Assembly: GCF_000576575.1 (NCBI RefSeq)
Contig: NZ_AWQS01000023.1
Location: forward strand, 1-32,772
Length of the DNA: 32,772 bases
Direction: 5' to 3'
Source: Intrasporangium chromatireducens Q5-1
GTDB lineage: Bacteria > Actinomycetota > Actinomycetes > Actinomycetales > Dermatophilaceae
The notes under the pieces were generated by a model. It made no database searches. It was not told the DNA's origin and was given only the letters and a program-made list of their open reading frames with translations. Of this stretch, positions 1-32,772 are shown one piece after another (within the stretch, counting starts at the first letter, position 1; every line of letters starts with the position of its first letter). Made by a program: the position numbers and the translations under genes.

Positions 1-27
1 TCGTCGTACACCACGGACCCGGACTTG

Positions 28-84
28 ACCTGCCACCGAGTGGTCCGAAGAGGCCCTGACCTGCGGAAACGCTGGTCAGGGCCT
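28..84 (+). repeat. Left copy of 31-kb-spaced direct repeat (tRNA 3' acceptor plus terminator)
   Basis: This stretch starts with the ten bases ACCTGCCACC, which also form the 3' acceptor strand of the tRNA-Tyr fragment at 31026. After a short divergent spacer it continues with a terminator hairpin nearly identical to that at 31052-31083. The two hairpins differ in essentially one loop base. Unlike the right copy, no T-arm or anticodon arm can be recognised in bases 1-27, so only the very end of a tRNA is retained. It may be a worn attachment-site scar or a duplicated tRNA downstream region. Confidence 0.6.
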
Positions 85-88
85 TCTT
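48..88 (+). terminator. Rho-independent-like terminator hairpin
   Basis: The arms GGCCCTGACC (52-61) and GGTCAGGGCC (74-83) pair perfectly around a 12-base loop (62-73), with one more A-T pair outside. A pyrimidine-rich run (TTCTTCTCT) follows. This is the usual form of a high-GC actinobacterial terminator. The transcript it ends would come from left of the window. Confidence 0.65.
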
Positions 89-628
89 CTCTAATACCCC
101 TGAGGGGTGTTTCGAGCGACTGATTCCGAGGCCGCGAGCGCGGGTCGCTGACCTGCGGAAACGTGTCCGCGTTCTGGGTTGGTGGGGAATGGGTGGGGAA
201 GTTGCCACTCTGCGCGCTGTGACGGCCGCAGTCGCGGGTCGTTGACCTGCAGCAACGCCGGGGGGTGGGGTATGGAATCGGAGCAGAAGGCCCGACCGTC
301 TCGATTGGGCGACATCTCACTGGGTGGCTCGGAGGAGTCCCGAAGCGCGGAGCCAGATCTTTCGGGCCGGGCCGAGTCGAGGTGGCAATGGACGGGGTGA
401 GCCGATGCCTGCCGAAGGTCTGGCCGGGTTGGTAGAGCCCACCGCCACGGCTGGGCATGGCTGCTGCGCCGGCGGTTTCAATGACCCACGGGGTCGCCCG
501 ACGCGTACATCAGACCCTTCACAGGACTGTGCTCTTGACGCATCCTCTGACGGGTGGGCCCGAGGGAGTGAGCCTGTTGCTCCGTCGTTCTGATGCCGGC
601 ACGGTGGCTCATACGCGAGGATCTGAAG
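89..628. other. Gene-poor stretch, no supported gene
   Basis: About 540 bases in which every open frame looks random (Arg/Pro/Ser-rich, no recognisable motif, no convincing ribosome-binding site). The bases GACCTGCGGAAACG of the neighbouring terminator loop recur at about 150-163, and a weaker version recurs near 244, so this part may hold decayed copies of the same repeat. Nothing else is supported. Confidence 0.5.
96..108. promoter_or_regulatory. Small palindrome ACCCCTGAGGGGT, CsoR-operator-like
   Basis: Six-base arms flank a single central G directly after the terminator, with AT-rich bases on the left. The C4/G4 palindrome resembles operators of CsoR/RcnR-family metal or persulfide sensors. 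No such regulator or efflux gene lies nearby, so this is a weak resemblance and may be chance. Confidence 0.2.
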
Positions 629-1183
629 ATGGGCCGTCGGCAGCAGGAAGAAACAGAGCGCAAGTACGACGTCGACGCGGCCACCGTGTTCCCGAATCTC
701 GCCGACACGTCGGCCGTTGACTCGGTCGGTCAGCCCGGGACTTTTCTGCTCGAGGCGGTCTACTTCGCCACGCCCCGTCTCGATCTCGCCCGTAACGGAG
801 TGACCCTGCGCCGCCGCACGGGCGGCCACGACGAGGGGTGGCACCTGAAGATCCCGGCCGGTCAGGACATCCGCACGGAGTTGCGCGAGCCGCTGGGTTC
901 GGGGCGAACGGTGCCGGAGGTGTTTCGCGCGCGCGTGCATGCCATCGCTCGGGGCCGGACCCTCGAGCCGGTCGCCACGGTGCGCACGGAACGGCGTGAG
1001 TACCCTCTCCGCGACGCAGAGGGCGGGGTGCTCGCTGTGGCCGCAGACGACAACGTCCGCGCGCTGCGTCTCGGCGGGGGCGAAGAGGTGCACATCGATC
1101 GTGACGCCAAGGCGCTGGTGGGGGTAGCGACTGCTCGGCAGGCGAGGGGACGGAGCGGCACACTGTTTTATGGACACCATTGA
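629..1183 (+). CDS. CYTH-domain protein, short form lacking CHAD
   Basis: A predicted 184-residue protein carrying the CYTH signature ExExK as ETERK at residues 8-12. Alternating basic and acidic strands typical of the triphosphate-tunnel fold follow (for example the LRRRTGG and WHLKIP stretches). CYTH proteins bind or hydrolyse triphosphates such as inorganic tripolyphosphate, thiamine triphosphate or ATP. Actinobacterial members usually run on into a CHAD domain and reach about 500 residues. Here the similarity fades near residue 155 and the tail looks unrelated, so the gene appears truncated and may be a remnant. The ATG at 629 is preferred over the one at 593 because GAGG lies 8 bases upstream and the ExExK motif then falls near the N terminus, as in the family. 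The next gene starts 10 bases downstream, suggesting co-transcription. Confidence 0.65.
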   Translation: MGRRQQEETERKYDVDAATVFPNLADTSAVDSVGQPGTFLLEAVYFATPRLDLARNGVTLRRRTGGHDEGWHLKIPAGQDIRTELREPLGSGRTVPEVFRARVHAIARGRTLEPVATVRTERREYPLRDAEGGVLAVAADDNVRALRLGGGEEVHIDRDAKALVGVATARQARGRSGTLFYGHH

Positions 1184-1193
1184 GGGAAGCGTG

Positions 1194-1871
1194 ATGGGCT
1201 CATCCCCGGAAGTGCTCGTCTTCGACGTCAACGAGACGCTCTCGGACATGGCGTCGATGGGGGAGCGGTTCGCTGAGGTCGGTGCCCCACCAGAGCTTGC
1301 CCGGCTGTGGTTCGCGACGCTGTTGCGCGACGGCTTCGCCCTTGCCGCAGCTGGGGATGCTGCCCGGTTCGCCGAGATCGGCACCGGCGTTCTCGCCGCT
1401 CTCTTGAGCGCTGAGCGCATCGCAGACCCGGAAGCCACTGCGGCACGGCTGGCGTCCGCGGTGGCGGATCTGCCGCTGCACCCCGACGTCGTCGAGGGCA
1501 TCCGGGCCCTGCGCGGCGCGGGGTACCGGCTCGTGACCCTCAGCAACGGTTCCGCCCAGGTCGCCGAGCAGCTGTTCGGTGCGGCCGGGATCCGTGGGCA
1601 GTTCGAGAGGCTCCTCACGGTGGAGGACGCCCCGGCCTGGAAGCCCCACCCCGCCGCGTATCGCTACGCGGCGGAGCAGTGCGGAACCCGAGAGCAGGAG
1701 ATGCTCCTGGTCGCGGTGCACCCGTGGGACATCCACGGGGCGGCCAGGGCGGGGCTGCGGACCGCCTGGGTCAACCGCACCCAGGCGTCATACCCGTCCT
1801 ACTACGCCCGCCCGGATCTGACCGTTGACTCTCTGACGGACTTGACGCCCGCTCTCGCGCAAGGATCATAA
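1194..1871 (+). CDS. HAD-superfamily hydrolase, haloacid dehalogenase type II-like
   Basis: A 225-residue cytosolic hydrolase with all four HAD motifs. Motif I is FDVNETL with the nucleophile Asp11. Motif II is TLSNGS around Ser117-Asn118. The motif III lysine is Lys150 in AWKPHP. Motif IV is VHPWDIHGA around Asp179. The Asp-x-Asn-Glu-Thr-Leu form of motif I and the helical cap insert (about residues 18-95) fit the L-2-haloacid dehalogenase branch. That branch hydrolyses C-halogen or phosphate-ester bonds through an aspartyl-enzyme intermediate. The true substrate cannot be read from the sequence; many members are phosphatases. The ATG at 1194 has GAGGGA 6 bases upstream, better than the GTG at 1191 or the ATG at 1170, which overlaps the preceding gene. 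Confidence 0.85.
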   Translation: MGSSPEVLVFDVNETLSDMASMGERFAEVGAPPELARLWFATLLRDGFALAAAGDAARFAEIGTGVLAALLSAERIADPEATAARLASAVADLPLHPDVVEGIRALRGAGYRLVTLSNGSAQVAEQLFGAAGIRGQFERLLTVEDAPAWKPHPAAYRYAAEQCGTREQEMLLVAVHPWDIHGAARAGLRTAWVNRTQASYPSYYARPDLTVDSLTDLTPALAQGS

Positions 1872-1875
1872 GCCG

Positions 1876-1951
1876 GGCCGGAGTGACCAGGGCCGCCCCG
1901 ACCCGGACTGACCGGGGCCGCCCCAATCGGGACTGAGTGGGCCGGCACGGC
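1876..1951. repeat. Imperfect tandem repeat, about three units of 25-30 bases
   Basis: The pattern CCGGACTGACCGGGGCCGCCCC occurs about three times in succession with substitutions (from about 1876, 1902 and 1928) in the gap between the HAD gene and the iron-regulated promoter. The last unit is the most diverged. No function is evident. The units contain CCGG/GGCC pairs and could fold into GC-rich hairpins that end the upstream transcript. Confidence 0.4.
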
Positions 1952-2115
1952 CGCCGAACCAGGCGGTCTCTCGCGTCTGATCGAGCGGCGCTGACGCCCG
2001 ACGGGACGCCGGTCTGGGCGCAGTCCCGACCCACGTTGGCATTCGAGGTCGGCAACGACTGGGGCGACGCCGCTTTCGGGGCTGGCTGGGAGCTCAGCTC
2101 TAGCCTCGGTGTTTG

Positions 2116-2134
2116 TTAGGTAAGGCTTACCTAC
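2116..2134 (+). promoter_or_regulatory. DtxR/IdeR iron box upstream of efeO
   Basis: The 19 bases TTAGGTAAGGCTTACCTAC match the IdeR/DtxR consensus TTAGGTTAGGCTAACCTAA at 16 of 19 positions and form the expected palindrome. The site lies about 100 bases before the efeO start. In actinobacteria the Fe(II)-loaded regulator binds such boxes and represses iron-uptake genes, so the efeO-efeB pair is inferred to switch on when iron is scarce. Confidence 0.85.
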
Positions 2135-2234
2135 GCTAGGTTCTCCACGGTTCAACCGTGCGGCCCTTCCGGGAGCACAGACCTCGTCTCCCCTCGCGGG
2201 CGAGAACTCGCCACACGTCTAAGCCAGGAGCAGC

Positions 2235-3377
2235 ATGTCCCTCTCGATCGTCCGCCGTATGCCGCGTCTGCTCGTGGTGCTCACGACCGCTGCCGCGCTC
2301 GCCGGGTGTAGCAGCGGCGCCGACACCGATGCGGCGCCGAGCAGCGGCGACGTGGTCGTCAAGACGGACGACGCGACGTGTGAGCTGTCCGCGGCCACGG
2401 CGCCGGCGGGGACGGTCACCTACCGGGTGACGAACGCGGGGTCGAAGGTGACGGAGTTCTACGTCTACGCCGAGGGTGACCGCGTCGTGGGGGAGGCCGC
2501 GAACATCAAGCCAGGTGGAAGCCGGGACCTCAAGGTCGAGCTGGCCAGCCCCGGCACGTTCACCGTCGCGTGCAAGCCGGGCATGGTCGGCGACGGGATC
2601 CGGCACGAGTTCACGGTGACCGGTGCGACCTCGACCGGGAACGCGGATGAGAAGGTGACCCGAGCCATCGCCGCCTACCGGGAGTTCGTCGGCGGCCAGA
2701 GCGATGAGCTCGTCGCCCGCACAACGGAGTTCGTTGTGGCCATCAAGGCCGGCGATGTGGCCAGGGCCAAGTCGCTCTACCCGCAGGCGCGTCTGCCGTG
2801 GGAGATGATCGAGCCGGTGGCGGAGTCCTTCGGCGACCTCGACCCCCGCATCGACGGACGTGAGGACGTGGTCGACGAGGGCATGGCCTTCACTGGTTAC
2901 CACCGCCTCGAGAAGGACCTGTGGGTCACCGGGCTCCAACCGGACTCGACGAAGATCGCCGATCAGCTGCTAGCCGACGTCAGCGACATCGCGGCCAAGG
3001 CCCAGACCGTCGAGCCCGATGCGCTGTCCATCGCCAACGGCGCCAAGGCGCTGCTCGACGAGGTGGCCACCGGCAAGATCACCGGTGAGGAGGAGCGCTA
3101 CTCGCACACCGACCTGTGGGACTTCAAGGGCAACCTGCAGGGCTCGCAGGCCGCGCTGGAGACCCTGCGGCCCGTCGTCACGCCACGCGACGCCGCGCTG
3201 CAGCAGGCACTCGATGCGAAGTTCGCCGAGCTGAACATGCTGCTCGACTCGCACCGCAGCGGCGGCGCCTACGTCAGCTACACCAGGCTCACCGACGCAG
3301 ACGTCAAGAAGCTCACCGTCGCGCTCGACGCCCTCGCCGAGGAGGTCGCGAAGGTCCCCGGCGTCGTGGCCGGCTGA
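2235..3377 (+). CDS. efeO: EfeO, iron-uptake lipoprotein (cupredoxin plus M75/imelysin-like domain)
   Basis: A 380-residue exported iron-binding component of the EfeUOB ferrous/ferric uptake system. The N terminus is a lipoprotein signal with basic residues, a hydrophobic stretch and the lipobox LAGC (lipidated Cys25). Residues about 38-130 form the small cupredoxin domain. Residues about 140-378 form the M75 (imelysin-like) helical domain, with its HxxE motif as His223-Arg-Leu-Glu226. The start is supported by AGGAG 6-7 bases before the ATG. The gene lies behind an iron box and its stop overlaps the start of efeB, so the two are translationally coupled. The membrane permease EfeU, usually first in this operon, is absent from the neighbourhood, so iron either enters through an unlinked permease or the pair works otherwise. 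Confidence 0.9.
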   Translation: MSLSIVRRMPRLLVVLTTAAALAGCSSGADTDAAPSSGDVVVKTDDATCELSAATAPAGTVTYRVTNAGSKVTEFYVYAEGDRVVGEAANIKPGGSRDLKVELASPGTFTVACKPGMVGDGIRHEFTVTGATSTGNADEKVTRAIAAYREFVGGQSDELVARTTEFVVAIKAGDVARAKSLYPQARLPWEMIEPVAESFGDLDPRIDGREDVVDEGMAFTGYHRLEKDLWVTGLQPDSTKIADQLLADVSDIAAKAQTVEPDALSIANGAKALLDEVATGKITGEEERYSHTDLWDFKGNLQGSQAALETLRPVVTPRDAALQQALDAKFAELNMLLDSHRSGGAYVSYTRLTDADVKKLTVALDALAEEVAKVPGVVAG

Positions 3378-4663
3378 TGAGCAGCCGCGAGGAGGGGGTC
3401 TCCCGCCGCCAGCTGCTCGTCGGGTCGGCCGGCGTCCTCGGCGTCGCCGCCGGCGCGGCCGGAGGGTATGCCGCCGGGCCGGCTTCCCGTCGTGACGCCG
3501 GTGCCGGGGTGGGGCCGGCTCCCGCGGCGCTCGATGCCCCGGTGGCCTTCCACGGGGAGCACCAGGCGGGCATCGTCACGCCGGCCCAGGACCGACTGCA
3601 CTTCGTCGCGCTCGACGTCATCTCAAAGGACCGGGCCGAGCTGGCCCGAATGCTCGAGCGGTGGACCAACGCGGCGGAGCGGATGATCCTCGGTGCCGAG
3701 GCGGCCCCCGGTGGCCTCGTCGGCGGAGGCCCACACAAGGTGCCGCAGGACACCGGCGAGGCCTACGGGCTGCCCGCCTCGGGCTTGACGATCACCATCG
3801 GGTTCGGCCCGTCCCTCTTCGACGACCGTTTCGGGCTGGCGAACCGCAAACCGGTTGCGCTGCAAAAGTTGCCGGCGTTCCGCGGTGACCGGCTCGAGGC
3901 CCACCGGTCCGGCGGCGACCTGTGCATCCAGGCCTGCGCCAACGACCCGCAGGTGGCGGTCCATGCCGTGCGGAACCTGGTCCGGCTCGGCTTCGGGGTC
4001 GTCTCCGTTCGCTGGTCGCAGCTCGGGTTCGGCCGGACCTCGTCGACCTCGACGAGCCAGACGACCCCGCGCAACCTGTTCGGGTTCAAGGACGGCACGA
4101 GCAACGTCAAGGCCGAGGAGCCCGACGCCCTCGCCGAGCACGTCTGGGTGCAGCCGCAGGACGAGGCCGGTGCCGGCGCCTGGATGACGGGTGGCTCCTA
4201 CCTCGTGGCCCGCCGCATCCGCATGCAGATCGAGGTCTGGGACCGGACCAACCTCCTCGAGCAGGAACAAGTCTTCGGACGCGGCAAGCAGGAGGGCGAA
4301 CCCCTCGGCGAGACAAAGGAGTTCGACCGGCTCGACCTGGACCGCACCGGCCCGGACGGCAAACCGCTCATCCCGACCACCGCGCACGTGCGCCTGGCCC
4401 ACGAGAGCCAGCTCGGCGGCATACGGATCCTGCGGCGGGGCTACAACTTCACCGACGGCACCGACGGGGTCGGCCACCTCGACGCAGGGCTGTTCTTCAT
4501 CGCCTTCATGCGCGACCCTCGCCGCCAGTTCGTCCCGATGCAACGCGCCCTCGCCGCCAAGGACGCGCTGAACGAGTACATCGTCCACACCGGCTCGGCC
4601 CTCTTCGCCTGCCCACCCGGCACCGAGCCGGGCCAGCCATGGGGCCGAGCACTGTTCGCCTGA
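3377..4663 (+). CDS. efeB: EfeB, Tat-exported DyP-type heme peroxidase
   Basis: A 428-residue dye-decolorising-type peroxidase. Residues 9-12 (SRRQ) followed by a small hydrophobic Ala/Gly segment make a twin-arginine signal, so the folded heme protein is exported. The DyP hallmarks are GFKDG at 236-240 with distal Asp239, the HVRLAH block with the probable proximal heme ligand His337, and RILRRGYNF at about 350-358. In EfeUOB, EfeB is thought to oxidise ferrous iron or to liberate iron from heme; which applies here is unknown. The ATG shares a base with the efeO stop (TGATG), fixing the start. A longer reading frame running back to 3116 overlaps efeO and is not used. The iron box at 2116 should control both genes. 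Confidence 0.92.
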   Translation: MSSREEGVSRRQLLVGSAGVLGVAAGAAGGYAAGPASRRDAGAGVGPAPAALDAPVAFHGEHQAGIVTPAQDRLHFVALDVISKDRAELARMLERWTNAAERMILGAEAAPGGLVGGGPHKVPQDTGEAYGLPASGLTITIGFGPSLFDDRFGLANRKPVALQKLPAFRGDRLEAHRSGGDLCIQACANDPQVAVHAVRNLVRLGFGVVSVRWSQLGFGRTSSTSTSQTTPRNLFGFKDGTSNVKAEEPDALAEHVWVQPQDEAGAGAWMTGGSYLVARRIRMQIEVWDRTNLLEQEQVFGRGKQEGEPLGETKEFDRLDLDRTGPDGKPLIPTTAHVRLAHESQLGGIRILRRGYNFTDGTDGVGHLDAGLFFIAFMRDPRRQFVPMQRALAAKDALNEYIVHTGSALFACPPGTEPGQPWGRALFA

Positions 4664-4789
4664 GGCCCTGCGACACGAAGGGGAACCGGGACGTGCACTC
4701 GCGACGGCCACAGGGCCGCCAACTTCCGCCCGGTGGACCGGCTTGCAGCAGACGCAAGCGGCAGGCGATCCGGGGAAGCCGTGGCCGCT

Positions 4790-5026
4790 CTAGCCCTCCT
4801 GCAAGATTCTGGCGGCGAGGAGCTTCTTGCCCTGCTCGGCGCCCTTCTGGCTTTCGTGCTGCGCCTTGCGGAAGAAGTCGGCAAGTTCCTGGTCGCCGTC
4901 ACGCTCGGCGTCCCCGATGTAGGTCTCGAGGCGCAGTGCGTTGCTCAGGGCCTGCTCGGTGAACCAGATGATGTTGTAAGTCCTGTCCTTCGTGCCGGTG
5001 ATCTCGCCGGTCTCCTGCTCGCTCAT
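4790..5026 (-). CDS. Small conserved helical protein of unknown function (78 aa)
   Basis: The reading frame predicts a 78-residue soluble, charged and almost wholly helical protein. An Asp/Arg/Tyr-rich N-terminal part (KDRTYNIIWF) is followed by two amphipathic helices ending in a Lys/Gln-rich stretch. I recognise this as a type of small protein seen in actinobacteria but cannot attach a function; the helix pattern vaguely recalls ferritin-like or stress-related helical bundles. The start at 5026 is chosen because GGGAG lies 7 bases upstream. The frame stays open to 5167, but that extension looks random. The gene stands alone, converging on efeB with about 125 bases between them. Confidence 0.65.
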   Translation of the reverse strand: MSEQETGEITGTKDRTYNIIWFTEQALSNALRLETYIGDAERDGDQELADFFRKAQHESQKGAEQGKKLLAARILQEG

Positions 5027-5586
5027 GGTTGATCTCCCGCCAAGACGGCCGTGTCCAGTCTCGACTTTCACGCTACCCGCTGACCTCATCCGGTTCCAGA
5101 GACGCAACTGGATGCTTCTTGAGCATCGTGCCTGTGCTGTGCCGGGCGTTGCCAGCTGCCTCCTCATCGGCGAGGGGCACTACCTATGCGACCTCGCCCA
5201 AGGGCGGGTCACCGGCGCACGCTGTGGCGGCCGCTAACACCAGAGCAACAGTTCTTTGGATCGAACAGCTGCCCGATTAGTGTGTTCGGCTGGACGGCAC
5301 CGGCGGTGAACGGCAGGTACTTCCCCGGCGGGGCCAAGTGGCCGCGGCTGGGCACGTTACGCCGGGCCTGAGTTGGGAGCCCGCCGAAGCATGAGCGCGA
5401 AGCCCCCGGCAGAATCGCCGCCGTGGCGAGTGAATCTTCGAGAACATTGATCGGCCCGCCGGTGGTCCACTTGGGCCGGGATGGCCGAGCCAGGCTCGAC
5501 AGGGCGCGGATTCTGTGGCGCGATGCTGGGCAACGCCGAGTGGGCGACCCCGGCGCTTGGCAGGCCTGCGTGGGCAGACTGTCCTC
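5027..5586. other. Intergenic region, nothing supported
   Basis: About 560 bases between the start of the small leftward gene and the next rightward gene. The open frames here lack motifs, ribosome-binding sites and actinobacterial codon bias. Promoters for both flanking genes should lie inside, but I could not pick a convincing -35/-10 pair. No repeat, tRNA or mobile-element trace was recognised. Confidence 0.5.
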
Positions 5587-6078
5587 ATGAGGACCGATGG
5601 AGCCAAAGTCCACGTGTATCCGGGGTGGACCGCGAAGGTTAGCCGCGAGGGAGTGGTCGTCCTGACCGACACCAGCGGCGAGGTGCGCGCCCGGTGGTCC
5701 CATTCACCGAACTCCGACGCGCAGATCGCGCAGGCCTCCAGGTTTCACCGGACGGGTAGGTACGAGGTGGAGGTTCCGGGCATAGGGAGCGCGGTCGTGG
5801 ACAACGGTCGTTCCAAGCCGCGCCGACGGCACCATTTCGACGGGTTCATCGAGCTGGTCGGCCGTCGCTACGAGGTTGTCCATCTCTCACGTCGGCGCAC
5901 TGAGTTGCGCCGCGACGCTTCCCTGGTGGCCCGGTTCCGGTCCGGGCGCGGGGGTCGGGCGCATCTCCTCGAGGACAGGGCCCGAGACGAAACCGACCGG
6001 CTGGTCATGGGTCTGGTGTTGGCTGCGGTCGGCGTCGGGCGACCGGGGTGGCTCGAGATGCAACTCGAGGGCCTTTGA
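5587..6078 (+). CDS. Hypothetical protein, 163 aa
   Basis: A predicted 163-residue protein without a signal peptide. The N-terminal half has short beta-strand-like runs (VYPGWTAKVSREGVVVL) and basic patches. The middle holds an RRRHHFDGFIEL block, and the C terminus has one hydrophobic helix (LVMGLVLAAVGVG, about 138-150) that could insert in the membrane or pack in a core. No family is recognised. The ATG at 5587 was chosen because the sequence before it (from 5515) looks random, although no strong ribosome-binding site precedes it. Codon use in the main body fits a real high-GC gene. It stands alone between two gene-poor gaps. Confidence 0.5.
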   Translation: MRTDGAKVHVYPGWTAKVSREGVVVLTDTSGEVRARWSHSPNSDAQIAQASRFHRTGRYEVEVPGIGSAVVDNGRSKPRRRHHFDGFIELVGRRYEVVHLSRRRTELRRDASLVARFRSGRGGRAHLLEDRARDETDRLVMGLVLAAVGVGRPGWLEMQLEGL

Positions 6079-6278
6079 GGCGCTCCAACCGGCTCACGGC
6101 TCGCTCAGGTTCGTGCCTGGGTTTCAGTGTGCTGGCAGCCCAGCGCGAAGGGCCCTCGGCAACGGCCTCCCGAGGTCCCAAAGGGATTGCGGCCGAGCCG
6201 GAGGTCGCTCAGCGTTACGCCCCTTGCGGATGTGGCGTCGTCAGGCGGCCGCCACCTCCCGTGTAGTGCTGGTTGCAC

Positions 6279-6581
6279 TCAGCCGCGGGAAAGCACCTTG
6301 ACCAGCTGCTCAACGGTTGGTGAGCCCTCGACGGCCACGGCCGTGCGGTACAGCCGGCACGAGAGGCCGATCGGGTCGCGCTCGTCCGCGAAGGGGTCCC
6401 GACCATCGATCAGCACCGAAGGTGAGCCGCGAAAAGCCCAGGCCTGTGCCTCCTCGGGCGTGCTGATCAGCACCCGCTCCACTTTGGCCGCGCTCGCCAC
6501 CGTGTCCAGGGCCTCCCGTAAGCGCGCATCGGCGAGCTGCCAGTTCGGGCATCCCTCGAAGTAGAGCAACTGGATCCTCAT
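6279..6581 (-). CDS. Thioredoxin-fold-like small protein, single-Cys (100 aa)
   Basis: A 100-residue cytosolic protein opening with a beta strand and the sequence LLYFEGCPNW (Cys11). This is the pattern of a thioredoxin-like family often found near mercury or arsenic resistance genes and often loosely annotated as an alkylmercury-lyase-like protein. The second cysteine of a CxxC redox site is replaced (Cys-Pro-Asn-Trp), so it is not a normal disulfide reductase. The cis-proline region appears as RGSPSVLIDG (about residues 51-60). A C-terminal CRLYR segment carries another cysteine. The frame stays open upstream to 6818, but the ATG at 6581 places the first strand correctly. No metal-resistance genes are adjacent in intact form. 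Confidence 0.7.
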   Translation of the reverse strand: MRIQLLYFEGCPNWQLADARLREALDTVASAAKVERVLISTPEEAQAWAFRGSPSVLIDGRDPFADERDPIGLSCRLYRTAVAVEGSPTVEQLVKVLSRG

Positions 6582-7080
6582 GTGCCCATCCTGCGCGCTC
6601 ATCCCGCCCGCGCACACGGAAGCGGTTCGAGACAAGCGTGAATCGAGTAGCGGGAACCTCCTGCTCGACGATGTTGTTACCCCCGCCGCCGCGGCGCTCG
6701 CTCCGCCCGGACCTGATGAGTTCAGGCAGGCTGTCCATGACCATGCGCCAAAGGCCACAACCAGTGGTGGCGAATTTGCTTGGCGAACGCGGCAGGCGGT
6801 GCCGGCGTGGACCGCCATCCATCCATTCCACTGTGGCCTGTCTCGTCCCCGGCCTCAGTGTTGGCCCTCCGATCCGTTGAGGCGCAGGCTTTCCCCCTCT
6901 TTGTCCCTTGCAGCTAATGGACATCGCTCCGGTGCCGATCACGCTGGCCGTCTCGGCCTCGATCAGCTCGCAACGCGACCCGCGACCGCGTCCTGGATCA
7001 GGTTCCAACCCTCCCGGTGCTGAACGCAGAGGCTGTGATCTGCGCGATGAAGCAGGGAGCGGCCGTTGGCGCTCTAGGTG
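6582..7080. other. Intergenic region, nothing supported
   Basis: About 500 bases between the thioredoxin-like gene and the 3' end of cobK. Long open frames exist on both strands but show no domain, no ribosome-binding site and unusual codon use. I see no terminator hairpin ending the leftward cobalamin operon here, although transcription must stop somewhere after 7081. Confidence 0.45.
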
Positions 7081-7911
7081 CTAAAGGGACGGGGAACTGC
7101 GCTTTTCCGCGTGCAGCCACTCCAGCACCCTCTCGACCGACTGGACGGTGTCGACGCATGCCGGCAGGGGCGGTCGCCGAACGACGACGACCCGCGCGCC
7201 GCAGTCACGCGCGGCTCTCAGTTTGGGCTCGGTGAGGGCGCCACCGGAATCCTTCGTCAGGACCACGTCGATGCTGCGCGACTTCATCAGAGCCCGTTCA
7301 GCGGCATACGGGAAGGGACCGCGGGCGCAGATGATCTCCCACGAGGCGGGGATCGGGATCTCGGGTGGGTCCACGACCCGCGCCACGACGGGACGGTCGG
7401 TCCAGCACGTGAAGGTTCGCAGGCCTTGACGGCCGGTGGTGAGCAAGGGTCTTCGACCGGCTGACTCGGCAGCCCTTCTGGCGCCCTCGAGGTCGTCGGC
7501 CCAGATGAACTCTTTGGCGAGCGGATGTGCTTCCCAACCGGGGCGCTGCAGGCGGAGAAGGGGCACACCGGTGCGCCCGGAGGCGGCGAGGGCATTCGCG
7601 GTGATCTGCTCGGCGAACGGGTGCGTCGCGTCGATGATGTGCGTCACGCCGTCCGCCGTGACGTGCCGGACCAGTCCGTCGACGCCGCCGAACCCGCCGA
7701 CGCGCACGTCGCCGACCGGGAGGGTGGGCCGCTGGACCCGGCCGGCGAGGCTCGAGACGAAACGCAGGCCGAGGGCGTCGAGCGCGGCGGCCAGGGCCCT
7801 TGCCTCCGCAGTGCCGCCGAGAATGAGCACGCGTGCTGGGGCCGGGGCCTGGCCCGCCGACCGCGCGGAGGCGACCTGTCCAAGCGGGGAGCCTGGCCCG
7901 TCGACGGTCAT
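7081..7911 (-). CDS. cobK: CobK, precorrin-6A reductase
   Basis: A 276-residue NADPH-dependent reductase that converts precorrin-6A to precorrin-6B during corrin ring synthesis in the cytosol. A Rossmann-like start (VLILGGTAEARAL, about residues 28-40) is followed by family blocks THIIDATHPFAEQI, LRLQRPGW, TTGRQGL and VLTKDSGG near the end, all typical of CobK/CbiJ. The length is close to the usual 250, with an added N-terminal 25-residue tail. The ATG at 7911 overlaps the stop of the preceding gene cobD by four bases (ATGA), which fixes it. It is the last gene of the leftward operon headed by the B12 riboswitch at 14972-15078. Confidence 0.93.
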   Translation of the reverse strand: MTVDGPGSPLGQVASARSAGQAPAPARVLILGGTAEARALAAALDALGLRFVSSLAGRVQRPTLPVGDVRVGGFGGVDGLVRHVTADGVTHIIDATHPFAEQITANALAASGRTGVPLLRLQRPGWEAHPLAKEFIWADDLEGARRAAESAGRRPLLTTGRQGLRTFTCWTDRPVVARVVDPPEIPIPASWEIICARGPFPYAAERALMKSRSIDVVLTKDSGGALTEPKLRAARDCGARVVVVRRPPLPACVDTVQSVERVLEWLHAEKRSSPSL

Positions 7912-8861
7912 GACATGACCCTTCGGCGGGCGGAGAGCGCGTGGGCCGCGCCGACGACGACACCGGCCGAGCCGGCCTGAACCCACCAGGCAAGCCGCCG
8001 TCCGGGCTCGACATCGGCCGGCGTGGCGGGCCGTCCTGCGCCCAGCGTTCCCCGGTCCTCCAGGACGCCGCCGTAGTCGTTCACGCCACCCAGCACGACG
8101 CCGAGAGCACCCGCGAACGACGCCTCGACGACGCCGCCGTTCGGGCTGGGATGGTGCCGGGCATCGCGACGCACCGCTGCCACAGCCTCAGCGGCGGACC
8201 CGGTGCCGCCCGCCAAGGGAGCCGCCGCAGCAGCCAGCAGCGCTGCCACCCGCGCCGGAACCCAGTTCAGCAGGTCATCGAGCCGCGCTGCCGCCCAACC
8301 GAACTCGCGATAACGCTCGCTCCGGTGCCCGACCATCGCGTCCAAGGTGTTGACCACTCGATAGGCGACGAGACCGGGCGTTCCCAACACCGCGCCCCAC
8401 AGCAGTGGGGCGACGACGGCATCGGAGGTGTTCTCGGCGAGGGACTCGAGGCACGCGCGAGCCACCCCGACCTCGTCGAGGGAGGCCGTGCTCCGCCCGA
8501 CGATGCGGCCGACCTGGGCACGTGCGCCGGGAAGGTCAGCGGCCCGCAGTCGCTCCTCGACCGCCTCGGCCTCCCGCAAGAGGGAACGACCACCGAGGAC
8601 CGTCCAGGTCGACGCAGCTACCACGAGTGTGTGCCCGATGCCGTGGCGCCGAGTCGCGCGTTCCAGGGCGGCCACCGCACCCGTCAACGGGAGGGCGAGC
8701 AGCGCGAGGTGAGCGACCCCGTGACCGCGGTGAGCGGCATACATCCTCGTCTCCAGCGTGCGCGCGAGCGAGCCGAAGCCCGCGACCGGATGCCATCGCG
8801 CAGGGTCGCCGAGCACCTGGTCGGCAAGCCAGCCGAGCGCGAGCCCCGCGGCGCGGCTCAT
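7908..8861 (-). CDS. cobD: CobD/CbiB, adenosylcobinamide-phosphate synthase
   Basis: A 317-residue integral membrane enzyme that joins the aminopropanol arm (or its phosphate) to adenosylcobyric acid. The family blocks are all present: GDPARWHPV near the N terminus, the LESLAENTSDAVVAPLLW block, the NTLDAMVGH block, DDLLNWVPAR, and HHPSPNGGVVEASFAGAL. Several hydrophobic helices fit a multi-span protein. Both ends overlap neighbours by four bases, with cobA upstream and cobK downstream, so translation is coupled. The usual partner CobC is present as a domain of the protein encoded two genes upstream. Confidence 0.95.
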   Translation of the reverse strand: MSRAAGLALGWLADQVLGDPARWHPVAGFGSLARTLETRMYAAHRGHGVAHLALLALPLTGAVAALERATRRHGIGHTLVVAASTWTVLGGRSLLREAEAVEERLRAADLPGARAQVGRIVGRSTASLDEVGVARACLESLAENTSDAVVAPLLWGAVLGTPGLVAYRVVNTLDAMVGHRSERYREFGWAAARLDDLLNWVPARVAALLAAAAAPLAGGTGSAAEAVAAVRRDARHHPSPNGGVVEASFAGALGVVLGGVNDYGGVLEDRGTLGAGRPATPADVEPGRRLAWWVQAGSAGVVVGAAHALSARRRVMS

Positions 8862-9646
8862 GCCTCGAGGGAGAGGTCCGCGACGGCGCCGACCACGACG
8901 ACAGCCGGCGGCGCGATCTCAGCCTGCTCGGTGACTTTGGCAATCCCGTCGAGGGATGCCCGCAACGTCCGCATCGTCGGCAGACCCGCGTCCGCGACCA
9001 CGGCCGCAGGCGTGTCCCCTGGCAGTCCGGCGTCGAGCAGCGCCCGCGACACCTCGTCGATCGTCGCGACCCCCATGAGGATGACGATCGTGGTGCCGCT
9101 CCGCGCGATCGCATCCCAGTCGAGCGTGCTGCGAGAGTCGCTGGGCGAGACATGGGCACTGACGACGGTGAAGCCCTGCACCAGCCCGCGGTGGGTGACG
9201 GGGATGCCGGCGAGGCCCGGTGCGGCGATGCTCGAGGAGACGCCAGGTATGACGCGCACGGGCACTCCCGCTGCCCGGCAGGCCTCCGCCTCCTCGCCGC
9301 CGCGACCGAAGACGAAGGGATCGCCACCCTTGAGGCGCACGACGTTGCGTCCGGCCAAGGCATGCTCCACAAGCAGAGCGTTGATCTGCTCCTGGGGAGT
9401 GGCGGCCCCGCGGGGAATCTTGCCCACGTCCACGATCTGTGCGGTCCTCGGCGCCTCGGAGAGCGCGTCCATCGGAACGAGGCGATCATGGAGCACCACG
9501 TCGGCACCCCGGATCGCCTCGAGCCCGGCGACGGTCAGCAGTCCGAGGTTGCCAGGGCCGCCGCCGACGAGCGTCACGCGTCCGAGCCGGGCCGGCGACT
9601 CCGGCGAGCCAGGCGTCGCAGGCTCCTCGATGCGGTCAGGCGACAT
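8858..9646 (-). CDS. cobA: CobA, uroporphyrinogen-III C-methyltransferase (SUMT)
   Basis: A 262-residue S-adenosylmethionine-dependent methyltransferase that methylates uroporphyrinogen III at C2 and C7 to give precorrin-2, the entry to the corrin branch. The SUMT blocks are clear: VTLVGGGPGNLGLLT (about 24-38), the HDRLV segment, LKGGDPFVFGRGGEEAEA, and the VIPGVSSSIAAPGLAGIPVTHRG region. There is no CysG oxidase/ferrochelatase (Met8-like) extension, so it is dedicated to methylation. The start lies 11 bases inside the upstream cobB/C gene and the stop overlaps cobD by four bases. It is under the first B12 riboswitch. Confidence 0.95.
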   Translation of the reverse strand: MSPDRIEEPATPGSPESPARLGRVTLVGGGPGNLGLLTVAGLEAIRGADVVLHDRLVPMDALSEAPRTAQIVDVGKIPRGAATPQEQINALLVEHALAGRNVVRLKGGDPFVFGRGGEEAEACRAAGVPVRVIPGVSSSIAAPGLAGIPVTHRGLVQGFTVVSAHVSPSDSRSTLDWDAIARSGTTIVILMGVATIDEVSRALLDAGLPGDTPAAVVADAGLPTMRTLRASLDGIAKVTEQAEIAPPAVVVVGAVADLSLEA

Positions 9647-12167
9647 GGATCCTCCTCAGGCCGTTCAGCGCGGCGACCAGAGCCGCCGAGATGTCAGGAG
9701 TGCGCACCGCGAGGCGGATCCAGGTCGGCCCCAGCCCGGGGAAGGTCTCACCGCGTCGCACGGCGAATCCCCTCGCGGCAAGGGCTTGGCGGACCGAGAC
9801 CGAGGACAGTGCGCTGGTGTCGACGAGGACGAACGGAGCACGTGAGCCGGGTACGGGGGGCAGGCCGGCAGCGATTAGTGCCGCGACAAGACTGGCGCGG
9901 TGGCTGTCGATGACGACCGCCTCGGCCGCCGCGTCTGCGACGGCACTCGGCGAGCTGCAGGCGACCATCGCCGCCAGAGCCGGCGTCGAGACCGACCACG
10001 GGGGTTGCACCGCCCGGAGGCGGGCGATGAGCGACGGGTCCCCGACGACGTAGCCGGCCCGCAGCCCGGCGAGGCCCCACGTCTTGGTGAGGGACCGCAG
10101 CACGAGCATGCCGGTGAGGTCGGTCGCGAGCATGGACTCCGGCTCGCCGGGGACGGCGTCCATGAAGGCCTCGTCCACGACGAGGATGCGTCCCGGGCGG
10201 CGTAGCCGGTCGAGCGATTCTCGGGAGTGCAGGACACCGGTCGGGTTCGTCGGGTTGCCGAGCATGACGAGGTCGGGCGAGCCAGGGACGGCGCTGGCGT
10301 CGAGCCGGAATCCGGCGCGCCGATCGAGGACGTGACGGACCGGCCGATGGCCGGCTGCGCGCAGGGCCGCCTCGGGCTCGGTGAACTGGGGGTGGACCAC
10401 GAGCGGTTCACGAGGCGTGAGGGCTCGTGCGATGAGGGTGAACGCCTCGGCTCCTCCGGAGGTCGGCAGTACCGATTCGACTCCCACGCCGTGCCGCTCG
10501 GCGATGGCCGCTCGGGCCCCTTCGTCCTGGGGGTAGGCGCCGAGGCTGGATATCGTTGCGGCGATGGCGTCGGCGAGCCAGGTGGGCGGTGCGCTGCGCC
10601 GCACGTTGACGGCCAGGTCGACGAGTCCCTCCGCGAGGTCCTGGTCGCCGTGGTGCGCCAGGTCGAGCGTCGACCGAGTGGCGTGGGCGTGCACTGCATC
10701 GGCGAACGACTGAGCGAGCCCTGGATGCCCCGCCCAGTGCGTGTGCAGATAGGACGCATGCACGGTGGCCGTACCGGTGCCCGCCGGGTCGAGGGCAATC
10801 CCGTCGGGTCGCTCGTCGAGCAGCCATCCGGGCACGCGGTGCGCGCCGGTGGACGGCGCGAGTTGCGAGACGTGGCGCGACCCGGACTGCACAGATGGCC
10901 CGGCGGGGCTGCCCGGGAACGTCATCTGGGTGCGGTGGAACTCGTGCCCGGTGACCGTGGTGCCGGCAGGACCGAGGACCGAGGGGACCGCCGTCGACGC
11001 GGTCCGGTAACCGAGGCTGAGCCGGGGACCCATCTCGGCGGTGGCCGGGAGGGCGCCGACCATGGGACGGCCGTCCACGGACTGGCAGAGGTAGAGCATT
11101 CCGGCACACTCCGCGACTGTCGGCATTCCGGCCTCGATCGCCGCACGGATCTGCCGACGCAGCTGCTCGTTCGCTGCGAGCTCGACGGCGTGCACTTCGG
11201 GGAACCCGCCGCCCAGGTAGAGCCCTGCGGTGCCCTCCGGAAGGGAGGGAGCCGTCAAGGGGTCGAAGACCACGGGCGTGAGCCCCGCCGCACACAGCAG
11301 CTCCTCGGTCTCCGCGTAGCGGAACGTGAAGGCGCGCCCACCGGCGACAGCAACGACCGGACGTCGGGCATCGTCTGGTGGGGTGACGAAGTCCGCTGGT
11401 TCCCAAGGCTGCTCGGTAAGAGGCTCGGCAGAGTGTGCGAGCCCGAGAACGGCGTCGAGGTCGACGTGCGCCGCGATGTGCTCGCCGAGGCGACGGACCA
11501 TCGCGGCCGCCTCGTCCCGCTCCGCAGCCGGCACCAGCCCGAGGTGACGGGACGGCGCCTCGATCCCGGCGTCGCGCGGCACCGAGCCCAGCACCGGGAT
11601 CCCGGTCCCCTCGACCGCGCGGCGGACCTCCTCCTCATGCCGGGCGGAGCCGACCCTGTTGAGGACGACCCCGCCGACGCGGATCGCAGGATCGTGGTGC
11701 GCCAGGCCGGACACGAGGGCGCCGGCAGTCCGGGACAGGTGGCTCACGTCGAGGACGAGGAGCACCGGGCTGCGGGTCACCGCCGCGACGTGAGCCGTCG
11801 AAGCGAAGCCATCGCCCCCGATGCGGCCGTCGAACAGGCCCATGACGCCCTCGATCACGGCGACGTCGGCCGGCTCCGGCGTCCGGGCGCCGTGGAGGAG
11901 GAGCGGCGAGATGCGCTCCACGCCACAGAGCCACGGGTCGAGGTTGCGCCCCGGCCGGCCGGTGGCCAGGGAGTGGTAACCCGGGTCGATGTAGTCCGGG
12001 CCCACCTTGGCGCCTGCCACGCGCAGTCCACGAGCGGTGAGCGCCGCCATGAGACCGGTCGACACCGTCGTCTTGCCATGCCCGGAGGCGGCGGCTGCGA
12101 CGACCACCCGTGGCAGCGTGGTCGCTCCGGCCTCACCACTCGATGCCACGTTGGCCCTTCTGTCCAT
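9636..12167 (-). CDS. cobB: CobB-CobC fusion: cobyrinate a,c-diamide synthase plus CobC-like PLP aminotransferase-fold domain
   Basis: An 843-residue two-domain protein. Residues about 19-500 are CobB/CbiA: an ATP loop ASGHGKTT (27-34), an IEGVMGLFDG block, and a class-I glutamine amidotransferase half with nucleophile Cys354 and a His in YLHTHW (473-478). It amidates the a and c side chains of the (hydrogeno)byrinic acid ring. Residues about 502-843 are a class-I/II PLP enzyme with LGNPTNPTG, VVDEAF and the Schiff-base lysine Lys695 in SLTKTWG. It resembles CobC/CobD threonine-phosphate decarboxylase, which provides aminopropanol phosphate for the CobD step. Separate genes are the usual arrangement. 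No stop or frameshift lies between the halves and the linker is short. The start overlaps cobO by 35 bases; a GTG a few codons inside is possible. Confidence 0.92.
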   Translation of the reverse strand: MDRRANVASSGEAGATTLPRVVVAAAASGHGKTTVSTGLMAALTARGLRVAGAKVGPDYIDPGYHSLATGRPGRNLDPWLCGVERISPLLLHGARTPEPADVAVIEGVMGLFDGRIGGDGFASTAHVAAVTRSPVLLVLDVSHLSRTAGALVSGLAHHDPAIRVGGVVLNRVGSARHEEEVRRAVEGTGIPVLGSVPRDAGIEAPSRHLGLVPAAERDEAAAMVRRLGEHIAAHVDLDAVLGLAHSAEPLTEQPWEPADFVTPPDDARRPVVAVAGGRAFTFRYAETEELLCAAGLTPVVFDPLTAPSLPEGTAGLYLGGGFPEVHAVELAANEQLRRQIRAAIEAGMPTVAECAGMLYLCQSVDGRPMVGALPATAEMGPRLSLGYRTASTAVPSVLGPAGTTVTGHEFHRTQMTFPGSPAGPSVQSGSRHVSQLAPSTGAHRVPGWLLDERPDGIALDPAGTGTATVHASYLHTHWAGHPGLAQSFADAVHAHATRSTLDLAHHGDQDLAEGLVDLAVNVRRSAPPTWLADAIAATISSLGAYPQDEGARAAIAERHGVGVESVLPTSGGAEAFTLIARALTPREPLVVHPQFTEPEAALRAAGHRPVRHVLDRRAGFRLDASAVPGSPDLVMLGNPTNPTGVLHSRESLDRLRRPGRILVVDEAFMDAVPGEPESMLATDLTGMLVLRSLTKTWGLAGLRAGYVVGDPSLIARLRAVQPPWSVSTPALAAMVACSSPSAVADAAAEAVVIDSHRASLVAALIAAGLPPVPGSRAPFVLVDTSALSSVSVRQALAARGFAVRRGETFPGLGPTWIRLAVRTPDISAALVAALNGLRRIHVA

Positions 12168-12744
12168 GGTCGAAGGGGTGCTTGACCTTCGTCATCTCCG
12201 TCACGAGGTCGGCGATGCCGATGATCGGCTCCGGGCAGCGCCGGCCGGTGATGACGACATGCTGGCTGCCGGGCCGTTCGACGAGGGTCTGCACGACATC
12301 GGCCACGTCGACCCAACCCCACGCCATCGGATAGGTGAACTCGTCGAGCACGTAGAGCCCGTGGGCCTCGTCCGCGAGGCGGCGCTTGATCTCGGCCCAT
12401 CCCTCCTGCGCCGCTGCCGCATGGTCCTCCTCGTCACCAGCCTTGCGGGACCAGGACCACCCGGAGCCCATCTTGTGCCACTCCATGGGCCCGCCCGTGC
12501 CGGTCTCCTCGTGGAGCCGTCCCAGCGTCTCCACCGCGGTCTGCTCACCAATGCGCCACTTCGCGCTCTTGACGAACTGGAAGACCCCGACCGACCACCC
12601 CTGGTTCCAGCCGCGCAGGGCCAGGCCGAAGGCCGCTGTCGACTTGCCCTTGCCGTCCCCGGTGTGGACGATCACGAGCTGCCGGTTGCGACGCTGCCGG
12701 GTCGTGAGGCCGTCCTGAGGTGTCATCTCCACCTTGCCCTGCAT
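12133..12744 (-). CDS. cobO: CobO/BtuR-type cob(I)yrinic acid a,c-diamide adenosyltransferase
   Basis: A 203-residue cytosolic enzyme that transfers the 5'-deoxyadenosyl group of ATP to the cobalt of the reduced corrinoid. The CobA/CobO-type P-loop HTGDGKGKSTAAFGLALR lies at 27-44. The family blocks GVFQFVKS, VLDEFTYP and HVVITGR follow, and the C terminus is basic. Residues about 78-105 hold a Trp-rich stretch that replaces part of the usual loop. The start codon shares one base with the stop of chlID (TGATG). It belongs to the leftward riboswitch-controlled operon. Confidence 0.95.
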   Translation of the reverse strand: MQGKVEMTPQDGLTTRQRRNRQLVIVHTGDGKGKSTAAFGLALRGWNQGWSVGVFQFVKSAKWRIGEQTAVETLGRLHEETGTGGPMEWHKMGSGWSWSRKAGDEEDHAAAAQEGWAEIKRRLADEAHGLYVLDEFTYPMAWGWVDVADVVQTLVERPGSQHVVITGRRCPEPIIGIADLVTEMTKVKHPFDHGQKGQRGIEW

Positions 12745-14903
12745 CAGGCCACGTCCTCTCGCCTCGCTGCTGTGTGGGACCGCACGGCATCGACGAGCAT
12801 CCCGGCCGCGAGGTCGTGCATCGGGACGTGCTCCGCCTCAAGCTCCCCGGCGAGGCGTTCGGCAAGACCCAGGCGCAGTCGGCTGGCCTCGCAGTCGATC
12901 ACGACGCTGCTGACGCCATCCGCACGTACGAGACGCGCCGCCTCCATCGCGCGCAGGAGTGGATCCGGCCCGCTCGTGGCCCGGCCGTCGGTGACGACGA
13001 CGAGCAGTGGCCGGCGCGCAGGGTCGCGCAGCCTGGCACGGCGGATCGTCACCAGCGCGGTCAGGAGGCCCTCGGCCAGCGGGGTCCGGCCGCCGTGGGC
13101 CAGGTCGGCAAGCCGACGAGCCGCGACGTCCACCGATCCAGTTGGTGGGAGGGCGAGCTCGGCTGCCTGTCCCCGGAAGGTGACCAGCCCGATCTGGTCG
13201 CGCCGCTGGTAGGCGTCGAGCAGCAGGGACAGCACGGCAGTCTTGACGACCTCCATCCGACGCCGGGCGGCCATCGAGCCGGACGCGTCGACGCAGAGCA
13301 GGACCAGGTTGGCCTCCCGTCCCCGCGCCACCGCACGCCGGACGTCGCCGACGACGATGTCGAGCCGTCCGCCCGACGGGCCTCGCCGCCGGGCGGCCGC
13401 TCGGATGGTGGCAGGGAGGTGGACGGCTCCGACCCGGTCGCCTGTGGACCGGACGGTCCGTCCACGGGTCGTCAGCGCCTGCGACCGTCGTCCCGCCTGT
13501 CCGGCACCGACCCCCTTGGCCTTGAGCAGCCGTGCCCGGTAGGGCCGGCCCGCCGCGGCGGTGCCGGTCGCAGATGCCGTATGCCGCTCAGCGGGCTCCT
13601 CCTCGTCGGCCTCCGTCGACTGGGGTTCCGTCGCAGCCGCCGGTGGCCTCGGGCGGCTCGGGGCGTCGGGCGCCGCCTCGTGCGCCCCGGCACCAGACGG
13701 TCGGGCCGGCTCCGCCCCGTCGCGGCGGGCCCCTTGGTCGTGTCCGGGCATCGGGTCGTCCGGGTGGGGCCGGTCCGAGTCCCTCGGGTCCGAGTCCCTC
13801 GGGTCCGAGTCGGGCCGCTCCGGGTCCGTCGCGTCCGTCGGGTCCGGCTCGTCGTCCGGGCCGTCGAGCAGCTCGTCGAGCAGCGCCTCGTCCAGGCCCG
13901 GAGTGTCGAAGGGCGAGCGGCGGCGCCGGTGCGGCAGCGACAGGCGCGCCGCCGCCCGCACATCGGCCTTGGTCACGACGCGGCGACCTGACCACGCCGC
14001 GTGGGCCACAGCGGTGCGGGCCGTCACGAGGTCGGCGCGCAGCCCCTCGACCCCGAAACCGGCGCAGACGCGGGCGATCACGGCCAGCATGCCGTCCGGG
14101 AGGTCGACGTCCGCGACGGCAGCTCGGGCGGCGAGGATCCGGCTGCGCAGCAACTGCTGCTCAGCGGCGAACCGTCCGGCAAAGTAGGGAGGGTCGGCGT
14201 CGAACGCGAGGCGGCGACGGACGATCTCGGTCCGGGTCTGCACGTCCTTGGGGGCCGTGACCTCGACGGCCAGGCCGAAGCGGTCGAGCAGCTGCGGCCG
14301 CAGCTCACCCTCCTCGGGGTTCATCGTGCCGACGAGGACGATCCGGGCCGCGTGGGTGACCGAGATGCCATCGCGCTCGACGGTGTTGCGGCCCATGGCG
14401 GCCGCGTCGAGGAGGAGGTCGACGAGGTGGTCGTGAAGGAGATTGACCTCGTCGACGTAGAGGATGCCCCGGTTGGCGCTCGCGAGCAGGCCCGGCTCGT
14501 AGGTCGCGACGCCCCGGCTCAGCGCTGCAGTGAGGTCCAGGGAGCCGATGACCCGGTCCTCGGTTGCCCCGACGGGCAGCTCGACGAGACGGGCCGCCCG
14601 CAGTTCCTCCGGCTGGTGCGGCCCATGCGGTCCGTCGGGACAGCGCGCATCCGGGGCAGCCGGCGCGCAGCCGAAGCGGCACCCGACGACGACCGCCTGG
14701 TCCGGGAGCACGGCCGCCAGTGCCCGCACGGCGGTCGACTTCGCAGTGCCCTTTTCGCCGCGGACGAGCACGCCCCCGATCTGGGGCGAGACGGCGGTCA
14801 GCAGCAGGGCAAGGGTGAGGTCGTCCGCGCCGACGAGCGCGGAGAACGGATAGATCGCTTGTCCCACGATGGGATCGGCGAGAGATGCTGACGACGCCGC
14901 CAT
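12744..14903 (-). CDS. Fused ChlI-ChlD-type chelatase AAA+/VWA subunit, probable CobN partner
   Basis: A 719-residue protein. Residues about 10-330 are a BchI/ChlI-like AAA+ module, with Walker A GEKGTAKST (49-57), a Cys-rich loop (about 75-88) and Walker B ILYVDEVNLL (147-156). Residues 345-450 are an Asp/Pro/Arg/Ala-rich linker with an Asp-Pro-Arg-Asp-Ser repeat. Residues about 455-719 are a VWA domain with the MIDAS motif DASGS (539-543). Such ChlI/ChlD proteins drive metal insertion in magnesium chelatase. Beside CobN and with no CobS/CobT present, it is inferred to power cobalt insertion here. The frame stays open upstream to 15077, but that stretch is the B12 riboswitch. The ATG at 14903 has AGGAGG just upstream and gives a normal N terminus. 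It is the first gene of the leftward operon. Confidence 0.9.
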   Translation of the reverse strand: MAASSASLADPIVGQAIYPFSALVGADDLTLALLLTAVSPQIGGVLVRGEKGTAKSTAVRALAAVLPDQAVVVGCRFGCAPAAPDARCPDGPHGPHQPEELRAARLVELPVGATEDRVIGSLDLTAALSRGVATYEPGLLASANRGILYVDEVNLLHDHLVDLLLDAAAMGRNTVERDGISVTHAARIVLVGTMNPEEGELRPQLLDRFGLAVEVTAPKDVQTRTEIVRRRLAFDADPPYFAGRFAAEQQLLRSRILAARAAVADVDLPDGMLAVIARVCAGFGVEGLRADLVTARTAVAHAAWSGRRVVTKADVRAAARLSLPHRRRRSPFDTPGLDEALLDELLDGPDDEPDPTDATDPERPDSDPRDSDPRDSDRPHPDDPMPGHDQGARRDGAEPARPSGAGAHEAAPDAPSRPRPPAAATEPQSTEADEEEPAERHTASATGTAAAGRPYRARLLKAKGVGAGQAGRRSQALTTRGRTVRSTGDRVGAVHLPATIRAAARRRGPSGGRLDIVVGDVRRAVARGREANLVLLCVDASGSMAARRRMEVVKTAVLSLLLDAYQRRDQIGLVTFRGQAAELALPPTGSVDVAARRLADLAHGGRTPLAEGLLTALVTIRRARLRDPARRPLLVVVTDGRATSGPDPLLRAMEAARLVRADGVSSVVIDCEASRLRLGLAERLAGELEAEHVPMHDLAAGMLVDAVRSHTAARREDVA

Positions 14904-14907
14904 GGAG

Positions 14908-14930
14908 CCTCCTGCGGGTGCCTCGCCCGC
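14908..14930 (-). promoter_or_regulatory. Hairpin abutting the chlID Shine-Dalgarno
   Basis: On the leftward transcript a GCGGG/CCCGC stem (14926-14930 with 14914-14918, seven-base loop) ends exactly where the AGGAGG ribosome-binding site (14908-14913) begins. With no terminator run after the riboswitch, this suggests the switch acts on translation initiation. That is inference; the alternative pairings were not computed. Confidence 0.4.
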
Positions 14931-14971
14931 CTGGTTGACCGGGACCACGCCGGACGCCGTGGCCAGCGGCT

Positions 14972-15078
14972 GCAGATGCCCTGGCTCCCCTCCTGCACCG
15001 GCAGGTGGGTCACAGTGGCGGGACCGCTCCGGACTCTCACCGGATTCCTCTCCAGTCGCCGCGACGCAGTCTGCCACG
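14972..15078 (-). ncRNA. Cobalamin (B12) riboswitch 1, upstream of chlID-cobO-cobB/C-cobA-cobD-cobK
   Basis: Read leftward, bases 15046-15008 carry the B12-box core: CCGGTGAGAGTCCGG, then the GCGGTCCCGCCACTGTGA block. The GGAGCCAGG element follows at 14988-14980. The closing P1 stem is GCAGA/TCTGC (15074-15070 with 14976-14972). Binding of adenosylcobalamin or a related cobamide to such RNAs lowers expression of the downstream genes. The element ends about 70 bases before the chlID start. Confidence 0.93.
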
Positions 15079-15138
15079 TCACGTTCGGTCCTGCGGCGCG
15101 GGGTCCGAGCCTCGAGAACGCCCGACCCGGCAGCGCAC

Positions 15139-15144
15139 TAGGGT
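15139..15144 (+). promoter_or_regulatory. Possible -10 element of cobL (TAGGGT)
   Basis: TAGGGT fits the actinobacterial TANNNT pattern and sits 7 bases before the GTG at 15152, the spacing expected for a leaderless transcript. The same CTAGGGT string occurs just before riboswitch 3 (23348-23353). No convincing -35 hexamer was found. Confidence 0.35.
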
Positions 15145-15151
15145 CTGCGAG

Positions 15152-16393
15152 GTGATCGACGTGATCGAGGTGATCGGGATCGGCGCGGGTGGCACGGCAT
15201 CGTTGGGTCCGGACGAGAGGCGCCTGGTCGAGCGGGCCGAGGTCGTCCTCGGCGGGGAGCGCCACCTCGCGATGCTGGACGACGCCGCGGGCCGTGAGCT
15301 GATCCCGTGGCCCTCGCCCCTTCGCAGCCACCTGCCGCGGCTGCTCCAGCGGGTCTCGGGGCGCCGCGCCGTGGTGCTCGCGAGCGGCGACCCGATGGTC
15401 TCCGGCATCGCCTCGACGATGATCGAGCTGCTCGGGCCGGAGGCGGTGCGCGTGCACCCCCACGTCTCCTCGGTCGCGCTGGCCCGCGCCCGGATGCGCT
15501 GGAGCTCCGAGGACTGCGAAACCGTCACCCTCGTCGGCCGGGATCACGACCGGCTGCGACGGCATCTCGCGCCGCGGGCACGGCTCGTGGTGCTGACCCA
15601 CGGAGCCGATGCCCCCACCCGGCTCGCCGAGCTGCTCGTCGAGGAGGGGTACGGCGAGAGCATCCTCACGGTCCTGGGGGACCTCGGCGGCGTGGACGAG
15701 TCACGGCACGACGCGGCGGCCGCCCGCTGGGACGGCCCGCCCGCTCCCCGGCTGCACCTCGTCTGCATCGAGTGTCGCCTCGACGGCACGCGGACGGCGC
15801 GGTCGCTCGTGCCCGGCCTGCCGGACGACGTCTACGACAGCGACGGCCAGCTGACCCGCCGGATCCTGCGCGCCGCTGCCCTCGCCCACCTCGCGCCGAC
15901 GCCGGGTGACGTGATGTGGGACCTGGGGGCCGGCGCCGGATCGATCGGCATCGAGTTCGCACGCCAGGACCCCCGCAACCGTGTGTATGCTGCCGAGCGA
16001 GTTGCCGCACGAGCCGCCCGGGCCCGCTCCAACGCAAGGGCGCTCGGGGTGCCCGGGCTCGTCGTGCTCGAGGCCCCGTCGGTCGACGCGATCAAGGAGT
16101 TCCCCTCTCCTGATGCGGTCTTCGTCGGCGGCGGTGCCACCGAAGAGCTCCTCGAACGGGTCTGGGAGCGGCTCACCCCGGGCGGCCGGCTCGTCGTCCA
16201 CGCAGTGACCCTCGAGACCGAGGCGCTCCTGCACGCGATGCACCGCCGCCGTGGCGGTTCATTGACCCGGCTCGCGGTCGAGGACGCCCAGCCGCTGGGC
16301 CGGTCCACCGGATGGGCTCCTCGACGTGCAGTCATCCAGTGGGCGGCCGCCAAGCCCGCTGCCCGTCAAGGCCATCGAAAGGAGCCGTCATGA
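15152..16393 (+). CDS. cobL: CobL (CbiE-CbiT), precorrin-6Y C5,15-methyltransferase (decarboxylating)
   Basis: A 413-residue bifunctional methyltransferase that methylates C5 and C15 of precorrin-6B and removes the C12 acetate carboxyl. The N-terminal half is CbiE-like: VIGIGAGG at the start, then VVLGGERHL and VLASGDPMVSGIAS. The C-terminal half, from about residue 245, is CbiT-like with the SAM-binding loop DLGAGAGSIGIEFA. Two GTG starts are possible. 15152 fits a leaderless transcript behind TAGGGT. 15161 has GAGG 8 bases upstream and aligns best with relatives. The gene points away from riboswitch 1, and the roughly 75 bases between must hold both promoters. Its stop overlaps cobM by four bases. 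No riboswitch precedes it. Confidence 0.93.
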   Translation: MIDVIEVIGIGAGGTASLGPDERRLVERAEVVLGGERHLAMLDDAAGRELIPWPSPLRSHLPRLLQRVSGRRAVVLASGDPMVSGIASTMIELLGPEAVRVHPHVSSVALARARMRWSSEDCETVTLVGRDHDRLRRHLAPRARLVVLTHGADAPTRLAELLVEEGYGESILTVLGDLGGVDESRHDAAAARWDGPPAPRLHLVCIECRLDGTRTARSLVPGLPDDVYDSDGQLTRRILRAAALAHLAPTPGDVMWDLGAGAGSIGIEFARQDPRNRVYAAERVAARAARARSNARALGVPGLVVLEAPSVDAIKEFPSPDAVFVGGGATEELLERVWERLTPGGRLVVHAVTLETEALLHAMHRRRGGSLTRLAVEDAQPLGRSTGWAPRRAVIQWAAAKPAARQGHRKEPS

Positions 16394-17145
16394 CGGTCCA
16401 CTTCATCGGCGCCGGCCCGGGCGCCGCCGACCTGTTGACGCTGCGGGCCGTCCGGATCCTCGCGGACTCGCCGGTCTGCCTCTACGCCGGCACGTACATC
16501 GGGGACGAGGTCCTCGCGCACTGCCCCGAGGGGGCCACCCTGGTCGACACGCAGGCGCTCAACCTCGACGCCATCATCGAGCACTGCATCGCCGCCCATG
16601 GCCGGGGGCAGGACGTCGCGCGCCTGTGCTCCGGCGACCCGTCGATCTACTCAGCCATTGCCGAGCAGACGCGCCGACTGGACCGGGCCGGTGTCCCCTG
16701 GGACGTCACGCCGGGTGTGCCCGCGTATGCCGCGGCAGCCGCCCTCATCGGACGGGAACTGACCGTGCCCGAGCTCGCACAGTCGGTCGTGCTGACCCGA
16801 GCCCACCGGGACTCCACCCGGCTGCCCGAGACCGAGTCGCTCACGCACTTCGCTCGGTCCAGAGCGACCCTCGTCCTCCACCTCGCCATCAGGCAGACCC
16901 GAGAGCTGGCGGCAACGTTGGTCGAGGACTACGGGCCGGACTGTCCGGTCGTCGTGGTGGCCAACGCGGAACAGCCGGGCCAGCAGATCCTGCACGGCAC
17001 GCTGACCGACATCGCGGACCAGGTCGAACAGGCCGGGCTCCGGCAAGCGGCCGTGATCCTCGTCGGCCACGCCCTGGGTGCTCGCGAGCGCGACGACTTC
17101 GTTGACTCGCACCTCTACTCCTCGAGGGTCGCTGCGGCCGGCTGA
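16390..17145 (+). CDS. cobM: CobM, precorrin-4 C11-methyltransferase
   Basis: A 251-residue SAM-dependent corrin-ring methyltransferase that methylates C11 of precorrin-4. The blocks are MTVHFIGAGPGAADLLTLRA, CLYAGTYIGDEVL, RLCSGDPSIYSAIAEQ, the TPGVPAYAAAAA segment and LPETESL. This set separates CobM/CbiF from the other CobA-like methyltransferases. The ATG overlaps the cobL stop (ATGA) and has AAAGGAG 5 bases upstream. It is the second and last gene of the cobL-cobM unit; riboswitch 2 and cbiM follow on the same strand, so readthrough into the riboswitch is possible. Confidence 0.94.
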   Translation: MTVHFIGAGPGAADLLTLRAVRILADSPVCLYAGTYIGDEVLAHCPEGATLVDTQALNLDAIIEHCIAAHGRGQDVARLCSGDPSIYSAIAEQTRRLDRAGVPWDVTPGVPAYAAAAALIGRELTVPELAQSVVLTRAHRDSTRLPETESLTHFARSRATLVLHLAIRQTRELAATLVEDYGPDCPVVVVANAEQPGQQILHGTLTDIADQVEQAGLRQAAVILVGHALGARERDDFVDSHLYSSRVAAAG

Positions 17146-17177
17146 CCGGGCGCTGTGCCATACTCGCGCCACCACGC

Positions 17178-17270
17178 CATGTCAGGGCACGGAACCCGGT
17201 GTGAATCCGGGACGGTCGCGCCACTGTGACCATCGCTTCGGCGACGGGAGTCAGACACGTCCCTGACACA
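17178..17270 (+). ncRNA. Cobalamin (B12) riboswitch 2, upstream of cbiMNQO
   Basis: Core block GGAACCCGGTGTGAATCCGG followed by GACGGTCGCGCCACTGTGACC (17191-17231), then the GGGAGTCAGACAC element (17246-17258). The closing P1 stem is GTCAGGG/CCCTGAC (17181-17187 with 17261-17267). It ends about 40 bases before the cbiM start. It is expected to reduce cobalt uptake when cobalamin is plentiful. CATACT at 17159-17164 is a possible -10 element. Confidence 0.93.
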
Positions 17271-17309
17271 GCCTCACGAGGACGCGCCATCCCAGGAGTG
17301 TGAGCCGAA

Positions 17310-17993
17310 GTGCACATCGCAGAGGGTTTCCTGCCACCGCTGCACGCCGCGGCGTGGACCGTCGCCGCCGCACCGTTCGTCGTCCACGGCGCACGAGCCG
17401 TCGTCCGCGAGCGTCGCGAACGCCCCGAGACGACCCTGCTGCTCGCCGCAGCCGGCGCCTTCACCTTCGTCCTGTCGGCGATCAAGCTCCCCTCGGTCAC
17501 GGGCAGCTCGAGCCACCCGACGGGGACGGGTCTCGGCGCGACGCTCTTCCGGCCGCCCGTCATGGCTTTCCTGTCGACCGTCGTGCTCCTCTTCCAGGCC
17601 CTCCTGCTTGCCCACGGCGGGCTGACGACGCTGGGTGCGAACGTCTTCTCCATGGGGGTGGTCGGCCCGTGGGCCGGGTATGCCGCCTGGCGGCTCCTGT
17701 GCGGGCGGCACCGCGGTCTCGCGATCTTCACCGCCTTCGCGCTCGCCGACCTCGCGACCTACTGCACGACCTCGGTCCAGCTCGGCCTCGCGTTCCCGGA
17801 CCCGGTCAGCGGCATCGCCGGGGGGGTCGTGAAGTTCCTCGGCGTTTTCGCCCTGACCCAGGTCCCCCTCGCGGTCGTCGAGGGCCTGCTCGGCGTCCTG
17901 GTCCTGCGGCTGCTGGCCGACGTCGCCGGCCCCGAGCTCGCCCGCCTGGGCATTGTGCCCACCACTCCGCCGTCCGAGGCGGTCACGCGATGA
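17310..17993 (+). CDS. cbiM: CbiM, cobalt ECF transporter substrate-capture component
   Basis: A 227-residue membrane protein that binds Co2+ for the CbiMNQO energy-coupling factor transporter. The mature N terminus Met-His-Ile-Ala-Glu-Gly contains the metal-binding MH motif essential in CbiM/NikM. Other family features are the PTGTGLGA block (about 70-77), several hydrophobic helices and the late [20 protein letters not shown] helix. The GTG start at 17310 places His at position 2, as the family requires; AGGAG lies 11 bases upstream, slightly far. The stop overlaps cbiN by four bases. It is controlled by riboswitch 2. Confidence 0.95.
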
Positions 17994-18319
17994 GGCGCCG
18001 GCGCACGACCTTCCTGCTCCTGCTGGGCATCGTTGCCCTCGTCGCGATCGCGCTCGTGCTCGGCCGCGGGGCGGACACCGACGAGAAGGCCTTCGTCGGC
18101 ACGGACTCCCGGGCGACGAGCCTCGTCGAGCAGAACCATCCGCACTATGTCGCCTGGTTCCAGCCCCTCTTCCGTCCCCAGTCGCCCGAGGTCGAGTCCG
18201 GCCTCTTCGCCCTCCAGGCCGCCCTCGGAGGGGCCACGGTCGGTTATGCCGTCGCCGCCCTCAGGGCACGTCGACGCCTCGAGGCCGCCCTGGCCGCCGC
18301 TCGGGAGGAGGCGCGATGA
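17990..18319 (+). CDS. cbiN: CbiN, cobalt transporter accessory membrane protein
   Basis: A 109-residue protein with two membrane helices (about 7-25 and 75-95) around an extracytoplasmic loop containing YVAWFQPLF and [15 protein letters not shown], as in the CbiN family. CbiN helps load metal into CbiM in the cobalt ECF transporter. The ATG overlaps the cbiM stop (ATGA) and the stop overlaps the cbiQ start in the same way. Confidence 0.93.
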
Positions 18320-19074
18320 GCCGGAGCCTGGCGCTCGACACCGCCGCCTGGTCCTCGCCGTGGCGGCATCGCTCCGTCGCTGACAAGGCGGTCCTCACCC
18401 TGGCCCTCCTCGCGACCACGCTCCTGCTGCCCGTCTGGCCCACCGCGGCCCTAAGCGCGGCTGCAGCTCTGATCGTCCTGCTCGGCCCCGCCCGGCTGGC
18501 GCCGACCGTTCTCGCGCGGAGCCTGCGCTCACCGCTGCTCTTCATCGTCCTCGGGGCCGCGTCGGTCCTGGTGAGCGTCTCGTGGCACGACGGGCCCCGC
18601 GTCGCGATCACCGCGCAGACCTCGACCCAGGCGCTCACCGTGCTAGGGCGCGGCGTCGCCGGGACCCTGTGCGTCTTCGTCCTCGCCGCGACGACCCCGA
18701 TGGTCGACCTGCTCGCGGGACTGCGCCGGGCTCGCGTGCCGGAGGCGTGTGTCGAGGTGGCCTCCCTCGTCTATCGGCTGCTGTTCGTCCTGCTCGACAC
18801 GACGCGCCGGATCCGGGAGGCCCAGGCCGCTCGTCTGGGGCTGCGCGACCGGCGCACGACGCTGCGCAGTGCGGGCACGCTGAGCGGCACACTCCTCGTC
18901 CGGGCCTGGGGCCGGGCCCGGCGCCTCGAGGAGGGGCTCGCGGGCCGCGGCTACACCGGGGCGCTGCCCTCGCTCGACCCGCCAGGGCGCGTGTCGATCG
19001 GGTTCCTCGGCGCCACGGTGGCCCTCGTCGGCGTCATCGTCGTCGTCTCCCTCCTCGGGGCAGGTCCCCGTTGA
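18316..19074 (+). CDS. cbiQ: CbiQ, cobalt ECF transporter T-component
   Basis: A 252-residue membrane protein that couples the ATPase CbiO to CbiM. It has hydrophobic spans from about residue 28 onward and the coupling-helix motif region around RIREAQAARLGLR (about 158-170), the Ala-Arg-Gly-like signature typical of T-components. A second short motif is LEEGLAGRGYTG. The ATG at 18316 overlaps the cbiN stop, and the stop overlaps the TTG start of cbiO. Confidence 0.93.
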   Translation: MSRSLALDTAAWSSPWRHRSVADKAVLTLALLATTLLLPVWPTAALSAAAALIVLLGPARLAPTVLARSLRSPLLFIVLGAASVLVSVSWHDGPRVAITAQTSTQALTVLGRGVAGTLCVFVLAATTPMVDLLAGLRRARVPEACVEVASLVYRLLFVLLDTTRRIREAQAARLGLRDRRTTLRSAGTLSGTLLVRAWGRARRLEEGLAGRGYTGALPSLDPPGRVSIGFLGATVALVGVIVVVSLLGAGPR

Positions 19075-19943
19075 GCCACCTGTCGCTTGAGGCGAGCCAG
19101 GTGGTCATGTCCTTCGCCGGGCGCCCAGTGCTCGACGGAGTGTGCCTCTCCGTGCCCGGTGGCTCGCGGACTGCACTGCTCGGAGCGAACGGGTCCGGCA
19201 AGACGACGCTCCTCCGCGTCCTCTCCGGAGCGCTGCGGCCCGATGCCGGGGAGGTTCTCGTGGATCGGGCCCCCTTGCGTCACAGTCGATCCGGCCTGAC
19301 CCAGCATCGGCAGCAGGTCCAGCTGGTCGTCCAGGACCCCGACGACCAGCTCTTCTCGGCGGACGTGCGCCGCGATGTCGCCTTCGGCCCGCTCAACCTG
19401 CGACTGCCAGAGGCCGAGGTGATCGAGCGGGTCGACGAGTCCCTCGAGCTGCTCGGCATCACCGACCTCGCCGGCCGGCCCACCCACGAGCTGTCCTTCG
19501 GCCAGCGCAAGCGGGTCGCCATCGCCGGTGCCCTCGCGATGCGGCCCTGCCTGCTCCTGCTCGACGAGCCCACCGCAGGCCTCGACCCCGAGGGCGTCGA
19601 CGAGATGCTGGTGGCGCTCACCCGGCTCGAGGAGCAGGGCGCGACCGTCCTCATCGCGACCCACGACGTCGACCTCGCCCTGGCGTGGTCGACCCAGGTC
19701 GCCGTCGTGACCCGGGGCCGGGTCCTCCAGGGCGAGCCGGCGGCCCTCCTCGGTGACGCCGACCTCGCGACCCGGGCGCGGCTCCGCCGCCCCTGGGTCC
19801 TCGAGCTCGGCGACCGCCTCGGTCTGGCGGACGGCGACCCGGCCCTCACGGGAGTCCGTGACCTCGACTCCCTCGCCGCCGTCATCGATCGAGAGCGCCT
19901 CTCTGCCAGCGGCAGCCGAGCTGCTCGCGAGGAAGGGCGATGA
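19071..19943 (+). CDS. cbiO: CbiO, cobalt ECF transporter ATPase
   Basis: A 290-residue ABC ATPase that powers cobalt import. It has Walker A GANGSGKTT (38-46), Q-loop VVQDPDDQLF (87-96), signature LSFGQRKR (141-148), Walker B LLLLDEPTAGLDP (161-173) and the switch His in ATHD. The Asp-Pro-Asp-Asp-Gln-Leu-Phe segment after the Q-loop is characteristic of ECF ATPases. The likely start is TTG at 19071, overlapping the cbiQ stop by four bases; an internal ATG at 19107 would cut into the first strand. The C-terminal 60 residues are variable. The gene converges on cobIJ with only nine bases between stops. Confidence 0.93.
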   Translation: MSHLSLEASQVVMSFAGRPVLDGVCLSVPGGSRTALLGANGSGKTTLLRVLSGALRPDAGEVLVDRAPLRHSRSGLTQHRQQVQLVVQDPDDQLFSADVRRDVAFGPLNLRLPEAEVIERVDESLELLGITDLAGRPTHELSFGQRKRVAIAGALAMRPCLLLLDEPTAGLDPEGVDEMLVALTRLEEQGATVLIATHDVDLALAWSTQVAVVTRGRVLQGEPAALLGDADLATRARLRRPWVLELGDRLGLADGDPALTGVRDLDSLAAVIDRERLSASGSRAAREEGR

Positions 19944-19952
19944 GCACCCCGG

Positions 19953-21509
19953 TCAGCGCACGAAGCGGGGCGTCCAGACCTGCCCGTGCTCGGTGACGCG
20001 AGTCCCCGACGCGCCAATGATGACAAGGCACTTCATGTCGATGACTGCCGGGTTGAACGCGCCGAGCGTGGTCACTGTCAAGGACTCCTCGGCCCGGCCG
20101 ACGTCACGGCCGACGACGACGACGGCCTCTGCCCCCCGGACGTCGAGGAGCACCCGGTGGGCAGCCGCGATCTGCTCGGTCCGGCTGCGCGATGCCGGGT
20201 TGTAGAGCGCGACGACGAGGTCCGCGGCGGCGACTGCCCGGAGACGGGCCTCGATGACCTCCCAGGGCTTGAGCCGGTCGGAGAGCGACAGGACCGCGAA
20301 GTCGCCACCGAGCGGGGCGCCCGCCCGCGCCGCGACGGCCTGCGCGGCGGTCAGTCCCGGGAGCACCCGGATCGGCACGTCGCCGTAACCTCCTGTCTCG
20401 GCCGCCTCGAACACGGCGGCCGCCATGCCGAAGACCCCCGCGTCACCGCCCGAGACGACCGCGACCCGGCCTCCCTTGCGGGCCAGCTCGAGGGCGTCAC
20501 GGGCCCGGTCGACCTCGACCGTGTTCCCCGAGGCGTGCCGCGCCAGACCCTCCCGTTGGGGTACCCGCGCGACGTACGGCGCGTAGCCGACGACATGGTC
20601 GACCTCGGCCAACAGCCCCACGACTTCCGGCGTGAGCCACCGGTCGGGACCCGGACCCAGACCCACAACGACGACCTCACCCTGAGGGGCAACCGACCCA
20701 GCCGTATGCCGCTCAGCCGGCTCAGCGGCATACGGCTCGGTCGCCCGCCCTGCCGAGTCAGCGCGCAGGTCGCTGCCGGGGACGACGATCATCGACATGT
20801 AGGGGACGGTGAGCGGGTCGACGTCGCTGACCGGGATGACGCGTTGCTCACGGGTGCTGGCACGCTCGACGTAGCGGGCCTCGTCCAGGCGTCCGGCCTG
20901 CCGAAGGGCCTCCCGGACGCCCTCGAAGGTCCGGCCGAGCTTCATCACCACTGCGGCCTCCGTGTCGGCGAGGCGCCTCGCGAGCTCCGGCACCGGGAGG
21001 GTCCCGGGCAGGATCGTGAGCGTGTCCTCGTGCCGGCACAGTCCGGTCCCGGCCGCCGCGCTCGCCGCGCTGACCGACGTGACGCCGGGCACGACCTCGG
21101 TGTCGTAGCGGTCACCGAGCCGGTCGTGGAGGTACATGTAGGTGCCGTAGAAGAGCGGGTCACCCTCGGCCAGGACGACCACGTTGCGACCCGAGTCGAG
21201 ATGGGCAGCAAGGCGATTCGCCGACTCGTCGTAGAAGTCGGACATCAGCCCGTGGTAGCCGAGCGGATGGTCGGTGACTCCCGTCGTGACCGGGTAGACG
21301 AGGTGCTCCTCGATCACGTCCGGGCCGAAGTGGTCGGCCGCGATCCGTCGGGCGATCGAGTCCCCCCGGGGGCCGCTGTGGTAGGCCACGACATCGGCCT
21401 CCCGGATGAGGCGGGCGGCCTTGATCGTCACCAGCTCAGGGTCGCCCGGCCCGACACCGACCCCCTTGAGCCAGCCGCGTCCGGGCGCCCCGCCTGCCTC
21501 CACCGTCAC
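19953..21509 (-). CDS. cobIJ: CobIJ fusion: precorrin-2 C20- and precorrin-3B C17-methyltransferase
   Basis: A 518-residue protein of two related SAM-dependent methyltransferases. Residues about 12-245 are CobI: GVGVGPGDPELVT, VVLAEGDPLFYGT and the VPGVTSVSAASAA block. Residues about 278-518 are CobJ: VVGLGPGPDRWLTPEV, VVSGGDAGVFGMA and VVALYNPASRSR. CobI methylates C20 of precorrin-2; CobJ methylates C17 and contracts the ring of precorrin-3B. CobI-CobJ fusions occur in other actinobacteria. The 30-residue linker (246-277) contains the inverted DNA repeat at 20700-20737, giving PYAAEPAERHTA. The GTG at 21509 overlaps the cobH stop (GTGA), with AGGAGG upstream. Last gene of cobG-cobH-cobIJ. 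Confidence 0.94.
   Translation of the reverse strand: MTVEAGGAPGRGWLKGVGVGPGDPELVTIKAARLIREADVVAYHSGPRGDSIARRIAADHFGPDVIEEHLVYPVTTGVTDHPLGYHGLMSDFYDESANRLAAHLDSGRNVVVLAEGDPLFYGTYMYLHDRLGDRYDTEVVPGVTSVSAASAAAGTGLCRHEDTLTILPGTLPVPELARRLADTEAAVVMKLGRTFEGVREALRQAGRLDEARYVERASTREQRVIPVSDVDPLTVPYMSMIVVPGSDLRADSAGRATEPYAAEPAERHTAGSVAPQGEVVVVGLGPGPDRWLTPEVVGLLAEVDHVVGYAPYVARVPQREGLARHASGNTVEVDRARDALELARKGGRVAVVSGGDAGVFGMAAAVFEAAETGGYGDVPIRVLPGLTAAQAVAARAGAPLGGDFAVLSLSDRLKPWEVIEARLRAVAAADLVVALYNPASRSRTEQIAAAHRVLLDVRGAEAVVVVGRDVGRAEESLTVTTLGAFNPAVIDMKCLVIIGASGTRVTEHGQVWTPRFVR
20700..20737. repeat. 38-base inverted repeat inside the CobI-CobJ linker
   Basis: Perfect 14-base arms AGCCGTATGCCGCT (20700-20713) and AGCGGCATACGGCT (20724-20737) enclose the 8-base palindrome AGCCGGCT (20715-20722), with one unpaired C on each side. 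Each arm contains the dispersed word GTATGCCGC. It encodes the linker peptide PYAAEPAERHTA on the leftward gene. Transcripts of either strand could form a very stable hairpin. Confidence 0.85.
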
Positions 21510-22162
21510 AGCTCCTCCTCGCGGGCGAGCGCGTTGACCGCGGAGGCGGCCAGGGCCGATCCGCCACGACGTCCGTGCACGACGAGCCATGGCACGCCGA
21601 ACGAGCTCTCGGCGAGGGCCACCTTGGACTCGGCCGAGCCGATGAAACCGACCGGGACGCCGATGACCGCAGCGGGCCTGGGGCCGCCGTCGGCGAGGGT
21701 CTCGAGGAGGTGGAACAGGGCGGTCGGGGCGTTGCCGATCGCGACGACGGCACCCTCGAGGCGCTCGTCCCAGAGGGAGACTGCTGCCGCCGACCTGGTC
21801 GTTCGCCACGCCTTCGCCAATGCAGGGACCCGGGGGTCGCGCAGCGTGCAGACGACGTCGTTGTCCAGGGGGAGTCGGGCGCGCGTGATGCCCGCCGCGA
21901 GCATGTGGGAGTCGGTGAAAATGGGGGCGCCCGAGCGGAGAGCGTCGCGCGCGGCCGGCACGAGGCTTGGGTGCACCGCCATCTGCTCGGCCAGGTCGAT
22001 GTCGCCGGCCGCGTGGACCATGCGTACGGCGACGGTTCTCGCCGTCTCCGGCAGGTGCTCGAGACGGGTCTCCGCCCTGATAGTGGCGAACGAGCGGCGA
22101 TAGATCCGCTCGCCGTCCGTCTCGTACTCGTAGCGGCGTGTCGGCGGCGCCAGGTCGGTCAT
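21506..22162 (-). CDS. cobH: CobH/CbiC, precorrin-8X methylmutase
   Basis: A 218-residue cytosolic isomerase that moves a methyl group from C11 to C12 of precorrin-8X to give hydrogenobyrinic acid. The conserved RMVHAAGDID block contains the catalytic His50. Further family blocks are DSHMLAAGI, the IGNAPTALFHLLE segment and GVPVGFIGSAESK. The ATG overlaps the cobG stop by four bases and the stop overlaps the GTG of cobIJ by four bases, so all three genes of this unit are translationally coupled. Confidence 0.95.
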   Translation of the reverse strand: MTDLAPPTRRYEYETDGERIYRRSFATIRAETRLEHLPETARTVAVRMVHAAGDIDLAEQMAVHPSLVPAARDALRSGAPIFTDSHMLAAGITRARLPLDNDVVCTLRDPRVPALAKAWRTTRSAAAVSLWDERLEGAVVAIGNAPTALFHLLETLADGGPRPAAVIGVPVGFIGSAESKVALAESSFGVPWLVVHGRRGGSALAASAVNALAREEEL

Positions 22163-23298
22163 CGGTCCTCCGGGGTGCTTGCGCTGATGAGGGCGAGGGC
22201 CTCCGAGACCGACTCGGGGGCAGGTAGGTCGACGTACTGACCCGATGGCGCGCCGCAGCGGCGGGGACATCCCGACACGTGCACGGGGAGCCGGTCGTGC
22301 CCGCCGGGCAGGCGTTCCGCGAGGGCACGGGCGAGCCGGTGGGTGTCGATCGCCGACCTGGCACAGCCGGGCAGCCCGGTGCAGGCGTGGAGCCGCGCCC
22401 AGGGGGAGTCCGGGGTGACAGCGAGGCCAGCCCGACGGAGCGGCTCGAGCCCGGTGGCGCCGCCCTCGATGACGAGGCTGCGCCACGGCGTGAGGATGAC
22501 CTCGTCGGTCAGGTTCGCGAGCGCGGCGACGTGCGGGCGCGTCAGCATGCCCAGGGGCACCCCGACGACCGCATGACGGCCGTGCGCCCCGAACGCCGGG
22601 GGAGAGCCGGTGGGCAGGGTGACGGCGGCGGCACCCGGCGGTCCGATGGGCAGACCCAGCTCGCGGACGTGCCACGCCAGGGAGGCGGCCTCGGCGCGCC
22701 GGAGAAGGAACTCGCGGGCCAGATCGAGCGCGAGCGGCACCGCGGCGTCGACGGGCACCGCCCAGCCACGACTCGCCCCTGCTGCGAGGACGGTCACGGT
22801 CGCGTCTCCCGTCGCGATGACACCGACGTCGAAGGCCGACCCGATCACGTCGCCGCGGCCGTCGTCGACGACGAAGAGGAAGCGACCGGGCAGGCGCGCC
22901 AGGGAGGGATCGGCGCGCAGGCCCTCGTCGAGCGCCCGGGTCAGCGGGCGGATGTCGACGACGCCCTCACTGTCCAGGCCCGACAGCGGAGACGCGACGA
23001 TGTTGCGGGCGAGCTCGTGGGTCAGCGATGGAACGAGGCCCGTCGCGATGATCCCTGCACGGGCCTGGGCCGGTAGGGGGTCCGGCAGGCCACGCACCTG
23101 CAGGGCGGCGCGTGACGTCAGCTGGAGGGACGGATCAGCCTGTCCCGCAAGGGTGTCGAAGAGGCGGGTCAGTCCAGCCACGCCCACCGGTCGGCCACCG
23201 GGACGAAGGCGCACCATCGCACCGTCGGAGGCGGGGAACGGGCGGGACACCCCGGGGCACGCGTCCGAGCCCTCTCGGGGGGCCGCTGCGGTGTCCAC
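22159..23298 (-). CDS. cobG: CobG, precorrin-3B synthase (aerobic pathway)
   Basis: A 379-residue siroheme/sulfite-reductase-fold enzyme that uses O2 to hydroxylate precorrin-3A and form the gamma-lactone of precorrin-3B. The four cluster cysteines are Cys306 and Cys312 (CTGLPGC) and Cys344 and Cys348 (CPRRC). The N-terminal CPGVSRPFPASDGAMVRLR block is typical. CobG marks the oxygen-dependent route, consistent with cobF in this locus. The start is a GTG at 23298; a later ATG at 23217 would lose the conserved CPGV block. Promoter sequences must share the roughly 50 bases between this start and riboswitch 3 on the other strand. No riboswitch precedes it. Confidence 0.92.
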   Translation of the reverse strand: MDTAAAPREGSDACPGVSRPFPASDGAMVRLRPGGRPVGVAGLTRLFDTLAGQADPSLQLTSRAALQVRGLPDPLPAQARAGIIATGLVPSLTHELARNIVASPLSGLDSEGVVDIRPLTRALDEGLRADPSLARLPGRFLFVVDDGRGDVIGSAFDVGVIATGDATVTVLAAGASRGWAVPVDAAVPLALDLAREFLLRRAEAASLAWHVRELGLPIGPPGAAAVTLPTGSPPAFGAHGRHAVVGVPLGMLTRPHVAALANLTDEVILTPWRSLVIEGGATGLEPLRRAGLAVTPDSPWARLHACTGLPGCARSAIDTHRLARALAERLPGGHDRLPVHVSGCPRRCGAPSGQYVDLPAPESVSEALALISASTPEDR

Positions 23299-23347
23299 CC
23301 GTGGATCGTAGGTGAAGGGCCGTCGGCAGCCACAGTCGCTGCCCCGC

Positions 23348-23353
23348 TAGGGT
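23348..23353 (+). promoter_or_regulatory. Possible -10 element for the cobN leader (TAGGGT)
   Basis: TAGGGT fits TANNNT and lies directly before the first paired bases of riboswitch 3. The same CTAGGGT string precedes cobL. The spacing to the aptamer is short, so the start point would be within its first bases. A weak call. Confidence 0.3.
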
Positions 23354-23456
23354 GGCGGCAGCGTCATCGACCAGGAACCCGGTGTGAGTCCGGGACGGTC
23401 CCGCCACTGTGAGCGCGCCACGCGTGGCCGCGTGAGTCAGGAACTGCCGGCGGCGT
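23351..23456 (+). ncRNA. Cobalamin (B12) riboswitch 3, upstream of cobN
   Basis: Core GGAACCCGGTGTGAGTCCGG followed by GACGGTCCCGCCACTGTGAG (23374-23413), then the GTGAGTCAGGAACTGCC element (23432-23448). The closing stem is GGCAG/CTGCC (23357-23361 with 23444-23448). The core is nearly identical to that of riboswitch 2. It is followed by a hairpin next to the cobN ribosome-binding site. Confidence 0.94.
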
Positions 23457-23473
23457 GTCACATCCGACCGACC

Positions 23474-23500
23474 GCGGGGCGCGGACACCCCGCTGAGGAG
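23474..23500 (+). promoter_or_regulatory. Hairpin next to the cobN ribosome-binding site
   Basis: A GCGGGG/CCCCGC stem (23474-23479 with 23488-23493, eight-base loop) is followed after one base by GAGGAG (23495-23500), 5 bases before the cobN ATG. As at chlID, a GC hairpin touches the Shine-Dalgarno and no U-run follows, which favours translational control by the riboswitch (inference). Confidence 0.45.
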
Positions 23501-23505
23501 ACCTC

Positions 23506-26500
23506 ATGAGCGACGTGTCCACGCGCATCCTCCTGCTCAGCACGAGCGACACGGACCTGCTCGGTGCCCGAGCCAGCGGGGCGGCATACCGCTGGGCCAA
23601 CCCCACCCGCGTGACGGACGCCGAACTGCGAGCCGAGCTCGAGCGGTGCGACCTGGTGGTCTTCCGCTACCTGGGCTCCGTCCAGTCACTGCCCCCGGCC
23701 TTCGCGGCCGCCCGTGACAGCGGACGGCCATTCGTCGTCCTCGGCGGTGAGCAGACGCCCGACGCCTCCCTGATGGAGCTCTCGTCGGTCCCGCTCGGCG
23801 TGGCGGCCGAGGCGCACCGCTACCTCGCGCAGGGCGGCGCGACGAACCTGCGCAACCTGCACGCCTTCCTCGCTGACACCGTCCTGCTGAGCGGCGACGT
23901 CTTCGACCCGCCCGCAGACCAGCCGACATGGGGCCTGCTGGACGACGGTAGGCCGCGGATGGCCGTTGCCGACCACCGACGCGCCCTCGTCGCGATCCTC
24001 TACTACCGGGCACACCATCTGGCTGGCAACGTGGCACACGTCCGCCAGCTCTCCGCCGCGGTCGAGGCGGCCGGCGGCGTCGCCACGCCGATCTTCGTCA
24101 CCAGTTTGCGGGACGCACCGTCCGACCTCCTCGAGCACCTGCAGGACTACGACGTGCTGGTCACCACCGTCCTGGCAGCCGGTGGCACGCGACCCGCCGC
24201 CGCGGCCGCGGGCGAGGACGACGACTCATGGGACGTCGAGGCGCTGGCCGAGCTCGACGTCCCGATCATCCAGGGGCTCACCCTCACTTGGGACCGATCC
24301 ACGTGGCAGTCGAGCGACGACGGGATGAGTCCGCTCGACGTCACCAGTCAGGTCGCGGTCCCGGAGTTCGACGGGCGAATCATCGGAACAGTGTTCTCCT
24401 TCAAGGAGATCGACGCCGATGGCCTACCACAGTACGTCCCTGATGTCGAGCGGTGCCGACGCCTGGCCGAGCTCGCCGTCGCCCATGGGCGCCTGCGCCA
24501 CACCCCGCCGGAGGAGCGGCGGATCGCCATCGTCCTGTCCGCCTACCCCACGAAGCACGCGCGGATCGGCAACGCGGTCGGCCTGGACACGCCGGTCTCC
24601 GTCATCCGGCTCCTGCGGGCGCTGCGAACGGCCGGCTACGACCTCGGCGAGCCGGGGAAGATCCCGGGGACGGGCGAGGTCGAGCCCGTCGACGGGGAGT
24701 CGGTCGACACGACCGCCGGCAACGCACTGATCCACGCCATCATCGAGGCAGGCGGGCAGGACGAGGACTGGCTGACCCAGGAGCAGCTGTCGGGGCAGCC
24801 CGTGCGCATCCCCGCCGGGAGGTATCGCGAGTTCTTCGCGACGCTGCCCGCCGAGCTGCGCGAGGCGGTCACCGAGCACTGGGGGGACGCGCCCGGCGAG
24901 CTCTTCGTGGACCGGCAGCGCGATCCGAACGGTGAGATCGTCGCGGCAGCACTGCGTGCCGGCAACGTCGTCATCCTCGTCCAGCCGCCGCGCGGCTTCG
25001 GTGCCAACCCGATCGCCATCTACCACGACCCCGACCTGCCGCCGACGCACCACTACCTCGCCGTCTACGACTGGCTGGCACATCAGTTCGGTGCCCACGC
25101 CATCGTCCACATGGGCAAACATGGCAACCTCGAGTGGCTGCCCGGCAAGAACCTGGCCCTGTCCGCGTCCTGCGGGCCGGACGCCACGATCGGCGGCGTC
25201 CCGCTCGTCTACCCGTTCCTCGTCAACGACCCGGGCGAGGGCAGCCAGGCCAAACGGCGCGCCCACGCCACGATCGTCGACCACCTCGTCCCACCGATGG
25301 CCCGCGCAGAGTCCTACGGCGACATCGCTCGCCTCGAGCAGCTCCTCGACGAGTACGGCAACGTCTCCGCCATGGACCCGGCCAAGGCGCCGGCCCTGCG
25401 GGCGGAGATCTGGTCGCTCCTGCGGGCGGCGGAGCTGCACCGAGATCTCGGTCTCGAAGACGATGCCTCGGTCGAGGACGCCGCCGAGTTCGACCTCCTG
25501 GTGCAGCACGTCGACGGGTGGCTCTGCGAGATCAAGGACGTCCAGATCCGGGACGGCCTGCACGTCCTGGGCGAGGTGCCCTCGGGGCAGGCCCTCGTCG
25601 ACCTCGTCCTCGCCATCCTGAGGGCCCGCCAGGTGTTCGCCGGCACCGTGGGGGCGGTCCCCGGGCTCCGCACCGCCCTCGGCCTCGCCGAGGACGAGAC
25701 CGACCGCGGCACAGTAGACCGCGCCGAGGCCCAGGCCGCGGCGCTGGTCTCGGCGCTGGCGGACACGGGCTGGGACGCCACGGCAGTGCCGGACGTCGTC
25801 GGCGCGCTGCTCGGCTCCCGGGCGGAGGCCGACACGCGAGATGCCGTATGCCGCTCACTGACCTTCGCGTGCGAGCAGGTCGTCCCGCGCGTCCTCGCGA
25901 CCTCAGGGGAGATCGATGCGATCCTCCACGCACTCGACGGCGGCTACGTCCCGGCCGGACCGAGCGGCTCACCGCTTCGCGGGCTCGTCAACGTGCTCCC
26001 CACCGGCCGCAACTTCTACACCGTCGACCCCAAGGCGGTGCCATCCCGGCTCGCGTGGGAGACCGGCCAGGCCATGGCCGACTCCCTCCTAACTCGCCAC
26101 CACCAGGACACGGGGGAGTGGCCCCGAAGCGTCGGCCTGTCGGTGTGGGGCACGTCCGCAATGCGCACCTCCGGCGACGATGTGGCAGAGGTCCTGGCCC
26201 TGCTCGGCGTGCGCCCTGTCTGGGACGAGATGTCCCGCCGCGTGGTCGGGCTCCAACCCATTGCCCTTGCCGAGCTCGGACGTCCCCGGATCGACGTCAC
26301 GGTGCGGATCTCCGGGTTCTTCCGTGACGCGTTCCCCCACGTCATCGACCTGCTCGACGACGCTGTCCGCCTCGTGGCCGGCCTGGACGAGGCACCTGAG
26401 GACAACTTCGTCAGGGCGCACGTCCACCGCGACCTCCACCAGCACGGGGACGAACGGCGTGCCACGATGCGGATCTTCGGCTCCAAGCCGGGCTCCTACG

Positions 26501-27183
26501 GCGCCGGCATCCTCCCGCTCGTGGAGGCCGGGAACTGGCGGGACGACAAGGACCTGGCCGAGGTCTACGCGACCTGGGGCGGCTTCGCCTACGGACGACA
26601 GCTGAGCGGCATACCGGCTCGTCCCGAGATGGAGCGCATCTACGCGCGGATCGACGTCGCAGCCAAAAACATCGACACCCGCGAGCACGACATCGCCGAC
26701 TCCGACGACTACTTCCAGTACCACGGCGGGATGGTGGCGACGGTGCGCGCCCTGACGGGGCGGGCGCCGCGGGCCTACGTGGGTGACTCGACCACGCCGG
26801 AGTCCGTGCGCACCCGCACACTGACTGAGGAGACCGCCCGCGTCTTCCGGGCACGGGTGGTCAACCCGCGCTGGATCTCCGGGATGCGCCGGCACGGCTA
26901 CAAGGGGGCCTTCGAGCTCGCCGCGACGGTCGACTACCTGTTCGGGCTCGACGCGACGGCCGGGGTCGTCGAGGACTGGATGTACGAGAACCTCGCCAGA
27001 ACCTACGTGCTCGACAAGGAGAACCAGGACTTCCTTCGGCATGCCAACCCGTGGGCGCTGCACGGGATGGTCGAGCGGCTCCACGAGGCCGTCGACCGTG
27101 GCCTCTGGGCGGAGCCGGACCTCGACCTGCTCGCGCGGCTGCAGGCGGTCTACCTGGAGGTCGAGGGGGACCTCGAGGAGTGA
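23506..27183 (+). CDS. cobN: CobN, aerobic cobaltochelatase large subunit
   Basis: A 1225-residue protein that binds hydrogenobyrinic acid a,c-diamide and inserts Co2+, using ATP hydrolysed by partner subunits. It is homologous to the ChlH/BchH subunit of magnesium chelatase. Family blocks include HMGKHGNLEWLPGK (about residue 536), YPFLVNDPGEGSQAKRRAH, LPTGRNFYTVDP, the YGAGILPLVE segment and a YQYHGGM-like FQYHGGMVATV near 1070. The length matches typical CobN. CobS and CobT are absent; the ChlI-ChlD fusion at 12744-14903 is the likely AAA+ partner. The ATG has GAGGAG upstream and follows riboswitch 3. It is a single-gene unit converging on cobF with two bases between stops. Confidence 0.96.
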   Translation: MSDVSTRILLLSTSDTDLLGARASGAAYRWANPTRVTDAELRAELERCDLVVFRYLGSVQSLPPAFAAARDSGRPFVVLGGEQTPDASLMELSSVPLGVAAEAHRYLAQGGATNLRNLHAFLADTVLLSGDVFDPPADQPTWGLLDDGRPRMAVADHRRALVAILYYRAHHLAGNVAHVRQLSAAVEAAGGVATPIFVTSLRDAPSDLLEHLQDYDVLVTTVLAAGGTRPAAAAAGEDDDSWDVEALAELDVPIIQGLTLTWDRSTWQSSDDGMSPLDVTSQVAVPEFDGRIIGTVFSFKEIDADGLPQYVPDVERCRRLAELAVAHGRLRHTPPEERRIAIVLSAYPTKHARIGNAVGLDTPVSVIRLLRALRTAGYDLGEPGKIPGTGEVEPVDGESVDTTAGNALIHAIIEAGGQDEDWLTQEQLSGQPVRIPAGRYREFFATLPAELREAVTEHWGDAPGELFVDRQRDPNGEIVAAALRAGNVVILVQPPRGFGANPIAIYHDPDLPPTHHYLAVYDWLAHQFGAHAIVHMGKHGNLEWLPGKNLALSASCGPDATIGGVPLVYPFLVNDPGEGSQAKRRAHATIVDHLVPPMARAESYGDIARLEQLLDEYGNVSAMDPAKAPALRAEIWSLLRAAELHRDLGLEDDASVEDAAEFDLLVQHVDGWLCEIKDVQIRDGLHVLGEVPSGQALVDLVLAILRARQVFAGTVGAVPGLRTALGLAEDETDRGTVDRAEAQAAALVSALADTGWDATAVPDVVGALLGSRAEADTRDAVCRSLTFACEQVVPRVLATSGEIDAILHALDGGYVPAGPSGSPLRGLVNVLPTGRNFYTVDPKAVPSRLAWETGQAMADSLLTRHHQDTGEWPRSVGLSVWGTSAMRTSGDDVAEVLALLGVRPVWDEMSRRVVGLQPIALAELGRPRIDVTVRISGFFRDAFPHVIDLLDDAVRLVAGLDEAPEDNFVRAHVHRDLHQHGDERRATMRIFGSKPGSYGAGILPLVEAGNWRDDKDLAEVYATWGGFAYGRQLSGIPARPEMERIYARIDVAAKNIDTREHDIADSDDYFQYHGGMVATVRALTGRAPRAYVGDSTTPESVRTRTLTEETARVFRARVVNPRWISGMRRHGYKGAFELAATVDYLFGLDATAGVVEDWMYENLARTYVLDKENQDFLRHANPWALHGMVERLHEAVDRGLWAEPDLDLLARLQAVYLEVEGDLEE

Positions 27184-27185
27184 GG

Positions 27186-27959
27186 TCAGGCGGGCCGCAG
27201 CAGGTAGGTGTCCATGACCCAGCCGTCCCGGGCGCGGATCTCTGCACGGAGCCGGCGGACCTCGTCGATGACCTCGGCGAGCCGGCCTGACACCAGGGCC
27301 TCGTCGGGAGTGCCGAGCTGGGCGCCCCAGTAGAGTCGCAGGTCGGGATGCGTCTCGGCCAGCCCGGCGCACTGCAGGTGTCCGTCGAGCATGACGACGA
27401 CGTCGCCCAGCTCGGGACGGTATTCCTCGAGGAGCCGTCGCCCGGTCGTGATGTGGATCGGTGCTCCGATCCGGTTCAGGGGTATGCCGTGCCGGGCGGC
27501 GAGCAGCTGCGGGGCGCTGATGCCGGGCAGGACGTCGACGGCGACGCCGAAGCGGGGCCGCAGCGCGTCGACGATCCGGATCGTGGAGTCGTAGAACGCC
27601 GGGTCGCCCCAGACGAGGAAGCCGACGGTCTGCTCATGGGGTTGCAGGGTGGCCAGGACCTCGGCGTAGGCGTCGACGCGAGCGGCGTGCCAGTCCCGCA
27701 CCCCTCGCCCGTATGCCGCTGAGTCCCGCTCGCGGTCGGGTCCCCGTTCCGGATCGACGACCTCGATGACGCGGTAGCGGTGCGACCAGGGGATGAGTTC
27801 GGCGCAGATCCGCTGCCGCGCGCGGACGAGGTCCGCCTTGGCCTCGCCCTTGTCGGCGACGAGAAAGACGTCGACCGTGGCGAGGGCCTCGACGGCGTCC
27901 CTCGTGAGGTGGCCGGGGTCCCCCATGCCGATGCCGATGACGCGGATCCGCTTGATCAC
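27186..27959 (-). CDS. cobF: CobF, precorrin-6A synthase (deacetylating)
   Basis: A 257-residue SAM-dependent methyltransferase that methylates C1 of precorrin-5 with loss of the C1 acetyl group as acetate. This step is specific to the aerobic pathway. It has the N-terminal RVIGIGMGDPGHLT block, FLVADKGEAKADL, FLVWGDPAFYDST and the LPGISAPQLLAARHGIPLN region. The start is a GTG at 27959 that overlaps the cobQ stop by four bases (GTGA), placing the SAM-binding strand at the N terminus as expected. Second gene of the cobQ-cobF unit. Confidence 0.94.
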   Translation of the reverse strand: MIKRIRVIGIGMGDPGHLTRDAVEALATVDVFLVADKGEAKADLVRARQRICAELIPWSHRYRVIEVVDPERGPDRERDSAAYGRGVRDWHAARVDAYAEVLATLQPHEQTVGFLVWGDPAFYDSTIRIVDALRPRFGVAVDVLPGISAPQLLAARHGIPLNRIGAPIHITTGRRLLEEYRPELGDVVVMLDGHLQCAGLAETHPDLRLYWGAQLGTPDEALVSGRLAEVIDEVRRLRAEIRARDGWVMDTYLLRPA

Positions 27960-29467
27960 GGCGTCATCTGGGGGAGGCCGGCTCGCGTCAGCGCGAGGAG
28001 GGCGTCGACGTCGAGGTGCTCCTCGAGGGCGTCGGCGAGGACCTCGAGCATGTGTTCTCGCCTGGCTGCGAAGCCGGCGGCGTCGGGGTCGGGTCGCCAC
28101 CGTGAGCCGGCCGCCTCGGCGACCCGGCTCAGCCAGGCCCGCCGGAAGGCGTCGTTCTCAAACGCGCCGTGCCACATCGTCCCCCAGACGGCGCGGACCT
28201 GCCAGCCGTCGAGAAACGGCTCGGCCGGTCGTGCGCCGTCGAGGGCGGGGTCTCCGCTGTCGATCGGGTGGGCGATGCCGTGGTGGATCTCGTAGGCCTC
28301 GACCCGGTGCCCTTGCCAGGTGCCGACCGGTCGGGCCAGGACCTTGTCGGCGCCGAACTCGACTCGGATCGGCAGCAGCCCGAGGCCTGGAACGACGCCG
28401 ACCTGCCCCTCGACGTCGTCCTCGATCTGCTGGCCGAGCATCTGGTAGCCACCACAGATGCCCAGGACCGGTCTGCCGGCTGCCGCACGGCGTGTGATCA
28501 TCTCTCCCAGCCCACGCTCGTGCAGCCAGGCGAGATCGATCGTGGTGGAACGGGTCCCGGGCAGTACGACCAGGTCTGCCGCCTCGACCAGAGCCGGATC
28601 GACCGTGACCAGCACGTCGACGCCGGGTTCGGCGGCGAGGGCGTCGACGTCCGTCGCGTTGGAGATGCGCGGGAGCCGGACCACCGCCACCGTGAGCCGG
28701 TCGCCCGCTCCGGCCGGCCTTGCTGCGGCTGCTCGCCACTCACCCGTGGCGAGGGTGTCCTCGCTGTCCAGCCAGACCTCGAGCAGCCACGGGATGACGC
28801 CCACGAACGGCACACCGGTCCGCCTGCTGATCTCCGCGAGGCCGGGCTCCAGCACCGAGACATCGCCACGGAACTTGTTGATGACAAAGGCCTTCAGGAG
28901 CGCTCGATCCTCGTCGGACAACAGGGCCCACGTGCCGTAGAGCGAGGCGAGGATGCCGCCCCGGTCGATGTCGCCGACGACGACCACCGGCAGGTCGAAG
29001 CGCCGCGCCAGCCCCAGGTTGACGAAGTCGCCCTGCCGCAGGTTGATCTCGGCAGGTGACCCCGCGCCCTCACACACGACGAGGTCGTACTCGTCGGCGA
29101 GCTCCTCGTATGCCGCGAAAGCGGCGTCTGCGAGCAGAGCCCGCCCAGCGGCATACTGGCCCGCCTCGAGCACCCCGGCGGGGCGGCCACGCACGACGAT
29201 GAACGACCGGCGGTCGCTCCCCGGCTTGAGCAGGACCGGGTTCATCGCCGTCGTGGCGACGACCCCCGCGGCCTGGGCCTGCAGGTACTGCGCGCGGCCG
29301 ATCTCGCCGCCGTCGAGACAGACCATCGAGTTGTTCGACATGTTCTGCGCCTTGAACGGCGCAACGCGAAGACCACGGCGGGCCAGCACCCGACAGAGCC
29401 CCGCCGTGATGACGGACTTACCGGCGTCCGAGGACGTGCCGGCCACGAGGATCCCGGATGCGCTCAC
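27956..29467 (-). CDS. cobQ: CobQ/CbiP, adenosylcobyric acid synthase
   Basis: A 503-residue glutamine-dependent amidase that amidates the b, d, e and g side chains of adenosylcobyrinic acid a,c-diamide. The N-terminal dethiobiotin-synthetase-like domain has LVAGTSSDAGKS (7-18), FKAQNMSNN and GEIGRAQ. The C-terminal amidotransferase domain has GICGGYQMLG with the (often non-standard) class-I nucleophile Cys338. The start is GTG at 29467, placing the ATP loop at residue 10; the frame stays open to 29626, but that part overlaps an IS481 scrap on the other strand and looks random. First gene of a leftward two-gene unit; no riboswitch is visible upstream. Confidence 0.94.
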   Translation of the reverse strand: MSASGILVAGTSSDAGKSVITAGLCRVLARRGLRVAPFKAQNMSNNSMVCLDGGEIGRAQYLQAQAAGVVATTAMNPVLLKPGSDRRSFIVVRGRPAGVLEAGQYAAGRALLADAAFAAYEELADEYDLVVCEGAGSPAEINLRQGDFVNLGLARRFDLPVVVVGDIDRGGILASLYGTWALLSDEDRALLKAFVINKFRGDVSVLEPGLAEISRRTGVPFVGVIPWLLEVWLDSEDTLATGEWRAAAARPAGAGDRLTVAVVRLPRISNATDVDALAAEPGVDVLVTVDPALVEAADLVVLPGTRSTTIDLAWLHERGLGEMITRRAAAGRPVLGICGGYQMLGQQIEDDVEGQVGVVPGLGLLPIRVEFGADKVLARPVGTWQGHRVEAYEIHHGIAHPIDSGDPALDGARPAEPFLDGWQVRAVWGTMWHGAFENDAFRRAWLSRVAEAAGSRWRPDPDAAGFAARREHMLEVLADALEEHLDVDALLALTRAGLPQMTP

Positions 29468-29576
29468 CCTGACATCCTGCCCAACCCCTTCTTCGAGGCG
29501 GCAGGCGGCCGCGCTACCGGCCCATCGAGCCTCTTCGTTGACGTCGGCGCAGAGCGCCTGTCCCTTTGCGTCGTGG

Positions 29577-29651
29577 GCAGGCCAGAGAACCATGCTCCAC
29601 GTCGACCTCAAGAAGCTGGGGAACATCCCGGATGGCGGCGGCTGGCGCTAG
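29577..29651 (+). mobile_element. IS481-family transposase fragment
   Basis: The short frame reading GQRTMLHVDLKKLGNIPDGG then GWR-stop matches the catalytic-domain start of IS481 transposases, where HVDVKKLGRIPDGGG-type sequence surrounds the first catalytic Asp. Only about 25 codons remain and a TAG follows at 29649. No terminal inverted repeats or further transposase sequence were found, so this is a relic. Confidence 0.65.
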
Positions 29652-29734
29652 GCGTGCACGATTGAACCGGGAGAGTTAGGGTAGTTGTTTGTTAAACCAT
29701 GTGGAGCAATGGCACTCGGGTAGGGAGGTCAACT

Positions 29735-30277
29735 ATGCAAGTGGCTCGGCTGGCGGCACGTCTGGTCATCGGTGGTTTGTTCTTCGGCCATGGCACGCAG
29801 AAACTGATGGGTTGGTTCGGTGGCCCGGGATTGTCGGGCACGGACCAGATGATGGGATCGCTTCAGCTGCACCCGCCGCGGCGCAATGCCGTGGCTGCGG
29901 GAGTCACCGAGGCCGGGGGCGGGGCACTCCTGGCCGCCGGGCTCGCGACGCCGTTGGCGGCCTCCGGCTTGATCGGCGTGATGACCACGGCGATCCGCAA
30001 GGTTCACGCACCCAAGGGCGTGTGGAACGCCAACGGCGGATACGAGTACAACCTCGTGCTCATCGCCGCACTGCTCGCTCTGGCCGAGGCCGGCCCGGGA
30101 AAGTGGTCACTGGATCGTGCCTTCGGGATTGAGCGGACGGGCACCCGGTGGGCGCTGGCATCCGGCGCTTTGGGAGTCGCGGCGTCCTTCGCCACGACCG
30201 AGCTGGGACGTCGAGCCGCCGAGCGCGAGGCCGTCCAGCAGCCGCCACATGGTCCTTCGGCTGAAAGGGCAATCTGA
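29735..30277 (+). CDS. DoxX-family membrane protein
   Basis: A 180-residue integral membrane protein with the DoxX pattern. The first helix, ARLVIGGLFFGHGTQKL (residues about 6-22), is followed by GWFGGPGLSGT. Helices at about 50-75 and 105-125 follow. The GHGxQKL motif at the end of helix 1 is a family hallmark. DoxX proteins in actinobacteria act in membrane redox or thiol homeostasis, some with superoxide dismutase and thiosulfate sulfurtransferase; the substrate here is unknown. The ATG at 29735 has GGGAGG 6 bases upstream and is preferred over 29699. A possible AT-rich promoter (TTAGGGTAGTTGTTTGTTAAA) lies just upstream. The C terminus is hydrophilic and variable. Confidence 0.85.
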   Translation: MQVARLAARLVIGGLFFGHGTQKLMGWFGGPGLSGTDQMMGSLQLHPPRRNAVAAGVTEAGGGALLAAGLATPLAASGLIGVMTTAIRKVHAPKGVWNANGGYEYNLVLIAALLALAEAGPGKWSLDRAFGIERTGTRWALASGALGVAASFATTELGRRAAEREAVQQPPHGPSAERAI

Positions 30278-30534
30278 GCAGGGCCGGATCCGCGTTGCCT
30301 CCGGCCGCGACCCATTCCGTGCGGACGCCTCCGCCTCGGCAGGATCGTTGGCTGCAGGGTCGCCGGCCGCGGTAGGGATGCTGCCGCATAGTCCTGGTCG
30401 CCGGTTGGGTTGGCACTTGCCGCCTCTGCGCGGTGCCACACCACTTTCGTATCGATCACGAGGTCAGGGCCGGCACTCCAGCGATGACCGCAGGCACTTG
30501 TCCCGTTCAGTCAGCGAGGCACCTGCCGATGCGT
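30278..30534. other. Intergenic, nothing supported
   Basis: Between the DoxX gene and the recognisable part of the broken ArsR-type gene. It may contain the eroded 5' part of that gene, but I cannot recognise any family sequence. Confidence 0.4.
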
Positions 30535-30778
30535 CCAGACTTCAGGGATCCTCGGCTGCAGCTGCTCAGCATCATCACACGTCGGCCGGGCAGGAAGCCT
30601 GCGTGTGCGATATGACCGACGTGGTGCAGCTCTCCCAGCCCACCGTCAGCTAGCACCTCAAGATCCTCGCCGACGCCGACGCCGACGGCGGCACCTCACC
30701 CGCGAACGCGGAGCCAGCTAGGCGTGGTACCGCCTCGACGCCGACACCCTGGACCAGGTCCGCGCCTTTTTGACCTGA
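30535..30778 (+). pseudogene. Broken ArsR/SmtB-family metal-sensing repressor
   Basis: Pieces of a winged-helix regulator lie in order but in different frames. DPRLQLLSII (about 30552-30582) matches the ADPTRLxLL helix. EACVCDMTDVVQLSQPTVS (about 30595-30650) carries the metal-binding CxCD and the recognition helix, where a TAG at 30651 replaces the usual His. HLKILAD follows. A third piece, TRERGAS-stop-AWYRLDADTLDQVRAFLT (about 30699-30778), has a second in-frame TAG at 30719. At least two frameshifts and two stops separate the parts. In live relatives Cys-x-Cys binds arsenite, antimonite or cadmium. The gene cannot make a functional repressor. Confidence 0.8.
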
Positions 30779-30911
30779 ATGAAGAACGTCCGGACATCGG
30801 CACTATGTGGGTGAAAGTTGGACCGGCGTCATCGGCACGATATCCCCAAGCCGCCGTGCTGCGCCCCGCTGCCACGGAGCGACGTACGGTTGACTCCGGA
30901 AAGCATCGGCA

Positions 30912-31001
30912 GTCTGTGTCGAATTAGTGTCGAAGTCTGTCGTGGGTGCGCGTTTGTGCAGGTCAACGACTTGCGGGCGTCGGGCTGTAAATCCGTCGCG
31001 A
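30912..31001. repeat. Copy A of a roughly 90-base imperfect direct repeat
   Basis: From GTCTGTGTCGAA to TCCGTCGCGA this resembles 31220-31309 at roughly three quarters of positions, including GTTTGTG, AGGTCAA and the final TCCGTCGCGA block. The last part enters the tRNA-Tyr fragment. The two copies are 308 bases apart. Confidence 0.55.
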
Positions 31002-31036
31002 AAGCTACGAAGGTTCGAATCCTTCACCTGCCACCC
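30957..31036 (+). tRNA. tRNA-Tyr (GTA) fragment: 3' half intact, 5' half degenerate
   Basis: The anticodon loop CTGTAAA (30985-30991) gives anticodon GTA for tyrosine. A 12-base variable region (30997-31008), the T-arm GAAGG-TTCGAAT-CCTTC (31009-31025), acceptor strand ACCTGCC (31026-31032) and discriminator A follow. Upstream, TGCAGGT (30957-30963) could pair with six of seven acceptor bases. The 17 bases between do not form a normal D-arm, and the anticodon stem has only four pairs. It is most likely a non-functional copy, as left when an integrating element duplicates the 3' half of a tRNA gene. Confidence 0.6.
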
Positions 31037-31083
31037 AGTGTGACGAAAAGAGGCCCTGACCTGCGGAAACGCCGGTCAGGGCC
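31026..31083 (+). repeat. Right copy of 31-kb-spaced direct repeat
   Basis: Matches 28-83 from ACCTGCCACC through the terminator hairpin, with a few substitutions and a two-base length difference in the spacer. Here it is joined to a recognisable tRNA T-arm, so this copy is closer to the ancestral arrangement. Confidence 0.65.
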
Positions 31084-31087
31084 TCTC
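31049..31087 (+). terminator. Rho-independent-like terminator after the tRNA-Tyr fragment
   Basis: A perfect 13-base stem, AGAGGCCCTGACC (31049-31061) with GGTCAGGGCCTCT (31074-31086), and a 12-base loop, followed by CTTG. It lies 13 bases after the tRNA 3' end, where a tRNA terminator would be expected. Confidence 0.75.
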
Positions 31088-31344
31088 TTGCGTCAGGTTC
31101 CGGGAGTTCGCTCGGGATGCCGCCAGTGGGCAACTTCGGCGCGATTTCGACACGGCCAGCGAGGTCCCACGGTCCGGACGTGCCCGGCGTTCACCGGATG
31201 CATCGCAACGTCAACGGCTGTCTGTGCCGAATGCGCGTCGAAGTGCGCTGCGTCCGAGGTGTTTGTGGAGGTCAAGGGCTTGGCGGCGACGGAGGGGGGT
31301 CCGTCGCGACAAGGAAGCCGTCAGGCTTTGTGCCGGAGACGCAC
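31088..31344. other. Intergenic stretch with degenerate repeat copy
   Basis: No gene is supported. The main content is copy B of the 90-base repeat (31220-31309). The rest, including the end of the leftward nucleotidyltransferase transcript, shows no hairpin terminator that I can identify. Confidence 0.45.
31220..31309. repeat. Copy B of a roughly 90-base imperfect direct repeat
   Basis: A degenerate version of 30912-31001. The shared end TCCGTCGCGA (31300-31309) corresponds to the anticodon-stem and variable region of the tRNA-Tyr fragment, but the T-arm and acceptor strand are lost. Confidence 0.55.
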
Positions 31345-31881
31345 TCAGTTGCGCCAAGGCCCCAGGAAGCCGCTGATCCGATCGCGGGTCTGGGGCGACA
31401 CCGGTAGGTCGGCGAGTCGGTCAATCAGCGCGTCCGCAGCCAGCAGCTTCGCGTCGAGCAGGGCCGTGACGAAGGCTCGGTCCTTGTCGCGGAAGGCCGC
31501 GAGCTTCGCCAGGGCCAGATCGTGCGGGTCGAGGAAGACTGCTCGAGATGGCCAGGTGGACTGGTTCTGCCACACAACGAGTCGATCCCTCCACCCCGTT
31601 GGCAGCACTGCGGTGCTGACCTCCACTCCTTGGGCGTAGCAGCCGAACTGCTCATCGAAGGGGGACAACTCCCCGATGGCGGCGTCGACCAGGTCGGCCT
31701 TCTTCCCACCAGGGTCGTTGAGGAAGGCGATGTCGACCTCCCGAGAGGCGGTGGCCGGCGCCGGAAGGTCGTCCTCGTCGAAGGAGCCGAGAATCGCTTG
31801 GGAGCCGATGACCAGGATGTCCGGGTCGCCAGCGATGCGCGTGCTGGCCCGCAAAAGGTGTGCGAGTTGGTCGCGATTCAT
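31345..31881 (-). CDS. Nucleotidyltransferase-like protein (DUF6036-type), possible toxin
   Basis: A 178-residue cytosolic protein with a nucleotidyltransferase-type start: ILVIGSQAILGS (22-33, Gly26-Ser27) and, after a short loop, REVDIAF with the acidic pair Glu48 and Asp50. Further blocks are ELSPFDEQFGCYAQG, VLPTGWRDRLV and FLDPHDLALAKLAAFRDKD, seen in a widespread actinobacterial family of unknown activity. The Gly-Ser and acidic pair resemble those of AbiEii/MNT-type enzymes that transfer nucleotides to tRNA or protein. The ATG overlaps the stop of the HTH gene upstream (ATGA). The two-gene arrangement of DNA-binding protein then transferase suggests a toxin-antitoxin-like module; this is inference. 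Confidence 0.75.
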   Translation of the reverse strand: MNRDQLAHLLRASTRIAGDPDILVIGSQAILGSFDEDDLPAPATASREVDIAFLNDPGGKKADLVDAAIGELSPFDEQFGCYAQGVEVSTAVLPTGWRDRLVVWQNQSTWPSRAVFLDPHDLALAKLAAFRDKDRAFVTALLDAKLLAADALIDRLADLPVSPQTRDRISGFLGPWRN

Positions 31882-32390
31882 GCGGCCCGATGCTTGGCGG
31901 CCCAGTGGCGGCGAAAGGACTGGTGCACGGCGAGCCTTTCCTGCTCGTCCAGAACTCCGGCGAAGGGCGAGTTGGCTCGGAGCTCCACGGCTCGTGGGGT
32001 GCGGCTGGCCAGGATGTCGGCGACCGCGTCGACACCCTGGTCGAGCAGCCCCTCCCACTCCCGTAACCAGGACTGGGTCATCCCATCCGCTCGGTGGGTT
32101 CCGCTCCATCGCTCGATGTTCGAGCGCGCTCGAGCCAGCACCCGCTCCGGGTCGCGCAGCAGCGGGCCGAGCAGCGCCCGATGCAGCCACAGCGAGCGTT
32201 CCTCTTCCCGACGCAACACCTGGCCCTCGTCCAAGAAGCTCTGCAGGTCACCGCGGGCGATACGCCGGTGGGAACCGATCACCGAGCAGGGCAGCCTCCC
32301 CGCGTCGCACAGGTCCACGACGTGCTGGCGTGAACAGCCAAGAACCTGTGCCGCCTGCCCGGTGGTGAGCAGCTGCGCTTCAGTGACCAT
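31878..32390 (-). CDS. Helix-turn-helix (excisionase/MerR-type) DNA-binding protein, possible antitoxin
   Basis: A 170-residue protein. Residues about 5-52 form a winged helix of the excisionase/MerR type (LLTTGQAAQVLGCSRQHVVD, then LCDAGRLPCSVIGSHRRI, then a DLQSFL helix). The remainder is a helical domain rich in Arg, Glu and Trp that may bind the partner. The ATG at 32390 has GGAGA close upstream; GTG codons at 32423 and 32414 would add an AT-rich tail that more likely is the promoter. It is coupled to the downstream nucleotidyltransferase gene by a four-base overlap. A regulator-first order with autorepression would be typical of a toxin-antitoxin pair. Confidence 0.8.
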   Translation of the reverse strand: MVTEAQLLTTGQAAQVLGCSRQHVVDLCDAGRLPCSVIGSHRRIARGDLQSFLDEGQVLRREEERSLWLHRALLGPLLRDPERVLARARSNIERWSGTHRADGMTQSWLREWEGLLDQGVDAVADILASRTPRAVELRANSPFAGVLDEQERLAVHQSFRRHWAAKHRAA

Positions 32391-32430
32391 GTCTCCATAG
32401 TCATACGTAAACACAAAAAACACAATAGAG
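32391..32430 (-). promoter_or_regulatory. AT-rich promoter/operator region of the HTH-nucleotidyltransferase pair
   Basis: The leftward strand shows two TGTGTTT-like direct repeats (TTGTGTTTTTTGTGTTTACG) followed by TATGACTAT before the start codon. This is strikingly AT-rich against a roughly 70% GC background. The repeats could be the operator of the HTH protein, and TATGACT or TACGTAT could be a -10. Not proven. Confidence 0.35.
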
Positions 32431-32463
32431 CGCGGGGCGGGTCCGGACAGCGGGCTGGGCGGC

Positions 32464-32772
32464 TTACGTCGCCCGTCTCGTGACGACGGGTGCGCGGCGC
32501 ACGGAGACCCAGGCGAGGGCTCCGGCGACGAGGGATATGAGCAGGACGGGCAGCAGGATCTGCAGCCATGGGATGTCGATGACGACGGTGCTGAGGTCGG
32601 GGCCGTTCTCGGTGAAGGACGCGGTGGTGATCCGCGAGATCGCGATGCCCGGTGCGAGACCGACGAGGACGCCGAGCACGGCGCCGAGTAGCCCCAAATA
32701 GGTCGCTTCCGCTCCGGCTAGCAGGCGTCGCGTGCGTCGGGTGGCTCCTACCGCGGCGAGCGTGCCCAGGAG
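32464..32772 (-). CDS. FtsX-like ABC transporter permease, C-terminal part (5' end outside window)
   Basis: The frame is open to the window edge and encodes the last 102 residues of a permease. LGTLAAVGATRRTRRLLAGAEAT leads into a hydrophobic helix LGLLGAVLGVLVGLAPG. A periplasmic loop follows, then another helix LQILLPVLLISLVAGALAWV and a basic tail. The AAVGATRRTRR segment before a helix is the cytoplasmic coupling motif of FtsX/MacB-type permeases, which work with an ABC ATPase to move lipoproteins, peptides or drugs or to transmit force. The gene runs leftward and ends about 75 bases before the HTH gene start. The substrate is unknown. Confidence 0.8.
   Translation of the reverse strand, partial: LLGTLAAVGATRRTRRLLAGAEATYLGLLGAVLGVLVGLAPGIAISRITTASFTENGPDLSTVVIDIPWLQILLPVLLISLVAGALAWVSVRRAPVVTRRAT

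Follow-up and report, generated by a model that had tools for sequence, protein, structure and literature searches.

An inverted pair of a dispersed, uptake-sequence-like word in the CobI-CobJ linker of Intrasporangium chromatireducens Q5-1

In Intrasporangium chromatireducens Q5-1, the gene that fuses the cobalamin enzymes CobI and CobJ carries, between its two enzyme domains, a near-perfect palindrome built from a word that is dispersed in the genome. This locus raises the question of how such a palindrome came to encode part of a protein. The earlier note on this DNA had proposed that a small palindromic element was inserted, or duplicated head to head, stayed in frame and became the linker. 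Our analysis, which rests on sequence comparison, instead makes an unusual coding site of a word resembling the DNA uptake sequences (DUS) of other bacteria the best reading of the CobIJ pair.

The palindrome between CobI and CobJ

Direct reading of the window (the whole stretch of 32,772 nucleotides analysed here, from contig C23 of the host genome, G000) places the 38-base palindrome at 20700-20737. Its arms are complementary at 14/14 positions, as the earlier note had seen, and the two bases beside the centre form a C:C mismatch (Table 1). The stem is longer than had been noticed then, since single-strand folding of the pair with its flanks gave a stem of 14 + 5 bp, with z = -7.6 and -7.5 for the two strands. 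The pair encodes residues 258-270 of CobIJ, EPYAAEPAERHTA. NCBIfam models above cut-off end CobI at residue 244-246, and CobJ starts at residue 279 by a model above cut-off and at 276 by another CobJ model, so that the pair falls squarely within the linker; its description as an in-frame pair in a tolerant linker between two enzyme domains was borne out. Two other features were observed in the window. Its cobalamin gene cluster holds three cobalamin riboswitches (RF00174), at 14954-15086 (-), 17167-17280 (+) and 23331-23465 (+), and a 37-base hairpin-like sequence at 48-84 occurs again at 31048-31084, 31 kb apart and with one difference.

Table 1. Coordinates of the palindrome, its gene and other copies of the word (positions in the window unless a contig is named)
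Feature	Position	Strand	Description
Left arm, AGCCGTATGCCGCT	20700-20713	-	word AGCGGCATACGG on the - strand at 20702-20713; followed by C
Palindrome centre, AGCCGGCT	20715-20722		direct sequence reading; followed by C
Right arm, AGCGGCATACGGCT	20724-20737	+	word AGCGGCATACGG on the + strand at 20724-20735
Extended stem	20694-20743		one mismatch outside the arms, then 5 more base pairs
cobIJ fusion gene	19953-21509	-	precorrin-2 C20-methyltransferase + precorrin-3B C17-methyltransferase, 518 aa
Single word AGCGGCATACGG	7300-7311	+	coding
Single 10-mer AGCGGCATAC	8733-8742	+	coding
Single word AGCGGCATACGG	13577-13588	-	coding
Single word AGCGGCATACGG	25844-25855	-	coding
Single 10-mer AGCGGCATAC	26605-26614	+	coding
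Single word AGCGGCATACGG	27709-27720	-	coding
Single 10-mer AGCGGCATAC	29147-29156	+	coding
Protein with C-terminal extension	G016 C1:1197993-1199531		
Protein with C-terminal extension	G000 C22:960-2168		

Judged by CobIJ, the named organisms closest to the host are Intrasporangium calvum PheN6 (82%) and two Humibacillus (78 and 80%). Among the loci of 80 named relatives, the 10-mer form of the word, AGCGGCATAC, was found only in I. calvum PheN6, whose cobIJ has the same palindrome with flanks that are less self-complementary. The linker region has 61 residues both in the host and in I. calvum, 64 in the two Humibacillus and 61 in Janibacter melonis, these last three being without the word, and 54 in Allobranchiibius. 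In close relatives that lack the word the linker is three residues longer. CobIJ can thus be accounted for with no insertion, and the claim that an insertion created the linker is not supported. The result that the earlier note had named as contrary to its reading, a linker conserved at protein level in distant relatives, was not found: the linker peptide is not conserved there. A second genome, G016, shows how the pair behaves at the DNA level. Of codons 259-269, 10/11 are the same in G000 and G016, adjoining codons mostly differ, and over the whole gene 62% of third positions in shared residues are identical. The flanks of the pair have different sequence in the two genomes, each being self-complementary. 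It is possible that some copies of the word arose by insertion, and that replacement or local inverted copying occurred at CobIJ.

The word in the genome and in the family

The arm does belong to a dispersed word, as had been claimed: the 12-mer AGCGGCATACGG has 264 exact copies in the G000 genome, 6 of them in the window, vs 6 in the genome for the reversed pattern. The 10-mer AGCGGCATAC reaches 1107 copies in G000 (reversed control, 12), 738 in its congener G001, 955 in G016, 1031 in G119 and 887 in G022, with controls of 7-23 copies across these five genomes. For closer analysis we sampled 1.13 Mb of G000 and positions 0-1.2 Mb of G016, the latter genome being one contig of 4,024,382 bp. 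In the G016 sample GCGGCATA is the most over-represented 8-mer (349 copies vs 11.6 expected), and the aligned 12-mers extend to GGGAGCSAGCYCAGCGGCATACGGCA. Another dispersed word, GAAAGAGCAGTT(C) / (G)AACTGCTCTTTC, is present in the same sample (contig C1), with 54 copies of its 12-mer. Loose mismatch counting within the window alone is weak evidence: allowing up to three mismatches to the arm word gives 54 places vs 41 expected, barely above chance and reached by 2/100 shuffles, while the 9-mer GGCATACGG with at most one mismatch gives 18 vs 7.0 and is reached by 0/100.

Counts of the core CGGCATAC cover 186 genomes of the host family: 106 have at least 400 copies, 15 have 120-399 and 65, the word-poor genomes, have fewer than 120. 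The maximum is 4724, in the 4.2-Mb genome of G008, where AGCGGCATAC makes up 101 of these copies; in G000 and G016 most core copies are AGCGGCATAC. This extension is typical only of G000, G001, G016, G119, G022 and G034. Samples of 20-40 kb from other genera have the core in the lead or among the top k-mers, with mixed extensions (ACGGCATAC, CGCGGCATA, CCGGCATAC, CGGCATACC). The mixture occurs even inside one genome and is less tidy than the dialects of Neisseria, which PMC3630211 describes as DUS dialects arranged round a core. Also, word-poor species stand inside word-rich genera: G101 has 37 core copies vs 1251-1660 in four congeners, G144 has 19 vs 3681 and 1062, and G165 has 50, the rest of its genus having at least 394. 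Across this one actinobacterial family the core is shared, the lineage of G000 has a distinct extension of it, and single species have lost it.

In genes called with a purpose-written script rather than a standard gene finder, words lie inside genes in 143/314 cases (G016) and 119/266 (G000), in both orientations and with a roughly flat distribution of positions. Relative to the reading frame, antisense copies clearly exceed sense ones in G000 (74 vs 45) and slightly in G016 (75 vs 68); such an orientation bias is reported for all known uptake sequences (PMC2346458). The spacing of the words is random (CV 1.02). The two strands are nearly balanced, with 90 forward vs 84 reverse 12-mers in the 0-1.2 Mb of G016 and, by direct count, 28 and 30 copies in 400 kb. 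The location of gyrA at 13 kb in G016 suggests an origin near base 1, and the sampled 1.2 Mb is probably one replichore. A polar word for recombination or segregation, of the Chi or KOPS type, was rejected for want of strand skew in that sample, even if the density and conservation found here would suit a chromosome-maintenance word; a regulator binding site would not be expected inside genes as often as the word is. We consider this whole group of explanations highly improbable.

Pairs, conservation in place and acquired DNA

Most copies of the word are unpaired. An exact partner lies within 120 bases for 60/314 words in G016 and for 66/258 in G000, the latter counted over the words at least 150 bases from a contig end (258/266). 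Outward pairs of the form GTATGCCG-N0-30-CGGCATAC number 55 in the G000 genome against a control of 0. They are present in 115/186 genomes of the family and, among the 65 word-poor genomes, in one only (G222, one pair). The highest number in the family, 209, was observed in G044.

Inverted pairs within 80 bases number 29 in the 1.2 Mb of G016 and 32 in the 1.13 Mb of G000, and they concentrate behind genes: 22/29 and 25/32 (47/61 together) follow a stop codon by no more than 100 nt. The corresponding values are 76/118 and 46/79 for unpaired intergenic words and 26-27% for random intergenic places. A compact form, GTATGCCGCTGAGCCGGCTCAGCGGCATAC, is recurrent. Taken over 21 compact outward pairs, 86/126 flank positions are complementary vs 50 expected (0/10000 permutations), which points either to selection for the hairpin or to one arm having been copied from the other by template switching. 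A local inverted duplication is possible on these counts. In inward pairs the three innermost bases are not complementary (25/57, ~27 expected), which speaks against a uniform hairpin reading.

Only a few pairs are wholly coding (5 in G016, 2 in G000), and two of them are near called gene starts. In G016 one occupies residues 525-534 of an ABC-type ATPase, in mid-gene, and is followed by a weak C-terminal domain match (560-617). Two others form C-terminal tails past the last recognised domain: in two unrelated proteins (Table 1) the palindrome, translated in frame, extends the C-terminus after the last Pfam match, as YAAEPAQRHT... and YAAERAQRHT. Mapping the paired form against domains and gene ends, as had been suggested, showed that the mid-gene pairs (CobIJ and the ABC-type ATPase) keep outside recognised domains and that most pairs sit just after stop codons. 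This last position, together with the strength of the hairpins, would fit an explanation in which pairs are transcription terminators only and single words their decayed halves. However, genes contain almost half of the words, which occur there in both orientations and are conserved (24/40 coding words exact), and the CobIJ pair is in mid-gene; we therefore judge the terminator explanation improbable as a full account.

Conservation in place was assessed between G000 and G016 for the words spanned by an alignment in the sampled part of each genome, 216/266 words of G000 and 266/314 of G016 being left out for want of one. From G000 to G016, 27/50 aligned words are exact vs 8% of flanking 10-mers (mean identity 76%), and in the reverse direction 27/48 are exact vs 6%. 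Permuted words, as small controls with 19 and 21 spanned, are exact in 4/19 and 4/21 cases, and one-base variants of the word in 0/29. Next to words, 10-mers are conserved less often (6-8%) than next to permuted words (17-21%), in small numbers. At orthologous positions the word is far better conserved than the DNA around it. Among coding words, 24 were conserved, 13 substituted and 3 gapped from G000 to G016 (n=40), and 24, 8 and 8 in the opposite direction; among non-coding words, 3/10 and 3/8 were conserved.

These data bear on the idea that a small palindromic mobile element, of the Rickettsia palindromic element or REPIN type, was inserted in frame in CobIJ and became its linker. The word is dispersed, paired and in frame; the peptide motif YAAE.AQRHT ends two other proteins; and gaps occur in 3/16 and 8/16 of the differing coding words and in 6/7 and 1/5 of the differing non-coding ones. 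Against this stand the prevalence of unpaired copies, the fact that the closest word-free relatives have no shorter linkers, and the better conservation of the word than of its flanks. In our view such an element is very improbable as the source of the linker.

Additionally, we examined the four longest AGCGGCATAC-free stretches in the 0-1.2 Mb of G016, which measure 24-42 kb vs a mean spacing of 4.3 kb, have a GC content of 66-68% vs 71%, and contain 5, 8, 1 and 0 copies of the core CGGCATAC. Pfam scans of 30/90 called genes in these stretches (10/21, 10/31, 8/23 and 2/15, genes crossing a locus border left out) revealed at least one integrase in each and transposases in three, as well as a group II intron maturase and FtsK- and AAA_10-type ATPases. 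Not all of their genes are mobile: the second longest stretch starts with gyrA, and others hold ordinary enzymes and transporters. In this one genome, the longest sampled stretches that bear integrases and transposases lack the word. A word of any kind that accumulates slowly and is maintained should show this depletion and the conservation in place as well.

A candidate uptake sequence and its known counterparts

The comparisons above show that the genome-wide word exists and behaves like a DNA uptake sequence; on balance, and by a narrow margin, we favour a role for it in DNA uptake. In such a system the DNA receptor of the competence machinery would prefer word-bearing DNA; word-bearing alleles would be re-imported, and the word would build up where sequence change costs little. 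The CobI-CobJ linker, which exists with or without the word, may be such a low-cost place, and the pair in it is kept at the DNA level. ComEA and ComEC are present. In the host family ComEC was found in 180/186 genomes, ComEA in 179/186 (97 over cut-off) and DprA in 185/186, and of the 65 word-poor genomes 0 are without ComEC and 1 is without ComEA. These three genes were discarded as discriminators, being near universal in word-rich and word-poor genomes alike; because they are as common in the latter, the uptake function is inferred. Known DUS and USS bacteria use retractile type IV pili; PilT of such pili was over cut-off in 2/186 genomes of the host family, a rarity that counts against the uptake reading. 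Also against it are the random spacing, the slight orientation bias in G016 and the untidy extensions of the core. A Tad/Flp pilus as in Micrococcus luteus would be our guess for the uptake machinery.

The main rival to a role in uptake is a word of the HIP1 kind, whose abundance would be kept by a DNA methyltransferase or by biased mismatch repair with no link to uptake. Cyanobacterial HIP1 is comparable: it too is short and abundant, it is scarce or missing in some genomes, and it tracks methyltransferases (PMC4390886). The loss of the word within genera while the competence genes stay also fits a cause other than ComEC, ComEA and DprA. But HIP words are palindromic and CGGCATAC is not, and a HIP1-like origin leaves both the complementary flanks and the hairpin pairs that follow stop codons unexplained. 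We regard this rival as unlikely, though deserving serious consideration.

DUS and USS are known from Neisseriaceae and Pasteurellaceae. To our knowledge, uptake sequences have been described from these two Gram-negative families only. A literature search, from which subscription papers were mostly absent, did not turn up, among the matches listed, any account of such a sequence in Actinobacteria, and the term "uptake sequence" does not occur in the available part of the Micrococcus luteus Flp-pilus paper. A 2025 review treats Neisseria as an exception to unspecific uptake (PMC12236230). A wider proposal, which we would hold at barely above an even chance, is that the family has an actinobacterial, Gram-positive uptake sequence system, with lineage-specific core variants, independent of those of Neisseriaceae and Pasteurellaceae, lost in several species and able to shape linkers and gene ends. 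If true, this independent Gram-positive case, with several within-genus losses, would offer natural contrasts for finding the receptor, and the same contrasts would address whether selection or drive spreads such words. Even with a different cause, a word that is maintained family-wide at a density of about one per 1-4 kb and that marks both linkers and gene ends calls for an explanation.

The closest counterpart is the DUS of Neisseriaceae, which is, as stated in PMC2397512, conserved, located in permissive regions of the core genome, absent from recently acquired genes, and used in inverted pairs as terminators. The word described here shares with it a length of 10-12 bases, hundreds to thousands of copies on both strands, conservation in place, scarcity in acquired DNA, inverted pairs after genes and a core common to a family. 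It differs in its unrelated sequence, its actinobacterial family, the rarity of PilT and the mixed extensions in several genera. The USS of Pasteurellaceae is similar in general behaviour and density; its sequence is unrelated, and within genes it is biased toward gene ends (PMC2346458), unlike the roughly flat distribution found here. With cyanobacterial HIP1 the word has in common a very high abundance, short length and loss in some lineages, whereas HIP1 is a palindrome and the core CGGCATAC / GTATGCCG is non-palindromic. Finally, REP/REPIN and Rickettsia palindromic elements are also dispersed, have paired forms and lie in some cases in frame in genes; unlike them, the unit here is mostly a single, non-self-pairing word that is better conserved than its flanks.
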